This document shows, one piece after another, positions 1 to 64,000 of a DNA stretch of 64,000 nt (positions are counted from its first letter, which is position 1; each line of letters starts with the position of its first letter). Source of the stretch: Arcticibacter eurypsychrophilus (GTDB lineage: Bacteria > Bacteroidota > Bacteroidia > Sphingobacteriales > Sphingobacteriaceae); contig NZ_MDFN01000020.1 in NCBI RefSeq assembly GCF_001730525.1, positions 1-64,000 on the forward strand, read 5' to 3'. A model generated the notes under the pieces. That model searched no databases. It was not told the DNA's origin and saw only the letters and a program-made list of their open reading frames with translations. The position numbers and the translations under genes are program-made.

Positions 1-49
1 CCTTTTTTCTTTTACCGGACAACAGTATAAATTAATCTATTTTATATCC

Positions 50-910
50 ATGATAACTTTAGAAAACGATGATTTTAAAGCGGATATCCATCCGTTTGGC
101 GCTGAACTTCATAGCCTTTACTCCAAAAAAAATAAAATTGAATACCTATGGGATGGCAATCCTGAATTTTGGCCAAGACATTCACCTGTATTATTCCCTA
201 TAGTTGGCGGATTGATAAATGATGCCTATACCTACAAAGGAACTTTATATACATTGGCCAAACATGGTTTTGCCCGTGATACAGAATTTGAAGTAGAAAG
301 CAGTTCAGCTGACAAGGCCACGTTCCTATTAAAAAGCAATGAAGAAACATTAAAAGTTTACCCTTTTGCGTTCGAACTTCGCCTGATCTATACGTTAACG
401 GATAGTGAGATCACCTTAACTTATGAAGTAACCAATCCTGCTCAAGAACCGATGTACTTCTCAATCGGAGCACACCCTGCATTTAAGGTCCCTTTGACTG
501 ACGGAACATACGAAGATCACTCCCTTGTGTTCAGTGAAGAAGAAGATTCGGATAGATGGTTAATTGATGGCAATTATTTAACAGAACCTGTTAAATACAT
601 GGATCACCAGTCTAAAATTGTGTTGAAGCATGATCTATTCTATGAAGATGCGGTAGTTTTTAAAGACCTTAAATCCACTTCAATTTCTATTGTGAATAAT
701 AATAATCCACATGGATTAAAGCACACGTTCAAAGGATTCCCTTATATGGGCATCTGGTCGGCCACTGATGCTAATTTTGTATGCATTGAGCCTTGGTGTG
801 GTATCCCTGATGGCATTAAACACGATCAGAAAATAGAAAACAAAGAAGGAATCAATAAGCTGGATGGCGACAAGAAATGGTCTGCCAGCTGGAGTGTTGC
901 TTGTTTTTAA
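50..910 (+). CDS. Aldose 1-epimerase family protein (LacX-like)
   Basis: A 286-residue protein of the galactose-mutarotase superfold, which interconverts alpha and beta anomers of sugars. The N-terminus (ITLENDDFKADIHPFGAELHSL) and the SPVLFPIVGGL stretch near residue 45 are typical of the LacX/YihR-like branch rather than classical GalM. GAHPAF near residue 143 supplies a conserved His, and CIEPWCG near residue 245 holds the probable catalytic Glu. Cytoplasmic: no signal peptide. It starts at ATG, only 49 bases from the window edge, so its upstream context is invisible. It faces gltX across a strong terminator. The exact sugar is unknown; it could also be a glucose-6-phosphate 1-epimerase relative. 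Confidence 0.88.
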   Translation: MITLENDDFKADIHPFGAELHSLYSKKNKIEYLWDGNPEFWPRHSPVLFPIVGGLINDAYTYKGTLYTLAKHGFARDTEFEVESSSADKATFLLKSNEETLKVYPFAFELRLIYTLTDSEITLTYEVTNPAQEPMYFSIGAHPAFKVPLTDGTYEDHSLVFSEEEDSDRWLIDGNYLTEPVKYMDHQSKIVLKHDLFYEDAVVFKDLKSTSISIVNNNNPHGLKHTFKGFPYMGIWSATDANFVCIEPWCGIPDGIKHDQKIENKEGINKLDGDKKWSASWSVACF

Positions 911-1038
911 TCTTTAATTTACTTGTTTCTGATCCTTTACTTCGGATAAACAATGTTTAGCATTGTTAAAAAGCTATATCTAAAGATTAATTTTCACTTC
1001 ACAAGAACTGAATATTAAACTGGAATAAACATAAGATT

Positions 1039-1115
1039 GATCAAGAATAGACTTTAGATCGAACATCAATAGGTACAAGATGGATCGAGAATAGATAAAA
1101 GATCGAACAAGAATA
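1039..1115 (+). repeat. Two imperfect 33-bp direct repeats, 44-bp period
   Basis: 1039-1071 and 1083-1115 align without gaps; most mismatches fall in the middle. Both carry the cores gatcRAGAATAGA and AGATCGAACA. The second copy supplies the outer part of the terminator stem, so the duplication may have helped create or extend that hairpin. No coding potential. Confidence 0.55.
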
Positions 1116-1175
1116 AACAGAAAGAGGCTGAATCATTGATGATCCAGCCTCTTTCTGTTTATTCTTGTTTTTTTT
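1106..1175 (+). terminator. Rho-independent terminator, 25-bp perfect stem
   Basis: Arms 1106-1130 and 1145-1169 are perfectly complementary over 25 bases, with a 14-base loop (1131-1144) and a T run at 1167-1175. It ends the epimerase transcript. The GC-rich core is AGAGGCTG/CAGCCTCT. Confidence 0.88.
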
Positions 1176-1344
1176 AAAAGTGCTTGATTAACCCTCTTGC
1201 AATCCTTCCTGTTGTTCTATCCTTTATTCGGGAGAAGAACAAACATCAAATTTATCGGGCTTTAAAAATAGCAGCCTTCCAATCCAACAAATTACAATTC
1301 TGTATAAAACACTACATTAAACAGCAGTAAGTAATCTTCTAAAA

Positions 1345-2859
1345 TTATGCTCTAAATAGTTCAAGCGCAATTCCAATTCTTAAAATGGCTTCCTTTTCTC
1401 CAAGTACTTTTGTGATATCAAACACAGCAGGTCCATATTTACCACCTACCAGCATAATGCGGTAAGGCAGCATGACATCCCCTACTTTTAAGCTTTTTTC
1501 CTGAGCTAACTCCTTAAATTGAGCTTCCAGCTCTGCAGAAGTCAAAGCAGCACTACCAAGCAGTATTTCAGAAAATGAGTGAAAGAATTCTTCTTTTTGT
1601 TCTGTCCATTTAGGCTTAACTGAATTTAAATCGTATTCAGACGGAATTTTAAAGAAATATCCAGCTTGTTGAACAAAGTCGGTCATCACCGTACAACGAT
1701 CTTTGATCATATCGATAACGGCCAGTAACTTAATCGGCTCAGCAGTGATACCATTCTTTTTAAAGACTTCATTTACAGCCGGAGCAAGTTGCTTAGCCGC
1801 TGTCTTTTTAATCCATTCGGCACTATACCACTTTGCTTTTTCAAAATCAAATTTCGCACCAGCCTTACTAACGCGATCAAGTGAAAATTTATCAATCAGT
1901 TCTTCGATACTGAACAATTCATTTTCGGTACCATCATTCCAGCCCAACATGGCTAACATATTGATAAACGCTTCCGGCATAAAGCCTAGTTCGCGGAAAC
2001 CTGGAGTAACCTCACCTGTAGCAGGATCGGTCCAGCTCATGGCATATACTGGAAATCCCAATCTGGCACCATCCCTTTTACTCAATTTACCATGACCATC
2101 CGGTTTTAGGATTAAAGGTAAATGAACCCATTTAGGCATGTCATCTTCCCATCCCAGGTACCTCCAGAGCAGTAAATGTACAGGCGCTGATGGCAACCAC
2201 TCTTCACCACGAAAAGCATGCGTTATTTTCATCAGATAGTCATCCACAACCACTGCAAGGTGGTAAGTAGGCATCCCGTCTGCTTTTAAAAGCACTTTAT
2301 CATCAGATAATCCAGCTTCAAAACTTACTTCTCCCCGAATCAGGTCAATGAAAGAAATGGTTTCACCTTCAGGAATCTTTATACGGATCACATATGGAGT
2401 TTCCGCAGCAAGCAAACGTTGCACTTCATCTTCCGGAAGGGAAATCGAATTCTTCATGTCCATACGATGTGCATGTCCATATTGAAAGTTATTAATCTCT
2501 TTGCGCTTGGCATCCAATTCTGCAGATGTATCAAATGCGTAATAGGCATATCCTTCCTTTACCAGCCTTTCTGCGTATTCCCGATACATCGGTTTCCGCT
2601 CACTTTGGCGATATGGGGCATATGGTCCTCCTGCAACCGGACTTTCGTCTGGTTTAAAGCCGCACCAATCCAGGCAATCTAGTATGTATTTTTCAGCACC
2701 TTCAACAAAGCGATTTTGATCGGTATCTTCAATTCTTAGAATAAATTTACCACCGTGTTTTTTTGCAAAAAGGTAGTTAAATAGCACTGTACGTACGCCC
2801 CCTAAGTGCAAGCCACCGGTTGGACTTGGAGCAAAACGTACCCTTACTTTATCCATCAT
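1345..2859 (-). CDS. gltX: Glutamate--tRNA ligase
   Basis: Class I glutamyl-tRNA synthetase, 504 residues (usual bacterial size about 470-510). It charges tRNA-Glu with glutamate in the cytoplasm. The HIGH-type signature is PSPTGGLHLGG (residues 11-21) and the KMSKS-type loop is GKLSKRDGA near residue 258. The IEDTDQNRF motif near residue 43 is also family-typical. The protein begins with two Met residues; either may be the start. A -7 element TATCTTTG on the minus strand (2877-2884) lies 17 bases upstream, implying a leader of about 10 bases. Single-gene transcription unit, convergent with the epimerase gene. Confidence 0.97.
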   Translation of the reverse strand: MMDKVRVRFAPSPTGGLHLGGVRTVLFNYLFAKKHGGKFILRIEDTDQNRFVEGAEKYILDCLDWCGFKPDESPVAGGPYAPYRQSERKPMYREYAERLVKEGYAYYAFDTSAELDAKRKEINNFQYGHAHRMDMKNSISLPEDEVQRLLAAETPYVIRIKIPEGETISFIDLIRGEVSFEAGLSDDKVLLKADGMPTYHLAVVVDDYLMKITHAFRGEEWLPSAPVHLLLWRYLGWEDDMPKWVHLPLILKPDGHGKLSKRDGARLGFPVYAMSWTDPATGEVTPGFRELGFMPEAFINMLAMLGWNDGTENELFSIEELIDKFSLDRVSKAGAKFDFEKAKWYSAEWIKKTAAKQLAPAVNEVFKKNGITAEPIKLLAVIDMIKDRCTVMTDFVQQAGYFFKIPSEYDLNSVKPKWTEQKEEFFHSFSEILLGSAALTSAELEAQFKELAQEKSLKVGDVMLPYRIMLVGGKYGPAVFDITKVLGEKEAILRIGIALELFRA

Positions 2860-2876
2860 AATATTTAATTAAAATC

Positions 2877-2884
2877 CAAAGATA
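2877..2884 (-). promoter_or_regulatory. Putative gltX -7 promoter element TATCTTTG
   Basis: Matches the Bacteroidota -7 consensus TAnnTTTG on the minus strand, 17 bases before the gltX start codon. I found no clear TTG at -33. Confidence 0.5.
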
Positions 2885-2958
2885 CGCTTAATCGCATTAT
2901 CCATAATATCCAGATACGCATTACCCCCCCATGATCCAATTAGCTTATAATTTTATAG

Positions 2959-3032
2959 CACCTATCTTTCAGATGAACCGCACCTTCTACGCACCTTCTC
3001 CGCTCGGGATTGGATTACCTGAAAGACAGGTG
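2959..3032. repeat. Hairpin element with 14-bp arms and internal GCACCTTCT repeats
   Basis: Arms cacctatctttcag (2959-2972) and ctgaaagacaggtg (3019-3032) pair over 14 positions. On the minus strand the single irregular pair is a G-U wobble, on the plus strand an A-C mismatch. The RNA form, if any, is therefore better on the minus strand. The 46-base interior is unusually GC-rich for the region and carries GCACCTTCT twice (2980-2988 and 2991-2999). It lies upstream of the likely gltX promoter, so it is not simply a gltX leader. It could be a palindromic repeat (REP/MITE-like) or a structured RNA; I do not recognise a known riboswitch. Confidence 0.55.
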
Positions 3033-3502
3033 AAAATTAATTTGCTAAAAGTTACAAATACAATAATAAGTTGAGGCGTTTATCCTAATGGGTCCTGATA
3101 AATAAGAAACGATTAAAATGAAGGCAACCCGTTTAGAATAATTTAAAATTTTAAAAACAGAGCATTTATGAATACCCCTTAACCCAAGTTAAAATAGGTT
3201 GAGAGAAATACTTAAGATGGTTTTTATATCTTATGTATTGCAGGTAGCCAATGTTCGTTTAAGCAAATTATCTGATGCTAAAACACTTAAAAGTAATTTC
3301 AAGCATTTCAATACAAGCTTATATCTTGGTTCTTCCCAATCAAAAAAGCCCTTTATTTTAACGACCGGAAGGTATAAATAGGTCATCCCTATGCCTTATT
3401 TCAAATTTCATGCGCTATTAATAAGCAAAGTTTCTATTTTTGACTACCTTTTCTATAGATTTACACATAATAAAAATTAGAAAGGCAATTCTTTTTCATA
3501 CC

Positions 3503-4219
3503 ATGTTAGATACACTGCAAAATAAATTAGAAGATTTAGTTCCGACCTTATCGCAACTATCGCCACAAGAGGGACTTTCCTTATTGGCTCAGCAGTTTGA
3601 AGGAAAGATCATTTTTTCGACTAGTTTCAGCTGGGAAGATCAGGTTATTGCTCATATGATTTTATCGCAATCCCTTCCTGTTAAGATTTTCACATTGGAT
3701 ACCGGTCGTTTATTTGGTGAAACGTATTATGTTTGGAGCCGTACAAATGAGTTATACAACACGAAGATTAGTGCTTACTATCCGAACCAGGAGCATATTG
3801 AACGCTTTGTAACGGAAAAAGGTCCTAATTCATTTTATGAATCGGTAGAGAACAGGAAGTCCTGTTGTTACATCCGTAAAGTGGAGCCCCTAAAAAGAGC
3901 CTTAGCCGGAAACCAGTTATGGGTTACAGGTTTACGGGCTGAGCACTCCCCCGAAAGAGGTGACCTTCCTGCTTTGGAATGGGACGAAGGCAATCAAATA
4001 TTAAAATATCATCCTCTTTTACATTGGACAACAGAGGAAGTAAAAGAATTCATAAACAAGAACGGAATACCTTACAATACCCTTCATGATAAAGGATTTG
4101 TCAGTATTGGATGCCTTCCATGTACACGTGCCATACAGCCTGGAGATGATTTCAGAGCTGGAAGATGGTGGTGGGAAGACAAGGCCAGTAAAGAATGTGG
4201 CCTACATGCTCATTCCTAA
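3503..4219 (+). CDS. cysH: Adenylyl-sulfate (APS/PAPS) reductase
   Basis: Reduces activated sulfate to sulfite in assimilatory sulfate reduction. The protein is 238 residues from the chosen ATG. An in-frame 21-codon extension to 3440 has no family similarity, so I start at MLDTLQNKL. The four Cys of the [4Fe-4S] cluster are present: CC at residues 121-122 (SCCYIRKVEPL) and CxxC at 204/207 (GCLPCTR). That marks the iron-sulfur, APS-using type rather than the E. coli PAPS type. The catalytic Cys is in the C-terminal KECGLH (C232). First gene of a cysH-cysD-cysN cluster, 18 bases before cysD. No cysC kinase is seen, consistent with direct use of APS. Confidence 0.94.
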   Translation: MLDTLQNKLEDLVPTLSQLSPQEGLSLLAQQFEGKIIFSTSFSWEDQVIAHMILSQSLPVKIFTLDTGRLFGETYYVWSRTNELYNTKISAYYPNQEHIERFVTEKGPNSFYESVENRKSCCYIRKVEPLKRALAGNQLWVTGLRAEHSPERGDLPALEWDEGNQILKYHPLLHWTTEEVKEFINKNGIPYNTLHDKGFVSIGCLPCTRAIQPGDDFRAGRWWWEDKASKECGLHAHS

Positions 4220-4237
4220 TTATTAAATAAAGTTTTT

Positions 4238-5146
4238 ATGCCGCAACATACATTGAATTATCTTGACCTGCTTGAAGCGGAGTCTATACACATTATGCGC
4301 GAGGTGGCGGGTCAGTTCGAACGTCCCTGCCTTCTTTTTTCAGGTGGAAAAGATTCGATCACACTCGTTCAACTTGCTTTAAAAGCCTTTAAACCAGGTA
4401 AAATACCTTTCCCTTTGGTTCATATTGATACCGGACATAACTTTCCGGAAGCTTTAGAATATAGGGATAGAATGGCTAAAGAAGCGGGTGCAAAACTGAT
4501 TGTCAGGAAAGTGGAAGATACCATTAAGGCCAGAGGTTTAAAAGAAGCGGGGGGAAAGTTCCCTTCACGTAATGCCCTGCAGTCGTATACTTTACTGGAT
4601 ACGATTGAAGAGTTTGGTTTTGATGCCTGTATTGGCGGTGCGCGTCGTGATGAAGAAAAAGCGAGAGCGAAAGAACGTATTTTTTCTGTGAGGGATGAAT
4701 TCGGTCAATGGGATCCTAAAAAACAACGTCCGGAACTTTGGAACTTATACAATGGTATGATTGCTAAAGGAGAAAACGTTCGTGTATTTCCGATCAGCAA
4801 TTGGGTGGAGCTTGACGTTTGGAATTATATCAAACGCGAAGGCATCCAACTTCCTTCCATTTATTTTACGCATGAGCGTGAAGTAATCATACACAATGAG
4901 TACCTGGTGGCTATGTCCGAATTTGTTCGTGTAGATGAAGGCGATGTAATTGTGAAACGGAATGTACGTTATAGAACCGTTGGCGATATGACTTGTACGG
5001 CTGCGGTTGCGTCCACAGCGGCTACAATTGATGATATCATCAAGGAAATTCAACATACGAATATCAGTGAGCGCGGTGAAACCAGGATCGATGACCAGGT
5101 ATCAGAAGCAGCTATGGAAGACCGTAAAAAGAACGGTTACTTTTAG
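4238..5146 (+). CDS. cysD: Sulfate adenylyltransferase subunit 2
   Basis: The 302-residue ATP-pyrophosphatase subunit of ATP sulfurylase. It forms APS from ATP and sulfate with GTP hydrolysis supplied by CysN. The PP-loop SGGKDS is at residues 35-40, and the family-typical ARRDEEKARAKERIFS and EWDVWNYI-like segments follow. Length equals the usual CysD (about 300). It lies between cysH and cysN in the same direction and is presumably co-transcribed with them. Confidence 0.96.
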   Translation: MPQHTLNYLDLLEAESIHIMREVAGQFERPCLLFSGGKDSITLVQLALKAFKPGKIPFPLVHIDTGHNFPEALEYRDRMAKEAGAKLIVRKVEDTIKARGLKEAGGKFPSRNALQSYTLLDTIEEFGFDACIGGARRDEEKARAKERIFSVRDEFGQWDPKKQRPELWNLYNGMIAKGENVRVFPISNWVELDVWNYIKREGIQLPSIYFTHEREVIIHNEYLVAMSEFVRVDEGDVIVKRNVRYRTVGDMTCTAAVASTAATIDDIIKEIQHTNISERGETRIDDQVSEAAMEDRKKNGYF

Positions 5147-5244
5147 TCCCTGTGTATTAACAAATTGCTCTTTCGGGAGCTTAATAATCATGATGAGGCG
5201 AATGCAATAGGCATGAGTCCTAATTTGGAAGAATAAAAATTACA

Positions 5245-6486
5245 ATGGATTTACTTCGATTTATAACTGCCGGTAGTGTTGATGATGGAAAGAGTACCTT
5301 AATAGGGCGCCTTTTATATGATACAGATTCTATAAAGGTTGATCAGCTTGAAACAATACTAAAGCAAAGTAAAAATAAGTCTGAAGGGGAAATAGATCTT
5401 GCCCTATTTACAGACGGTCTCCGCGCGGAAAGAGAGCAAGGAATAACAATTGATGTAGCCTATAAATACTTTGCTACTGAAAAGCGTAAATTTATTATTG
5501 CTGATGCTCCAGGGCATATTCAATATACCCGTAACATGGTTACGGGTGCTTCAAACTCTGATTTGATCATCATTTTAGTGGATGCTCGTTTAGGGGTTAT
5601 TGAACAAACCCGTCGTCATAGCATTATCGCTTCGTTATTGCAGATCCCGCATGTGGTGGTTACCATCAACAAGATGGATATGGTTAACTTTTCGGAAGAG
5701 GTGTATAATACCATCGTGGCGGATTATTCCAAGATGGCCGATATGCTGAAGATAAAGGATGTGACTTTTATTCCGATTTCTGCGCTGAACGGTGATAATA
5801 TTGTAAACCCTTCGATCAACACCCCTTGGTATAAAGGAGAAACGTTGCTTAACCTGCTGGAGACGATCAATATAACCAATGACATCAATTATGAAGAATC
5901 GCGTTTCCCGGTACAATTTGTCATCCGTCCGCAGTCTGAAGATCTTCATGATTACCGTGGATATGCAGGAAAAGTACTGAGTGGAACCTATAAGAAAGGC
6001 GACGTTGTTACGATTCTTCCTGATGGCATTGATTCTACCATTAAAGCAGTTGAAGTTCATGGAATTGAAGTGGACGAAGCTTTCGCGCCTCAAAGTGCTG
6101 TGATCCGACTGACTGATGATATCGATATTAACCGGGGTGACCTGATTGTAAAAAAATCAAATATTCTTAAAGTATCACAAGAAATTGAAGCTACGTTATG
6201 CTGGATGGACACTAAGCCGTTAGTAGTAGGCAATAAATATCTATTGCAGGTACAAAGCAAACGAGTTCGTTGCGTGATAAAAGAGATCAACTATAAGCTT
6301 GATGTGAATACGCTTGTCAAACATGAACAATTTGATCCGGTAGGATTGAATGATGTGGTTCATGTGCTGATTAAAACCGCATCCCCTATCGCTTATGATA
6401 GTTACAACACGTTAAGGGCAAATGGTGGAGCAATTTTGATCGATGAAACGGCTCACACTACTGTTGCCGGTTGCATGCTTTCATAA
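5245..6486 (+). CDS. cysN: Sulfate adenylyltransferase subunit 1 (GTPase)
   Basis: The regulatory GTPase subunit of ATP sulfurylase, 413 residues, EF-Tu-like. G1 is AGSVDDGKST (residues 9-18), G3 is DAPGHIQY, G4 is NKMD, followed by beta-barrel domains. There is no C-terminal APS kinase (CysC) fusion, which agrees with the iron-sulfur-type CysH that takes APS directly. A 98-base gap separates it from cysD, with no recognisable gene. No sulfite reductase or siroheme gene follows; the next gene is the unrelated DUF4175 gene 48 bases downstream. Confidence 0.95.
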   Translation: MDLLRFITAGSVDDGKSTLIGRLLYDTDSIKVDQLETILKQSKNKSEGEIDLALFTDGLRAEREQGITIDVAYKYFATEKRKFIIADAPGHIQYTRNMVTGASNSDLIIILVDARLGVIEQTRRHSIIASLLQIPHVVVTINKMDMVNFSEEVYNTIVADYSKMADMLKIKDVTFIPISALNGDNIVNPSINTPWYKGETLLNLLETINITNDINYEESRFPVQFVIRPQSEDLHDYRGYAGKVLSGTYKKGDVVTILPDGIDSTIKAVEVHGIEVDEAFAPQSAVIRLTDDIDINRGDLIVKKSNILKVSQEIEATLCWMDTKPLVVGNKYLLQVQSKRVRCVIKEINYKLDVNTLVKHEQFDPVGLNDVVHVLIKTASPIAYDSYNTLRANGGAILIDETAHTTVAGCMLS

Positions 6487-6534
6487 AGCTACGATTTCAT
6501 ATTTATTCATTATCTTCGGATATGAACGGATGAT

Positions 6535-9500
6535 ATGGGGAATTCAGCCGAAAACTTTAGTGATCTCATCTCTAAGATAGATGAGTTTATCCGTAAATAC
6601 TATTTCAACAAAATAGTAAGAGGATTGATATATCTGGCTGCAGCAGGATTTGCTGGATATATTATCATTACACTATCCGAATATTATGGAAACTTCAGCC
6701 CGGTGATACGGGCTGTTCTTTTATTTAGCTTTCTCCTGCTGAACAGCCTACTGTTTTTTCGATTCATCTTCTGGCCCCTCCTATCTTATTTTAAGCTTGG
6801 AAAAAGAATCAATTACCTCCAGGCATCTGAAATAATTGGAAAGCACTTTCCAACGGTTAAAGATAAGTTGATCAATACGCTGCAATTAAAGGAATTATCC
6901 TCCAGAAGCGAGGATGGGAGTCAAATTATTGAGCATGCTATTAATCAGAAGATCGCAGAACTCAGGCCTATCCCTTTTCATACGGCTATTCGCATTCGGG
7001 ATAATAAAAAGTACTTCCGATATGCTTTGCCTCCTATTTTTCTGATTGTGATCATTGCATTTACAGCTCCTTATATATTCAGCGAAAGCACAGAAAGAAT
7101 TCTGCATTACAAAACACGGTTTGTAAAGAAAGCGCCCTTTGAGTTTGTGGTTCTAAACGCCAATCTTCGTGCTTTTCAGGGAGAAGATTTAACGCTGCAG
7201 GTTAAGCTGACCGGGAATGAGATTCCTGATGAGATTTATGTGGAGGAGGGATTGAATACCTACAAGCTTCAGAAAGATAACCTGGTGCATTTTAAGCATG
7301 TTTTTAGAAACTTACAAAAGGATAAAACGATTCGTCTTTTTGCCGGCGAATTCTATTCGGAGCCGTATGTGCTGAAAGTGATTCAGAAGCCTTCGTTGGT
7401 TAATTTGTTTGTTAAAATTAACTATCCTTATTATTTAGGCTTGCGAAATGAAATAAGAAAGGACCTGACTGATTTAACGGTACCGGAGGGGACTAACATC
7501 CATTATGGGATAAATACCCACTACGCTACTAAAATACGTCTTCATGACGGATCAAAGCAAACCATTCTTCAACCGGTATCGCTCAATCATTTTGAGTATT
7601 CTTTAAAAGCCAGGAAAAGTATGGAATTGCGCATTGCTCCTCAAAGTACTACTTTGGTTAATGGGACTGATTTCATGTCTTTTCGGTTAAACGTGATTCC
7701 TGATGAAAGGCCAACGATACAAATTATCGAAAAAGAGGATACTCCGAATAATAAAGCGACTTCTTTTATTGGGCAGCTGGCAGATGATCATGGTTTCTCC
7801 AGTTTGAAAATTCATTACCGGGTTAAAGATCAGGGGAAACTTTCGAAAGCAAGTTCCCGAAACATTCCTGTAGATAAAAAGGCTACCCAGTATTCCTTTA
7901 TTTATGCGGTTAAATCCAATGATTTCAAGCTGAAGCCTGGACAAGAGTTAGAGTTCTACATTGAGGTATCTGATAATGATGCCGTAAATGGCTTTAAATC
8001 TGCACGTAGCGAAACAATGCGGATTAAAAGGCTGACGGTTTCGCAGGTAGAAAAGAATGTGGATCAATCTACCCGGGTAACGGAGCAGAAGCTACAGCAG
8101 GCCATTAAAGAAGCCTCTCTCATTGAGCGTGAAACTAAACGGATCAAAAAAGAGCTGATGAATCAGAACAGCTTATCTTTTGATCAAAAGAAACAGGTAA
8201 CTGATTTATTAGGCAAGCAGAAAGAGCTGGAAAAACTGATTGATCAGATTAAAAAGGAAAGTGAGAAAAACTACCAGGAACAGAATTCCGAGCTTTTAAA
8301 TCAAGCGACATTAACCGATCAGCAGAAGCAATTGCAAAAGCTTCTGGAACAGGTGATGGATGAAAAAACGCAAGCCTTATTAAACAGTATTGAGAAAATG
8401 CTGATGGAAAACAATAAAGCCCAGACTCAGGAGGAGTTAGGCAAAATGCAATTGGAAAATAAAGGAGTTCAGAAGGAGCTGGACCGGATCCTTGAGTTAT
8501 ACAAACAATTGCAATTTGATCAGAAATTAACTGCTTCAATTAATGATTTGAAGAGGGCGGCTGATCAGCAAAATAAGTTAAACAAGTCTGTTGAAGAGAA
8601 GAGGTCTACTTTCCAGGACGCGGCGGCTCAGCAAGAGAAATTATCTAAAGAATTTGAGGACATTACGAAGCAGCTGGAAAGTTTAAAGAAAAAGAATGAA
8701 GAGCTGGAAAAAAGTCATCCTTTAGCAGACCTCTCGAAAGAAGAGAAAGAGGTGAATGAAGAGCAAAAGAAGAGTAAAAATAGCCTTCGGGCAAACAATG
8801 CGGATCCTGCACAAAAAAGCATGCAAAAGGCAGCGGATCAGATAGCTGAGATGGCTAAACGGATGGAGGCGATGAAGGAAACATCCAAGACATCAGAAAA
8901 TAAGGTTAATCTTCAGGCGCTAAGGGAAATATTAGCCAATCTTTTAAAGTCTTCTTTTGATCAGGAATCTATATTAATAGCTACCCGTAAAAGTGTTGCT
9001 ACTGACCCTTTGCTGGTAAGCCATACGCAAAAGCAGTTACAGATCCGCAATAATATACAGGTTATTGGAGACAGTTTAGCTGTTTTAAGCAGACAGATCC
9101 CTCAGATTGAATCTGTGGTTAGTCAGGAACTCAAAACGATCACTGAGCGCATTAATTATTCATTGGAGAGTATGGCTGAGCGGAGTATTCAAGAAGCGGT
9201 CAGCGATCAGCAAAGCGCCATGGCTTCTATCAATAACCTGGCATTGCTGCTAACGGAGGTGGAGGAACATCTGCAGAAAGCGATGAAGAATGCTTCATCG
9301 GGAGGTAAAGGAAGTCAGCAAAGTTTATCACAACTCGGTCAGCGGCAAGATCAGCTAAATAAAAACATGGAGAAAGCCAGGGAACAAATGAAACAAAATG
9401 GCTCCGAAAGTGGTAGAATTAGAGGTCAGGTAAATTTATCGCAGCAATTTGCAAGAATGGCTCGTGAGCAGAATTTAATCAGGCAGACCTTGCAGCAAAT

Positions 9501-9864
9501 AAACAGAGAAATGAATAAAGATGGGCAGGGAAAACTTGGTAACCTGGATAAGCTTAGCCAGGATATGGAGCAAACCGAAATGGAGCTGGTTAATAAAAAT
9601 ATTCAGTCTGAAACTCTGATCAGGCAGCATGATATTTTAACCCATTTACTGGAAGCAGACCAAGCGGAAAGAGAGCGGGATTTGGATAATAAGCGGGAAA
9701 GCAAAGCGGGAATTGACCAGCTACCCGGGTACATTGAAAAGCTTAAACAATTGAAAAATATAAAATTAAAGGAGACCGAGTTATTGAAAACGGTACCGGC
9801 CGATTTAAATTTATTTTATCAATTGAAAATTAATGAATATTTTAGGTCTTTAGATTCAATTTGA
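6535..9864 (+). CDS. DUF4175 family membrane/coiled-coil protein
   Basis: A 1109-residue protein of unknown function typical of Bacteroidota. The N-terminus has transmembrane helices around residues 30-48, 57-80 and 162-182. An extended beta-rich region follows (about 185-505). The C-terminal half is highly charged and Gln/Lys/Glu-rich, predicted coiled coil (about 510-760 and 900-1090). This suggests a membrane-anchored protein with a long helical stalk. It lies 6 bases upstream of a small HATPase gene and ybeY, an arrangement I recall from other Bacteroidota but did not check. No catalytic motif is visible. Confidence 0.85.
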   Translation: MGNSAENFSDLISKIDEFIRKYYFNKIVRGLIYLAAAGFAGYIIITLSEYYGNFSPVIRAVLLFSFLLLNSLLFFRFIFWPLLSYFKLGKRINYLQASEIIGKHFPTVKDKLINTLQLKELSSRSEDGSQIIEHAINQKIAELRPIPFHTAIRIRDNKKYFRYALPPIFLIVIIAFTAPYIFSESTERILHYKTRFVKKAPFEFVVLNANLRAFQGEDLTLQVKLTGNEIPDEIYVEEGLNTYKLQKDNLVHFKHVFRNLQKDKTIRLFAGEFYSEPYVLKVIQKPSLVNLFVKINYPYYLGLRNEIRKDLTDLTVPEGTNIHYGINTHYATKIRLHDGSKQTILQPVSLNHFEYSLKARKSMELRIAPQSTTLVNGTDFMSFRLNVIPDERPTIQIIEKEDTPNNKATSFIGQLADDHGFSSLKIHYRVKDQGKLSKASSRNIPVDKKATQYSFIYAVKSNDFKLKPGQELEFYIEVSDNDAVNGFKSARSETMRIKRLTVSQVEKNVDQSTRVTEQKLQQAIKEASLIERETKRIKKELMNQNSLSFDQKKQVTDLLGKQKELEKLIDQIKKESEKNYQEQNSELLNQATLTDQQKQLQKLLEQVMDEKTQALLNSIEKMLMENNKAQTQEELGKMQLENKGVQKELDRILELYKQLQFDQKLTASINDLKRAADQQNKLNKSVEEKRSTFQDAAAQQEKLSKEFEDITKQLESLKKKNEELEKSHPLADLSKEEKEVNEEQKKSKNSLRANNADPAQKSMQKAADQIAEMAKRMEAMKETSKTSENKVNLQALREILANLLKSSFDQESILIATRKSVATDPLLVSHTQKQLQIRNNIQVIGDSLAVLSRQIPQIESVVSQELKTITERINYSLESMAERSIQEAVSDQQSAMASINNLALLLTEVEEHLQKAMKNASSGGKGSQQSLSQLGQRQDQLNKNMEKAREQMKQNGSESGRIRGQVNLSQQFARMAREQNLIRQTLQQINREMNKDGQGKLGNLDKLSQDMEQTEMELVNKNIQSETLIRQHDILTHLLEADQAERERDLDNKRESKAGIDQLPGYIEKLKQLKNIKLKETELLKTVPADLNLFYQLKINEYFRSLDSI

Positions 9865-9870
9865 ACAAAT

Positions 9871-10305
9871 ATGCCACCTGATAATGTAAATGGTTCAGAT
9901 AATTCCTCACTTTATACACTACAGCTTCCTTCTAAAATGGAAAGCATCACTATTGTTGAAAATTTTATTGATACAATTAGAGATGAAAATAACATTTCGG
10001 CGGAAGTATATGGCAATATGTTAACTTGCTTAAATGAGGTAGTGATTAATTCTATTGTTCATGGAAACAAACAGGATGAATCCAAGAAGGTATATATTAA
10101 TTTAGAGATTGTTAACAAAAAAAGTCTGCAATTTACCGTGATGGATGAAGGGGCGGGCTTTGATTATAACAACCTTCCGGATCCTACTGCTCCTGAAAAC
10201 CTGGAAAACCTAACCGGTAGGGGGATATTTATCATCAAACATTTGGCTGATCAATGTATATTCAACATGACCGGTAATCAGGTGGAACTTCACTTTAACA
10301 TTTAA
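9871..10305 (+). CDS. ATP-binding protein, RsbW-like serine kinase/anti-sigma family
   Basis: A 144-residue stand-alone GHKL ATPase domain (HATPase_c_2). The N-box is CLNEVVINSIVHGNK (E56, N60, H64), the G1 box is DEGAGF (92-97) and the G2 box is GRGIFIIK (116-123). Such domains act as anti-sigma or anti-anti-sigma switch kinases. No STAS-domain partner or sigma factor is nearby, so the target is unknown. Its ORF ends at the base where ybeY begins (10305), implying translational coupling. Confidence 0.87.
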   Translation: MPPDNVNGSDNSSLYTLQLPSKMESITIVENFIDTIRDENNISAEVYGNMLTCLNEVVINSIVHGNKQDESKKVYINLEIVNKKSLQFTVMDEGAGFDYNNLPDPTAPENLENLTGRGIFIIKHLADQCIFNMTGNQVELHFNI

Positions 10306-10736
10306 TGAGTCAAGAAAAAATTCAATTTCATTCCGAAGAAATTACCTACATATTAAAACAGAAAGAGCATATTCGTAAATGGATTAAAGCAAGTATACGG
10401 GAGGAAGGGAAAATTCCAAGTGAGATTTCTTTCATATTTTGTTCAGACGCGTACTTGCTGAATATCAATAATCAATACCTACACCACGATACCTATACCG
10501 ATATCATCACGTTTGACAATAGCGAAGAAACGGATTTGATTGCCGGAGATATTTTCATCAGTATAGACCGCATCAGAGAGAATGCTGTTACCTTTCATAT
10601 ATCTGAAAAGGATGAAGTTCATCGGGTACTTATTCATGGCATTCTTCATTTATTAGGTTATACGGATAAGGGGAATGAACATAAAAATTTGATGACCAGT
10701 AAGGAGAATTACTACTTATCATCGAGAACATTTTAA
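10305..10736 (+). CDS. ybeY: Endoribonuclease YbeY (rRNA maturation factor)
   Basis: A 143-residue zinc endoribonuclease for 16S rRNA 3'-end maturation and ribosome quality control. The metal motif reads HGILHLLGYTD: H111 and H115 match the canonical HxxxH, while the usual third His position is D121. His126 lies a few residues on and might substitute. ITFDNSEETDLIAGDIFIS (68-86) is the other conserved YbeY block. The start codon overlaps the last base of the preceding ATPase gene. The 77-base gap after it contains a fresh promoter for the next gene. Confidence 0.94.
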   Translation: MSQEKIQFHSEEITYILKQKEHIRKWIKASIREEGKIPSEISFIFCSDAYLLNINNQYLHHDTYTDIITFDNSEETDLIAGDIFISIDRIRENAVTFHISEKDEVHRVLIHGILHLLGYTDKGNEHKNLMTSKENYYLSSRTF

Positions 10737-10786
10737 ATCCTTTCATATACTGACCTTTCTATTATGGTATAAATCTATTATTTCCT

Positions 10787-10794
10787 TAGTTTTG
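10787..10794 (+). promoter_or_regulatory. Putative -7 promoter element TAGTTTTG
   Basis: Exact TAnnTTTG match, 19 bases before the TTG start at 10814. No exact TTG at -33; ttatgg sits at the expected distance. Confidence 0.45.
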
Positions 10795-10813
10795 TAAATT
10801 AAGGATACATAAT

Positions 10814-11467
10814 TTGAAAAAGGTAATAGTAGTTGGCGGTAGCGGACTTATTGGATCTCACCTGATTCAATCTTTGTTACGCGAAGATCGTATTGAAGAA
10901 GTAGTTGCTTTGGTAAGAAAGCCATTAGATCTCATTCATGCTAAATTAAAGCAACAAATTGTATCCTTTGATGATCCAAACACTTTTTCAGAATTGATCA
11001 ATGGCGATGCTGTAATGTGTTGTTTGGGTACTACGAAAAGTAAAACACCCAATTTAAAGGATTACAAAAAAATTGATTACGATTATCCATTGTTAATCGC
11101 AAAGATAGCAAGTGATCATTTTGTGCCTCAATTTCATTTAATTTCATCACTAGGCGCTGATAGTCAATCTGTTATGTTTTATACTAAGACGAAAGGTAAA
11201 TTAGAAGATCGCATTAAAGCTTTAAAATTTAGATCATTGCATATCTATCAGCCTTCTTTATTGGATGGGGATCGTAAAGAAGCCAGACCAACTGAGAAAA
11301 TTGCAATTGGGGTGATGAGGCTTATTAATCCCATTTTGTTGGGACCATTAAAGAATTATAGAAGCATTAAAGTTGAAACGATAGCAAATGCTATGGTTAT
11401 CCAAACATTAAAAAATCTTGAGGGGACGTTTACTTATCCTTCAGACAAGATTAAAGAATTAATATGA
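10814..11467 (+). CDS. NAD(P)-binding oxidoreductase, TIP30/HTATIP2-like
   Basis: A 217-residue atypical short-chain dehydrogenase. The Rossmann motif GGSGLIGSHL is at residues 8-17. VMCCLGTTKSK near residue 72 and the HLISSLGADSQSVMFYTKTKGKLE block (Ser, Tyr, Lys) complete the family pattern. It starts at TTG (10814), with no better upstream ATG and a -7 element 20 bases before. It overlaps the ABC-F gene by ATGA at 11464-11467, so the two are coupled. The substrate is not predictable. Confidence 0.85.
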   Translation: MKKVIVVGGSGLIGSHLIQSLLREDRIEEVVALVRKPLDLIHAKLKQQIVSFDDPNTFSELINGDAVMCCLGTTKSKTPNLKDYKKIDYDYPLLIAKIASDHFVPQFHLISSLGADSQSVMFYTKTKGKLEDRIKALKFRSLHIYQPSLLDGDRKEARPTEKIAIGVMRLINPILLGPLKNYRSIKVETIANAMVIQTLKNLEGTFTYPSDKIKELI

Positions 11468-13323
11468 GTATTTTATCAGGAGAACAATTAGGTCATGTAT
11501 TTAGTGATGCATGGTTATTTAAAGAGCTTACATTCGGAATAGACAAAGGGCAACGGGTTTCATTAGTTGGAATTAATGGTTCCGGGAAGTCTACTTTATT
11601 AAAGATTTTAGCTGAAAAGATCGTTCCTAAAGAAGGGAAAGTGGTTAAGGAGCGAGGTCTCAATATTGGTTATTTGGAACAAGACCCTGATTTTAGCGGT
11701 CAGAAAACTATTGCCGATTATGTGTATAGTCTCGATAATAATCAACAGCAAGTAATCAGGCAATATGAAAAACTGATTGAGTTAGAGCATCCCGATCCAA
11801 AAGAGCTGGAGAGTCTGATTGATCAACTTAGCGAGCTGGATGCATGGGAATATGAACATGAGATTAAAACTATCCTTCAACGTCTATCTATTTTTGATCA
11901 TGAACAGGAAATAAAAAGCCTTTCGGGTGGTCAGAGAAAACGTTTGGCATTAGCGAAACTTTTGATTGATAATCCGGATGTCTATATCATTGATGAGCCC
12001 ACCAATCATCTGGATATTGAAATGATTGAGTGGCTGGAAAGCTTTCTGACTACTGGTCATAAAACGGTATTAATGGTTACGCATGACAGGTATTTCCTCG
12101 ACAATGTTTGTAATCAAATTATAGAGCTGGATAAGCAACGCTTATTTAATTATAATGGTAACTATAGTTATTACCTGGAAAAGAAGTCAGAGCGTGAAGC
12201 AGACGATGCCTCTTCTCTTCAAAAGAATCGTAATTTATTAAAGAAGGAACTAGAGTGGATGAGAAGGATGCCTCAGGCAAGGGCAACTAAATCTAAAGCA
12301 AGGATAGACTCTTTTTATGAACTGGAAGCGAAGACTAAAACGACTCAGAATTTAAAGGTAGAGTTAAGTACTTCAGTTTCCAGACAGGGCAATAAGATCA
12401 TTGAGATTAAAGGAGTTCAGAAAGGATTTAATGATAAAGTTTTCATTGAAGACTTCAGCTATACCTTTAAGAAAGGTGATAAGATAGGTATTGCCGGAAG
12501 AAATGGAACAGGTAAATCTACCTTGTTAAATTTAATCACGGGTCTTATTCAACCAGACGCTGGAACCATATCTATTGGAGAAACCATTGTATTTGGATAC
12601 TATCAGCAGAGCGGTTTAGAATTAAATAAAGATGAACGCGTTATTGATGTAGTTAAGAATGTAGCGGAATATATCATGATGGCTGATGGAAAGACATTAA
12701 CAGCATCGCAGTTACTTACACACTTCCTCTTCCCTCCTGCTAAGCAACATAACATGGTTAGCAAACTAAGTGGTGGAGAAAAGAAGCGGCTGCAATTGAT
12801 GCGTGTGTTGATGAAGAATCCGAATGTCTTGATTCTTGATGAGCCTACCAATGACTTAGATATAGATACCTTAAATATACTGGAAGACTTTTTAGAACGT
12901 TATTCGGGTGTGCTTTTATTGGTATCGCATGATCGATATTTAATGGATCGGTTGACGAATCAATTGTTTATTTTAGAAGGTAATAGTAAAGTGAATATCT
13001 ATTCAGGAAACTATACTGACTATCGGTTAGAAAAAGACAACGAAGTAAAGACTAAAGAAAGCAATAAAAATAGTCTTCCAGCTGTTGAGAGTTCAAAAAA
13101 GAATAAGCTTTCTTATAAGGAAGAAAAGGAATTAGAGGCGATTGATGTTCAGGTTCCTGATCTTGAGAATCAAATTCAACTATTAACCGATCAATTGAAT
13201 AGTGGAATTACAGACCATCAAGAGCTAACATTACTTGCTGATGAAATTCAAAAGCTTAAAAGTCAATTGGATTTGATTAGTGTACGCTGGATAGAGTTAA
13301 CAGAAATACAAGAAAATCAATAA
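11464..13323 (+). CDS. ABC-F family ATPase (Uup/EttA-like)
   Basis: A soluble tandem ABC protein, 619 residues, without membrane segments. ABC-F proteins act on ribosomes as translation or resistance factors. Domain 1: Walker [10 protein letters not shown], signature LSGGQRKR, Walker [13 protein letters not shown]. Between the domains lies a charged linker (about 235-300). Domain 2: [29 protein letters not shown]. The C-terminus (about 540-619) is a predicted coiled coil, as in Uup. Its start overlaps the preceding gene by 4 bases. It is followed by two parS-like sites, then mnmG. A Uup-type role is most likely; antibiotic resistance is possible but nothing specifically shows it. Confidence 0.93.
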
Positions 13324-13325
13324 AA

Positions 13326-13339
13326 GTTCCACGTGGAAC
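13326..13339. promoter_or_regulatory. parS-like site 1 (GTTCCACGTGGAAC)
   Basis: A perfect 14-bp palindrome, GTTCCACGTGGAAC, close to the general ParB/Spo0J site tGTTtCACGTGAAACa. The flanks extend the symmetry to aaaGTTCCACGTGGAACttt, 20 bp. It sits 3 bases after the ABC-F stop codon. A second copy follows 31 bp later. Confidence 0.82.
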
Positions 13340-13356
13340 TTTAAAGACATATAAAC

Positions 13357-13370
13357 GTTCCACGTGGAAC
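13357..13370. promoter_or_regulatory. parS-like site 2 (GTTCCACGTGGAAC)
   Basis: An identical perfect palindrome, 10 bp before the mnmG ATG and 31 bp (about three helical turns) from site 1, so both copies face the same side of the helix. These are the only two copies I find in the window. Confidence 0.82.
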
Positions 13371-13379
13371 ATCAATAAA

Positions 13380-15239
13380 ATGTTTAAAAAATACGATATA
13401 ATAGTTGTAGGGGCAGGACATGCAGGTTGCGAGGCAGCGGCAGCAGCTGCTAACCTGGGATCTTCTGTACTTTTGGTTACAATGAATATGGCTACTATAG
13501 CTCAAATGAGTTGTAATCCAGCAATGGGTGGAGTAGCAAAAGGTCAGATAGTTAGGGAAATTGATGCCATGGGTGGTTATTCTGGTATTGTTTCTGATAA
13601 GTCGACTATCCAATTCAGGATGTTGAATAAGTCTAAGGGGCCTGCAATGTGGAGTCCTCGTACTCAGAATGACAGGATGAGGTTTGCTGAAGAATGGCGA
13701 CTTATGCTGGAACAAACTCCTAATGTTGATTTTTGGCAAGACACTGTAAATGAATTGCTCGTTAAGGGCGATCGTGTAATAGGAGTTAAAACTTCATTGG
13801 GAATTAACATTGAAGCAGGTGCAGTTGTTTTGACTAACGGTACTTTCTTGAATGGTTTAATACATATAGGAGAGAAACGATTTGGTGGAGGCCGTACAGC
13901 TGAAAAATCAGCAACTGGATTAACTGAACAGCTTAACGAATTAGGCTTTACTTCCGGAAGGATGAAAACAGGAACCCCTCCAAGAGTAGATGGAAGGAGC
14001 CTTGACTATTCCTTAATGGAAGAACAATGGGGAGATGAGACTCCTGGTAGATTTTCATTTACAGATGTAGAGGTACCGAAACAACAGAAATGCTGCTGGA
14101 TTACTTATACAAATTTAGACGTTCACGAAACACTTAAGGAAGGGTTTGAAAAATCTCCTATGTTTACGGGACGAATTAAAGGCTTAGGCCCTCGATACTG
14201 TCCTTCCATTGAAGATAAAATAAACCGCTTTGCTGACCGTGATAGGCATCAGATATTTGTTGAACCAGAAGGCCTGCACACAGTAGAAATATATGTAAAC
14301 GGATTTTCAACCTCTTTACCAGAGGATATACAATATAAGGCTTTAACAAAAATTCCTGGGTTTGAAAAAGTAAAAATGTTCAGACCTGGTTATGCTATTG
14401 AATATGACTTTTTCCCTCCTACCCAATTAGGTTTAACACTTGAAACCAAACTTATAAAAAATCTATTCTTTGCTGGTCAGATTAATGGAACCACAGGATA
14501 TGAGGAAGCAGCTAGTCAGGGATTCATTGCCGGAATAAATGCGCATCAGAAAATTAATGACTTCCATGAATTGATAATGAAAAGGTCTGAATCTTATATT
14601 GGCGTTTTAATAGATGACCTGGTAACTAAAGGAACTGAGGAACCTTATAGAATGTTTACTTCGAGAGCTGAGCACCGCTTATTATTAAGGCAGGATAATG
14701 CAGACATCAGACTCAGTCCTATTGGTCACCAGTTAGGATTAGTAAATGATGAAAGATTAGAAAAGGTAAATAAAAAAATTGAAAATTCTGATACGATCAT
14801 TAAATATTTAAAATCTACATCCATTGAGCCTTCCTTAATTAATAGTCTGTTAGAAGAACTTGGTACATCAGCTTTAACTCAAAACTTTAAACTGTTTCAA
14901 TTAGTAACGCGTCCTCAAGTATCCCTAAATGACTTAAGAAAAGCAAGTACGGGATTGAATGACTTGCTTATGCAGTTCGATATTGAGACAATTGAACAGG
15001 CCGAAATTAAAGCTAAATATGAGAGCTATTTTGAGAAAGAGCTGGAAATTGTAGGAAAGATGAAAAAAATGGAAGATCAGGAAATCAATCCTAATTTTGA
15101 TTATTCCGGCATGGTATCCTTATCAAAAGAGGCAAGAGAAAAATTGAAAAAGATAAAGCCAAGAACATTGGGTCAGGCTTCAAGAATATCAGGCGTTTCT
15201 CCTTCAGATATATCAGTTATTATGGTACATTTGAAATAA
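13380..15239 (+). CDS. mnmG: tRNA uridine-34 carboxymethylaminomethyl synthesis enzyme MnmG (GidA)
   Basis: FAD-dependent partner of MnmE in forming cmnm5U34 in tRNA anticodons. 619 residues, full family length. The FAD-binding motif is [12 protein letters not shown] (residues 8-19). The GidA signatures [21 protein letters not shown] (near 47) and [19 protein letters not shown] (near 425) are both present. Starts at ATG 13380. The sequence GTTCCACGTGGAAC occurs twice in the 56-base gap before it, so its promoter overlaps probable ParB sites. mnmG commonly lies near replication origins. Confidence 0.97.
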
Positions 15240-15242
15240 AAA

Positions 15243-15271
15243 CTTAATTAATTGATATACAGTTAATTAAG
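15243..15271. repeat. Small inverted repeat after mnmG
   Basis: CTTAATTAA (15243-15251) and TTAATTAAG (15263-15271) form a 9-bp AT-only stem with no T run. It may stabilise the 3' end of the mnmG transcript. It is weak as a terminator. Confidence 0.3.
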
Positions 15272-15372
15272 TTAATCAAAAGCATACAAAAATAAGCCGT
15301 TTTAAGCGACTTAAATAATAAAGTAATACTAGTAATCCATAATCAACTTTAATTCTCTTAAATAGCCACTAA

Positions 15373-17037
15373 ATGCTCCGTTTTGCGAAATACAGTATTT
15401 TTTTATTTTTCTCAACCCTTCTTATAATTATGCTTGGATATGGGTGCGCAAGTATCCAAACTCCAACGGGTGGACCAAAGGATAGCATCCCACCAAAGGT
15501 CTTAAAAGAGACGCCAGCAAATTTTACTACTAAATTTAAAACCAAAGAAATAAATATCCAGCTGGATGAATATTTTAAAATCAATAATGAAGCAAAGGAA
15601 TTTAGTGTGTCCCCTGCTATGGATAAAAATCCTAATTTTAAAATAAAGAAGAAAATTTTAAATATAAAATTTCAGGATACTCTTGCTGCAAACACAACAT
15701 ATACAATAAACTTTGGTAGAGGGCTTGTTGATTATAATGAAGGGAATATATTAAAGAATTACATGTATGTATTATCAACCGGTAATAAAATAGATTCGCT
15801 TACGATTACGGGAACCGTACTAAACACCTTAACTAAAAAGCCAGTTTTAGATGCTACTGTATTTATAATACCTATAAGTCAGGATACTATTTTTGGAAAG
15901 AAGAGAGCAAATATTTTTACTACCACAGATTCTTCAGGGGTATTCAATCTTAAATATTTAAGGCCTGATACGTATAAAGTTTATGCGTTGAAAGAAGAGA
16001 GTGGAGATCGGATTTATAATTCCACCAATGAAGAAATCGGATTTTTAAAAGATTCATTGGTACTGACCAAAAATACAGCAGGTATTAAACTTGAACTGTT
16101 TAAAGAAGAAGCTAAGATCTTCCGAATCATGGATCGCAAGATAGAAAAAGATGGTAAAATACTATTTCTATTCAACAAACAATTAAACAATCCGAGCGTA
16201 AGAATAATTCAACCTAAAGAGCTGGATACATCAAAAATTACGGTATTCAGCAAAACGAAAGACAGCTTATCGCTGTGGACAGAGAATATGAATTTCGATT
16301 CTATACAGGTTGCTATTATCAATAATGGAATACCTATTGATACCAGTGTAATAAGAAGGGGTAAAAAGGATGAATATAAAAGGGAATTAAAAATAACAGA
16401 TAACATTCCTAATTCAAGAATAAAACCAGGAACAGACTTAATACTTAGCTTCTCAGCACCCATAGGAACCAAAATAGATCCATCCAAGATAACGCTATTA
16501 CAAGATTCAATCTCTGTAAACGGATTGAGAATATTTAAAGACACAAGCTCGACAAGCCGCTACATCTTTAAATTTCCTTGGAAAATTGAAAAAAACTATG
16601 TTTTAAAATTGGAAGAAAAAGCTTTTACCGGCTTATTTGGCGGAGAAAACAAACCTTTCGATAAGGCATTTACAAGAGATGAAGAGATAAACTATGGAAA
16701 TCTCGCATTAGCCGTAACTGTTCCGGACACTGCAAAACACTATATTGTACAGCTTCTTAATCAAAATGGAGAACTCTTAAGAGAAAATCCAATCACAAAA
16801 AATACGACCGTAAACTACATCATGTATGCGATTGGCAAATACAATTTCAGGATTATTTATGATACTAATGTAAATAAGAAATGGGATACAGGTGATGTCT
16901 ATTTAAAAAAATCACCTGAAAATATATGGAATGCTGGGGTAGAAATAACATTGAGAGCAAACTGGGATTTAGAAGAAAAGTTGACTATTCCTCCGGAGAC
17001 GGGATCCATTCCATTAACATCCCCTCAGGGGAAATGA
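15373..17037 (+). CDS. Ig-like domain lipoprotein (SbsA Ig-like)
   Basis: A 554-residue secreted lipoprotein common in Bacteroidota, function unknown. A signal peptide ends in the lipobox LGYGC (C25). Then comes a bacterial Ig-like domain (about 38-145, starting at TGGPKDSIPPKVLKETP) of the SbsA type. A carboxypeptidase-regulatory-like beta domain follows (about 150-235, ITGTVLNTLTKKPVLDATV). A second Ig-like half is at about 330-430. The C-terminus has an expression like YNFRIIYDTNVNKKWDTGDVY, a beta-structured tail seen in this family. Probably anchored in the outer membrane or on the surface. It faces the gamma-carbonic anhydrase gene. Confidence 0.82.
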   Translation: MLRFAKYSIFLFFSTLLIIMLGYGCASIQTPTGGPKDSIPPKVLKETPANFTTKFKTKEINIQLDEYFKINNEAKEFSVSPAMDKNPNFKIKKKILNIKFQDTLAANTTYTINFGRGLVDYNEGNILKNYMYVLSTGNKIDSLTITGTVLNTLTKKPVLDATVFIIPISQDTIFGKKRANIFTTTDSSGVFNLKYLRPDTYKVYALKEESGDRIYNSTNEEIGFLKDSLVLTKNTAGIKLELFKEEAKIFRIMDRKIEKDGKILFLFNKQLNNPSVRIIQPKELDTSKITVFSKTKDSLSLWTENMNFDSIQVAIINNGIPIDTSVIRRGKKDEYKRELKITDNIPNSRIKPGTDLILSFSAPIGTKIDPSKITLLQDSISVNGLRIFKDTSSTSRYIFKFPWKIEKNYVLKLEEKAFTGLFGGENKPFDKAFTRDEEINYGNLALAVTVPDTAKHYIVQLLNQNGELLRENPITKNTTVNYIMYAIGKYNFRIIYDTNVNKKWDTGDVYLKKSPENIWNAGVEITLRANWDLEEKLTIPPETGSIPLTSPQGK

Positions 17038-17076
17038 TCTATATAATTAATCACTGTTTCTGAGTTATGATCCTCT

Positions 17077-17279
17077 GATTAAGTATATTTTGAAGGCAAA
17101 ATTCATTTGATTAAAACCCACAAGAGAAGGGATACTTCTTATTAAGTATATTCCCAAGGCCTAATCCATTTGCTTAAAATATTTTCTCCGAAAGCATAAT
17201 GCATTTAAAGGATTACTTCTATGAAGGCCTAATCCATTTGATTACCTACCCCTCCGGGGACATAATCCATTTCGAATAC
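17077..17279. repeat. Degenerate ~23-bp repeat cluster (aaggcctaatccatttgatta)
   Basis: Related copies begin near 17092, 17155, 17190, 17223 and 17257, sharing AAGGC-TAATCCATTTG-TTA. The first two belong to a 39-base direct repeat (about 17077-17116 and 17140-17179) with a 63-bp period that begins attaagtatatt. The last copy lies inside the 3' end of the gamma-carbonic anhydrase gene and encodes part of its final residues. Looks like local tandem duplication. Confidence 0.6.
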
Positions 17280-17767
17280 ATAATATAATTTAATGGAAGC
17301 TGCTTCAACATCTCCCGCTGTTCATCAGTAATAGCTTTAACTTTTTTGGCAGGAACACCGGCATAGATATACCCCGTTTCACATATTGTATTTTCCAGAA
17401 CAACAGAACCGGCAGCAATAATAGTGAAAGATTGTACAACTACATTATCCATTACTATTGCTCCCATACCAATTAAAATATTATCCTCAAGCGTACAACC
17501 ATGTACTAAGGCGTTGTGTCCTATTGAAACGTTATTACCGATATAAGTAGCCGCTTTAAGATATGTACAATGAATCACCGCACCATCCTGTATATTTACG
17601 TTATCGCCAGCTCTAATCGCATTGACATCACCTCTAATCACGGCGTTATACCAAACAGAGCAATTGTTTCCTAAAATCACATCACCCACTATTGTACTAT
17701 TTGGAGCAAGAAAACAATCTTTACCAAATTCTGGAATTATACCCTTTACAGGGACTATCAACGACAT
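17246..17767 (-). CDS. Gamma carbonic anhydrase family protein
   Basis: A 173-residue left-handed beta-helix (hexapeptide) protein. Trimeric zinc enzymes of this family hydrate CO2, though many members have no proven activity. Three metal-ligand His are in place: H66 (AVIHC), H84 and H89 (SIGHNALVHGC). The hexapeptide repeats run from about residue 18 to 145. The usual tail VPAKKVKAI is followed by a C-terminus that runs into a local DNA repeat (SKWIMSPEG), so the last residues are probably not conserved. It lies 15 bases downstream of nadB on the same strand, likely one transcript. Confidence 0.9.
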   Translation of the reverse strand: MSLIVPVKGIIPEFGKDCFLAPNSTIVGDVILGNNCSVWYNAVIRGDVNAIRAGDNVNIQDGAVIHCTYLKAATYIGNNVSIGHNALVHGCTLEDNILIGMGAIVMDNVVVQSFTIIAAGSVVLENTICETGYIYAGVPAKKVKAITDEQREMLKQLPLNYIMYSKWIMSPEG

Positions 17768-17782
17768 AAGCCAATTTTAAAT

Positions 17783-19369
17783 TTATAATATGGTATCTTG
17801 AGTTACATCCTGATGAAAAGGATAATCAGTTGTAAAATGCAAACCCCTGCTTTCCTTTCTCTTTAAGGCAGATTTTATCACCATATAAGCAGTTTGAATA
17901 ACATTTCTTAACTCACACAACTTAACAGAAAGTTTGGTCAGTTTGTAAAACTCTTCCGTTTCTTCATAAAGAAGACCTAAACGACGCATGGCACGGTCAA
18001 GTCTAAAATCTGAACGAACGATACCTACATAGTCACTCATTATTTTTTGCGTTTCGCGTAGATTGTGAGTAACCAGAATATCCTCATTAGAAAGCTGCGT
18101 ATTCGTTTCATCCCATTCAGGAATATCAGTAGGAATACTTACATTGGCAAATTTATCCAAAGAATCCGCATAAATACGATGAGCAAAAACAAGAGCTTCA
18201 AGCAAAGAATTTGAGGCTAACCGGTTTGCCCCATGTAAACCTGTAGACGAACATTCGCCGCAAGCATATAAGCGATGAATAGATGATCTTCCATTTTTGT
18301 CGACCATAACTCCTCCACACATATAATGACAGGCAGGAGTTACAGGAATCATATCCCTGCTCATGTCTATTCCGATGCTTAAACACCGGGCGTAAATATT
18401 TGGAAAATGAGTTAAAATTTCTTCTTTAGAACGATGCGTGATATCCAGGTAAACGAAATCCTCACCAGACTTTTTCATTTCTGAATCAATCGCCCGCGCA
18501 ACAATATCCCTTGGCGCTAAAGATAAACGCTCATCATACAAATGCATAAACTCCTTGCCCTCTCTATTTTTTAACACACCACCGAAGCCACGTACCGCTT
18601 CTGAAATAAGAAAAGAAGGATATTCGCCTGGATTATATAAAGCAGTAGGATGAAACTGAATGAATTCCATATTTCTAACCTTACCTTTTGCACGATAAAC
18701 CATTGCAATACCATCACCTGTTGCAATAACTGGATTGGTAGTATTCGAATAAATATGACCAGCCCCGCCTGAACCCATCACTGTAACTCTGGAAAGGAAT
18801 TTTTCTACCTTACCTGACTTTGTATCCAGGGCATAAATTCCATAGCACTCAATATCATCTGATCGCTTATCTACAAATATGCCCCGGTGGTGCTGTGTTA
18901 TTAGTTCAACAGCAAAATAATGTGTTAATATTTCAATATTTGGATTGCTATGCACTTGCTCTAATAGGGCACGCTCAATTTCGAACCCGGTAATATCCTT
19001 ATAATGAAGAACCCGGTGTTCTGAATGCCCACCTTCTTTTGCTAAATCATAAAAACCCTTGTTCGTTTTATCAAACCGGGTACCATATTCTATAATTTCT
19101 TTGATTCGCTCAGGACCTTCATTCACTACTATATCAACAATTTCCTGATTACATAATCCATCACCCGCAATTAGAGTGTCATCTACGTGTTTGTCGAAAG
19201 AATCTTGTTTATCCACAACTACAGCCACCCCACCCTGGGCGTACTTCGTGTTCGATTCATCTTCATTTGCTTTTGTAACTATCAGTACCTTACCATGTTT
19301 TGCAGCCTTTAGTGCAAAACTTAAACCTGCTATTCCAGAACCTATAACAAGGAAATCAACATCTCTCAT
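17783..19369 (-). CDS. nadB: L-aspartate oxidase
   Basis: Flavoenzyme that oxidises L-aspartate to iminoaspartate, the first step of de novo NAD synthesis. 528 residues. The FAD motif is VIGSGIAGLSFAL (residues 8-20). QGGVAVVV, HSEHRVLHYKDITGFEIE and the C-terminal ECSSTGLHGANRLASNSLLEALVF match the family. Divergent from nadA, which uses its product, across a 575-base AT-rich gap. Co-directional with the gamma-carbonic anhydrase gene. No nadC is present in the window. Confidence 0.96.
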   Translation of the reverse strand: MRDVDFLVIGSGIAGLSFALKAAKHGKVLIVTKANEDESNTKYAQGGVAVVVDKQDSFDKHVDDTLIAGDGLCNQEIVDIVVNEGPERIKEIIEYGTRFDKTNKGFYDLAKEGGHSEHRVLHYKDITGFEIERALLEQVHSNPNIEILTHYFAVELITQHHRGIFVDKRSDDIECYGIYALDTKSGKVEKFLSRVTVMGSGGAGHIYSNTTNPVIATGDGIAMVYRAKGKVRNMEFIQFHPTALYNPGEYPSFLISEAVRGFGGVLKNREGKEFMHLYDERLSLAPRDIVARAIDSEMKKSGEDFVYLDITHRSKEEILTHFPNIYARCLSIGIDMSRDMIPVTPACHYMCGGVMVDKNGRSSIHRLYACGECSSTGLHGANRLASNSLLEALVFAHRIYADSLDKFANVSIPTDIPEWDETNTQLSNEDILVTHNLRETQKIMSDYVGIVRSDFRLDRAMRRLGLLYEETEEFYKLTKLSVKLCELRNVIQTAYMVIKSALKRKESRGLHFTTDYPFHQDVTQDTIL

Positions 19370-19944
19370 GAGTAACTATTTTAAAAAATTAAATATAGCA
19401 TTGTGTATGTTGATAACTGTAATAAAGATGTTAATTAAAGAGATAAAAGAGCTAATAAATTTTAATAACTAATCGTTACTGGGGATTTTAGGAAAATTTA
19501 TTTTATTTTTAATAAAGTTTTGAGTTCAAATCAAACAGTTATTAACTTTCTGATCACATCAAATAAATCACATTATAAAATAAACGTTAAAAATTTGGAA
19601 AATATATATATCTCCTTTTAAACTACTTATCACAACTAAAGTGTTAATAACTTGTTAATATTTAAGGTATAAATCATTTTACACCATAAATTTTAGCACA
19701 CTACCAACATTACTAACACACTAATAACCTATAAGATTCTTTATATATATAACTAATTATAATTATTGAGATGTTAGAAATGGATACTTTTGAGGAAATA
19801 AAGAGCAGATAATTAAGATAGCGCGTGTTTGTTTAGCGAGCCAATTTTAGAAGTAATTAAGTTGGAGATCAAAACAAAGAGCAGGCTGTTTGAAAATTTA
19901 AAATAATATCCTAGGAACAATTTATATTTACAGGAAGGTTAGAA
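19370..19944. other. AT-rich divergent intergenic region nadB/nadA
   Basis: 575 bases, strongly AT-rich. It holds a partial copy of the nadA start (19773-19802), a TACTTTTG element (19785-19792) and several TTAATAAC-type words. TGTTGATAA at 19408-19416 is one base off a DnaA box on the minus strand; TGTTAATAA at 19642-19650 is two off. No gene is seen apart from a possible 10-codon leader at 19780-19812. Confidence 0.5.
19773..19802 (+). repeat. Partial duplicate of the nadA translation start
   Basis: This 30-base stretch matches 19938-19967, which spans the nadA start codon, at 25 of 30 positions including the ATG. The duplicated frame reads MDTFEEIKSR and then stops (19780-19812); nadA reads MNILEEL. 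It contains TACTTTTG (19785-19792), a TAnnTTTG match, so it may also act as a promoter. It could be a leader peptide, a relic of duplication or a fortuitous promoter source. Confidence 0.55.
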
Positions 19945-20937
19945 ATGAATATTTTAGAGGAGTTAAATATGAAGGGTTTCATAGAAGAGCCCATTGATCC
20001 TACTTTGGATCTATATGTTGAAATTGAAAAATTAAAAAGAGAAAAGAATGCAGTGATACTTGCTCATTATTATCAGGAGCCTGATATTCAAGATATTGCT
20101 GATTATATTGGAGATAGTTTAGGTCTTTCACAACAGGCTGCAAAAACGGATGCTTCTATGATTGTATTTGCTGGAGTGCATTTTATGGCCGAAACAGCTA
20201 AAATACTATCACCTGAAAAAAAGGTTTTGTTGCCAGATTTAAAAGCTGGATGCTCTTTATCAGACAGTTGTCCTCCTGTTCTATTCGCTAAGTTTAAAGA
20301 AAAATACCCTGATCATTTAGTCATCACGTATGTAAACTGTTCTGCAGAGTTAAAGGCATTAAGCGACATTGTGTGTACCTCTTCCAATGCAGTACAGATT
20401 GTAGAAAGCTTACCTAAAGATCAGAAAATAATATTTGGCCCTGATAAAAATTTAGGTAAATATGTGGCCAAAAAAACTGGTCGTGATCTAGTACTATGGA
20501 ATGGCGCATGTATGGTACATGAAATTTTCTCCAGACAACGTATTATTAAACTACAAGAGCGTCATCCAAATGCAAAATTCATAGCACATCCGGAATGTGA
20601 AGATGCTGTTTTAGAATTGGCTGATTACGCAGGATCAACAACGGGTTTATTAAAATACACGATAAACAGTCCCGCTACCGAGTTCATAGTAGCTACCGAA
20701 AGTGGTATTATTCATCAGATGCAAAAAGAAAATCCGGGTAAAACATTTATTCCTGCACCTCCGGATAATAGTTGCGCTTGTAATGATTGCCCTCACATGA
20801 AACGTAATACACTTGAAAAGCTCTATCTTTGCATGAAAAATGAGCTTCCTGAAATAAAAATACCATTGGATATTATTGAAAAGGCAAGGGTTCCCATAGC
20901 AAGAATGCTTGATATTTCTGCCAAATTAGGATTGTAA
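19945..20937 (+). CDS. nadA: Quinolinate synthase
   Basis: Iron-sulfur enzyme condensing iminoaspartate with dihydroxyacetone phosphate to quinolinate in NAD synthesis. 330 residues. Conserved Cys candidates for the [4Fe-4S] cluster lie in [20 protein letters not shown] and [14 protein letters not shown]. The [19 protein letters not shown] block (residues 41-59) is the family signature. The start is preceded by aggaagg. A partial copy of this start region lies 165 bases upstream. Divergent from nadB. Confidence 0.96.
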
Positions 20938-21088
20938 TATATCACTTAACTAATTAATTATTTAAAAGTTAAAGTAAATATAAACTGTCAAGTTAATAAT
21001 AAGGAGTTGTTGCATTCAAAAAGTAACTGTGAAGTTGAAATAAAAAAGCTGGCAAATTAATAATAAGGGAAGGTTAAATTAAAGAATT

Positions 21089-22129
21089 ATGTTTGAGAAC
21101 GTCGAGAAAAGTGAAATAGATAACCTGGGTGAATTTGGTCTGATTGATCACCTGACAAAGAATATAATTCTTACCCAACCTTCAACGATTAAGGGTGCTG
21201 GAGATGATGCTGCAGTACTTAATTTCGGAGATAAAAAGACACTTATTTCTACCGATCTTTTATTAGAGGGCATTCATTTCGATCTTGCCTATACCCCCTT
21301 AAAACATTTAGGCTATAAAGCGATTCAAGTCAATTTAAGCGATATATACGCCATGAATGGTACAGCTACCCAAGTAACTGTATCCTTAGGCTTATCAAGC
21401 AAGTTTCCTATTGAAGCTGTTGAAGAGTTGTATTTAGGCATGTTGCTGGCCTGTAAAAAGTATGAAATTGATCTCATAGGAGGCGATACCTCTGCTTCTA
21501 AACAAGGTTTGGTTATCAGTATAACCAGTATTGGGTATGCGGATGAAAAAGATATTATCTATCGTAATACTGCACAGGAAGGTGATCTTATTTGTGTTTC
21601 CGGTGATTTAGGTGGTGCTTATGTAGGCCTTCAACTCCTGGAACGTGAAAAACTCGTTTACCTTGAAAATCCCCAGATTCAACCTGATTTGGAAGGTAAA
21701 GATTACATTATTGAACGTCAATTAAAACCAGAAGCACGAAGAGATATCATTTTGGCTTTAAAAGAAATGGGTGTTAAACCTACTTCTATGATTGATGTAT
21801 CGGATGGATTATCTTCCGAGCTCATACATATTTGTAAACAATCTGAAAAAGGATGTAATTTATATGAGGAGAAAATACCACTTGATCCGATGACTTTTGA
21901 TACGGCCAGAGAATTTAACCTAGATCCTTCCATTTGTGCTTTAAGCGGTGGTGAGGATTACGAATTGCTCTTTACTGTTAAACAATCAGACTACGATATT
22001 ATTAAAAATAACCCTGATATTACTGTAATTGGACATATCACTGAACAGGCAGCGGGAATGAATCTTATATCCCGTTCTGGAAAAGTACATCCTTTGAAGG
22101 CACAAGGCTGGAATGCTTTTAATAAATAA
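21089..22129 (+). CDS. thiL: Thiamine-monophosphate kinase
   Basis: Phosphorylates thiamine monophosphate to the coenzyme thiamine diphosphate using ATP. 346 residues. AIR-synthase-like fold: GAGDDAAVLNF near residue 36, STDLLLEGIHF near 55, GGDTSAS near 131 and DVSDGLSSEL near 236. No TPP riboswitch is visible in the 151-base leader, which instead has a short direct repeat (caagttaataataagg / caaattaataataagg). No other thi genes are in the window. Convergent with rmuC. Confidence 0.94.
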   Translation: MFENVEKSEIDNLGEFGLIDHLTKNIILTQPSTIKGAGDDAAVLNFGDKKTLISTDLLLEGIHFDLAYTPLKHLGYKAIQVNLSDIYAMNGTATQVTVSLGLSSKFPIEAVEELYLGMLLACKKYEIDLIGGDTSASKQGLVISITSIGYADEKDIIYRNTAQEGDLICVSGDLGGAYVGLQLLEREKLVYLENPQIQPDLEGKDYIIERQLKPEARRDIILALKEMGVKPTSMIDVSDGLSSELIHICKQSEKGCNLYEEKIPLDPMTFDTAREFNLDPSICALSGGEDYELLFTVKQSDYDIIKNNPDITVIGHITEQAAGMNLISRSGKVHPLKAQGWNAFNK

Positions 22130-22255
22130 ATGATGTAAAATATGTGATGTTTATATTTATTAAAAGTATTTTTATTCCTTTATAAGCGCAAGTTTAAAAT
22201 GCTTTAAATAAATTATACAATTCAAAAGAAGTAGTAGGATATACTTTAATGTCCT

Positions 22256-22298
22256 AAATATCTGATAAAGAGCATTATTTCTCTTCAATCAGATATTT
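22256..22298. terminator. Hairpin overlapping the rmuC stop codon
   Basis: AAATATCTGAT (22256-22266) pairs perfectly with ATCAGATATTT (22288-22298), and the stem continues with AAGAG/CTCTT inside. The rmuC stop codon lies in the loop. No strong T run on either side, so it may be a stability element or a weak bidirectional terminator between thiL and rmuC. Confidence 0.4.
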
Positions 22299-23633
22299 TG
22301 AATCAATTTTCTTTGATGATTTAGCACCCAGTTTTCTTAAATTTTCTACTTTGCCAATCAAATTACCATTACCAGAGGATAATTTACCAAATGCATCCGA
22401 ATAGGCGTCCTTGGCGCCATCAATCTTCTCCCCTATCTTTTTAAGATCAGTAATAAAACCAACGAATTTATCATATAAAGCACCGGCCTTTGTTGCAATG
22501 TCAATAGCATTTCTGGTTTGCTGCTCTTGTTTCCATACCGAAGATATAGTTTTAAGCGTAGCGAGTAAGGTTGATGGCGTAACAATGACCACTCTTCTAC
22601 TCCAGGCGTACTCAAATAACTCTATATCATGTTTGATCGCTACAGCAAATGAAGATTCAATGGGAATAAAAAGCAATACAAAATCTGGTGAATTAATGCC
22701 ATATAAATCACAGTAATTTTTACTGCACAAATTCTTAATGTGCCCCTTTATTGAATTGATGTGATCATTTAGATAAGTCAGACGATCTGATTCTTCTTCA
22801 CAGTTAACCAATCGCTCATAAGCAATAAGAGACACCTTAGAATCAATAATCAGATGTTTATTATCAGGCAGATTAACGACCACATCTGGCTGAAGCCGAT
22901 TACCATCTTCATCTGTAAAACTAGTTTGCTTGCTGTAACTTTCGCCTAAAATAAGTCCTGAAGCCTCTAATATCCGATCCAGAATGACCTCTCCCCAATT
23001 TCCCTGTTTCTTTGTGTCTGCTTTTAAAGCTTTGGTCAGGTTGTGTGCCTCCTCTGAAATCTGTTTATTCAAATCCATTAATTTAGAGATCTCTCCTTTT
23101 AGCACGTTCCGTTCGTCTGATTCTGCCTTATAAACTTTATCTACTTTTTGTTCAAAGAGCTTAATATTTTCCTTCAATGGATTTAATAAATTATCCAGGT
23201 TAAACCTATTGACCTCTGTAAACTTGAGTGTTTTTTCTTCCAGAATTTTACTTGCTATTAATTCAAAATCTTTATTGAACTTATCTTGATTGCGATCCAT
23301 TTCTTCCTTTTGTTCCGCAATTTTTTCTTGTTGAGCCTTTAAATAACTGCGACTGCTTTCATAGGATTGAGTAATAGTTATAAATTTCTGTCTTTCTGTC
23401 TGTAACTCATCAAAAAGCCTTTCCTGCTCATGCCGTAATATCAGGGTAACCGCTTCCTTTTCTGCATTAATGTTTACAGCCCGCTCTTCAGCACGTGCTA
23501 AGTTGATGCCCATAGCCTCAGTTAATACCTGTTTTGAACGTGTTTCGCTACGCTCTGATTGTAATTTTGACCAAAAGTAAAGGTTAAATAGTATAGATAA
23601 AATTAATAGTATTATCAGATAAATAAATTCCAT
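22275..23633 (-). CDS. rmuC: DNA recombination protein RmuC
   Basis: A 452-residue protein: an N-terminal transmembrane helix (FIYLIILLILSILFNLYFW, residues 3-21), a long coiled coil (about 35-200), then the RmuC nuclease-like domain (about 205-405) with KKQGNWGEVILDRILEASGL and the acidic LIIDSKVSL motif. RmuC limits inversions between short inverted repeats; its biochemistry is poorly known. Single gene, convergent with thiL, divergent from the zinc peptidase gene. Its stop codon lies within a hairpin. Confidence 0.93.
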   Translation of the reverse strand: MEFIYLIILLILSILFNLYFWSKLQSERSETRSKQVLTEAMGINLARAEERAVNINAEKEAVTLILRHEQERLFDELQTERQKFITITQSYESSRSYLKAQQEKIAEQKEEMDRNQDKFNKDFELIASKILEEKTLKFTEVNRFNLDNLLNPLKENIKLFEQKVDKVYKAESDERNVLKGEISKLMDLNKQISEEAHNLTKALKADTKKQGNWGEVILDRILEASGLILGESYSKQTSFTDEDGNRLQPDVVVNLPDNKHLIIDSKVSLIAYERLVNCEEESDRLTYLNDHINSIKGHIKNLCSKNYCDLYGINSPDFVLLFIPIESSFAVAIKHDIELFEYAWSRRVVIVTPSTLLATLKTISSVWKQEQQTRNAIDIATKAGALYDKFVGFITDLKKIGEKIDGAKDAYSDAFGKLSSGNGNLIGKVENLRKLGAKSSKKIDSKYLIEEK

Positions 23634-23788
23634 TTGCTAATATATTTATCATAAAGGTACTAATATTATGCACTTATGTCAGGTATAAAAGTACTATCTA
23701 TAAGCAAAACAGGTACATTGTAAAATATAGGATATAAATTATAATAGGAACACTTTTTGTAATAACTTACGTATAAATAGAAGTAGAA

Positions 23789-24481
23789 ATGGGAATTATT
23801 TTAATTATAGTCATAGCAATAGCGAGTTTTATTGTTCAGGCACGATTTAAAAACAAATTTAAGAAGTATTCGGAGACGCCTTTATCATCAGGTCTTACAG
23901 GTCGTGACATTGCGGAGAAAATGTTGAATGATAATGGTATTTACGATGTAAGGATAGTATCAGCAGAAGGCAACTTATCCGATCATTATAATCCATCAGA
24001 TCGTACCGTTAATCTGAGTCCTTCCGTTTATAGTGGAAAAAGCATTGCAGCCGCTGCGGTGGCAGCGCATGAATGCGGACATGCTGTACAACATGCTAAA
24101 GCTTATTCCTGGTTGCAGTTTCGTTCAGCAATGGTTCCGGTAGTTAATATTTCTTCCAACCTGCTGCAATATGTCTTTATGCTGGGTTTAATCATGTATG
24201 CATCAAGTTTTGGCTATACGCTTTTACTTATTGCTTTCGGTGCCATGATTGTGGTCACACTATTTAGTGTTGTCACCTTACCTGTTGAGTTTGATGCCAG
24301 TAACCGTGCCCTGGCATGGTTAGATTCAAATAAAGGAATTATGCAATCAAGCGTAGAACACACTCAAGCAAAGGACGCCTTGTGGTGGGCTGCTATGACT
24401 TATGTAGTGGCTGCTTTAGGTTCGGTAGCACAGTTACTTTACCTGGCCATGATGTTGTTCGGTGGCGGTAGAAGAGACTAA
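23789..24481 (+). CDS. Zinc metallopeptidase, YugP family
   Basis: A 230-residue integral membrane protein with the zincin motif HECGH (H94, E95, H98). Transmembrane helices are at about 2-18, 118-140, 142-165 and 205-225. Family members are membrane-embedded neutral zinc metallopeptidases of unknown substrate. The domain order (helix, NLSDHYNPSDRTVNLSPSVYSGKS region, HECGH, helices) is complete. Monocistronic, ended by a perfect 16-bp terminator. Confidence 0.9.
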   Translation: MGIILIIVIAIASFIVQARFKNKFKKYSETPLSSGLTGRDIAEKMLNDNGIYDVRIVSAEGNLSDHYNPSDRTVNLSPSVYSGKSIAAAAVAAHECGHAVQHAKAYSWLQFRSAMVPVVNISSNLLQYVFMLGLIMYASSFGYTLLLIAFGAMIVVTLFSVVTLPVEFDASNRALAWLDSNKGIMQSSVEHTQAKDALWWAAMTYVVAALGSVAQLLYLAMMLFGGGRRD

Positions 24482-24490
24482 GTAATCAGT

Positions 24491-24536
24491 CATAAAAAAA
24501 GAGGCAACCAAATGAATGGCTGCCTCTTTTTTTATG
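24491..24536. terminator. Bidirectional rho-independent terminator, 16-bp stem
   Basis: CATAAAAAAAGAGGCA (24491-24506) and TGCCTCTTTTTTTATG (24521-24536) are exact complements with a 14-base loop. A and T runs on the two sides fit termination of both the peptidase gene and apaG. Confidence 0.88.
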
Positions 24537-24659
24537 ATATAAGAATGAAATATATGATAAGTGCAGCTTGTTTGGTAGCTATAGAGGTATAAATTAAAAG
24601 CTAGTTACATCAAAAATGACTCCACATGAATATGCATTACTTAAAAGCGTACAAAACTT

Positions 24660-25052
24660 TTAGTTTAATTTATAAGGAGATATAAGCTGAAATGAAGGAA
24701 TTTCAACCTCAAATACGTCTTCATCAGCCAAACGTTTCATCGAATAGAATCCTTTCATACTGCCGATTTCAGTTTTTAAATTACATCCCGATACATATTC
24801 ATGAGAAGAACCTGGTTCAATTACCGGTTGTAGACCTACCACTCCTTCTCCATCAACTTCCCTGTGCGATCCGTTTGAATCAAAAATAAACCAATGACGG
24901 CTAAGTAGCTGAAGACTGTAATCAGTCAAATTTTCTATATTTATTTTATAAACAAACATATAATGATCATTTTCAGGATTTGAGTACTCAGGTTGAAAAG
25001 TGGTTTCTACTGATATCTTAACTCCTTGAGTAGTTTGCGTGACCATAAGCAT
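24660..25052 (-). CDS. apaG: ApaG family protein (Co2+/Mg2+ efflux-associated)
   Basis: A 130-residue single-domain beta-sandwich (fibronectin III-like) protein, full family length (about 125). Conserved blocks are FVYKINIENLT, RHWFIFDSNG, VDGEGVVGLQPVIEPGSSHEYVSG and GSMKGFYSM. The biochemical role is unclear; mutants elsewhere affect metal tolerance and Ap4A-linked phenotypes. It lies 26 bases after dusB on the same strand, so the pair is probably co-transcribed. Confidence 0.93.
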   Translation of the reverse strand: MLMVTQTTQGVKISVETTFQPEYSNPENDHYMFVYKINIENLTDYSLQLLSRHWFIFDSNGSHREVDGEGVVGLQPVIEPGSSHEYVSGCNLKTEIGSMKGFYSMKRLADEDVFEVEIPSFQLISPYKLN

Positions 25053-25078
25053 ATATATTTAATTTAAGAGTTCAAATA

Positions 25079-26071
25079 TCAAGCCATCTCTGTCTCGTAT
25101 TTTTCTTTTACTTCTTCTAAAACTTCAATTATCGTATTCTGAGAATCTGATGTAACCATTCTCATCCTAAATTCCTTAAAATCGTGAAGGCCTTTGAAGT
25201 AATTGGAGTAGTGCCTTCTCATTTCAAAAATGCCTGTCTTTTCACCCTTCCACTCAATGGATTTCTGAAGATGAGTCAGGCAGTTTTCAATCCTTTCAGC
25301 TATAGTAGGACCTGCAAGATGCTCACCAGTAGCAAAAAAGTGTTTAATCTCACGGAATATCCAGGGATATCCAATAGCTGCACGGCCGATCATGATACCA
25401 TCCACTTCATATTCCATTCTCCAGTTTGCCGCTTTTTCTACCGAATCAACGTCTCCGTTACCAAAAATAGGAATTTCAATAAAAGGATTTCTTTTGATGT
25501 CGCGAATCATAGACCAATCTGCACTGCCTTTATACATCTGAGCACGTGTGCGCCCATGAATAGTTAAGGCTTTAATGCCTACATCCTGTAAACGTTCTGC
25601 AACTTCAAATACGTTTTTGGTATTATCATCCCAACCCAGACGGGTTTTAACGGTTACAGGTAAATGCGTAGACTCCACTACCGCTTTAGTCATGGCAACC
25701 ATTCGATCAATATCCTGCAGTAAACTAGCTCCTGCACCACGACAAGCTACATTTTTAACCGGACAACCATAGTTGATATCGATAAGATCAGGACCAGCCT
25801 TTGTCGCAATCGCCGTAGCCTCCCTCATGGATTCTATATTACTCCCAAATATTTGAATGCCTATAGGGCGCTCATATTCAAAAATATCAAGCTTTTGCAA
25901 GCTCTTGGCAGCATCACGAATTAAGCCCTCCGAAGAGATAAATTCGGTATACATCAAATCTGCCCCATTTTGCTTACATACGTAGCGAAATGGCGGATCA
26001 CTCACATCTTCCATGGGCGCAAGCAGAAGAGGGAATGCACCTAAATCAATATTTCCAATTTTAACGGGCAT
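25079..26071 (-). CDS. dusB: tRNA-dihydrouridine synthase
   Basis: Flavin enzyme reducing uridine to dihydrouridine in tRNA D-loops. 330 residues. TIM barrel with LAPMEDVSDPPFR (residues 17-29), DINYGCPVKNVACRGAGASLL with the catalytic Cys, TVKTRLGWD, HGRTRAQMYKG and GNGDV. The DusB subtype is assigned from overall similarity to DusB/NifR3 and not proven. First gene of dusB-apaG. Divergent from the CPBP protease gene, whose promoter element starts 17 bases away. Confidence 0.93.
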   Translation of the reverse strand: MPVKIGNIDLGAFPLLLAPMEDVSDPPFRYVCKQNGADLMYTEFISSEGLIRDAAKSLQKLDIFEYERPIGIQIFGSNIESMREATAIATKAGPDLIDINYGCPVKNVACRGAGASLLQDIDRMVAMTKAVVESTHLPVTVKTRLGWDDNTKNVFEVAERLQDVGIKALTIHGRTRAQMYKGSADWSMIRDIKRNPFIEIPIFGNGDVDSVEKAANWRMEYEVDGIMIGRAAIGYPWIFREIKHFFATGEHLAGPTIAERIENCLTHLQKSIEWKGEKTGIFEMRRHYSNYFKGLHDFKEFRMRMVTSDSQNTIIEVLEEVKEKYETEMA

Positions 26072-26087
26072 CTTTGCTCAATACGAT

Positions 26088-26095
26088 TATCTTTG
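26088..26095 (+). promoter_or_regulatory. Putative -7 promoter element TATCTTTG
   Basis: Exact TAnnTTTG, 42 bases upstream of the ATG at 26138. It overlaps an in-frame TTG at 26093, which argues against that upstream start for the CPBP protease. It would drive the CPBP-DUF2007-cdsA-TonB operon. Confidence 0.5.
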
Positions 26096-26137
26096 CGATA
26101 TTTTTATTATTTACAAAAATACGAAATTATTGCTATC

Positions 26138-27037
26138 ATGCCTGAATACGGGTCAGTCAATCGTCATCCTTTAACATCACTCTTTTATCTTGTCCTGTTT
26201 ATAGTACTCGGTTACGCCCTGTTTTCTGCTATGGCTATTGGTATATTATATCTATTTACAGGCTCCATTCACTTTGTTTTAGGTGCAGAGGGCTCTAAAA
26301 ATATAATCTTATTCATGCAGGCCTGGGTGTCAATAGGAACCTTTGTGTTGCCGCCCATCGCCTTATATTACTACGAAAAAAAAGAAAGCATTGATTACTT
26401 ACGCCTTAATACCCCTCTTTCAGGCAAATTGATCCTCCTTACCGCGATTATTATGTTTATCGTGTCCCCATTCATTGAATGGGTCATTATGATCAATCAG
26501 ATGATGCATCTCCCCTCCTTTTTACAAGGAGTAGAAGATTGGATGCGCAACAAAGAAAAGGAGCTTAGTGAGCTTACCAAGCAAATACTGATCATGAAAT
26601 CACCAGTTGACCTGCTGATTAATTTACTCATACTGGCGGTTATCCCTGCAATAGGGGAAGAGTTTCTTTTTCGTGGATGCTTTCAAAATATTTTCACCCG
26701 TATTACCAGGAATCAACATGCTGGCATCTGGATTACCGCGATCCTTTTTAGCGCCATACACGTACAATTTCTTGGCTTTTTTCCCCGCATGTTCTTAGGC
26801 GCTTTATTTGGCTATCTTTTCTTGTGGAGTGGAAGTATCTGGCTGGCTGTGCTGGCACATTTTATTAATAATGCCATGGCAGTAATTGGTGCCTATGTCT
26901 TACAGTTGAAGGGAAAACCGTTAGATAGCCTGGATAACCCGGATACCTCTATCTTTACAGCTGCAGGCAGCATACTATTCGCTTTGCTGATCTGCGGAGT
27001 ATTCTATAAAATTTCAAAAGAAAAAATTAAATTATGA
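26138..27037 (+). CDS. CPBP family intramembrane glutamic endopeptidase
   Basis: A 299-residue multi-pass membrane protein (about 7-8 helices) of the CAAX-protease/bacteriocin-processing (CPBP, Abi) family. Motif 1 is GEEFLFRGCFQ (about residue 182), motif 2 is the SAIHVQF His, motif 3 is HFINN. An in-frame extension to TTG 26093 overlaps the promoter element, so I start at MPEYGSVNRHP. In Bacteroidota such proteins are widespread and of unknown substrate. It overlaps the DUF2007 gene by 4 bases. Confidence 0.9.
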   Translation: MPEYGSVNRHPLTSLFYLVLFIVLGYALFSAMAIGILYLFTGSIHFVLGAEGSKNIILFMQAWVSIGTFVLPPIALYYYEKKESIDYLRLNTPLSGKLILLTAIIMFIVSPFIEWVIMINQMMHLPSFLQGVEDWMRNKEKELSELTKQILIMKSPVDLLINLLILAVIPAIGEEFLFRGCFQNIFTRITRNQHAGIWITAILFSAIHVQFLGFFPRMFLGALFGYLFLWSGSIWLAVLAHFINNAMAVIGAYVLQLKGKPLDSLDNPDTSIFTAAGSILFALLICGVFYKISKEKIKL

Positions 27038-27240
27038 TTAAAGGATGGGTAAAAATATATACCTCAACTGATTTTTTTAAATCAGAGCTAGTCAGACAGG
27101 TTTTAATTGATAATGAGATAAATGCGGTGATTCTGGACAAACAAGGATCTCCATATAAAGTATTAGGCTATGTGGAAGTATACGTACAGGAAGTCAATGA
27201 AAATAAGGCTTTAGAAATTATTACCACGAACGAATTATGA
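27034..27240 (+). CDS. DUF2007 domain protein (putative signal-transducing)
   Basis: A 68-residue cytosolic protein. The ferredoxin-like DUF2007 pattern is clear: WVKIYTSTDFFKSELVRQVLIDNEINAVILDKQGS then VEVYVQEVNENKALEII. It overlaps both neighbours by 4 bases (ATGA at 27034-27037 and 27237-27240). The function of this family is unknown; the name rests on its PII-like fold. The tight coupling to a CPBP protease and CdsA suggests a role at the membrane. Confidence 0.88.
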   Translation: MIKGWVKIYTSTDFFKSELVRQVLIDNEINAVILDKQGSPYKVLGYVEVYVQEVNENKALEIITTNEL

Positions 27241-28040
27241 AAACCAGAGCAATAACAGGCTTTTTCTTTGTGTTAGTCATGCTTGCAGCTGTACTATTAG
27301 GGGAAAAAATATTTGCTGTTTTCTTTATTCTGCTCAGTCTCTTATGTCTGGATGAATTTTACAAACTGGTAAAAACGGATACCTTGAAACCCCAACGCAT
27401 TACTGGTGCCCTTCTTGCCCTGAGTATTTTCATTCCGGTTTTACTTCATCTCAATCATTACGACGAGAAAAACAGGCTCATCATAGCCATTCCAATAGCA
27501 GTGCTCATCTTTATTTCAGAGCTTTATAGTAAAAGCAAGGTGCCCTATCAAAATATAGGTTTAACCTTTCTTGGTGTAATCCTCACGATCCTTCCTTTTT
27601 GCTTTTACGCAGGTATTGGATTTGCCGACGGATCTTATAATTTTCACTATTCTTTAGGATTTTTGATACTTTTATGGTCGAGCGATACCGGTGCCTATCT
27701 ATTCGGAAGAAGTTTAGGCAAAAACAAATTATTTGAAAAACACTCTCCCAAAAAGACTTGGGAAGGGTTCTTCGGAGGGATGTTGGTAAGCTTACTGGCC
27801 GCATTTATATTGAGTACACAATTTAAAGAGATCTCTTATATACATTGGGCCATGATATCTTTAATCATTGTCATAGGAGGAACATACGGTGATTTATGCG
27901 AATCCATGCTGAAGCGCAGTTTCGATGTAAAAGATTCAGGAACGTTACTTCCCGGACATGGAGGGGTCTTAGACCGCTTTGATGGCCTGTTTATAGCAGC
28001 CCCACTTGTATATGTTTATTTAACAGTTTTTACATTTTAA
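27237..28040 (+). CDS. cdsA: Phosphatidate cytidylyltransferase
   Basis: Makes CDP-diacylglycerol from phosphatidate and CTP, the entry to phospholipid synthesis. 267 residues with about seven transmembrane helices. The C-terminal CDP-diglyceride synthetase signature is intact: SMLKRSFDVKDSGTLLPGHG followed by GVLDRFDG. SSDTGAYLFGRSLGKNKL near residue 148 is also conserved. Translationally coupled to DUF2007, 7 bases before the TonB-like gene. Confidence 0.95.
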   Translation: MKTRAITGFFFVLVMLAAVLLGEKIFAVFFILLSLLCLDEFYKLVKTDTLKPQRITGALLALSIFIPVLLHLNHYDEKNRLIIAIPIAVLIFISELYSKSKVPYQNIGLTFLGVILTILPFCFYAGIGFADGSYNFHYSLGFLILLWSSDTGAYLFGRSLGKNKLFEKHSPKKTWEGFFGGMLVSLLAAFILSTQFKEISYIHWAMISLIIVIGGTYGDLCESMLKRSFDVKDSGTLLPGHGGVLDRFDGLFIAAPLVYVYLTVFTF

Positions 28041-28047
28041 GTTTCAG

Positions 28048-29061
28048 ATGGATAACACACCTTTAGACAACGAAGAAGATTCCGAAATACAACCAGTAAG
28101 GAAAGACAAGTCTTTATGGATTATGGGGTCTATACTTGCCGTTATCATCTTGATAATGGGATACCTGACTCTTTTTTCTGAAGATCCATGGAGCTTTTTT
28201 ACAAAGGAAAAAACTCCCATAGCGGTAGTGGATAACAGTTCATTACTCGATAAGAACTCCAATATGAGCGATGACGAAGTAAGGAGCTCTTTAGTCAAAT
28301 TTATAGAAGCATTTTATAATGATCAGCGCAGAGGCTATTTCGATCCTCCCAGCTACTTTGCCGATATCACAGAGACTTTTTATAACTATCATAACCTGAA
28401 TCAGGAACGGTTAAAAGAGATTTATTGGAAGCGCTTGTCTGATATGCATAATTTTAGCCGCACCTGGGTTGTTTCTTCATTAGATTTTATCCGTGCGGAT
28501 GATAAAATTACAGCAACTTACTGGACCAGAGAAAAGTATTATCGCTCCTCAAACAGGCAGCAATACTCCGGAGATCTTAAATATGAAATCCGAATAGACG
28601 AAGAAGGTAAAATAGAATCCCTGAATGTAATTGAAACTAAAAATGAGTCTGTCTTACAATTAACTCCCGACACAATCTCTACTCCCCCAGGAGAAGACTT
28701 TAATTTAGATATCAATGTCGAAGGAACTGCGGATACAAAGGTGTATGATATGGGACAAGTCGATGTGGCTCCTGAATTCAATGGCGGACAAAAAGAGTTT
28801 ACCAAATACGTCAGTTCAAATATAAAATACCCGGCCCAAGCCCGACAAAACGAAATACAAGGTAAGGTTTACCTGAGTTTCATCGTAGAAAAAGACGGCT
28901 CTCTAAACGATATCAGAGTAAAGCAAGGTATTGGTGGCGGTTGCGATGAAGAAGCCTTACGAATTCTCCAAAGTTCAGCAAACTGGAAACCTGGAATGCT
29001 GAATAACAACCCTGTACGTACGTTTTGTGTGTTTCCGCTTACCTTTCAATTAACCAATTAA
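28048..29061 (+). CDS. Energy transducer TonB-family protein
   Basis: A 337-residue inner-membrane protein with one N-terminal transmembrane helix (about residues 25-46, SLWIMGSILAVIILIMGYLTLF). A periplasmic region (about 75-200) holds a DUF4440/NTF2-like stretch (FYNDQRRGYFDPPSYF, TRTWVVS-like). The TonB C-terminal domain is at about 238-337 (FTKYVSSNIKYPAQARQNEI, GKVYLSFIVEKDG, WKPGMLNNNPVR). There is no ExbB/ExbD nearby. It could be a transducer for a TonB receptor or a TonB-like envelope sensor. Last gene of the CPBP operon, converging on mfd. Confidence 0.85.
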   Translation: MDNTPLDNEEDSEIQPVRKDKSLWIMGSILAVIILIMGYLTLFSEDPWSFFTKEKTPIAVVDNSSLLDKNSNMSDDEVRSSLVKFIEAFYNDQRRGYFDPPSYFADITETFYNYHNLNQERLKEIYWKRLSDMHNFSRTWVVSSLDFIRADDKITATYWTREKYYRSSNRQQYSGDLKYEIRIDEEGKIESLNVIETKNESVLQLTPDTISTPPGEDFNLDINVEGTADTKVYDMGQVDVAPEFNGGQKEFTKYVSSNIKYPAQARQNEIQGKVYLSFIVEKDGSLNDIRVKQGIGGGCDEEALRILQSSANWKPGMLNNNPVRTFCVFPLTFQLTN

Positions 29062-29076
29062 CGCTTAACTGAACCC

Positions 29077-32000
29077 TTAACCAAAGTACATCTGTTCTAA
29101 TATTTCTATTGCATCATCCAGGTTATTTACGTCCTCTACAGCGATCCGCAGGGTCTTTTTAACCTCTTTCAGGTTACATTTCCTTGAATTAACCTTTACA
29201 AACTGCAGTACATTATTAAACGGTGCACTTTCAAAATAAGGAGATTGCTGATTGGGAATAAAATACCCTTTAAGCAAATTTTTCTTTAAAGAAACTTTCT
29301 CAAACCCTATTTCTTTACCAAGCCATTGCAGCTTTAAAGTCTTTAACAGTTCTTTAACCTGACGGGGAACAGGACCAAACCGATCCGTCAGTTTCTGTTC
29401 AAACTCTTGCAGCTGCTCATCCGTTTCCAGTTTAGAAATATCCGTATATAAATTATACCGTTCCGTAATATTGGTCACATAGCTATCTGGAATCAGCACT
29501 TCCAGATCCGTATCAATATGCGTAAAGGATATCGTAGGCCTGGGCTTTTCATCCTTAAACAACTCCTTAAACTCATCATCCTTCAGCTCTGCTATGGCTT
29601 CATCCAGGATCTTATGGTACATTTCAAAGCCTATTTCAGCAATAAAACCACTCTGTTCCGCTCCCAGCAAGTTTCCACTTCCCCTGATGTCCAGATCCCG
29701 CATCGCTACATTGAATCCACTGCCCAGGTCAGAGAACTCTTCAATCGCACTAAGCCGCTTCCTGGCTTCCGAAGTAAGTGTAGATAGAGGAGGACTCAGC
29801 AGATAACAGAACGCCTTTTTATTCGAACGCCCTACCCTGCCACGCATCTGGTGTAAATCACTTAACCCAAACATGTGCGCATGGTTAATTAAGATCGTAT
29901 TCGCATTCGGTATATCCAGTCCGGCTTCAATAATGGTGGTAGCTACCAAAACATCAAATTCACCATTAATAAATTTCAGCATCACATCCTCCAGCGCATC
30001 CCCCAGAAGCTGTCCATGCGCAATCCCTATCCGTGCCGTCGGTACCAGTCGTTTGATTAAACCGCCCAGTTGAGGAAGGTCATTCACCCGGTTATGAATA
30101 AAAAATACCTGTCCGTGTCGTTCCAGCTCAAATTCTACCGACTCTTTTATTAAAGGCTCGTTAAAGATATGCAGCTCTGTCACTACCGGCTGCCTGTTAG
30201 GCGGCGGAGTTGCAATAATCGAAAGATCACGAGCTCCCATAAGAGAAAAATGCAAGGTTCGTGGAATAGGTGTAGCCGTAAGCGTAAGCGTATCTACATT
30301 GGCCCTGAGTTGCTTCAGCTTCTCTTTTACCCCTACGCCAAACTTCTGCTCTTCGTCAATCACCAATAATCCCAGATCCTTAAACTGAACATCCTTACTC
30401 ACTAGTCTGTGCGTACCAATCAGGATATCAATCTTTCCTTCCGTAAGCCGCACTAACGATTCCTTAATCTGTTTCGAAGATTTAAACCGGTTGATATAAT
30501 CTATATTACAGGGGAAATCAGCCAAACGAGCTGTAAAAGTCTTGAAATGCTGATGGGCAAGAATAGTAGTCGGCACCAAAATCGCAACCTGTTTACTATC
30601 TGAAACTGCTTTAAAAGCTGCACGAATTGCTATTTCCGTCTTTCCAAACCCAACATCCCCACAAATCAACCGATCCATCGGATGCGGCGATTCCATATCA
30701 CGCTTCACATCTGCTGTTGCTTTCTCCTGATCCGGTGTATCTTCATATATAAAGGAAGCTTCCAGTTCCGTTTGCAAATAGGTGTCAGGTGGAAAAGCGG
30801 TACCATTTTGTGCCTTTCTCCTTGCATATAACTGGATCAGGTCACGGGCAATGTCCTTAACTTTTTTTTTAGTGGTCTTCTTTAACTTATCCCAGGTATC
30901 CGTACCCAGTTTATGCATGCGAGGCTGTGTTCCCTCTTTGCCTGAATACTTCGAAATGCGGTTTAACGAGTTGATGTTGACGTATAAGAGGTCATTGTCG
31001 GCATAAACCAGGCGAATCATCTCTTGCGTTTTTCCATTAACCTCTACCTTCTCCAGACCGGCATATTTTCCTATTCCATGATCAATATGGGTGATAAAAT
31101 CGCCTGATTTTAAGTCCTTCAGGTCTTTCAGCGTAATAGCTTGCGACTTGGTATATCCCTTTTTAAGTTTGTATTTATAATACCGGTCGAAGATTTGATG
31201 ATCAGTATAACAGGCTATCTTTTGCTCGTAATCAATGAATCCTTCCCTCAGCGACACATTAATGGGCGTAAAAGTTACTGTTTTATCAATGTCGTTGAAG
31301 ATGGTATACAACCGTTCTACCTGTTTGGCTGAGTCTGTAAAGATACAGTTGGTCAATTTCACAGACTCATTCTGTTTGAAATTATGAATCAGCAGATTGA
31401 AATCTTTATTAAAAGAAGGCTGAGGTTTGGTATCAAATTCAATCACCTTATTGGCATGATAAAAGAACTGTTTACCAAATTCGATGACCGAAAAATCCTT
31501 CAGCTGATCGGCTAATAACTTCTCCTCTGTAAAATTAAACTTAGGATCAATCCATTCCTGATTAGCCTGTTTATCAGCGGCTGTAAGCCCTTTCCAAAGA
31601 TCCCCCGCCTTTTTATAGCCTGATTTTAATATGTCAAGCGTAAACTGGACGTCCTTAAACCAGATGGACGTGTTCGGATCAATATATTCCAGCAGCGAAA
31701 TATTATGATCCGTTAAAAACTTAGACTGTACATTCGGAACGATCGTAATGCTCTTAATACGCTCTTCCGAAAGCTGACTTTCTATCTGGAAGGTGCGGAT
31801 ACTTTCAATAAAATCGCCAAAGAACTCCAGTCGGTAAGGCAGATCATGCGAAAAGGAAAAAATGTCTACAATGCCCCCACGGATAGAAAACTGTCCCGGT
31901 TCATACACAAAATCAACCCGGTTAAAGTCGTATTCAATCAGAAATTCATTAATAAAATCAATGCTTAACTTATGTGATACTGCAATTTCCAGCGTATTCT

Positions 32001-32421
32001 TCTCCAGCGACTCACGGTTAATTACCCGTTCAGCTAAAGCCTCCGGATACGTCACAATCAATTTTCCGTATTCAGTTGCGTGGATCAGCTCGTTTAAAAC
32101 CTCTGCACGTTGCAAAACATTGCCACTATCAGGTTGCGTAAATTCAAAAGGCTTGCGGTAGGAAGAAGGAAAAACAAGAATTTCCTTTTCCAATAAACTT
32201 TCCAGATCACTCTGAAAATAAGCCGCTTCATCCCGGTCTGGAAGGATAAACAGCATGTTGGTATGCTGAATAAAATAGCAGGCAGTAGCAACCATGGCAT
32301 CGCTTGAACCGATGAGCCCTTTTAAATGGACTCTCTGGTTTTTAGCTGAGTTTAAGGTCAAAGCTAGACTTTCAACTCTTGAATCTTTTTTATATTGATC
32401 TAAAATATTCCTTACGTTCAC
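29077..32421 (-). CDS. mfd: Transcription-repair coupling factor
   Basis: A 1114-residue DNA translocase that removes stalled RNA polymerase and recruits UvrA. It has the UvrB-like N-terminal homology region, the RNA-polymerase-interacting CarD-like domain (DFITHIDHGIGKYAGLEKV near residue 450), and a RecG-like helicase with Walker A GDVGFGKTEIA near residue 590 and box DEEQ. A TRCF C-terminal domain ends it. The UvrB-module ATPase motifs are degenerate, as usual in Mfd. The start at 32421 lies 16 bases downstream of a TATATTTG element on the minus strand. Confidence 0.97.
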   Translation of the reverse strand: MNVRNILDQYKKDSRVESLALTLNSAKNQRVHLKGLIGSSDAMVATACYFIQHTNMLFILPDRDEAAYFQSDLESLLEKEILVFPSSYRKPFEFTQPDSGNVLQRAEVLNELIHATEYGKLIVTYPEALAERVINRESLEKNTLEIAVSHKLSIDFINEFLIEYDFNRVDFVYEPGQFSIRGGIVDIFSFSHDLPYRLEFFGDFIESIRTFQIESQLSEERIKSITIVPNVQSKFLTDHNISLLEYIDPNTSIWFKDVQFTLDILKSGYKKAGDLWKGLTAADKQANQEWIDPKFNFTEEKLLADQLKDFSVIEFGKQFFYHANKVIEFDTKPQPSFNKDFNLLIHNFKQNESVKLTNCIFTDSAKQVERLYTIFNDIDKTVTFTPINVSLREGFIDYEQKIACYTDHQIFDRYYKYKLKKGYTKSQAITLKDLKDLKSGDFITHIDHGIGKYAGLEKVEVNGKTQEMIRLVYADNDLLYVNINSLNRISKYSGKEGTQPRMHKLGTDTWDKLKKTTKKKVKDIARDLIQLYARRKAQNGTAFPPDTYLQTELEASFIYEDTPDQEKATADVKRDMESPHPMDRLICGDVGFGKTEIAIRAAFKAVSDSKQVAILVPTTILAHQHFKTFTARLADFPCNIDYINRFKSSKQIKESLVRLTEGKIDILIGTHRLVSKDVQFKDLGLLVIDEEQKFGVGVKEKLKQLRANVDTLTLTATPIPRTLHFSLMGARDLSIIATPPPNRQPVVTELHIFNEPLIKESVEFELERHGQVFFIHNRVNDLPQLGGLIKRLVPTARIGIAHGQLLGDALEDVMLKFINGEFDVLVATTIIEAGLDIPNANTILINHAHMFGLSDLHQMRGRVGRSNKKAFCYLLSPPLSTLTSEARKRLSAIEEFSDLGSGFNVAMRDLDIRGSGNLLGAEQSGFIAEIGFEMYHKILDEAIAELKDDEFKELFKDEKPRPTISFTHIDTDLEVLIPDSYVTNITERYNLYTDISKLETDEQLQEFEQKLTDRFGPVPRQVKELLKTLKLQWLGKEIGFEKVSLKKNLLKGYFIPNQQSPYFESAPFNNVLQFVKVNSRKCNLKEVKKTLRIAVEDVNNLDDAIEILEQMYFG

Positions 32422-32437
32422 TTTGTCGAATCAGTTA

Positions 32438-32445
32438 CAAATATA
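32438..32445 (-). promoter_or_regulatory. Putative mfd -7 promoter element TATATTTG
   Basis: TAnnTTTG on the minus strand, 16 bases from the mfd ATG, giving a leader of about 10 bases. No matching -33 TTG. Confidence 0.4.
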
Positions 32446-32467
32446 CATTATCAAGTTTTTATACGAT

Positions 32468-32502
32468 AAAACGATGGTTGAATACCTCAAACCCATCGTT
32501 TT
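32468..32502. repeat. 10-bp hairpin AAAACGATGG/CCATCGTTTT
   Basis: Perfect arms at 32468-32477 and 32493-32502 with a 15-base loop, and a T run on the plus strand. It sits upstream of mfd with no gene ending here, so it may terminate a small unannotated transcript or be an operator. Confidence 0.35.
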
Positions 32503-32848
32503 TATAACAAAGAGAAGACAATACACCTATTATTTCAGTAAAGCGAAAAGCGTAAATCCTTGGATGAACAAATATAGAAAGGACCTATAGGAAGTACGAT
32601 TCACAACCCAAATCTTCCTGAATCTTCTTTATAAACAGTCTATTTTACTTAAATCTGCTATTAATCGTCATTATTGTTCTTCCACAAATCGATTGAACTA
32701 CCCCTTGTTTCTTCCCAAAACCAATCAGTCTCTAAAATATTTTAAATTTTAAAAGTGCAATTAAAAGAAAATCTGTTAAGCATAAGGAACAATTATTGAC
32801 ACACAACTGTTAAACCCAACAATATATCTATTAAACAATTTATTTTTT

Positions 32849-33262
32849 ATGAAAAATGCAATCAAATACGGCATCATTATAGGTCTCCTCAGTGGATCAT
32901 GGATCTTTTTGCTGCATGTCATAGGAGTTTATGGGCAGCAAACGGAAATATCCGATAAGATCTCCTGGCTCGAATACGTATCGGTTATCATTCCATTTTT
33001 AGGGCTGTATTTAGGTATTAAAAATTTCCGCGACAACTACAATGGGGGAAGACTGGAATTTTTTGAAGGCATTTTTGAAGGATTCAAAATCATGCTTGTT
33101 GGCGGTATTATTGCTTCATTTTGCATGACCGTTTACGTACAGTTTGTCGCGCCGCAACTCGGAACCGATATCATGGGAAGAATTGGAGGAGCAGGAGTTG
33201 TTGGTGTTTTGTTTACCTTAGCTGTGTCGTTGATGCTCATGAATAAACAACAAACATTATAA
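32849..33262 (+). CDS. DUF4199 domain membrane protein
   Basis: A 137-residue protein with about four transmembrane helices. The pattern GIIIGLLSGSWIFLLHVIG, IPFLGLYLGIKNFRDNYNGG and EGFKIMLVGGIIASF is that of DUF4199, a small family of unknown function common in Bacteroidota. The central segment IKNFRDNYNGGRLEF between helices is typical. The downstream gene starts 2 bases after its stop codon, so the three small membrane genes 32849-33925 form one unit. Confidence 0.85.
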   Translation: MKNAIKYGIIIGLLSGSWIFLLHVIGVYGQQTEISDKISWLEYVSVIIPFLGLYLGIKNFRDNYNGGRLEFFEGIFEGFKIMLVGGIIASFCMTVYVQFVAPQLGTDIMGRIGGAGVVGVLFTLAVSLMLMNKQQTL

Positions 33263-33263
33263 A

Positions 33264-33563
33264 TTGAAACCTTACGGTCATCTTTTTGAAATAACAGCTT
33301 GGGTTACTGCTCTTGGCTTGCTTGCGGTACTTAATCTCGTAGAGCATCCTCACTTTTCATTGTGCCCTTTAGCGAATCTGGGACTAACATGGTGTCCCGG
33401 TTGCGGTTTAGGTCGATCCATAGCTTCCATTCTACATGGAAATCTTTCACAATCATTTCATTACCATTGGTTTGGGATACCGGGTCTTCTTATTTTAATC
33501 TCACGTATTTCTTCGTTGGGAACGAAAATAAAAGTATATTACCACCCTAAATCAAGATTATGA
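33264..33563 (+). CDS. DUF2752 domain protein
   Basis: A 99-residue membrane protein with the DUF2752 hallmark CPLANLGLTWCPGCGLGRS (near residue 32) and hydrophobic segments at about 8-24 and 70-86. It starts at TTG one base after the preceding stop codon and lacks an internal Met, so translation is probably coupled. Function unknown. The Cys pattern could bind metal. It overlaps the TM2 gene by 4 bases (ATGA at 33560). Confidence 0.82.
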   Translation: MKPYGHLFEITAWVTALGLLAVLNLVEHPHFSLCPLANLGLTWCPGCGLGRSIASILHGNLSQSFHYHWFGIPGLLILISRISSLGTKIKVYYHPKSRL

Positions 33564-33925
33564 ACATTCAAAACATGCTTTACGGAATAAATGGTATAAC
33601 TCCCGAAGAATACCAGTTTTTACTAGAAATTATTAAAGATATGGATGAAGAAAAGGCGCAGCGATTTGTCATGTTTTACTCTGGAAAACGTCAGAGCGCC
33701 GACAATCTCCTCATCTTTACCCTCCTTGGGTTTATTGGATTGGCAGGTGTTCAGCGATTTATAACCCGGCAAATTGGAATGGGAATCTTATATTTCTTTA
33801 CCGCAGGATTGTGTTTCATAGGAACCATTGTCGATTTGATCAATTATAAAAGTATGGCTAATGATTTTAACCGGACAGTAGCTTTCGAATGTGCTCAAAT
33901 GGTGAACATGACGTATAAAGGTTAA
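33560..33925 (+). CDS. TM2 domain protein
   Basis: A 121-residue protein with a soluble N-terminal part (about 1-48) and two transmembrane helices forming a TM2 domain (about 50-108; LLGFIGLAGVQRFITRQIGMGILYF and LCFIGTIVDLINY). DUF2752-TM2 neighbours are common in Bacteroidota, but the function is unknown. Last of the three small membrane-protein genes. Confidence 0.85.
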   Translation: MNIQNMLYGINGITPEEYQFLLEIIKDMDEEKAQRFVMFYSGKRQSADNLLIFTLLGFIGLAGVQRFITRQIGMGILYFFTAGLCFIGTIVDLINYKSMANDFNRTVAFECAQMVNMTYKG

Positions 33926-33963
33926 TAGGCAAACCGTTAGCAATCCAATCTGTTTAATTTGTG

Positions 33964-33971
33964 TACTTTTG
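33964..33971 (+). promoter_or_regulatory. Putative -7 promoter element TACTTTTG
   Basis: Exact TAnnTTTG, 28 bases upstream of the ATG at 34000. No exact TTG at -33, though gttag is near the expected site. Confidence 0.45.
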
Positions 33972-33999
33972 CCCCCTTATATATCGATAAATCAAAAAC

Positions 34000-34491
34000 A
34001 TGGCTCCAATAATCATAGCCGCTTTAGTCAGCCTGCTCATCACAGGTTTTTTTTGTTACTCCATTACAAAAGTTCTTGATCATATTGCGGAGGAAAACAG
34101 ATCCATTCAACCCAAAATGATTTGGCTCTTACTTATTCCTGGTTTCAATTGGATCTGGAATTTTGTTGTAGCTACTAAATTAAGCCTATCTATAAAAAAG
34201 GAAATGGAAGCCAGAGACTTTGACGTATCGGGTAAACCCACGTTTATGCAGGGAATCCTATATGCCATTATATCTGTAATATCAGTCATCCCTTCCATTA
34301 TGATCAGGTTATCAGCTAAAACACCCGAAGAATTGATCAATGCGACGAAAGCAATACCAGAGAATTTATCCATCGTTATTGAGGTCATCGGCATCATACA
34401 AATCATCCTTTTTATAACCTATTGGTCCAAGATCAGCTGGTATAAAAATATTTTGGAGAATGATGAAAAAAAGCCAAATGAAAATAATTGA
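34000..34491 (+). CDS. Hypothetical integral membrane protein, DUF4328-like
   Basis: A 163-residue protein with about four hydrophobic segments (3-24, 40-62, 88-107, 125-147). PGFNWIWNFVVATKLSLSIKKE (residues 48-69) resembles DUF4328 proteins, but I am not certain of the family. It has its own promoter element and overlaps the Nif3-like gene at its 3' end (start 34478). No function can be assigned. Confidence 0.6.
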   Translation: MAPIIIAALVSLLITGFFCYSITKVLDHIAEENRSIQPKMIWLLLIPGFNWIWNFVVATKLSLSIKKEMEARDFDVSGKPTFMQGILYAIISVISVIPSIMIRLSAKTPEELINATKAIPENLSIVIEVIGIIQIILFITYWSKISWYKNILENDEKKPNENN

Positions 34492-35575
34492 GTTAACCAC
34501 TTTTCTTGAAACATTAGCCCCCCTGTCCTTGCAGGAGGATTATGATAACTCCGGATTGATCGTTGGCGAACCCGATGCAACGATTACTGCTGCGATGATT
34601 TCATTGGATTGCACCGAAGCCGTTATTGACGAAGCTATTGCAAAAGGATGCAACTTCGTTATATCCCACCACCCCATCGTGTTCAAAGGCTTAAAAAAAT
34701 TCAATAAAAAAAATTATGTAGAGCGTGCGGTGATGAAAGCGATCAAGTTTGATATTGCCCTATATGCCATTCATACCAATCTGGATCACGTATTAGAAGG
34801 TGTCAATGCTAAAATTTGTGCCAAATTAGGTATCAAACAGTACCGCATTCTATCCCCACGAAAAAATACCCTTAAAAAACTCGTCACCTTCTGCCCCATT
34901 CAACAGGCAGACCAGGTACGGGCAGCCATTCTTCAGGCAGGAGCAGGCTCAATAGGAAATTATTCCGACTGCAGCTTCAGTACACCAGGCACCGGCACAT
35001 TCAAAGCATCAGAAAATGCAAACCCTTTTGTCGGAGAAAGAGGCGAATTGCACCGGGAAGATGAACTGCGCATCGAAATCATTTACCCTGAATTCCTGGA
35101 ACGCAACATATTGATCGCTTTATTACAAGCCCATCCTTACGAAGAGGTTGCTTACGATTTGTATCCTTTAAGCAATTCCTATCAGCAAGCCGGAGCAGGA
35201 ATGATCGGAACACTCGACAAACCGATAAACGAAATGGAATTTCTTCGCTTTGTAAAAGGAACCCTGAATGCAAAAGTAATTCGTCATACTGCGCTAAGAG
35301 GTAAAAATGTGCAAAGGGTTGCTGTTTGTGGAGGTACTGGAAGCTTTCTTTTGCCGGCTGCAATTGCTGCCGGAGCGGATGTATTCGTTACTGCAGATTT
35401 TAAATATCATGAGTTTTTTGACGCCGAAGGTAAAATTGTCATTTCAGACGTGGGACATTTTGAAACAGAGCAATTTACACAGGAATTGTTATTTGAAAAT
35501 ATTCAGAAAAAATTTCCTAACTTTGCAATCCATTTAACATCAATAGACACAAACCCCATAAAATACATATTTTAA
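34478..35575 (+). CDS. Nif3-like dinuclear metal centre hexameric protein
   Basis: A 365-residue NIF3/YbgI family protein. The metal-binding residues lie in ISHHPIVFKG (H64, H65), IHTNLDHVLEGVN near residue 102 and the C-terminal SDVGHFETEQF. A middle insertion (about 130-240, HPYEEVAYDLYP) is the PII/CutA-like insert found in longer family members. The start MKIIELTTFLETLAPL is chosen because family members begin here; an upstream Met (34460) overlaps the preceding gene further. Function unclear, possibly GTP cyclohydrolase-related. It shares a base with the next gene (TAATG at 35573-35577). Confidence 0.92.
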   Translation: MKIIELTTFLETLAPLSLQEDYDNSGLIVGEPDATITAAMISLDCTEAVIDEAIAKGCNFVISHHPIVFKGLKKFNKKNYVERAVMKAIKFDIALYAIHTNLDHVLEGVNAKICAKLGIKQYRILSPRKNTLKKLVTFCPIQQADQVRAAILQAGAGSIGNYSDCSFSTPGTGTFKASENANPFVGERGELHREDELRIEIIYPEFLERNILIALLQAHPYEEVAYDLYPLSNSYQQAGAGMIGTLDKPINEMEFLRFVKGTLNAKVIRHTALRGKNVQRVAVCGGTGSFLLPAAIAAGADVFVTADFKYHEFFDAEGKIVISDVGHFETEQFTQELLFENIQKKFPNFAIHLTSIDTNPIKYIF

Positions 35576-36336
35576 TGGAACAAACCGTAGAACAGAAGCT
35601 TAAGGCTTTATACGAACTGCAAACAATTCACACAAAGATTGATAAGATCAGACAAGTAAGAGGTGAACTTCCTATGGAAGTTTCTGATCTTGAAGATGAA
35701 GTTGCCGGTCTTGAAACGCGTATACAAAAAATCAAAGCTGATCTTGATGATCTGGAAGATTCTATCATCTCCCGGAAAAACATGATTAAAGATGCTCTTG
35801 CTAATACCAAGAGATACGAAAGTCAGCTAAACGAAGTAAAAAACAATCGTGAGTATGACGCTATTTCTAAAGAAATAGAGATCCAGGGACTTGATGTACA
35901 GGTTAGTGAGAAAAAAATAAAGGAATTTACCTTTGAAATATCCAACAAGACCCAGGTGTATGATAAAGCACTTTTTGATCTTGAAGAACGTAAAAAGGAC
36001 CTTGAAGTTAAAAATTCAGAACTGGAAAACATCAAATCTGAAACGCAGAAAGAAGAGCAAGAACTTACCGTTGTTGCCGATGAAGCTGAATTAACCATTG
36101 ATGCAAGATTATTAACTGCTTACAAACGTCTGCGCGGAAACGCTAAGAATGGTTTAGCGGTAGTAACCATTCAACGTGATTCATGTTCAGGTTGTTTCAA
36201 CCAGATCCCTCCTCAACGTCAGTTGGATATCCGTCAGCATAAGAAAATTATCGTATGTGAGCATTGCGGAAGAATCCTGGTTGATGAAGCTTTAAGTGGT
36301 GAGCATCCGGTTGAAGAAGAAGAGTTGTATTCTTAA
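35575..36336 (+). CDS. Coiled-coil zinc-ribbon protein (CT398-like)
   Basis: A 253-residue protein: a long coiled coil (about 8-185), then a C4 zinc ribbon (about 200-235; CSGCFNQIPPQ and VCEHCGRIL). Related to CT398/HP0958-type proteins, which chaperone other factors, including flagellar and RpoN-linked ones, in other phyla. No such partner is here. Its ATG shares the last base of the Nif3 stop codon (TAATG), so the two are coupled; the Nif3-zinc-ribbon pair is common. Ended by a perfect 19-bp terminator. Confidence 0.93.
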   Translation: MEQTVEQKLKALYELQTIHTKIDKIRQVRGELPMEVSDLEDEVAGLETRIQKIKADLDDLEDSIISRKNMIKDALANTKRYESQLNEVKNNREYDAISKEIEIQGLDVQVSEKKIKEFTFEISNKTQVYDKALFDLEERKKDLEVKNSELENIKSETQKEEQELTVVADEAELTIDARLLTAYKRLRGNAKNGLAVVTIQRDSCSGCFNQIPPQRQLDIRQHKKIIVCEHCGRILVDEALSGEHPVEEEELYS

Positions 36337-36346
36337 AAAGCATTTT

Positions 36347-36401
36347 AATAAAAAAAAAGAGCCTGTATCATAAATTCATGATCAGGCTCTTTTTTTTTAT
36401 T
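36347..36401. terminator. Bidirectional rho-independent terminator, 19-bp stem
   Basis: Arms 36347-36365 and 36383-36401 are perfect complements, with a 17-base loop and nine-base A and T runs. It serves the Nif3/zinc-ribbon genes and the convergent AbiE-like operon. Confidence 0.9.
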
Positions 36402-36415
36402 AATCAAACATACCA

Positions 36416-37270
36416 TCACTTAACTAGTTCCTGGTTCAATGTGCTTATTAGTTTGAAGCTTATTAGTTTGAAGCGTATAATTTTTAAGTCTTTAGGATCT
36501 GACGCATACATTTGATCAATTTCAAAGTCAGTAAACTTCTCTTTTCTCTTATCAAGAATAGAGATGATTTTTTGAGTCAACTCCTGCGATTGATTTAAAA
36601 TGGGTTTCATTTGCCTCCCCAACATTTTAACAGCCGATAGCAACGGAATAAAGTCTTCCTCTATTAAGTCCTCAAATTCATCATCATAAATGGTATCTCC
36701 AGCAATATCAAAGTAATTCTCCAGGATATAATCGAAGTCACCCAAATCCTTTTCGAATCTATAACCATTTTCATGCCCGGATCTTAGTTTCATAATACAT
36801 AGACCGGGAAGTGTGCAGATCTTAAAACTGCCATCTGCTAAATCTACAGTTTGCGCATAGTTAAGTACTTCCCTATTTCCAAAAACCGATATAGCCATTG
36901 GGGGATTTCCGTCAAGATATACTTCATTATTGTTTTCTATTCCGCCGAATGGGATTAAGTCAATCATGGTTCCGTCTTTAGAATATAACCGATAAGGCTC
37001 ATCATCTTTTGTAAACCCCTCTTCTGCCACCAGGTAATCTTTTAACGTATTAAAATCTTCATAATCATTTATGTATACCGCAAAATCGACATCATTAGTA
37101 GTCCGGCGCTCAGGAAGATCATTCAGATGATTCATCCACATATCTCTGGCGAATGCCCCAATAAGATAAAAATCAATTTCAAATTTTTTGAATGCTGTCT
37201 CTAGAGATTCAAAAGTAAAATGCATTGCGCCATAGCGCATTTCCTCAAAATTGATCTTTAAGTAGTCCAT
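36416..37270 (-). CDS. AbiEii-like nucleotidyltransferase (candidate type IV toxin)
   Basis: A 284-residue protein with a minimal nucleotidyltransferase core: YLIGAFARDMW (residues 35-45), then RRTTNDVDFAVYI with the Asp pair D60/D62. This is the AbiEii/AbiGii pattern (AbiEii toxins transfer nucleotides onto RNA). The region after about 200 is less conserved. It is downstream of the AbiEi-like gene with a 26-base overlap, the usual order of a type IV toxin-antitoxin. Toxicity is inferred; the family also contains housekeeping-like proteins. Confidence 0.78.
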   Translation of the reverse strand: MDYLKINFEEMRYGAMHFTFESLETAFKKFEIDFYLIGAFARDMWMNHLNDLPERRTTNDVDFAVYINDYEDFNTLKDYLVAEEGFTKDDEPYRLYSKDGTMIDLIPFGGIENNNEVYLDGNPPMAISVFGNREVLNYAQTVDLADGSFKICTLPGLCIMKLRSGHENGYRFEKDLGDFDYILENYFDIAGDTIYDDEFEDLIEEDFIPLLSAVKMLGRQMKPILNQSQELTQKIISILDKRKEKFTDFEIDQMYASDPKDLKIIRFKLISFKLISTLNQELVK

Positions 37271-38240
37271 CGTATAGTTTTATTGCAGTATCGATATTTC
37301 TTGGGTCACCTGTATTGATCAAGTCAGCATAAATCAATATGGGTGGAACGGTATCTTCAAGTACAGGGTTAAATTTCCAAAACTTCTTAAATAAAGTCAA
37401 ATTGCCTTTCTGATCAGGTGCAAGATGATACTTTTTAATAAGATCAACTTTATTGCTACTGCTGTAGAGCGTTAACTTTCCAGGTTTTAGATAACCGGTA
37501 AGGAGATTTGCGGCAGGTTCACCTCCCCATTGTGTTTCTTCTGCTCGAATCGGAAGTTTCTTCCAGTCCTTTTCAAAACCATTGGCAAATTTAAATTGCC
37601 CGATTTCAAGAGTTGGTTTAAGTTTATGGGCGTAAGCCGCAACCCATTCTTCAAGTAATTCTTTCTTTTTTAAAAGCCGGAGTTCCTTCTTATTGTATTG
37701 CAGAATATAACCTTGTTTCTTAAGTGCAGTTATAATCTTAGTTATGTTTCCAATGGCAATACCATAATCTTCTGCCATTTGTCTATAAGTAGTATTTAAA
37801 TATTTTGGATCATTTAGAAAGTGAAACACGAGTATCAATCCTGTTTTTGTAAATGCGCTCTCCTTCTTTTGTGCAATTTGAATCTCGTTCTTAAAACCTT
37901 CTACTAAAAACATCCAGTCGTTCTTTTGGATGTTGCAGTTGCCAGCAGCATCCAAATAATTTATTTGCATTGCCCTTAGCTGTGCTCTTATCCCATGATA
38001 GATAACTTCTGCAATGATCACAAATTCGCCAATCTCCTCCTTTAGCTGCTGAAACTGAACCAAGTTGATATTTTTTACCTCCCTTTTAAAAAGAGTTGGC
38101 ATTCTATATTTTGTGTCGCCTCTTATCAGTTCAATTTGCCCATCACATGTTTTATGTTCATTAGTGACATACCACTTTGCCTTGATTCCTGTTTTTTCCT
38201 CAAACATTTGCAATACCAGATCAATTACACGCTCTTTCAT
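37245..38240 (-). CDS. AbiEi-like winged-helix antitoxin/autorepressor
   Basis: About 331 residues. A winged-helix region lies at about 133-190 (YRQMAEDYGIAIGNITKIITALKKQGYI). The N-terminal part (about 1-120) resembles the type IV antitoxin family seen beside Bacteroidota AbiEii genes. It is first in the operon and overlaps the toxin gene by 26 bases. I start at ATG 38240, not at the in-frame GTG at 38246, because that GTG lies inside the palindromic operator (38241-38292). Known AbiEi proteins repress their own promoter through inverted repeats, which fits. Confidence 0.75.
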   Translation of the reverse strand: MKERVIDLVLQMFEEKTGIKAKWYVTNEHKTCDGQIELIRGDTKYRMPTLFKREVKNINLVQFQQLKEEIGEFVIIAEVIYHGIRAQLRAMQINYLDAAGNCNIQKNDWMFLVEGFKNEIQIAQKKESAFTKTGLILVFHFLNDPKYLNTTYRQMAEDYGIAIGNITKIITALKKQGYILQYNKKELRLLKKKELLEEWVAAYAHKLKPTLEIGQFKFANGFEKDWKKLPIRAEETQWGGEPAANLLTGYLKPGKLTLYSSSNKVDLIKKYHLAPDQKGNLTLFKKFWKFNPVLEDTVPPILIYADLINTGDPRNIDTAIKLYDGLLKDQF

Positions 38241-38292
38241 GTTCACTTTATATTCATGTTCACTTATTTGTGAACACTAATATAAAGTGAAC
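38241..38292. promoter_or_regulatory. Four-half-site operator of the AbiE-like operon
   Basis: GTTCAC occurs at 38241-38246 and 38258-38263 and, inverted, at 38270-38275 and 38287-38292, each pair spaced 17 bp. The outer arms are perfect over 14 bp (38241-38254 with 38279-38292). The inner palindrome GTTCAC-N6-GTGAAC is 38258-38275. It lies immediately upstream of the start codon, so a bound repressor would block transcription. Symmetric paired half-sites fit cooperative AbiEi binding. Confidence 0.8.
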
Positions 38293-38337
38293 AAACTAGA
38301 TTGCCAAATTTTAACTAAAATTTTATTTTCTAAAACA

Positions 38338-39417
38338 TTACCTTTCCCCAAACATCGAAGTTTGCCTTCCTGAAGCAGGGATAAAATGGCTCAAATCATA
38401 TCCCGGTAATCCATTGTCAGGCATGTACCGCTTAATGGAAAGCTTAAACAGCGCATGTATACTTTCCGCTATCTTCCCATCGCCACGCATTCTGGTATCC
38501 CAGCGACTATCATTCAGCTTCCCGCCATGACACGCAGCAATCATATTCAGCACCTTATTGGCTCGGTCCGGATACGCTTTCTGGATCCAATCCGTAAACA
38601 CCTCGGCAATCATTCCATTTAGCCTGATCATAGTAAAAGAAGCAGCTTTAGCGCCTTCTTCTGCAGCACGCTTAATCAAAGCTGGAATCTCATCACTATT
38701 TAATCCCGGAACAATGGGCGCAACCATCAACCGAACAGGAACCCCTATAGAACTCAAGCTATTAATCACTTTCAACCTGCTATTAGCCGTTACCGTCCGG
38801 GGCTCCATCTTTTGTCTTAAACTCTCATTCAGCGAATTAATAGTAATGGCCACATGCACCAGGTTTAAAGAAGCAAGTTCCTGTAGGATATCAGCATCCC
38901 GAACAATCAGATTGTTTTTACTGATCAACCCAACCGGATGTTTATACTTCAAAAAAGTCTTCAGAAGTTCCCTTGTAATCCTCAATTTCCGCTCTAAAGG
39001 CTGATAACAATCCGTATTACCTGAAAGCATAATCGGTTCTGGCTGATAACCCGGTTTATTCAAAAAAGTCTCCAGCAAGGCAACCGCATTTCGTTTGACG
39101 ATAATCTTCCGCTCAAAATCCAGTCCCGCACTGAAGCCCCAGTATTCATGCGAATTCCGCGCATAACAGTATAAACAGCCATGCTCGCATCCCTGGTACG
39201 GATTAATGGAATAATTAAAACCTACATCCGGACTCTCCGAACGGCTTACTATCGTTTTCGGAAAAGTCTCAATTAGCTGTGTAGCCGAATTTTCATATAG
39301 CTCCTCATCCAAACCTTCAATATGTTCCGTCACATACTTTGTTTTCGAAAACCGATTATGTGTATTAATCTGAGCTCCCCTGCCCTTAAAGTAATGATCG
39401 TTATTCTCGTGTGACAT
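38338..39417 (-). CDS. PA0069 family radical SAM protein
   Basis: A 359-residue radical SAM enzyme. The cluster motif CxxxCxxC is present as GCEHGCLYCYAR (C77, C81, C84), preceded by the family's YFKGRGAQ (9-16) and SPDVGFNYSINPYQGC. It belongs to the spore photoproduct lyase-like/PA0069 group, whose substrate is unknown. The start is the only nearby Met. A TATTTTTG element on the minus strand begins 5 bases from the start codon, suggesting a leaderless or nearly leaderless message. Downstream of it on the same strand lies the AbiE-like operon with its own operator. Confidence 0.92.
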   Translation of the reverse strand: MSHENNDHYFKGRGAQINTHNRFSKTKYVTEHIEGLDEELYENSATQLIETFPKTIVSRSESPDVGFNYSINPYQGCEHGCLYCYARNSHEYWGFSAGLDFERKIIVKRNAVALLETFLNKPGYQPEPIMLSGNTDCYQPLERKLRITRELLKTFLKYKHPVGLISKNNLIVRDADILQELASLNLVHVAITINSLNESLRQKMEPRTVTANSRLKVINSLSSIGVPVRLMVAPIVPGLNSDEIPALIKRAAEEGAKAASFTMIRLNGMIAEVFTDWIQKAYPDRANKVLNMIAACHGGKLNDSRWDTRMRGDGKIAESIHALFKLSIKRYMPDNGLPGYDLSHFIPASGRQTSMFGER

Positions 39418-39421
39418 AAAT

Positions 39422-39447
39422 CAAAAATACTAATATATTTAGTATTT
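39422..39447. promoter_or_regulatory. Promoter element and palindrome of the radical SAM gene
   Basis: CAAAAATA (39422-39429) is TATTTTTG on the minus strand. It overlaps a perfect palindrome AAATACTAA-N5-TTAGTATTT (39425-39447). It could be an operator. Confidence 0.4.
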
Positions 39448-39572
39448 GTAATAATTAAAACATGTTATCACTCATTTTGCATTTATCTAAAACAATTATC
39501 CAGTTAAAACATCTTAATATCAAATGATATAATAAATCAGCAAATATTGATATAAGCTATTTTATTTTGATT

Positions 39573-39580
39573 TAAGTTTG
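39573..39580 (+). promoter_or_regulatory. Promoter of the mlaE-mlaF-mlaD operon (TTG-N23-TAAGTTTG)
   Basis: TAAGTTTG matches TAnnTTTG, with TTG at 39547-39549, 23 bases upstream, within the published TTG-N17-23 range. The ATG is at 39624. Confidence 0.55.
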
Positions 39581-39623
39581 CGCCAAATACTAATTTCTGA
39601 ACAAAAGACTATAATAGTCAGGA

Positions 39624-40436
39624 ATGCAGAAATACAGACATTATAGTTCCTCAATGAAGAGATCAGGTAAGTATATTGTATCAAGAAAGATCGATCAGAT
39701 TTTTATTAATCTGTATGATGTCTATAAATTCATCCTACGTTTTTTTAAAGAAGTTCTGTTTCCTCCTTACGAATTCAAAGAAGTTGTGCGGCAATGTTAT
39801 GAGATCGGCTATAAGTCCCTTCCCTTAATCACACTTACCGGATTTATTACCGGATTGGTTTTTACCAAGCAATCGCGCCCCTCACTGGCCGATTTTGGAG
39901 CAACCTCCTGGCTTCCCAGTCTGGTTTCAATTGCCATCATAAGAGCATTAGCCCCCCTGGTAACCGCCTTAATTACAGCAGGTAAAGTCGGATCACAAAT
40001 AGGTGCCGAGTTAGGATCCATGAATGTGACCGAACAAATTGACGCCATGGAAGTATCCGGAACCAATCCCTTCAAGTTTCTGGTCGTCACCCGAATGCTC
40101 GCCACCACCTTTATGATTCCCTTGTTAGCCGTTTACACCTGTATCGTCAGTCTGATAGGATCATATATCAATGTAAACCAGAATGAACAAACCAGTTATT
40201 CTTCCTTCGTAGTCAGTGCTTTGCAAAATATATCATTTCTCGATTTATTCTCTTCCATCATCAAAACAACCCTGTTCGGATTCACTATAGGAGCTGTAGG
40301 ATGTTATCAGGGTTATAATTCATCAAAAGGAACAGAAGGCGTAGGAAAAGCCGCCAACTCAGCAGTAGTGGTTTCCATGTTTCTGATCTTTATTGAAGAA
40401 ATACTTGTTGTGCAGATCGTAAACGCCATACGCTAA
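39624..40436 (+). CDS. mlaE: MlaE family lipid ABC transporter permease
   Basis: A 270-residue inner-membrane permease of the MlaFEDB phospholipid transporter. About five helices plus an N-terminal amphipathic helix. The MlaE signature is at about 75-150, with SLVSIAIIRALAPLVTALITAGKVGSQIGAELGSMNVTEQIDAME. An internal Met at 39654 is a possible start. It ends in TAATG, sharing a base with the ATPase gene. No mlaB or mlaC is in the cluster, as is normal for the phylum. Confidence 0.93.
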   Translation: MQKYRHYSSSMKRSGKYIVSRKIDQIFINLYDVYKFILRFFKEVLFPPYEFKEVVRQCYEIGYKSLPLITLTGFITGLVFTKQSRPSLADFGATSWLPSLVSIAIIRALAPLVTALITAGKVGSQIGAELGSMNVTEQIDAMEVSGTNPFKFLVVTRMLATTFMIPLLAVYTCIVSLIGSYINVNQNEQTSYSSFVVSALQNISFLDLFSSIIKTTLFGFTIGAVGCYQGYNSSKGTEGVGKAANSAVVVSMFLIFIEEILVVQIVNAIR

Positions 40437-41209
40437 TGAAGAAACAATCCACACCCATTGATGAAAGTCAGCATCTTATTTCGATCAAAGGATTAAAAAA
40501 ATCTTTTGGTGATCTGCATATACTCCGGGGTATCGACCTCGAGCTGTATAAAGGTGAAAACCTGGTTGTTCTCGGTCGCTCAGGTACAGGAAAATCAGTT
40601 TTGATCAAAATTATATCCGGTTTACTCAAACCCGATGAAGGAACCGTGCATGTGCTGGGATATGAAGTAGACAAAATTTCCATCAAAGAATTACAGAAGC
40701 TCCGTTTGAAGATTGGGTTTTCCTTTCAGAGCAGTGCCCTATACGACAGTATGACTGTAAAGGAGAACCTGGAATTTCCCTTAGTACGTAATTCAGCCCA
40801 TCTCACAAAAAAGGAGATTGCTTTCCAAATTGAAGATGTGCTCGAGGGAGTAGGCCTTTTACAAGCGCTCAATCAAATGCCATCTGAACTTTCCGGAGGA
40901 CAACGGAAACGGATAGGAATAGCCCGGACACTCATCATGCGGCCCGAAATCATGTTATATGATGAGCCAACAGCGGGGTTAGATCCAATCACCTGTATTG
41001 AAATTAATAAATTGATTAACGAAGTTCAGGCGCAATATAACACCTCCTCTATTATTATCACTCATGATCTTACCTGTGCGAAATCTACCGGCGATCGTGT
41101 CATGATGTTATTGGAAGGACGTTTTGCCCAAACAGGAACTTTCGAAGAAGTCTTTGCCAGCGAAGATGAGCGGATTCAAACTTTTTATAAATATAATTTT
41201 ACATCTTAA
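40436..41209 (+). CDS. mlaF: MlaF family ABC transporter ATPase
   Basis: A 257-residue ABC ATPase: Walker A GRSGTGKS near residue 44, Q-loop FQSSALYDS, signature [14 protein letters not shown] near 143, Walker B MLYDEPTAGLDP, and H-loop THDL. The FQSSALYDSMTVKENLEFPL stretch is typical of MlaF-type ATPases. Coupled to both neighbours by shared-base TAATG junctions (40436 and 41209). Confidence 0.95.
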   Translation: MKKQSTPIDESQHLISIKGLKKSFGDLHILRGIDLELYKGENLVVLGRSGTGKSVLIKIISGLLKPDEGTVHVLGYEVDKISIKELQKLRLKIGFSFQSSALYDSMTVKENLEFPLVRNSAHLTKKEIAFQIEDVLEGVGLLQALNQMPSELSGGQRKRIGIARTLIMRPEIMLYDEPTAGLDPITCIEINKLINEVQAQYNTSSIIITHDLTCAKSTGDRVMMLLEGRFAQTGTFEEVFASEDERIQTFYKYNFTS

Positions 41210-42189
41210 TGGAAGCATCAGAAAATAAACGCTCGGTAGTAGTCGGAATATTTGTTTTTCTAGGAATCGTTCTTTTTGTAGCGGGCATTTTTACGCTCGC
41301 TGGTCAGCAAAAACGTTTCGTCAAGAGTATTAACATCAATGCGATCTTTGATAACGTAGCGGGACTTAAAATAGGCAATAACGTATGGTTTTCCGGTGTT
41401 AAGATCGGAACCGTTAAGAAGATTGACTTCTATGGTAGCTCTCAGGTAAAGATCCTGATGAATGTAGAAGAAGAAGCCCAGAAATACATTCATAAGAACG
41501 CAACAGCACAGATCAGTTCCGAAGGAATCATTGGGAACAGAATTATTGTCATCCAAGGAGGAAGTTTAAACCTTCCCAATGTAGAATCGGGTGATCGGAT
41601 CGGTGTTAAAAAAGCTTTGGATACCGATAAAATGATGGAAGATCTTCAGGCCAATAATAAAAACCTGATCGACATCACCGGAAACCTGAGTGTGATTACT
41701 ACCCGTATGGTAGAAGGCAAAGGTTCAATAGGCGCCTTACTCACCGATTCAACAATGGCAGGAAGTCTGCGCAATACAATGGCAGGTTTAAGCAGCGCCT
41801 CTCAGAACATAAACAATACAGCAGTTTCCCTATCTAATTTTTCAAACAAGATGAACCATAAAGGTGGATTAGTAGATAAGCTCTTAACCGATACAGCTGT
41901 ATTTTCTCAGTTGCAGAGCTCTGTAGGTGAAATAAAAAGACTATCCCTTTCCGCAGCAACACTTTCCAATGATTTAACTACCGCAGGCGCAAAATTAAAT
42001 AATAAGGACAATGCCATAGGGGTCTTACTAAATGATCAGCAAACAGCAGAAAGTTTAAAGAAAACATTGCTCAACCTGGAATCCAGTTCCGCTAAGCTCG
42101 ATGAAAACATGGAAGCTTTGCAACATAATTTCCTTTTAAAAGGCTATTTCAAAAAGAAAGCAAAGGGAGAAGCGAAAGAAGTAAAATAA
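41209..42189 (+). CDS. mlaD: MlaD family protein (MCE domain)
   Basis: A 326-residue periplasmic lipid-binding subunit. One N-terminal transmembrane helix (about 11-28), an MCE domain (about 35-115: NAIFDNVAGLKIGNNVWFSGVKIGTVKKI), then a long helical tail (about 130-310, with LSNDL, LEKTLLNLESSSAKL) longer than in E. coli MlaD (about 180 residues). Last gene of mlaEFD. The long tail suggests an extended MCE ring assembly. Followed by a hairpin at 42210-42257 before the convergent rnc. Confidence 0.93.
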   Translation: MEASENKRSVVVGIFVFLGIVLFVAGIFTLAGQQKRFVKSININAIFDNVAGLKIGNNVWFSGVKIGTVKKIDFYGSSQVKILMNVEEEAQKYIHKNATAQISSEGIIGNRIIVIQGGSLNLPNVESGDRIGVKKALDTDKMMEDLQANNKNLIDITGNLSVITTRMVEGKGSIGALLTDSTMAGSLRNTMAGLSSASQNINNTAVSLSNFSNKMNHKGGLVDKLLTDTAVFSQLQSSVGEIKRLSLSAATLSNDLTTAGAKLNNKDNAIGVLLNDQQTAESLKKTLLNLESSSAKLDENMEALQHNFLLKGYFKKKAKGEAKEVK

Positions 42190-42209
42190 AAAAACAGCAT
42201 ACGTATAAA

Positions 42210-42257
42210 ATTCTTGCATTCGGTAATGATTATTTTCCATATTACCGAGTGCAGAAT
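42210..42257. terminator. Hairpin between mlaD and rnc
   Basis: ATTCTTGCATTCGGTAAT (42210-42227) pairs with ATTACCGAGTGCAGAAT (42241-42257) with one bulge and one G-T pair. No strong T run, so termination is uncertain. Confidence 0.4.
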
Positions 42258-42297
42258 ATAAGAATTACCTCAATAACTCCTAATTAAAGCCTGAAAA

Positions 42298-43026
42298 TTA
42301 AATTCCCATGATGATACAGGCCTTTTCTGCAGCCAATTTCTCTGCATTTTTCTTGTTATAATCTCTTCCGATTCCTTTAATTTCCCCTTCAACCAAGGCA
42401 TTAACAGTAAAAAGCTTAGCACTTTCACCTTCTGCATTCGGTACGGTTTCGAAAGTCACCTCTTTTCCCTGGCGCTGGCACCATTCAATCAGCTTACTTT
42501 TGAAATTAGTTTCTGTAGTTTCAAGGGTCAAAATATCAACATGAGGTTTAATAATGTGATCCAGAAGGAAATTGCGGGTAAATTCGTAGCCTTTATCCAT
42601 GTAAATGGCACCGATCAAGGCCTCAAAAGCATCACCTAATAGTGAGCTTTGCTTGGTAGGAAAACTAACAATACGGTTGTCAAACTCAATTAATTCGTCG
42701 AGACCCAGCTTTTTGGCTAGCTGATTCAGGTTTACGCGACTCACAATTTTGGAACGCATCTCGGTCAGAAAGCCTTCTGTTTTGTAAGGATAACGCTTAA
42801 ATAATTCGTCTGCAATCACAGCACCCAATATAGCATCACCAAGAAACTCAAGCCTCTCGTTGCTGTTTTTGGTACCATTTTTTAAAATTATGGCAACAGA
42901 ACGATGTCTGAAGGCCATGCGATAAAGCTTAATATTACCCGGAACGAAGCCAAGTAAATTCTTCATCAACGCAACGTATTTACGTTGGGGCGAGAAGTAT
43001 AACTTATAAATGGAAGATATTGGCAT
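42298..43026 (-). CDS. rnc: Ribonuclease III
   Basis: Double-stranded-RNA endonuclease for rRNA and mRNA processing. 242 residues. The catalytic signature NERLEFLGDAILG (56-68) is intact, and the second acidic site lies in LLGDAFEALIGAIYMDKGY (near 119). A C-terminal dsRNA-binding domain ends in KNAEKLAAEKAC. It follows acpP and fabF on the same strand, an arrangement common in many phyla, with a 144-base gap after fabF. Confidence 0.96.
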   Translation of the reverse strand: MPISSIYKLYFSPQRKYVALMKNLLGFVPGNIKLYRMAFRHRSVAIILKNGTKNSNERLEFLGDAILGAVIADELFKRYPYKTEGFLTEMRSKIVSRVNLNQLAKKLGLDELIEFDNRIVSFPTKQSSLLGDAFEALIGAIYMDKGYEFTRNFLLDHIIKPHVDILTLETTETNFKSKLIEWCQRQGKEVTFETVPNAEGESAKLFTVNALVEGEIKGIGRDYNKKNAEKLAAEKACIIMGI

Positions 43027-43170
43027 TCGTTTTTATAAGACCTTTGTCTAAAGTCAAAAGCCCAAAGTCTTAAGAAAAGCAACAAATTATAAATCCATTT
43101 GTAATAAAATCAATTTATAAGCAGAAGCCTTCAGCAGACCCGGGACTTAAGGTAAATTTGTACTCCTTGA

Positions 43171-44424
43171 CTAACCTTCGTACTTTTTAAAAATAACCGA
43201 GGCATTATGACCGCCAAAACCAAACGTATTGCTTTGCGCCACCCGAACTAAGCGTTTCTGGGCAACGTTAAACGTTAAATTTAATTTAGGGTCAATTTCA
43301 GGGTCATCCGTAAAGTGATTGATCGTAGGAGGCACAATGTCATTTTTAACCGCAAGGATAGCTGCAATACTTTCCACGGCACCAGCGGCGCCAAGTAAGT
43401 GACCTGTCATCGACTTAGTTGAACTAATGTTCAATCGATAAGCATCTTCACCGAAAACACTTACGATAGCTTTAGATTCACTTTTATCGCCAAGACCGGT
43501 AGACGTTCCATGAACATTGATATAATCAATATCCGCAGTAGTAAGGCCAGCATCTTTTAATGCGTTTTTCATCACCAATTTTGCACCCAACCCATCCGGA
43601 TGAGGCGCTGTAATGTGATGAGCGTCAGCACTCATACCTCCACCAATCAGCTCTGCATAGATTTTAGCACCACGGGCGAGTGCATGTTCCAGTTCTTCCA
43701 GAATAATAGTACCCGATCCTTCACCTGTAACGAAGCCATCACGATCTAAATCGAAAGGGCGCGAAGCAGTTGCGGGGTCATCGTTCCTGGTTGAAAGGGC
43801 ATGCATGGCATTAAAGCCACCCATTCCAGCTTCATGGATAATAGACTCAGAACCACCAGAGATGATTGCATCGGCCATACCCAATCGGATGTAATTAAAT
43901 GCGTCAATCAATGCGTTTGTAGAAGACGCACAAGCAGCTACAGTAGAAAAGTTAGGACCTCTAAGCCCATACTTAATGGAAATATGTCCCGGCGCGATGT
44001 CTAAAATCATCTTTGGGATGAAGAAAGGATTAAATCGCGGCGTTCCGTCACCTTTTACAAAAGCGCTTACCTCATCCTGAAAAGTCTTTAACCCTCCAAT
44101 ACCAGAGCCCCAGATTACTCCGATGCGATTGGTATCCAGATTGTCAAAATCCATTCCGGAATCGATAACAGCCTCTTCAGTTGAAACGAGTGCAAACTGT
44201 ACAAATGGGTCTAACTTCCTTGCTTCTTTACGATCAAGAAAGTCTTCAGGTTTGAAATTTTTAACTTCACAAGCGAAGGTCGTTTTGAACTTACTTGCGT
44301 CAAACCTAGTAATCGGAGCAGCTCCGCTTACTCCATTCAGAAGACCGTTCCAGTACTCTGGAACCGTATTTCCTATTGGGGTAAGCGCACCTAGTCCTGT
44401 TACAACAACTCTTTTCAGCTCCAT
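43171..44424 (-). CDS. fabF: Beta-ketoacyl-ACP synthase II
   Basis: Condenses malonyl-ACP with acyl-ACP in fatty-acid elongation. 417 residues. Catalytic triad: Cys in VAACASSTNALIDAF (about 164), His in VHGTSTGLGD (about 304) and His in KSMTGHLLGAAGAVE (about 341). GFGGHNAS near the C-terminus is also typical. Its start is 20 bases after the acpP stop codon, so the two are co-transcribed. Confidence 0.97.
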   Translation of the reverse strand: MELKRVVVTGLGALTPIGNTVPEYWNGLLNGVSGAAPITRFDASKFKTTFACEVKNFKPEDFLDRKEARKLDPFVQFALVSTEEAVIDSGMDFDNLDTNRIGVIWGSGIGGLKTFQDEVSAFVKGDGTPRFNPFFIPKMILDIAPGHISIKYGLRGPNFSTVAACASSTNALIDAFNYIRLGMADAIISGGSESIIHEAGMGGFNAMHALSTRNDDPATASRPFDLDRDGFVTGEGSGTIILEELEHALARGAKIYAELIGGGMSADAHHITAPHPDGLGAKLVMKNALKDAGLTTADIDYINVHGTSTGLGDKSESKAIVSVFGEDAYRLNISSTKSMTGHLLGAAGAVESIAAILAVKNDIVPPTINHFTDDPEIDPKLNLTFNVAQKRLVRVAQSNTFGFGGHNASVIFKKYEG

Positions 44425-44443
44425 TTATGCTCTGAAAGCGGGA

Positions 44444-44680
44444 TTACTTTACGTTCTTTTCTAAGTAGGCTATCGCCTGGCCTACAGTGCCAATTGTTTC
44501 AGCCTGATCATCAGGAATTGCGACATTGAATTCTTTTTCGAATTCCATAATTAATTCTACGGTGTCCAGAGAGTCTGCTCCTAGATCGTTTGTGAACGAT
44601 GCTTCAGGGTTTACTTCACTTTCATCCACACCTAGTTTTTCCACGATAATTGCTTTTACTCTTGAAGCGATATCAGACAT
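44444..44680 (-). CDS. acpP: Acyl carrier protein
   Basis: A 78-residue acidic carrier of fatty-acyl chains. [15 protein letters not shown] places the phosphopantetheine serine at S37. Length and helices are standard. First gene of acpP-fabF-rnc. It is transcribed away from the IPExxxVDY gene, with about 150 bases between the starts once that gene is begun at TTG 44833. Confidence 0.98.
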
Positions 44681-44804
44681 AGTTTCTATTATTTTATATG
44701 GTTATTAATTATCTGCAAAGAAAAATAAAAAATGATAAATATCAAACCTTTTTAATTTTGGTTAAAAATGATAAACATCATAATAAGCTTTTGGTATGTT
44801 TTTG

Positions 44805-44812
44805 TACCTTCG
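44805..44812 (+). promoter_or_regulatory. Probable -7 element TACCTTCG
   Basis: One base off TAnnTTTG, 20 bases before TTG 44833. It supports the short form of the IPExxxVDY protein rather than the long in-frame extension to 44698. Confidence 0.35.
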
Positions 44813-44832
44813 CGGTGTTTTCGTATACCATT

Positions 44833-45249
44833 TTGAACAAATTTACACTTAAATACGAATTAGATCTAGATTTTGTTTTAATAGCAGTGACATCTTCTTT
44901 AAAAGATTACCTGTTATGTTTCAAAATCAACCGGCAAATCTTTACTGATTTTGCCCGTATTGAAGATTTATCTGTTCATTTGACCAATATTGGGGATGTG
45001 TTCTTTTCCAGGTATCATTATCAACTACCTGAATCAGAAACAGATCTGTTCTTATTGGCCAACAAAGGTACGGAGGGTTATTTGATCCCCGAAATGAAAA
45101 ACGTAGATTACTTTATTTTAATTAAAAATTATATTGACGAAAACGACTTAGAGTTTATAATTGAAGGATTAAACAAACTACCGGAGATCTTAAACGCAAC
45201 AGAAGTAAGTCCTCAAAAAATTAAATCAATAGAGAATATAATATTTTAA
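44833..45249 (+). CDS. IPExxxVDY family protein
   Basis: A 138-residue protein of a Bacteroidota-specific family of unknown function. The name motif is LIPEMKNVDYFI (about residues 88-99). The N-terminus NKFTLKYELDLDFVLIAVTSSLKDYLLCFKIN is typical. The open frame extends 45 codons further upstream (to 44698), but that part has no family similarity and the family start coincides with TTG 44833, so I choose TTG. Conserved next to acpP-fabF and pyk. Cytoplasmic, no catalytic motif visible. Confidence 0.85.
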   Translation: MNKFTLKYELDLDFVLIAVTSSLKDYLLCFKINRQIFTDFARIEDLSVHLTNIGDVFFSRYHYQLPESETDLFLLANKGTEGYLIPEMKNVDYFILIKNYIDENDLEFIIEGLNKLPEILNATEVSPQKIKSIENIIF

Positions 45250-45311
45250 AGGAAAAAATTAAAAATGGTGTAACGTATACACTTTAACAAATAACAATAG
45301 TTTATAATAAG

Positions 45312-46742
45312 ATGAGACAAGTTCACAAACGGACAAAAATAGTTGCCACCCTTGGGCCGGCTTCCTCTAGTAAAGAAACATTACTGAGCATGATTAAAGC
45401 AGGCGTTAACGTATGCCGCTTAAACTTTTCGCACGGAAGTCAGGAAGATCACAAAAAGGTTATTGAGATTATCCGCGAAATCAATCATCAATACAAACTT
45501 CATGTTGGTATTCTTGCAGATTTACAGGGACCTAAAATCCGTATCGGAATGGTTCAGGATGGTGGAATCAAATTAGTTAACGGTACTCAGATCACCCTTA
45601 CTACCACCGAAATGGTTGGTAATAATGAGCAGATCTACATTACATATACTAATTTCCCTAAAGATGTTCGTGCAGGCGAAGTCATTCTTTTAGATGATGG
45701 AAAACTTCAAATGCGCGTTGTAGATACTAACAACAAGGATAAAGTAATTTGCGAAGTTGTTCATGGAGGAATCCTGACATCACGTAAAGGCGTTAACCTT
45801 CCAAATACTAAAGTATCGATCCCAAGTTTAACTGAAGATGACTTAGACAATTTAGAATTTGCATTAGCGAATGATGTAGAATGGATTGGATTATCATTTG
45901 TACGTACAGGAGAAGACATCATTGACCTGAAACGCATCATTAACAGGAGCGGGAAAACAGCCAGAGTAATTGCCAAGATTGAAAAACCAGAAGCAATTGA
46001 AAACATTGACGCGATCATTGCCGCAACAGACGGAGTGATGGTAGCCCGTGGAGATCTAGGTGTTGAAATGCCAATGGAAATGGTTCCGGTACTTCAGAAA
46101 ATGATTGTAAAAAAATGTCTTGAAGCATCAAAACCAGTTATTGTAGCTACACAGATGTTAGAAAGCATGATCACCACTCCTCGCCCAACACGTGCAGAAG
46201 TGAATGACGTTGCCAATTCAGTATTAGATGGAGCAGATGCAGTGATGTTAAGCGGAGAAACTTCAGTTGGTGAATTCCCTGTCATTGTTATTGAAACCAT
46301 GAGCAAAATCATCAAGAACATTGAAGAAACAGCTTATCCTTTCCATACACCTAAGAATTTAGACACTAAGTCACCACGTTTTATTTCTAATGCAGTATGT
46401 GGATCTGCGGTTCATCTTTCCACACAGACTCATGCAACGGGTATCGTGTCGATGACCTCATCCGGATATACCGCATTTGAAATTTCAAGTCACCGTCCTA
46501 AAGCAGTAACTTATATTTTCACAAATAATGTAGAATTATTAGGAACATTGAGTTTACTTTGGGGAGTAAGAAGCTTTTATTATGATAAGATCGATAGCAC
46601 TGACAAAACCATCAGCGACGTAAATCGTATTCTTAAAGAAGAAAAGTTGATTATGCCAGGAGATGTAGTGATCAATACAGCAGCTATGCCAATCGAAAAG
46701 AAGGGTAAAACCAATATGATTCGTGTAACTATTGTAGAATAA
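45312..46742 (+). CDS. pyk: Pyruvate kinase
   Basis: Glycolytic enzyme making pyruvate and ATP from phosphoenolpyruvate. 476 residues, full length. RLNFSHGS (near residue 36), ADLQGPKIRIG (near 74), the catalytic IAKIEKPEAIENID (about 218) and GVMVARGDLGVEMP (about 238) are present. The C-terminal domain is complete. It starts 62 bases after the IPExxxVDY gene and ends in a good terminator. Confidence 0.97.
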   Translation: MRQVHKRTKIVATLGPASSSKETLLSMIKAGVNVCRLNFSHGSQEDHKKVIEIIREINHQYKLHVGILADLQGPKIRIGMVQDGGIKLVNGTQITLTTTEMVGNNEQIYITYTNFPKDVRAGEVILLDDGKLQMRVVDTNNKDKVICEVVHGGILTSRKGVNLPNTKVSIPSLTEDDLDNLEFALANDVEWIGLSFVRTGEDIIDLKRIINRSGKTARVIAKIEKPEAIENIDAIIAATDGVMVARGDLGVEMPMEMVPVLQKMIVKKCLEASKPVIVATQMLESMITTPRPTRAEVNDVANSVLDGADAVMLSGETSVGEFPVIVIETMSKIIKNIEETAYPFHTPKNLDTKSPRFISNAVCGSAVHLSTQTHATGIVSMTSSGYTAFEISSHRPKAVTYIFTNNVELLGTLSLLWGVRSFYYDKIDSTDKTISDVNRILKEEKLIMPGDVVINTAAMPIEKKGKTNMIRVTIVE

Positions 46743-46757
46743 TTATGAAATACTTTT

Positions 46758-46797
46758 AAAAAACGGCTGTCTCTTTACTGAGTCAGCCGTTTTTTTT
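46758..46797 (+). terminator. Rho-independent terminator of pyk
   Basis: AAAAAACGGCTG (46758-46769) pairs with CAGCCGTTTTTT; stem of 12 with a 14-base loop and an 8-base T run (46790-46797). Confidence 0.85.
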
Positions 46798-46912
46798 GTG
46801 TCTTAATTTTTTAAGATGGAAGTTGTCCCGAATAAAAAGATCAGTTTGACCCTGAACTAAGTAAAATCAAATCTAGATTAAACTAAGATTTAAATAAGGT
46901 CAGATTACCGGT

Positions 46913-47002
46913 GAGGCCACAGTGACGCCATGTTGAGGCCACAGTGAGGCCACCTTTTCCCGTTAAAACGTGGCGTCACTGTGGCCTCACTGTGGCCTCA
47001 AC
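46913..47002. repeat. GC-rich crossing inverted repeats
   Basis: Two 18- and 22-base arms and their complements occur in the order A-B-A'-B'. A (46913-46930, GAGGCCACAGTGACGCCA) is complementary to A' (46971-46988); B (46932-46953) is complementary to B' (46981-47002). Both matches are perfect. A' and B' overlap by 8 bases, so the two stems are mutually exclusive in part or form a pseudoknot-like crossing. The GC-rich content stands out from its AT-rich surroundings. Confidence 0.8.
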
Positions 47003-47063
47003 CTTGCATCAAGGGTAATTTGAGGGTCACTTGGTCACTCTTAAACTAAAATTAGTTAAGCAA

Positions 47064-48644
47064 TTATTCCGGCTCCGTGTTCTTTTTAAAAAGCGTTTCA
47101 TCCGCACATTTTAAACCGGTTTCCGTCATGATCCATTCCGAAGGCGTATTCCAGTCGCTATCTTCAGGAAGACAATCCCTTAAATTAACATCACGAATGA
47201 TATTGTTCATTTCACCATCAATGATCAGGTGCGTATTGACCGGAATCTTTAGGGTGACATTCAATCCTTGGTCGCGGAAAGCCTGTTTAGGGGGGAAGGA
47301 AAGATACTTATCGAGGGTAATAGTGGAGTCAGCTTGAACGAACGAGTAGCCACTTTGCTGTGCATTCGTTAAAGCAGACTGAAAATTCCTTCCCCGTGCA
47401 GAGAAATCTTTCATGATGGTAGTCAGACTGTCGTCACTCTTTTGGACAAAGAAATGAATTTCGCCCAGATCAGCACCCATTTTCACCCGGCCATGACGAC
47501 CATTGAAAGTGATATTATAGTCTACACTATCCCCTTTAGATAAAAAACGCGCTTCATTAAGCTTTAAATGGTAAACAGGATACGACTTAAGTAATGATTG
47601 TTGCTCGAAGTTGGCTTCTGTTTTAAATTCAGCACCAACTTTGGCACCATAGTAAACGGCCATACCTAAACCGGTGAGCCAAATAATTAAAAGCGCAAAG
47701 GAAGTCGTTCTTCCGGTGATCTTTCTATTAAACAACACCTTTAAGGTAAATAATATGAGGGCAATAAGTGGAATAACAATCAGAAGAGCAGCGCTAAAAT
47801 AGATGGGCGACTGATATTCTGGATTAATTACGTTAAAAGGGAAGCCATCCAGCTCATTTCCATTTATGAAACCCATTACAAACAGAAGGCCTAATAGCGA
47901 AGCAAACAGTAAGCTGCAGCAGACGAAAATGACAAAGGCGCCGATAAGTTTAAAAATAATGCTCAGGAGTTTGGTAATAAAAGAGCCGGTATTTTCGCCA
48001 GCACCCCTTAAAAAGTCTTCCGCGGCATTGAAACCAGGTTTCAACCGTGTGCCGGCATCACTTATATTTTGTCTTAAGGCATCTACTTCTTCGTCGAAAT
48101 TACGTTTGAAGCCTTGTAAGTTGATCGCTTCACCTTTCATGGCCATTTTTTCTGTGCGGGTTTTAGCCCTGGGAATAACAATCCATAAAATTAAGTAGAC
48201 AATTAGTCCAGTGCCCCATAAAATGGTGGCGATGACCGTAATTAAGCGGACATATTTAGCCTCCATGTTAAAATAGTAACCTAAACCGGAGCAAACACCT
48301 GCAACCACACGGTCATCCATATCTCTAAATAAGGTGCGGTTTGCTTTAGGAATAGCGGAAAATTCCGTTTCGTCGGTATCGATGTCGAAATCGTTGGTGT
48401 TGCCCATTCTTGCGGTGATGTCGGATACATCCTGCAGCACAATAACTTGCTTATTTTGTTCTGCAAGGCGTTCGGTAAACATTTCGGCCAGGCGGTTTTC
48501 GATGTCCATTACAATTTCGTCGTTGTCGGATGAGAAAGCGAAATGGCGTTTAACTTCGGTCATGTAGGACCGGAGCACTTCGTAAGCATCCTCTTCAATA
48601 TGGAAAACGATGCCGTTAATGTTGATGATTATAGTCTTATTCAT
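47064..48644 (-). CDS. PspC domain membrane protein
   Basis: A 526-residue membrane protein. The N-terminal part (about 1-95) is soluble (IININGIVFHIEEDAYEVLRSYMTEVKRHF). The PspC domain (about 105-165, RDMDDRVVAGVCSGLGYYFNMEAKYVR) has one or two helices. More transmembrane helices follow at about 230-345, then a periplasmic or surface C-terminal region (about 350-526). PspC proteins relate to envelope-stress response; the Bacteroidota long form has no known function. It follows padR by 4 bases and is presumably under its control. Confidence 0.88.
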   Translation of the reverse strand: MNKTIIININGIVFHIEEDAYEVLRSYMTEVKRHFAFSSDNDEIVMDIENRLAEMFTERLAEQNKQVIVLQDVSDITARMGNTNDFDIDTDETEFSAIPKANRTLFRDMDDRVVAGVCSGLGYYFNMEAKYVRLITVIATILWGTGLIVYLILWIVIPRAKTRTEKMAMKGEAINLQGFKRNFDEEVDALRQNISDAGTRLKPGFNAAEDFLRGAGENTGSFITKLLSIIFKLIGAFVIFVCCSLLFASLLGLLFVMGFINGNELDGFPFNVINPEYQSPIYFSAALLIVIPLIALILFTLKVLFNRKITGRTTSFALLIIWLTGLGMAVYYGAKVGAEFKTEANFEQQSLLKSYPVYHLKLNEARFLSKGDSVDYNITFNGRHGRVKMGADLGEIHFFVQKSDDSLTTIMKDFSARGRNFQSALTNAQQSGYSFVQADSTITLDKYLSFPPKQAFRDQGLNVTLKIPVNTHLIIDGEMNNIIRDVNLRDCLPEDSDWNTPSEWIMTETGLKCADETLFKKNTEPE

Positions 48645-48648
48645 GATA

Positions 48649-49002
48649 TTACAGGTTTGAGGATTTGTTATTAGGAGTTCCTTCTATAGAAGTTTTGACA
48701 GCGAATTTTAATTCTTCCCAGGTGTTGTCCAGTTTTTGGAGGACGACTTTTCCGGCTTCTGTGAGCTGGTAGTATTTTCTAGGAGGACCGGAAGTTGATT
48801 CTATCCAGTTGTAACTTAGGAGCCCGTTATTTTTCAGGCGGGTAAGTAATGGATATAGGGTACCCTCAACGACGAGCATTTTGGCTTGTTTCAGCTCATT
48901 AATAATGTCGGAGGCGTATATCTCGCCACGCGAGATAATAGAGAGGATGCAGTACTCCAGTACTCCTTTCCTCATTTGTGTTTGTGTATTCTCTACTATC
49001 AT
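48649..49002 (-). CDS. PadR family transcriptional regulator
   Basis: A 117-residue winged-helix regulator: GVLEYCILSIISRGEIYASDIINELKQ, then KMLVVEGTLYPLLTRLKNNGLL, typical of PadR. The C-terminus is short (PadR-s1-like). First gene of a two-gene operon with the PspC protein. The promoter (49007-49014, TATCTTTG; TTG 21 bases away at 49036-49038 on the minus strand) is covered by a perfect palindrome (49019-49057), so autoregulation is likely. The ATG at 49002 is only 4 bases from the promoter element; Met10 (48975) is the alternative start. Confidence 0.9.
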   Translation of the reverse strand: MIVENTQTQMRKGVLEYCILSIISRGEIYASDIINELKQAKMLVVEGTLYPLLTRLKNNGLLSYNWIESTSGPPRKYYQLTEAGKVVLQKLDNTWEELKFAVKTSIEGTPNNKSSNL

Positions 49003-49359
49003 GAAACAAAGATATGGTATTTATTTAGTACTATGCAATACATAGTACTAAATAAATATGTGTTTTCTTAAAAAGAAAGAAATGGTAATTTCTTATGATA
49101 ACCGTAAGCATTGACAGATATCGATAAAAGTTAGTTTGAACGGCGCAGGAATGATTAAATCTCGATGGTTGTTGAATATTGAAAGCTTGATTTCGCAATA
49201 TTTCTTAATTGGAAAAAGGAAATATTAAAAAAAAAATGATAAATATTAGTTTTAAATGAATAATTGTTAGAGAATTATTAAAATAATGTAAATAAAAGTT
49301 TGAAAATCGGAATAAACTCATCATTTTAGTACTTTAATCATTAATTGAAAAATACACAT
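49003..49359. other. Divergent intergenic region padR / susC
   Basis: 357 bases: the padR promoter and palindrome (49007-49057), then AT-rich DNA leading to the SusC gene. No clear TAnnTTTG promoter for susC; an alternative sigma factor could be used. Confidence 0.5.
49007..49057 (-). promoter_or_regulatory. padR promoter with 17-bp palindromic operator
   Basis: On the minus strand TATTG supplies TTG at 49036-49038 and TATCTTTG lies at 49007-49014, spaced 21 bases, a good Bacteroidota promoter. A perfect palindrome of 17-bp arms (49019-49035, 49041-49057) with a 5-base centre overlaps the -33 element, so a bound PadR would block polymerase. Confidence 0.75.
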
Positions 49360-52300
49360 ATGAAGCGAATTCTATCAAATTTGTTCATCTTGTTGTTGTT
49401 ATGTACAAGTGTAATAGCACAAGACCGTACTGTAACAGGTACAATTAAAGGAAAGGATGACGGACTTCCGCTTCCTGGAGTGAGTGTCAGAATAAAAGGC
49501 ACTACGGTCGGTACACAGACTGGATCAAATGGACAATATTCCATTAAGGTTACAAAAAGTAGCTCAATCCTAGTATTTACTTATGTAGGCTATACAACGC
49601 AAGAAGTCAGTGTAGGTTCCAAAAATGTTATTGATGTAAGTCTAGGAAATGATGCAAAACAGTTAGGTGAAGTTGTCATAACTGCATTGGGTGTATCCAG
49701 AGAAAGGAAATCCATAGGATATGCGGCAACTACTGTAGGCTCAGAAGAAATAAACCGTGCATCGCCAGGTAATTTAGCTCAGGGATTACAGGGAAAAGTT
49801 GCAGGTGTGGATATTTCAAATACTTCAGGCTCTCCAGGTGGATCTAGTAAGGTTGTTTTGAGGGGTTTTTCTTCAATTACTGGAAATAATCAGCCACTGT
49901 ATGTTGTTGATGGTGTTCCTATCAATAATACTAGGCCAGGTGGAGCTGCTCCCTCAGGTACTGCAGGCGATCTTTCTCAATCTTTTGACTTTGGTAACGG
50001 AGCAAATGATATTAATCCAAATGATATCGAAAGTGTCAATATATTGAAAGGTGCTGCTGCAACTTCATTATATGGTTCAAGAGGATCGAGTGGGGTAATT
50101 TTGATCACTACTAAAAGAGGTAAAGGTGGAGATTTGAAAATTGACCTTTCATCATCTGCTGCGTTTACTAATGTATCTATTGTTCCTGAATTACAAACCA
50201 AATTTGGTCAGGGATGGGACGGTTCCTTTATTCTATCAGAAAATGGTAGTTGGGGTCCGGCTTTAGATGGACAAATTCGTCCTTGGGGCGCTATTGTTGA
50301 TAATTCTCAATTATTAAAACCTTTTGTTTCAATAAAGAATAATTTTCGTGATGCTTTTGATACGGGGACAGAATATAATAACACGCTTTCCATCAGCGGA
50401 GGTAGTCCACAAGGTTCCACTTTTTTCCTTTCTTACGGAAATTTGTCTAGCGATGGGGTTCTCCCTACTGATAATGATTCATACAAAAGAAATAGCTTGT
50501 CTTTAAATGGCTCTACTAAGTATAAGGCTTTCACAGCAAGTGCTTCTATGAATTATGTTGGTAAAAATTCGAAGTCTGTTCAAACTGGTCAGGGTTCTAG
50601 TTCTGGTGCAAACTTTTATGAGGAAATTCTTCAAATCCCAGTGGATTTACCAATTTCAGATTTCAAGGATTATAAAAATACTTATTTTAACGTAGATAAT
50701 TATTTTACTCCTTTTGCAGAGAATCCATATTACTCGTTGAACGAGAATGGATCAACTTTTAAAAGTAATAGAGTGTATGGCAACGTTGATTTGAAATACA
50801 AGGCATTTGATTGGCTTACTTTTCAGATTCAACAAGGTGCTGATATTACAAATGCAAATGATAAAATATGGCATGCGAAAAATGAGCCTTCTCCTGGTAG
50901 CTGGAACGCTGGCGCCAATGTGGAAGGTTATCCTAGAGCTGCTGATGTTGGTGATGTGGTTGAAGGTTCTGAACGCTATTTTGAGTATGATTCTAAAGTA
51001 CATGCAATATTTGATACAAAGATAAGTTCAAAATTTCAACTGAACGGACTTGTAGGATTGAACTTCAATGACCGGGGAAGCCGGGTTCTTTACACTTCAG
51101 TGGAAAACCTAACTATACCTGGGTTTTATCAGTTGTCTAACTCATTAAATAGCCCTACTAGTACTGAAAGATCAACACATAGAAGATTATTAGGCGTTTA
51201 TGGTACTGCTACTTTGGGATATGATAGCTTCGCTTATTTGTCTTTAAATGCTCGAAATGACTGGAGTTCAACCTTACCTCAAGGTGATAACAGCTTCTTT
51301 TATCCTGGAGCAAATCTTGCTTTAGTATTGTCTGATGCATTTGATATGTCTAGCGCTAAGGTTAGCTTATTTAAGCTTAGAGCAAGTTGGGGACAAACAG
51401 GTAGTGATACCGATCCTTATAGAATCTATGATATATTAAGATCTTCAGTTATACCAGTTAGGGGGGCGGGAACAACAATCACTTTCCCAATTGCTGGAGT
51501 AGCAGGTTTCGATATTTCAAACACAATCAACAATGCTCAGCTAAAACCGGAAATAAGTACTGAAACTGAGTTTGGAACAGAGCTTCGGTTTTTCAATAAC
51601 AGGGTTGGTTTAGATTTGGCATACTATAATAAGATCACAGATGATCAGATTTTGCCAATAGATGTTTCTCCTTCTTCTGGATACAATTTTGCAATCGTAA
51701 ATTTCGGTAAGGTACGTAATCGTGGTATTGAGCTTGCTGTTAACGGAACTCCTATCAAGTCGAAGAATTTTACCTGGGATATTGCTTATACCTATACAAA
51801 AAATCGAAACATAGTGTTGGAATTGCCAGTAGGATTGGATAAAGTAATATTAGAAACAGCGTACGATGCAAATTTAGTAGCTAGAGAAGGTCAGCCTTTA
51901 GGTGTTTTTGAAGCCCCGGTTGCTAAGACAGATCCAGAAGGAAGAATTGTTGTCAATCAAGCTAATGGAATGCCAGAGGTTGGAGATGACGCTTATTATG
52001 GTTCAATACAACGAAAGTTTACAATGGGTTTATCTAATTCGTTTACCTATAAAGCTTTTAATCTAGGATTTACTTTAGATTACAGAAAAGGTGGTGTATT
52101 TTATTCAGGAACGGCTGATTTACTAAACTTTGTAGGTAATGATGTAAAAACAACTTATAATAATAGGAATACTTTCATTGTGCCTAATTCTGTTGCTGCG
52201 GTTACTGATGATGCAGGAAATGTTTCCTACGTTGAAAATACGGTACCAGTTGCAGAGGATTTTATTGATGATTATTACTATACTTCTACTAACCGTGGAA

Positions 52301-52578
52301 TGGCCTATAATAATCGTATTCTTGATAAAACGTTCTTCAAGCTGCGGGATGTTACCTTGAGTTATTCTCTTCCGAAAAGCATTGCTTCCCGCTTAAAAGT
52401 GGATCGTGCTACTTTTACTGTTTATGGAAGAAATCTTTATACCTGGTTGCCTTCTGGAAACAGAACAATTGACCCTGAAGTCTCAAATTATGGTAATGAC
52501 CTGACAAGTGAATTTGGTGAGTTTAGAACTGGTCCGTCTACACGCTCTTTAGGAGCTGCTTTAAAAGTAACTTTTTAG
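49360..52578 (+). CDS. SusC/RagA family TonB-linked outer membrane protein
   Basis: A 1072-residue outer-membrane receptor importing a ligand with SusD. A signal peptide (MKRILSNLFILLLLCTSVIAQ) precedes a CarboxypepD_reg-like domain (about 25-105: GTIKGKDDGLPLPGVSVRIKGTTVGTQTG), a TonB plug (about 115-240: GLQGKVAGVDISN, VVDGVPINN, IESVNILKGAAATSLYGSRG, VILITTKRG) and a C-terminal barrel. The longer frame from TTG 49345 adds five residues; ATG 49360 is preferred. First gene of a four-gene SUS-like operon. Substrate unknown. Confidence 0.95.
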   Translation: MKRILSNLFILLLLCTSVIAQDRTVTGTIKGKDDGLPLPGVSVRIKGTTVGTQTGSNGQYSIKVTKSSSILVFTYVGYTTQEVSVGSKNVIDVSLGNDAKQLGEVVITALGVSRERKSIGYAATTVGSEEINRASPGNLAQGLQGKVAGVDISNTSGSPGGSSKVVLRGFSSITGNNQPLYVVDGVPINNTRPGGAAPSGTAGDLSQSFDFGNGANDINPNDIESVNILKGAAATSLYGSRGSSGVILITTKRGKGGDLKIDLSSSAAFTNVSIVPELQTKFGQGWDGSFILSENGSWGPALDGQIRPWGAIVDNSQLLKPFVSIKNNFRDAFDTGTEYNNTLSISGGSPQGSTFFLSYGNLSSDGVLPTDNDSYKRNSLSLNGSTKYKAFTASASMNYVGKNSKSVQTGQGSSSGANFYEEILQIPVDLPISDFKDYKNTYFNVDNYFTPFAENPYYSLNENGSTFKSNRVYGNVDLKYKAFDWLTFQIQQGADITNANDKIWHAKNEPSPGSWNAGANVEGYPRAADVGDVVEGSERYFEYDSKVHAIFDTKISSKFQLNGLVGLNFNDRGSRVLYTSVENLTIPGFYQLSNSLNSPTSTERSTHRRLLGVYGTATLGYDSFAYLSLNARNDWSSTLPQGDNSFFYPGANLALVLSDAFDMSSAKVSLFKLRASWGQTGSDTDPYRIYDILRSSVIPVRGAGTTITFPIAGVAGFDISNTINNAQLKPEISTETEFGTELRFFNNRVGLDLAYYNKITDDQILPIDVSPSSGYNFAIVNFGKVRNRGIELAVNGTPIKSKNFTWDIAYTYTKNRNIVLELPVGLDKVILETAYDANLVAREGQPLGVFEAPVAKTDPEGRIVVNQANGMPEVGDDAYYGSIQRKFTMGLSNSFTYKAFNLGFTLDYRKGGVFYSGTADLLNFVGNDVKTTYNNRNTFIVPNSVAAVTDDAGNVSYVENTVPVAEDFIDDYYYTSTNRGMAYNNRILDKTFFKLRDVTLSYSLPKSIASRLKVDRATFTVYGRNLYTWLPSGNRTIDPEVSNYGNDLTSEFGEFRTGPSTRSLGAALKVTF

Positions 52579-52590
52579 TAATACAACAAC

Positions 52591-54081
52591 ATGAAAAGAA
52601 TTTATATAAATATTAGAATATATATCATAATTGCTGCTTTGATCGGCTCGTCCGGATGTAAGAAGATACTTGATATAAATGAAGATCCAAATAATCCAGG
52701 AGTAGAGAATGCGACTCCGGAAGTATTATTTCCTTCAGCTGTTATGTCTTCTGCTGGTATGATTGGCGGTCAATTAGCCATTGTGGGTGGAATTTGGTCT
52801 CAGTACTGGGCAAATAGTGCTGGTTCATCTCAGTATAGGTCAATTGATGGTTATAATTTAACAGGATCATCAGAAGAGGTAAATTATCCATATCAGCAAC
52901 TGTATGCTGGTGCTTTAAGTAATTATCAGCTGGCAATTACAAAATCGGTGGAACGAAATGATTGGCGCTATAATCTAATGGCTACAGTTATGAAAGCATA
53001 CACTTATGAAGTACTTGTCGATTTATATGATCAAGTGCCATATTCAGAAGCTTTGCAAGGTGGGGCAAATCTTCAACCAAAATTTGACGATGGGTATACC
53101 ATCTATACAAGTTTACTTACTGAGATTGATGCTGCCCTTGCGCATGATTACAGTAATGAATTTACTCCTTTGCAAAAAACCACGGACTTTGTGTTTGCTG
53201 GTAATATGGATAATTGGGTGAAATTTGCCAATACATTAAAGCTTAAAATGTATTTAAGAATGGTAAATGCTAAACCTGCTGAGGCTCGTGCTGGTATACA
53301 AAAACTATATGCAGATGGAGCTGAGTTTTTAGATGCAGATGCTGGTGTTAATGTATTTACCGATAGTCCTGATCGTAGTAATCCTTTTTATGAGTTCAAC
53401 ATAAGAAGATTAAATACTGCTGTTAATATACGAGCCAGCTATACTTTCGCTAGTTGGTTAAATGCAAATGGCGATCCTAGAGCTGCAACTTTTTTTGCTA
53501 AAACAACTGCTCCTGTTATTGGAATTCATCAGGGTGATTATACCTCGACTGCTATTCAGGAACCTACCTACAATAGTGCTGATGTATTTGTGCAACATGC
53601 TAATGACCCTGTATGGTTTATTTCTGAAGCTGAATCTTATTTTATGCAGGCTGAAGTTTTAGAACGGTACTCTGCTGGAGTTGGTGCAAAAGCAATGTAT
53701 GATGCAGGTGTTGATGCAGCGTTTGCTAGTGCGGGAGTTAGCCGTGGTAGTTTATATCCTTATCCTGTATCCGGAACTTTTGAGCAAAAACTGGAAGCAA
53801 TTATCGTTCAGAAGTGGGCATCTTTTCCTGGTTCTCATGCTCTTGAAGGCTTTTTTGAGCATAACAGAACAGGTTATCCTAGTACAAGTACAAATAGTGC
53901 AGGTGCTTACATCAATTCTAAGTCCGAAGGTTACACTCCTGGTAAATGGGTATATTCTCGAAACAGCTCCATTGGAAATAGTTTCCCTAAGCGATTAGTC
54001 TTTCCAGATTACGAAAGAGATAGAAACGCCAATACGCCTGTAGAGGTTGGTATTGGTACTAAGGTTTGGTGGGCTAAGTAA
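52591..54081 (+). CDS. SusD/RagB family nutrient-binding outer membrane lipoprotein
   Basis: A 496-residue surface lipoprotein, lipobox SSGC (C23), followed by the SusD-like fold. NEDPNNPGVENATPEVLFPSAV and SEAESYFMQAEVLERY are SusD-like signatures of the SusD-like_2 branch. Partner lid for the upstream SusC; 12 bases apart. It probably captures a nutrient, whose nature is not shown, since no glycoside hydrolase or sensor gene is adjacent. Confidence 0.93.
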   Translation: MKRIYINIRIYIIIAALIGSSGCKKILDINEDPNNPGVENATPEVLFPSAVMSSAGMIGGQLAIVGGIWSQYWANSAGSSQYRSIDGYNLTGSSEEVNYPYQQLYAGALSNYQLAITKSVERNDWRYNLMATVMKAYTYEVLVDLYDQVPYSEALQGGANLQPKFDDGYTIYTSLLTEIDAALAHDYSNEFTPLQKTTDFVFAGNMDNWVKFANTLKLKMYLRMVNAKPAEARAGIQKLYADGAEFLDADAGVNVFTDSPDRSNPFYEFNIRRLNTAVNIRASYTFASWLNANGDPRAATFFAKTTAPVIGIHQGDYTSTAIQEPTYNSADVFVQHANDPVWFISEAESYFMQAEVLERYSAGVGAKAMYDAGVDAAFASAGVSRGSLYPYPVSGTFEQKLEAIIVQKWASFPGSHALEGFFEHNRTGYPSTSTNSAGAYINSKSEGYTPGKWVYSRNSSIGNSFPKRLVFPDYERDRNANTPVEVGIGTKVWWAK

Positions 54082-54102
54082 TTATAATTTAAGAATTTAA
54101 GT

Positions 54103-54765
54103 ATGAAAAAAAATATAAATTTAATCGCTCTGTTGCTTCTAAGCATAAGCATATTTTCCTGCAAAAAGGATGACTTTAATTATCCGGAGGGTCATGTTGG
54201 GATCTCGAAGATTACAAACTATCCAATAATCACGTTAAAGGGTGATTTGTTGACTTTTGTAAACCAGGGGACGACTTATACAGATGCTGGGGTAACAGCT
54301 ATGGTTGGTGAAACTTCTGTTGAATTTACCTCTTCAGGAACAGTTAATACTGCTGTTCCCGGAGTCTATGTTATTGATTATGCAGCTAAAAATGAGGATG
54401 GCTTTGCAGCAACAGCTTACAGAAGTGTGATCGTGATGTCTACATCTGCTGATATACCTAACCATAATTATAGCGGAACGTATGATCGGTATGCCGGAGG
54501 TTCACCTAATGGTCAAACGTCTACATGGACGAAAACGGGTAATGGTGTTTATACGGTAGCAAATCCTGGAGGTGCAACTGGAGTAACAGTTACAGCAGTA
54601 AACTATTCTGGTAACCTAATTGCTATCCCTCAACAAGAGACCAGTGCAGGTACAATGTCTTCTTCTGGGGGTGTTTATAATCCGACAGCTAGTCCGCTTC
54701 AATATGTATGGACTATTTTAAATGCTACTTATGGAACTAGTCCAAGAACATTCGTAAAAAAATAA
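54103..54765 (+). CDS. DUF5011-like surface lipoprotein
   Basis: A 220-residue lipoprotein (lipobox FSCKK, C20). YPIITLKGDLLTFVNQGTTYTDAGVTAMVGE and GVYVIDYAAKNEDGFAATAYRSVIV form an Ig-like DUF5011-type domain (about 38-115). The rest (about 120-220) is beta-rich and unassigned. It follows SusD by 21 bases; proteins in this position often bind the same ligand at the cell surface. The function remains unproven. Confidence 0.8.
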   Translation: MKKNINLIALLLLSISIFSCKKDDFNYPEGHVGISKITNYPIITLKGDLLTFVNQGTTYTDAGVTAMVGETSVEFTSSGTVNTAVPGVYVIDYAAKNEDGFAATAYRSVIVMSTSADIPNHNYSGTYDRYAGGSPNGQTSTWTKTGNGVYTVANPGGATGVTVTAVNYSGNLIAIPQQETSAGTMSSSGGVYNPTASPLQYVWTILNATYGTSPRTFVKK

Positions 54766-54774
54766 TCTAAAAAC

Positions 54775-55272
54775 ATGAGAAATAATAAAATATACATACT
54801 TATTACAGCGCTGGCAATTGTATTTCTAGGCTCTTGCAAAAAGGATCCTGAAGTTGGAGGAACGGCAGTTGAAACAATGGCTGGAACATGGTGGGTGCAA
54901 AGTGAAGAAGTTGGGGCTAGTTACTTTCAATTTGCGACTTATAATACATCAGCTAATTCGACAACTGAAATGTGGCTGGATGATTTGAGTTCTTTTTGGG
55001 GAAGTGCTTCTCTTGGAAGAGTTGCGGGAAAAGTGAACGTTGATTTAACGAATCAAACATTTTCTGTAGCCAAAACGACTAATACAAACACGGGTTATCC
55101 GGTATCTTTTACTGTTTCTAATGGTAAAATTATTAAAGGTGGCTCAATTGGTCCAGTATCTAAGGCAGTAACTGACTCTATTTACTTTGAAGTTGAATAT
55201 ACTGATGATCCAGGTACTGTTTATCATATGTCAGGCTATAAGAGAACGAAGTTTTCTGAGGATGATCATTAA
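54775..55272 (+). CDS. Lipid-binding-like lipoprotein of SUS operon
   Basis: A 165-residue lipoprotein (lipobox LGSCKK, C21). GTWWVQSEEVGASYFQFATYNTSANSTTEMWLDDLSSFW resembles the Lipid_bd (PF12888-like) family seen with SusC/SusD pairs. The family name reflects fold and is not evidence of a lipid ligand. It follows the DUF5011 gene by 9 bases and ends the operon at a terminator. Confidence 0.75.
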   Translation: MRNNKIYILITALAIVFLGSCKKDPEVGGTAVETMAGTWWVQSEEVGASYFQFATYNTSANSTTEMWLDDLSSFWGSASLGRVAGKVNVDLTNQTFSVAKTTNTNTGYPVSFTVSNGKIIKGGSIGPVSKAVTDSIYFEVEYTDDPGTVYHMSGYKRTKFSEDDH

Positions 55273-55299
55273 TTAGATTTATATAGTATAATTTGGACA

Positions 55300-55329
55300 A
55301 CCCTACTCTATTTAGAGTGGGGTTTTTTT
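55300..55329 (+). terminator. Rho-independent terminator of the SUS operon
   Basis: ACCCTACTCT and AGAGTGGGGT pair over 10 positions (one G-T) with a 4-base loop and a 7-base T run. Confidence 0.88.
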
Positions 55330-55423
55330 AGTATTGAGCAAATTAAAATTTCTATTTAGGTCATTTTTTGCTTAAATATATAGATTATGTGTAACTTGTT
55401 CTGTTTATTAAACCGTATCTAAC

Positions 55424-56182
55424 TTGACGTTAAATATTTTCAAGGTGTCTGTCGCCATAAAGGTTATATTATCAATTTTACTGATCTTTTCTTTTTCCCC
55501 CGGTAAAGCGTTTTCTCAATCGCCTGTAGCTGATAGTGTTTATTACTCGAAAGCTGTCAGTGGTCTTCTTAACTATTACCAGAATTCTCCTGACAAAAAA
55601 TTAGTGCTTTATAATGGACCTGAACATCGGGGCTATTTTAGGCAGATTAAGGGTTTTGCCTATTTTGATACGGATAAAATGGTGGAAGGGAATGTGCATT
55701 ATGACCATGTTTGGTATAAGCTCCCTCTCCTTTATGATTTGGTTATGGATCAGGTTATTATTCTTCATTATGATGGCTTATATAAACTATCTCTTATTAG
55801 TGAGAGAGTGGATCAATTCAATATGAATGGGCATTTTTTTAAGAAAATAGGTGATACTTACCTGGACTCTAAATTGTTTCCGGGGTTTTATGAAGAGATT
55901 TATGCAGGTGATTCTATTTCTTTGTATGCCAGGAGAAGTAAAATGATTTCTGAGCTGCTCAACATGCAAAGTCTGGAACGTGAGTTTATAAGTAAAAACC
56001 AGTATTATTTTTTGATCAGGGGCTCTTATCACCCTGTGAATTCTAAGAAAGAGATGTATGCCCTGCTTGGCAATAAAAAGAAAGAGGTGGCAGTCTATCT
56101 TAGAAAAAATCATGTGAAATTTAGAAAAAGTAAAGAGGCTGCTTTGGTAATTGCTTCCAAAAAGTATGATGATAAACTTTAA
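55424..56182 (+). CDS. Hypothetical secreted protein upstream of TonB receptor
   Basis: A 252-residue protein with a signal peptide (VILSILLIFSFSPGKAFS). I do not recognise a family. The mature part is predicted mixed alpha/beta, rich in Tyr and Lys (VADSVYYSKAVSGLLNYYQNSPDKKLVLYNGPEHRGYF, then VYLRKNHVKFRKSKEAALVIA at the C-terminus). The start is TTG 55424 or GTG 55445. First gene of a tight four-gene operon: 3 bases before a TonB receptor. Likely periplasmic or surface. Confidence 0.72.
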   Translation: MTLNIFKVSVAIKVILSILLIFSFSPGKAFSQSPVADSVYYSKAVSGLLNYYQNSPDKKLVLYNGPEHRGYFRQIKGFAYFDTDKMVEGNVHYDHVWYKLPLLYDLVMDQVIILHYDGLYKLSLISERVDQFNMNGHFFKKIGDTYLDSKLFPGFYEEIYAGDSISLYARRSKMISELLNMQSLEREFISKNQYYFLIRGSYHPVNSKKEMYALLGNKKKEVAVYLRKNHVKFRKSKEAALVIASKKYDDKL

Positions 56183-56185
56183 CCT

Positions 56186-58978
56186 ATGCGCCTTTCCTAC
56201 TCGCTAATCTTTCTTTCTGCTTTTCTGTTTTTTGGTCTGGCGCAGCTTTGTGCTCAGGATAAAAAAGGCCCTCTATTGTCGGAACAATTTGATCGGGTTA
56301 AGGTCTCTGAGTTTGCGGACTATTTAGAGAAAGCTGCGGATTGCAAGATCTACTACGATAGCACTGCTTTTGATAGTCTCCGCGTTAGTGTAACTTTTGA
56401 AAATATGCCGCTTGATGCGGTGCTTACCCGTGCTTTTTTGAATACGAAGATTAAATATGCAATTGACTTTGAGAAACATGTGTTTCTGAGTCTGGACCAG
56501 GAACTTGTTGTTGGTCTGCCTGAGGGGTTTTGGGATAATAGTGGGATTAAGGCTCCTCTGACAAATGAAGAGCCGCCTTTAATTTCTGAGTTCCTGGTGG
56601 ACGTAGACAAGAATACTGCTGTGGCATCATCGGCTAATAAGGTGTATACGATTGGGAACCGGACGGCAACGTTTAAGAAAGGAAACGTGACGCTGGCGGG
56701 TTATATTAAAGAGGCGAACAGTGGTGAGCCGGTAATTGGGGCTAGTGTATATATTGAGTCTCCTCGAATTGGCGTGAGTACGAATCAGTCCGGTTATTAC
56801 TCGATCAGTCTTCCTGCTGGCAGGCATGTGCTGAATATTCGTTTTATCGGAATGCGGGATGCTTCAAGGATCATTAATTTGTTTTCGGATGGCAAACTGG
56901 ATATTGAGGTTATTAATCAGGTTCGTTCTTTAAATGAAGTGAAGATTTCGGCTGAGAAGATTGCGAATATCAGGAATACGCAAATGGGTGTGGAGAAACT
57001 GAGTATGGCTACCATCAAACAGATCCCTACGGTATTTGGGGAGCCTGATATTTTAAGGGTGATCCTGACTTTGCCGGGTGTGAAGTCTGTGGGGGAAGCG
57101 AGTACGGGCTTTAATGTCAGGGGCGGCGGTACGGATCAGAATTTGATCTTATATAATGATGCAACTATATACAACCCTTCGCATTTGTTTGGCTTCTTTT
57201 CGGCCTTTAACTCAGACGCGATAAAGGATATTGAACTGTATAAAAGTAGTATTCCGGCTAAATTTGGCGGAAGGATCTCTTCTGTGCTGGATGTGCATAG
57301 CCGGGAAGGGAATAATAAAAAGTTTGCGGGTACGGCTGGGATTGGCTTGCTAACGAGTCGCATTAATCTGGAAGGCCCGATTATTAGGGATCGAACTTCG
57401 TTTATGATTGGCGCCAGAACGACTTACTCAGATTGGCTGTTAAGGGAATTGCCTGCAAAATCGGGATATAAGAATAGTAAGGCTGCTTTTTCGGATATTG
57501 ATCTGCATCTGCATCATAAGTTTGATGATCAGAATAGTTTGTCGATAACCGGGTATTTAAGCAGCGACCGGTTTAATTTGAATAGCGATACAGTTTATAG
57601 ATATTTCAATACGAATGCTTCGCTAAAATGGAAACATATTTTTAATAACAAGTTCAACGGGAGTATTTCAACTGGGATAGACCGCTATGAGTATAAGGTG
57701 AATAGTGAGGATAATGTGGTGAATGCGTATAAGATGGGTTTTGATATTAATCAATCTAACGTAAAAACAGACTTTACGTATTATGTGAACTCCAAACATA
57801 CGCTTGACTTTGGGGCCAGTAGTATTTATTACAAATTGCATCCGGGAAGTTTTGTTCCTGCAAGTGCGGAATCACTGGTTAGTCCGGATGTTCTTGATCC
57901 TGAACAGGCGTTGGAAAGTGCGCTGTATCTGGGCGATCGTTTTGAGATTACTCCGGCCTTGTCCTTAAATGTGGGGATCAGGTATTCGTTGTTTAATTCT
58001 CTGGGTCCGGCATCTACGTATACCTATGCGGATGGCTTGCCTAAAAATGAGTTTAACATCACGGATAGTGTCGGGTATAAAAAGGGGGATGTGGTGAAGA
58101 CGTATGGTGGACCGGAATATCGTGTTTCGGCCAGGTATTCCTTTACGGGTGATTTTTCTGTTAAGGTGGCCTACAATACGTTGAGGCAGTATATTCATAT
58201 GTTGTCGAACACAACGGCTATTGCGCCTACAGATATCTGGAAGTTGAGTGATATGAATATTAAGCCGCAGGAAGGGAAACAGGTGTCGTTGGGATTATAT
58301 AAGAACTTAAAGTCGAATACGATTGAGACTTCCATGGAGGTGTATTATAAGTGGCTGAATAACTATCTGGATTATAAGAGTGGGGCGACACTGATCTTGA
58401 ATCATCATATTGAACAGGATGTGATTAACACACAGGGAAAGGCTTATGGTTTGGAACTCATGATCAAGAAGACGGCTGGTAAGCTCAATGGATGGATTAG
58501 TTATACGTATTCGAGAACGTTTTTGAAGATGGATGATCCTACTGCCATTCAGCTGGTCAATGATGGTGCGTATTATCCTGCAAATTATGATAAACCGCAT
58601 GATTTTACCGTGGTGGGTAATTATAAAGCATCGCACAGGTTTAGCCTTTCGGCTAATGTGACTTACAGTACAGGAAGGCCTATTACGCTTCCGGTAGGTA
58701 AGTATTATTATGGCGGATCGGAACGGCTGCTATATTCGGATCGTAATCAATACCGGATTCCGAACTATTTCAGGACAGACCTCTCTATGAATATTGATGG
58801 GAACCATAAAGTTCATCAATGGATTCATAGTTCATGGACACTGGGGATCTATAATGTAACGGGAAGACATAATCCGTATTCGACCTATTTTACGACTGAG
58901 CAGGGTGCGGTGAAGGGTTATCAGTTATCTATTTTTGCTTCTGCGATTCCATTTATAAATTATAACCTTCGATTCTGA
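56186..58978 (+). CDS. TonB-dependent receptor with STN domain
   Basis: A 930-residue outer-membrane receptor. A signal peptide (residues 1-24) is followed by an STN-like domain (about 30-110: VKVSEFADYLEKAADCKIYYD), a CarboxypepD_reg-like domain (about 170-255: LAGYIKEANSGEPVIGASVYIE), a plug (about 265-395: GEPDILRVILTLPGVKSVGEASTGFNVRGGGTDQNLILYNDATIYN) and a barrel. It lacks the SusC-type VxxVLKGAxAxALYGSRG motif, and no SusD gene is near, so it is a different receptor class. The STN domain suggests signalling, but no anti-sigma factor is beside it. Confidence 0.9.
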   Translation: MRLSYSLIFLSAFLFFGLAQLCAQDKKGPLLSEQFDRVKVSEFADYLEKAADCKIYYDSTAFDSLRVSVTFENMPLDAVLTRAFLNTKIKYAIDFEKHVFLSLDQELVVGLPEGFWDNSGIKAPLTNEEPPLISEFLVDVDKNTAVASSANKVYTIGNRTATFKKGNVTLAGYIKEANSGEPVIGASVYIESPRIGVSTNQSGYYSISLPAGRHVLNIRFIGMRDASRIINLFSDGKLDIEVINQVRSLNEVKISAEKIANIRNTQMGVEKLSMATIKQIPTVFGEPDILRVILTLPGVKSVGEASTGFNVRGGGTDQNLILYNDATIYNPSHLFGFFSAFNSDAIKDIELYKSSIPAKFGGRISSVLDVHSREGNNKKFAGTAGIGLLTSRINLEGPIIRDRTSFMIGARTTYSDWLLRELPAKSGYKNSKAAFSDIDLHLHHKFDDQNSLSITGYLSSDRFNLNSDTVYRYFNTNASLKWKHIFNNKFNGSISTGIDRYEYKVNSEDNVVNAYKMGFDINQSNVKTDFTYYVNSKHTLDFGASSIYYKLHPGSFVPASAESLVSPDVLDPEQALESALYLGDRFEITPALSLNVGIRYSLFNSLGPASTYTYADGLPKNEFNITDSVGYKKGDVVKTYGGPEYRVSARYSFTGDFSVKVAYNTLRQYIHMLSNTTAIAPTDIWKLSDMNIKPQEGKQVSLGLYKNLKSNTIETSMEVYYKWLNNYLDYKSGATLILNHHIEQDVINTQGKAYGLELMIKKTAGKLNGWISYTYSRTFLKMDDPTAIQLVNDGAYYPANYDKPHDFTVVGNYKASHRFSLSANVTYSTGRPITLPVGKYYYGGSERLLYSDRNQYRIPNYFRTDLSMNIDGNHKVHQWIHSSWTLGIYNVTGRHNPYSTYFTTEQGAVKGYQLSIFASAIPFINYNLRF

Positions 58979-58979
58979 T

Positions 58980-60140
58980 ATGAAAAAGATTTATATAGGC
59001 CTGTGCTTGTCAGTGGTTATGCTACTGCTTTTTCAGTGTAAAGAGGCGTATGAGCCTGATATTATATCTACGGACTTGAACTACCTCGTTGTGGAGGGCT
59101 TTTTGAATGGAAATGGCCAGACTTCAATTAAGTTATCGCGAACCAGAACTAATGCTTCTACGGCACAAGCTCCGGAATTGAAGGCTAATGTGGTGATTGA
59201 GGCGGATAACTCGAATCGGGTTATATTGACTGAGGGTGCTAATGGGAATTATACAACCAATGCGGTTTTCTCTTCTGCTTTAAAATATAAATTGCTGATC
59301 CATACTTCAGCAGGAAAGGATTATGTTTCGGAGTTTGTTTCTTTGTTGAAGACGCCTGCAATAGATAGTCTGCCTTGGAAAAGGGTGAATCAGGGGGTGC
59401 AGATTTATGTGAACACGCATGATGCGGAGAATAGAACCAAGTATTACCGCTGGGAATTTGAGGAAACATGGATCATCATTCCGACTTTCTACTCCATTCT
59501 TAAGATAGTGAAATTGGATAAACATGGACCGGATGGTCTTAGTTTTCAAATTGTGGATAGAACGCCTGCTGATGCTTTGCCTACGGCTTGTTGGCAAAAA
59601 GAATTGTCTACTAATATTCGAATCGGCTCGTCGAGCAAGTTAGTTGCAGATGTAATTAATCTTGCTCCTGTGTCGTTTATTCCTTATTCATCATGGAAAT
59701 TGGATAGGCGATACAGTATTCTGGTTAAGCAGTATGCATTAACTGCGGCTGGATTTGAATATTGGGAGAACATGAAAAAGAATACCGAGGGACTGGGCAG
59801 TATCTTTGATCCGCAGCCATCGGAAGTGAGGGGGAATATGATGTGTGTAACGGATCCTGATGAACCGGTAATCGGGTTTTTTGATGCCTCTACGCTGGAG
59901 GAAAAGAGGCTGTATATTAATATTGCGCAGGTGCCAGACTGGAGATATCGTACCGGATGTGAGTCTATTTCTGTGAAGAATGATCCGGATAGTCTGACCA
60001 CTATATTTCCCCAATATACACCACTTGATTATGTATTGAGTAGGGATAGAAAAGTTATAGAACGTTATACAGGTGCTCCTCAGGAATGTGTGGATTGCCG
60101 CTTAAAAGGATCTGCAATTAAACCTGATTTCTGGGAATGA
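58980..60140 (+). CDS. DUF4249 domain lipoprotein
   Basis: A 386-residue lipoprotein (lipobox LFQC, C20). The family pattern follows: YEPDIISTDLNYLVVEGFLNGNGQTSIKLSRT, then the C-terminal Cys-containing VDCRLKGSAIKPDFW. DUF4249 proteins are usually encoded beside TonB receptors in Bacteroidota and their role is unknown. The gene starts 1 base after the receptor's stop and overlaps the next gene by 4 bases, so the stoichiometry is probably coupled. Confidence 0.88.
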   Translation: MKKIYIGLCLSVVMLLLFQCKEAYEPDIISTDLNYLVVEGFLNGNGQTSIKLSRTRTNASTAQAPELKANVVIEADNSNRVILTEGANGNYTTNAVFSSALKYKLLIHTSAGKDYVSEFVSLLKTPAIDSLPWKRVNQGVQIYVNTHDAENRTKYYRWEFEETWIIIPTFYSILKIVKLDKHGPDGLSFQIVDRTPADALPTACWQKELSTNIRIGSSSKLVADVINLAPVSFIPYSSWKLDRRYSILVKQYALTAAGFEYWENMKKNTEGLGSIFDPQPSEVRGNMMCVTDPDEPVIGFFDASTLEEKRLYINIAQVPDWRYRTGCESISVKNDPDSLTTIFPQYTPLDYVLSRDRKVIERYTGAPQECVDCRLKGSAIKPDFWE

Positions 60141-62515
60141 TGATATATAAATACAGTTTGTCTTTTTGTATGCTGTTGATGTCCGTCCTGGTTATGGGAC
60201 AAACAACAGATCTGGATGGTATCCCTGCCTCTTTTGATCGGTACAGGACTACTCAATTGCAGGAAAAGCTGTTTGTGCATACAGACAGGACGAGTTACCT
60301 GGCTGGTGAGATTGCCTGGTTTAAGATCTACAATGTGGATGCTTCGTTTCATAAACCTATGGGCATAAGTTCGGTGGCTTATGTGGAAATTCTGGATCGG
60401 GAGAACAAGGCGGTAGTGCAAGCGAAGGTGAAATTGCAGGATGGCAAGGGTAAAGGCTCTTTGTATTTGCCGGTGTCGCTATCGTCGGGCGGGTATCGTT
60501 TGCGTGCTTATACGCGATGGATGAAGAATTTCTCGCCTGAGTTCTATTTTGAGGAACCTATTCATATCATCAATACGTTAAAAGAGCCGGAAGCCGTTTT
60601 AGTGGCTAAGGAGCTTCAGTATGATGTGCAGTTTTTCCCTGAAGGGGGAAACCTGGTGGATGGCTTAACGAGTAAGGTTGGTTTTAGGGCAACGGATCAT
60701 TCAGGCAATGGCGTGAACTTTAATGGGGTAATTCTGGATGAAGACAATACGGTTATTGCTGAATTTAAGCCTGCGAAATTTGGGATAGGTAATTTTTCTT
60801 TTACGCCTCTGAAAGGGGTTAAATATCATGCTGTTTTAAACTTGCCTGGTGGTCGGGTTTTAAAGGAAAATCTGCCTGAGCGATTTGATCAGGGTGTGGT
60901 AATGGCGCTGACTGATATTCAGGATAAAATAAGGGTTACGGTAAAATCTTCATTGGGATTAGGGGAATCGATGCCGGTATATTTATTTGTTCATTCGAGG
61001 AATAGGGTTGAATATGCAGGAAAAGGAAGTATAGAGGCTGGTTTATTCACGATGGAAATGGGTAAGGACCGGTTGAAGGATGGGGTCTCTCATTTTACTT
61101 TGTTTGATGTGAATGGTCGTCCGGTTTGTGAACGCCTGTATTTTAATGATCTGCCAGGTAATAGTCTTTTGCTAAATGCTTCTCCTGATCATCAGGAATA
61201 TGGAATGCGGAAGAATGTAGTGGTAGATATTAGTTCCGCGACAGCTGATTCAAAACCTATAGCGACTGATCTTTCTATTGCGGTGTATCGTGCTGATTCG
61301 TTGCAAAAGGATCCTTCTGTAAATATTGTGAATTACCTGCTGCTTGGCTCGGAACTGGTTAGTACTATTGAACAGCCTGATACTTATTTTTCGGGTAGTG
61401 TGGCGGAAAGGGCTGTCGCTTTGGATAATTTAATGCTTACTCATGGTTGGAGCAGGTTTAAATGGGATTCGGTTTTTAAACCTTTTGCTCCTGTTTATGC
61501 TCCGGAATTGGAATATCATGTGATTACTGGTAAGGTACTAACTGCGGATACGAAAGCTCCGGCAGCTGATATTGCCGTGGATTTTGCTATTGCCGGGAGT
61601 CGGGTTCAGTTTTATAATGGGCTAAGTGATGCGAATGGAATGGTTAATTTTTATTCCAAGGATCTTTATGGACAACATGCTGTTGTGCTACAAACGAATT
61701 CATCGTCAGATAGCTTGTATCATGTTGATCTGCAGAGTCCTTTTTCGGATCGGTTTTCTTCGCGTAGCTGGCCTGCTTTACGGTTGCCTTCGAATTTAAA
61801 CCATACGCTTCTGGTGAATAGTATTAATATGCAGGCGCTGAATATGTATCATAAAAAAGAGTTAAACCAGACTAATGCTTTGAATCTGGATAGTGTTTCT
61901 TTTTTTGGTAAACCGGGTGAATATTATCTGCTGGATAACTATGTGCGTTTTCCAACAATAGATGAGGTGTTGAAGGAATATGTGCTTGCTGTTGGGGTGA
62001 GACATAGAAATGGGAAGCCGGTGATGCAGGTGTATTCCGGTGTGCAGAATGAGGGTTTCTTTGAGGAGAGGCCATTGGTGCTTTTTGATGGAATTCCGGT
62101 AGTGAATACGGATAAAATTTTTAATTATGATCCGCTAAAGATAAGAAGCATAGAGGTGGTGGCTAAGAAATATTTTTATGGTCCGGAGATTTATGGTGGG
62201 ATCATTAAATTCAATACGTATAAAAATAATATGGATAACCTGGAGCTAGATCCGCATTCGGTTGTGCTGGATTATGAGGGGCTGCAATTAGAGAGGGAAT
62301 TCTATTCGCCAAAGTATGATGCTGGTGTTCATAATCGTTTACCTGATTTTAGAAGTCTGTTGTACTGGTCTCCGGATGTTTCTACGGATATTCATGGAAA
62401 AGGGGGGATTAGTTTTTACACTTCAGATAGGCCGGGAGTTTATATGGGTGTGATCGAGGGGTTGGGTTTAAATGGGATTCCGGGGAAAAAGGTATTTAAG
62501 TTTGAGGTAAAATAG
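60137..62515 (+). CDS. Macroglobulin-like (MG2) secreted protein with plug-like domain
   Basis: A 792-residue secreted protein; signal peptide about 1-21. The N-terminal half resembles an MG2-type macroglobulin domain (LFVHTDRTSYLAGEIAWFKIY, residues 45-65) and further beta-domains. The region around 610-695 resembles a TonB plug: VLFDGIPVVNTDKIFNYDPLKIRSIEVVAKKYFYG, then GGIIKFNT. No transmembrane barrel follows; about 100 residues remain. It overlaps the DUF4249 gene by ATGA (60137-60140). Function unknown; placement suggests it works with the receptor and DUF4249 lipoprotein. Confidence 0.72.
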   Translation: MMIYKYSLSFCMLLMSVLVMGQTTDLDGIPASFDRYRTTQLQEKLFVHTDRTSYLAGEIAWFKIYNVDASFHKPMGISSVAYVEILDRENKAVVQAKVKLQDGKGKGSLYLPVSLSSGGYRLRAYTRWMKNFSPEFYFEEPIHIINTLKEPEAVLVAKELQYDVQFFPEGGNLVDGLTSKVGFRATDHSGNGVNFNGVILDEDNTVIAEFKPAKFGIGNFSFTPLKGVKYHAVLNLPGGRVLKENLPERFDQGVVMALTDIQDKIRVTVKSSLGLGESMPVYLFVHSRNRVEYAGKGSIEAGLFTMEMGKDRLKDGVSHFTLFDVNGRPVCERLYFNDLPGNSLLLNASPDHQEYGMRKNVVVDISSATADSKPIATDLSIAVYRADSLQKDPSVNIVNYLLLGSELVSTIEQPDTYFSGSVAERAVALDNLMLTHGWSRFKWDSVFKPFAPVYAPELEYHVITGKVLTADTKAPAADIAVDFAIAGSRVQFYNGLSDANGMVNFYSKDLYGQHAVVLQTNSSSDSLYHVDLQSPFSDRFSSRSWPALRLPSNLNHTLLVNSINMQALNMYHKKELNQTNALNLDSVSFFGKPGEYYLLDNYVRFPTIDEVLKEYVLAVGVRHRNGKPVMQVYSGVQNEGFFEERPLVLFDGIPVVNTDKIFNYDPLKIRSIEVVAKKYFYGPEIYGGIIKFNTYKNNMDNLELDPHSVVLDYEGLQLEREFYSPKYDAGVHNRLPDFRSLLYWSPDVSTDIHGKGGISFYTSDRPGVYMGVIEGLGLNGIPGKKVFKFEVK

Positions 62516-62763
62516 ATTTGTTTTGGTAAAAAAGGCAAATTTTTAACTTTTTTGAATATAAATTCTCACAATTTAGATAAAAGTGTGAATTTATGTTTTG
62601 TTTTTATTGAATATATCCTATTTAAAGACTATAAAGCAATAATTGTAAAAATTTTAAGGCATTATTTTATCAAAATGTAACTATTAGTAATAAAATGTAA
62701 ATAATTTCTTGTTTTTTTAATGATTGATCATGATATTTGATAAATCATTAATTTAAATTGAAC

Positions 62764-64000
62764 ATGAAAGACAATTACTTCAAAATTGCTTTCCTGTTAA
62801 TCTGTATTTTTACGTTTAGTTTCGTTTCAGCTCAGGAACGAACTATAACTGGTACAGTAACAGGGGCAGATGACAAATTACCACTTCCGGGAGTGAGTAT
62901 TGTAGTAAAAGGAACTACAGTAGGAACTCAATCGGGTTCTAACGGTCAATTCTCTTTGAGAATACCCAATAATAAGACAGTTTTAGTATTGTCATACATA
63001 GGTTATACTTCTCAGGAAGTTTATGTTGGTCAAAAAACTACCGTATATGTTGCACTAGCAGCTGATGCTACACAACTTGGAGAAGTGGTGGTTACTGCAC
63101 TCGGTATCACAAGAAACAGAAATGAAGTTGCTTATTCGGCTCAAAAGGTCGAGGGTAATGAAGTGAGTAAGACACGTTCGGGAAACTTTATAACCGGAAT
63201 GTCGGGTAAAGTGGCTGGTTTGGAAATCAAGCAGAATAATGCAATTGGTGCATCATCAAACGTTGTTCTTCGTGGGGTGAAATCAATTACAGGAAATAAC
63301 CAGGCTTTATTTGTTATTGATGGAGTACCAGTAAACAATGCAAATGGTGGTAATCGTCAGGTAACAGACAATTCAGGTGTTTCAACCCGTCTTGATCAAT
63401 CTACAGGTAGAGGTGGATATGATTATGGTAATGCAGTGGCTGACATGAACCCAGACAATATAGAATCTATTTCTGTATTGAAAGGAGCAGCAGCAAGTGC
63501 GTTATACGGATCGCAAGGTAGTAATGGGGTAATATTGATCACAACAAAAAAAGGACAAAAAGGCCTTGGAATTTCTGTTAACTCAAGTATCAGTGTAGGA
63601 TCTTATGATAAATCCACTTTCCCTAAATACCAAAATAAATATGGAGGTGGTTATGGTGCATACTATGGTCCAAACGAAGACGCTTTTTTTAATTCGGAAG
63701 ATGTAAATGATGATGGAGTTTTGGACTTAGTGGTTCCTTTTGGTGAAGATGCTTCCTACGGTGGGGCTTTTGATCCGAATCTATTGGTTTACCAATGGGA
63801 TGCATTTGATGCTACATCACCCAACTTCGGTAAAGCTACTCCATGGGTAGCTGCTAAAAATGGTCCTTCCGGTATATTTATTACTCCGGTATCAAACAAC
63901 CAGAGTATATTTATTAACGGCGGAACAGACAAAGGGACTTACAAATTAGGATTTACACGCAACGAAGAACGTGGTATTATGCCGAACAGTAAGATCGTAA
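62764..64000 (+). CDS. SusC/RagA family TonB-linked outer membrane protein (partial, cut at window edge)
   Basis: The open frame runs off the right edge, so only the first 412 residues are visible. Signal peptide MKDNYFKIAFLLICIFTFSFVSAQ, then CarboxypepD_reg-like GTVTGADDKLPLPGVSIVVKGTTVGTQSG, plug segments VIDGVPVNN, IESISVLKGAAASALYGSQGSNGVILITTKKG. This is close to the first SusC (49360), particularly residues 25-110, so a recent paralogue or conserved subfamily. A 248-base AT-rich gap precedes it, with no clear promoter. Confidence 0.94.
   Translation, partial: MKDNYFKIAFLLICIFTFSFVSAQERTITGTVTGADDKLPLPGVSIVVKGTTVGTQSGSNGQFSLRIPNNKTVLVLSYIGYTSQEVYVGQKTTVYVALAADATQLGEVVVTALGITRNRNEVAYSAQKVEGNEVSKTRSGNFITGMSGKVAGLEIKQNNAIGASSNVVLRGVKSITGNNQALFVIDGVPVNNANGGNRQVTDNSGVSTRLDQSTGRGGYDYGNAVADMNPDNIESISVLKGAAASALYGSQGSNGVILITTKKGQKGLGISVNSSISVGSYDKSTFPKYQNKYGGGYGAYYGPNEDAFFNSEDVNDDGVLDLVVPFGEDASYGGAFDPNLLVYQWDAFDATSPNFGKATPWVAAKNGPSGIFITPVSNNQSIFINGGTDKGTYKLGFTRNEERGIMPNSKIV

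Follow-up and report, generated by a model that had tools for sequence, protein, structure and literature searches.

A probable two-site parS centromere ahead of mnmG in Arcticibacter eurypsychrophilus, with a candidate replication origin about 6 kb downstream

Introduction

Two copies of one palindrome stand directly ahead of mnmG in Arcticibacter eurypsychrophilus. Do they serve the segregation of the chromosome, the expression of mnmG, or nothing at present? We analysed the stretch of 64,000 nucleotides that carries them (the window), the draft genome of the organism and the genomes of its relatives. The reading we favour, with a probability of about 0.92, is a parS centromere of two sites that a Spo0J-type ParB would load. 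About 6 kb further downstream, the nadB-nadA gap would most likely be the replication origin. Sites of the parS type are well known. The useful new details are their anchoring at mnmG, the uncoupled parAB and dnaA genes, and a candidate oriC.

The two palindromes and their number in the genome

The perfect palindrome GTTCCACGTGGAAC presents an exact match at 13326..13339 (copy 1) and a second one at 13357..13370 (copy 2), both unstranded. The copies start 31 bp apart and leave 17 bp between them, and copy 2 lies 9 bp ahead of the mnmG ATG. Both sit in a 56-bp gap. It is bounded by the stop of an ABC-F type ATPase gene at 13323 (11464..13323, + strand) and by the mnmG start at 13380. The mnmG gene (gidA; 13380..15239, + strand) matches Pfam GIDA at 6e-159. 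A preliminary description of this DNA had reported two perfect palindromes, a distance of 31 bp and a gap of 56 bases. All three are correct, the distance being measured from start to start.

A parS site is defined by a palindrome of 16 bp, TGTTNCACGTGNAACA, or by its core of 14 bp. The window presents the perfect core twice, with a partial deviation in the outer bases (A/T at copy 1, C/A at copy 2). The window has no further match to GTTCCACGTGGAAC, even with up to two mismatches. Shuffled windows (n = 100) gave a mean of 0.11 matches at this threshold, and none of them reached two.

The scan of the organism's own draft genome (4,686,437 bp in 93 contigs) found exact copies only before mnmG. 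An even scatter of the 14-mer, which the preliminary description had named as grounds against its reading, is therefore excluded. With one or two mismatches, five further matches appear, for a total of 7 against 7 for the reversed-pattern control. Degenerate distal parS sites were rejected, because these matches are background. In all likelihood the chromosome has no centromere-like sites for ParB loading besides these two palindromes, as judged from a draft whose gaps could hold extra copies; closed relatives have two or three.

Conservation in Sphingobacteriaceae

The order was surveyed through 151 genomes, all of one family (Sphingobacteriaceae) and spread over 12 genera. The motif GTTYCACGTGRAAC is present in 151 of 151: one copy in 7 genomes, two in 130, three in 12 and four in 2. 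The reversed motif gave 5 sites in total across the same genomes. In 29 of the 30 loci read, mnmG is immediately preceded by a site or a pair. The remaining locus, L021, holds an additional site in a genome that has its pair 16.7 kb away. The ABC-F gene upstream is syntenic in nearly all the relatives read.

Named relatives were also fetched by their MnmG (80, of which 78 were usable). At least one site lies within 300 bp before mnmG in all 78: two sites in 59, three in 16 and one in 3. Neighbouring sites are 23-178 bp apart. A fixed spacing was rejected, and because of this variation the pair is not an operator of fixed phase. In an alignment of the 78 relatives and the window, the flanks mostly hold less than 1 bit per position and the site is kept; this serves as an illustration, with a search pattern that itself fixes most positions of the site.

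The ParA, ParB and SMC proteins

The own genome encodes ParA (268 aa) and a ParB of 300 aa on contig C22, whose gene overlaps the end of parA. SMC is present at full length (1183 aa). The ParB contains GERRLR, the CTP-binding motif of the ParB family. Its best-scoring solved chain is 7bnk, which we take to be the ParB of M. xanthus (the table entry reads ParB family protein). In the alignment to this chain, the R and G specificity positions are kept. These two residues are invariant in the ParBs that bind parS, and the Noc residues are Q/K/K/R (PMC7383237). The genome thus encodes, besides ParA, a CTP-type ParB with the residues of parS specificity.

We also considered and rejected a Noc-binding site (NBS), in which positions 1 and 6 of the core are not those of parS. 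The window has the parS core. With the Noc model, the ParB reaches 229 bits, below the cut-off of 315 bits, and it lacks the Noc residues; the Noc lysine positions are Y and R, as read off the 7bnk alignment. The likeness to ParB-Spo0J sites in the preliminary description is well founded: the core is exactly the known one, the ParB is of the parS type, and the motif occurs in every genome of the order that was surveyed.

In the mechanism that we propose, a dimer of the Spo0J-type ParB would sit on each 14-mer. The bound ParB would close into a CTP-dependent clamp and spread over the flanking DNA. ParA would then move the ParB-DNA complex, and the newly copied origins would separate. ParB might also load SMC at parS. 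Centromere and origin would travel together, although dnaA and parAB lie elsewhere in the closed relatives.

A second ParB-domain protein was observed in Arcticibacter pallidicorallinus (G048, same genus), at L111, C7:87215-87700, in a frame of 663 aa. It perhaps belongs to a mobile element.

Position relative to the origin

The own draft carries dnaA on contig C14, parAB on C22 and mnmG on C12, and the position of the origin rests on relatives. Three closed genomes were used for the cumulative GC skew, sampled as 20 kb per 120-300 kb, which gives a resolution of a few hundred kb. In G025, parS is at 65 kb and the coarse minimum is the contig start. In G105, parS is at 2.22 Mb, with the minimum at 2.0-2.5 Mb. 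In G057, the respective values are 5.12 Mb and 5.1 Mb, and the drift does not close. Dense profiles of GC skew and coding strand within about 200 kb of parS are noisy, with no sharp minimum or switch. The skew of the window itself follows gene orientation and is uninformative for the origin.

The genes dnaA and parB are far from the sites. The distance from dnaA to parS is 0.37 Mb in G025, 1.45 Mb in G105, 0.55 Mb in G057 and 0.93 Mb in G090. For parB, it is 0.50, 1.75, 1.33 and 1.21 Mb, respectively. The preliminary description had placed the window near the origin and had proposed dnaA as a reference. Its first point is supported: the two copies stand together, parS falls at the coarse minimum of the skew in three closed relatives, and a cluster of DnaA boxes is about 6 kb away, which is consistent with an origin-proximal pair. 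The distance to dnaA is not a suitable measure: in the closed relatives, 0.37-1.75 Mb separate parS from dnaA and parAB. As an origin marker, dnaA misleads there by up to 1.45 Mb. Conversely, mnmG with its parS offers a simple marker for Bacteroidota, and where it is found the origin region is probably near.

As a separate observation, G105 (C1 and C2) presents nine weak matches to the DnaA model with identical scores, in a frame of 289 aa. They are likely a multi-copy IS helper ATPase.

The nadB-nadA gap as a candidate oriC

The candidate oriC (19370..19944, unstranded) is an AT-rich gap with 8 DnaA-box-like 9-mers. Its left border is a gene for an FAD-dependent oxidoreductase (17783..19369, - strand), which is syntenic in G105, G025 and G057 and 78-79% identical there. 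We read it as the L-aspartate oxidase gene nadB, because of its Pfam FAD_binding_2 and Succ_DH_flav_C domains and the divergent nadA. The right border is nadA (quinolinate synthase; 19945..20937, + strand; Pfam NadA, 1.9e-126).

For the box counts, both TTATCCACA and TTATTAACA were allowed up to one mismatch. No other 450-bp stretch of the window scores as high as the gap (8 boxes against 0.56 expected). The gap also ranks first in the 400-kb stretches of G105, G025 and G057, that is, in four of four with the window. TTATTAACA was derived from the same alignment, which makes the combined count partly circular and leaves only the TTATCCACA counts independent. At one mismatch, TTATCCACA is enriched 6-fold in the gap relative to the rest of the loci; several genomes have no TTATCCACA-like box in it. 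Within 400 kb around parS, at least four boxes in 500 bp occur only at 2,224,508 in G105 (six) and at 58,725 in G025 (four), and G057 has no such cluster. Both clusters fall at the nadB-nadA gap, downstream of mnmG and about 6 kb away from parS.

The gap is 405-414 bp long in most genomes and 575 bp in the window. It lies 6.0-6.9 kb from parS and is 69-79% AT (0.76 against 0.65 for the locus). TGTTAATAA/TGTGGATAA elements stand at matching places in the gaps of relatives. This is a cluster of DnaA boxes beside an AT-rich region, as counted with a partly self-derived consensus. From these features of sequence, the nadB-nadA gap is most likely the replication origin.

Two observations concern its borders. 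The genomes G080 (L285), G050 (L284) and G114 (L299) keep parS and mnmG without the usual nadB-nadA arrangement; their origin may be elsewhere or bordered differently. In the window and in G048, additional sequence separates the candidate oriC from nadA. In the window, a short ORF (MLEMDTFEEIKSR, followed by a stop) lies at 19771-19812, just ahead of nadA and where nadA starts in relatives, as though the start of nadA had shifted or been duplicated in part.

Conservation of the parS-mnmG link across the phylum

A parS site precedes the mnmG Rossmann motif at short distance in 117 of 247 genomes (59 of 122 genera); the control gave 0. From the other 130 genomes, 24 were picked across families, not at random, and parS and mnmG were compared by coordinates only. 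Of these 24, 18 have a site no more than about 510 bp from mnmG. It is only 3' of mnmG in ten (G240, G175, G152, G167, G151, G312, G171, G292, G233, G374), on both sides in five (G161, G236, G327, G188, G170) and only 5' in three (G156, G221, G278). G170 has six clustered sites.

In G324, parS is 12 kb from mnmG, and in G162, G186 and G307 the two are on separate contigs. G182 and G335 have no exact site in the genome. They present near-sites with one mismatch, about 34, 70 and 79 bp before mnmG, and both encode ParB.

The mnmG gene keeps an adjoining parS across most of the phylum sampled. Because the sites are 5', 3' or on both sides, parS is linked to mnmG as a place and not to its promoter. 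Among the papers naming both parS and mnmG, none reports this link (Livny et al. 2007 was outside the comparison).

The mnmG promoter

The preliminary description had suggested that ParB loading overlaps the mnmG promoter. In the window this is not supported: the 180 bp before mnmG contain no TAnnTTTG, and mnmG trails the ABC-F gene on the same strand by 56 bp. A strict search for TTTG-17..23-TAnnTTTG gave 0 matches in the 78 relatives.

The suggestion holds in a subset, mainly Mucilaginibacter. A relaxed search for the -7 element in 124 mnmG loci found TAnnTTTG 30 bp (24 sites) or 29 bp (3 sites) from the start of parS. Other offsets have 0-2 sites, and the opposite side of parS shows no peak. 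These 27 sites are mostly from Mucilaginibacter, upstream of mnmG (L020, L024, L030, L147-L195 and others). The spacing between parS and the -7 element looks selected, because the spacers have diverged and mnmG begins anywhere between 65 and 344 bp away. In Bacteroidota promoters, a -33 element is expected where the Mucilaginibacter parS sits. Promoter overlap is not a general rule, since parS is found 5', 3' or on both sides of mnmG across the phylum.

We propose, tentatively and with more doubt than confidence, that mnmG is the ancestral anchor of the Bacteroidota centromere, and that in part of Sphingobacteriaceae parS also serves as the -33 region of this gene's promoter. If this were true, mnmG transcription would respond to ParB loading at a newly replicated origin, through a parS at a fixed 30 bp ahead of the -7 element. 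A tRNA-modification gene would then be tied to chromosome segregation. The fixed spacing in Mucilaginibacter makes this possible link between segregation and expression directly testable.

Alternative explanations

The motif is short, and perfect palindromes can arise locally. Nevertheless, repeats that arose by chance, or relics that no longer have a function, are hardly credible here: two sites were found against 0.11 expected in the window, the motif is in all 151 genomes of the order, and the sites were kept while their flanks diverged. Even the two genomes of the phylum that lack an exact site have near-sites ahead of mnmG. It is quite improbable that the palindromes act primarily on mnmG transcription, as an operator or as a piece of the promoter to which ParB or some other factor binds, and are near the origin only incidentally. 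Such a role would explain why the sites are directly 5' of mnmG in this order and why 27 sites in the 124 loci keep TAnnTTTG at 29-30 bp across a diverged spacer. In addition, P. aeruginosa ParB at parS can lower the expression of adjacent genes (review PMC7022226). A primary role in mnmG transcription does not agree with sites only 3' (10/24) or on both sides (5/24) in other families of the phylum, with six clustered sites in G170, or with a spacing of 23 to 178 bp. The window also has no TAnnTTTG before mnmG, and the sequence is that of known parS.

The sites could also be parS, with oriC a few hundred kb away and not in the nadB-nadA gap. We consider this unlikely, though it is the least unlikely of the three alternatives. 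The skew is only coarse, the box enrichment relies on a partly self-derived consensus, and some relatives are without canonical boxes or without the nadB-nadA arrangement. Against it, the TTATCCACA-type clusters of six (G105) and four (G025) have no equal with at least four boxes in the 400 kb around them, and the gap has a near-constant length with elements conserved in position. A parS centromere with its origin at the nadB-nadA gap is preferred.

Comparison with known systems

In gut bacteria, including Bacteroides caecimuris, a parS cluster lies at an origin supported by Hi-C, and the origin is not systematically at dnaA, according to the available part of that study (PMC10197239). In the same part, parS marks the origin as it seems to do in Arcticibacter, and no link to mnmG is reported. 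The two Bacteroidetes described there are without condensin, unlike the Arcticibacter genome with its full-length SMC.

The parS of M. xanthus (TGTTCCACGTGGAACG) occurs at 22 sites, and ParB binds its 14-bp core in vitro (PMC3899335). This core is the same as in the window palindromes. However, Arcticibacter has two sites instead of 22, and parAB is a few kb from the sites in M. xanthus and far from them in the closed relatives of Arcticibacter. The parS1-4 sites of P. aeruginosa are proximal to oriC, and any single one suffices for segregation (PMC4368675). They share the core of the window palindromes and likewise stand near oriC. P. aeruginosa has additional degenerate distal sites, whereas the Arcticibacter genome has none above background. 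A natural centromere of two sites, 31 bp apart and far from parAB, would offer a clean test of the minimal number of sites in a ParABS system.
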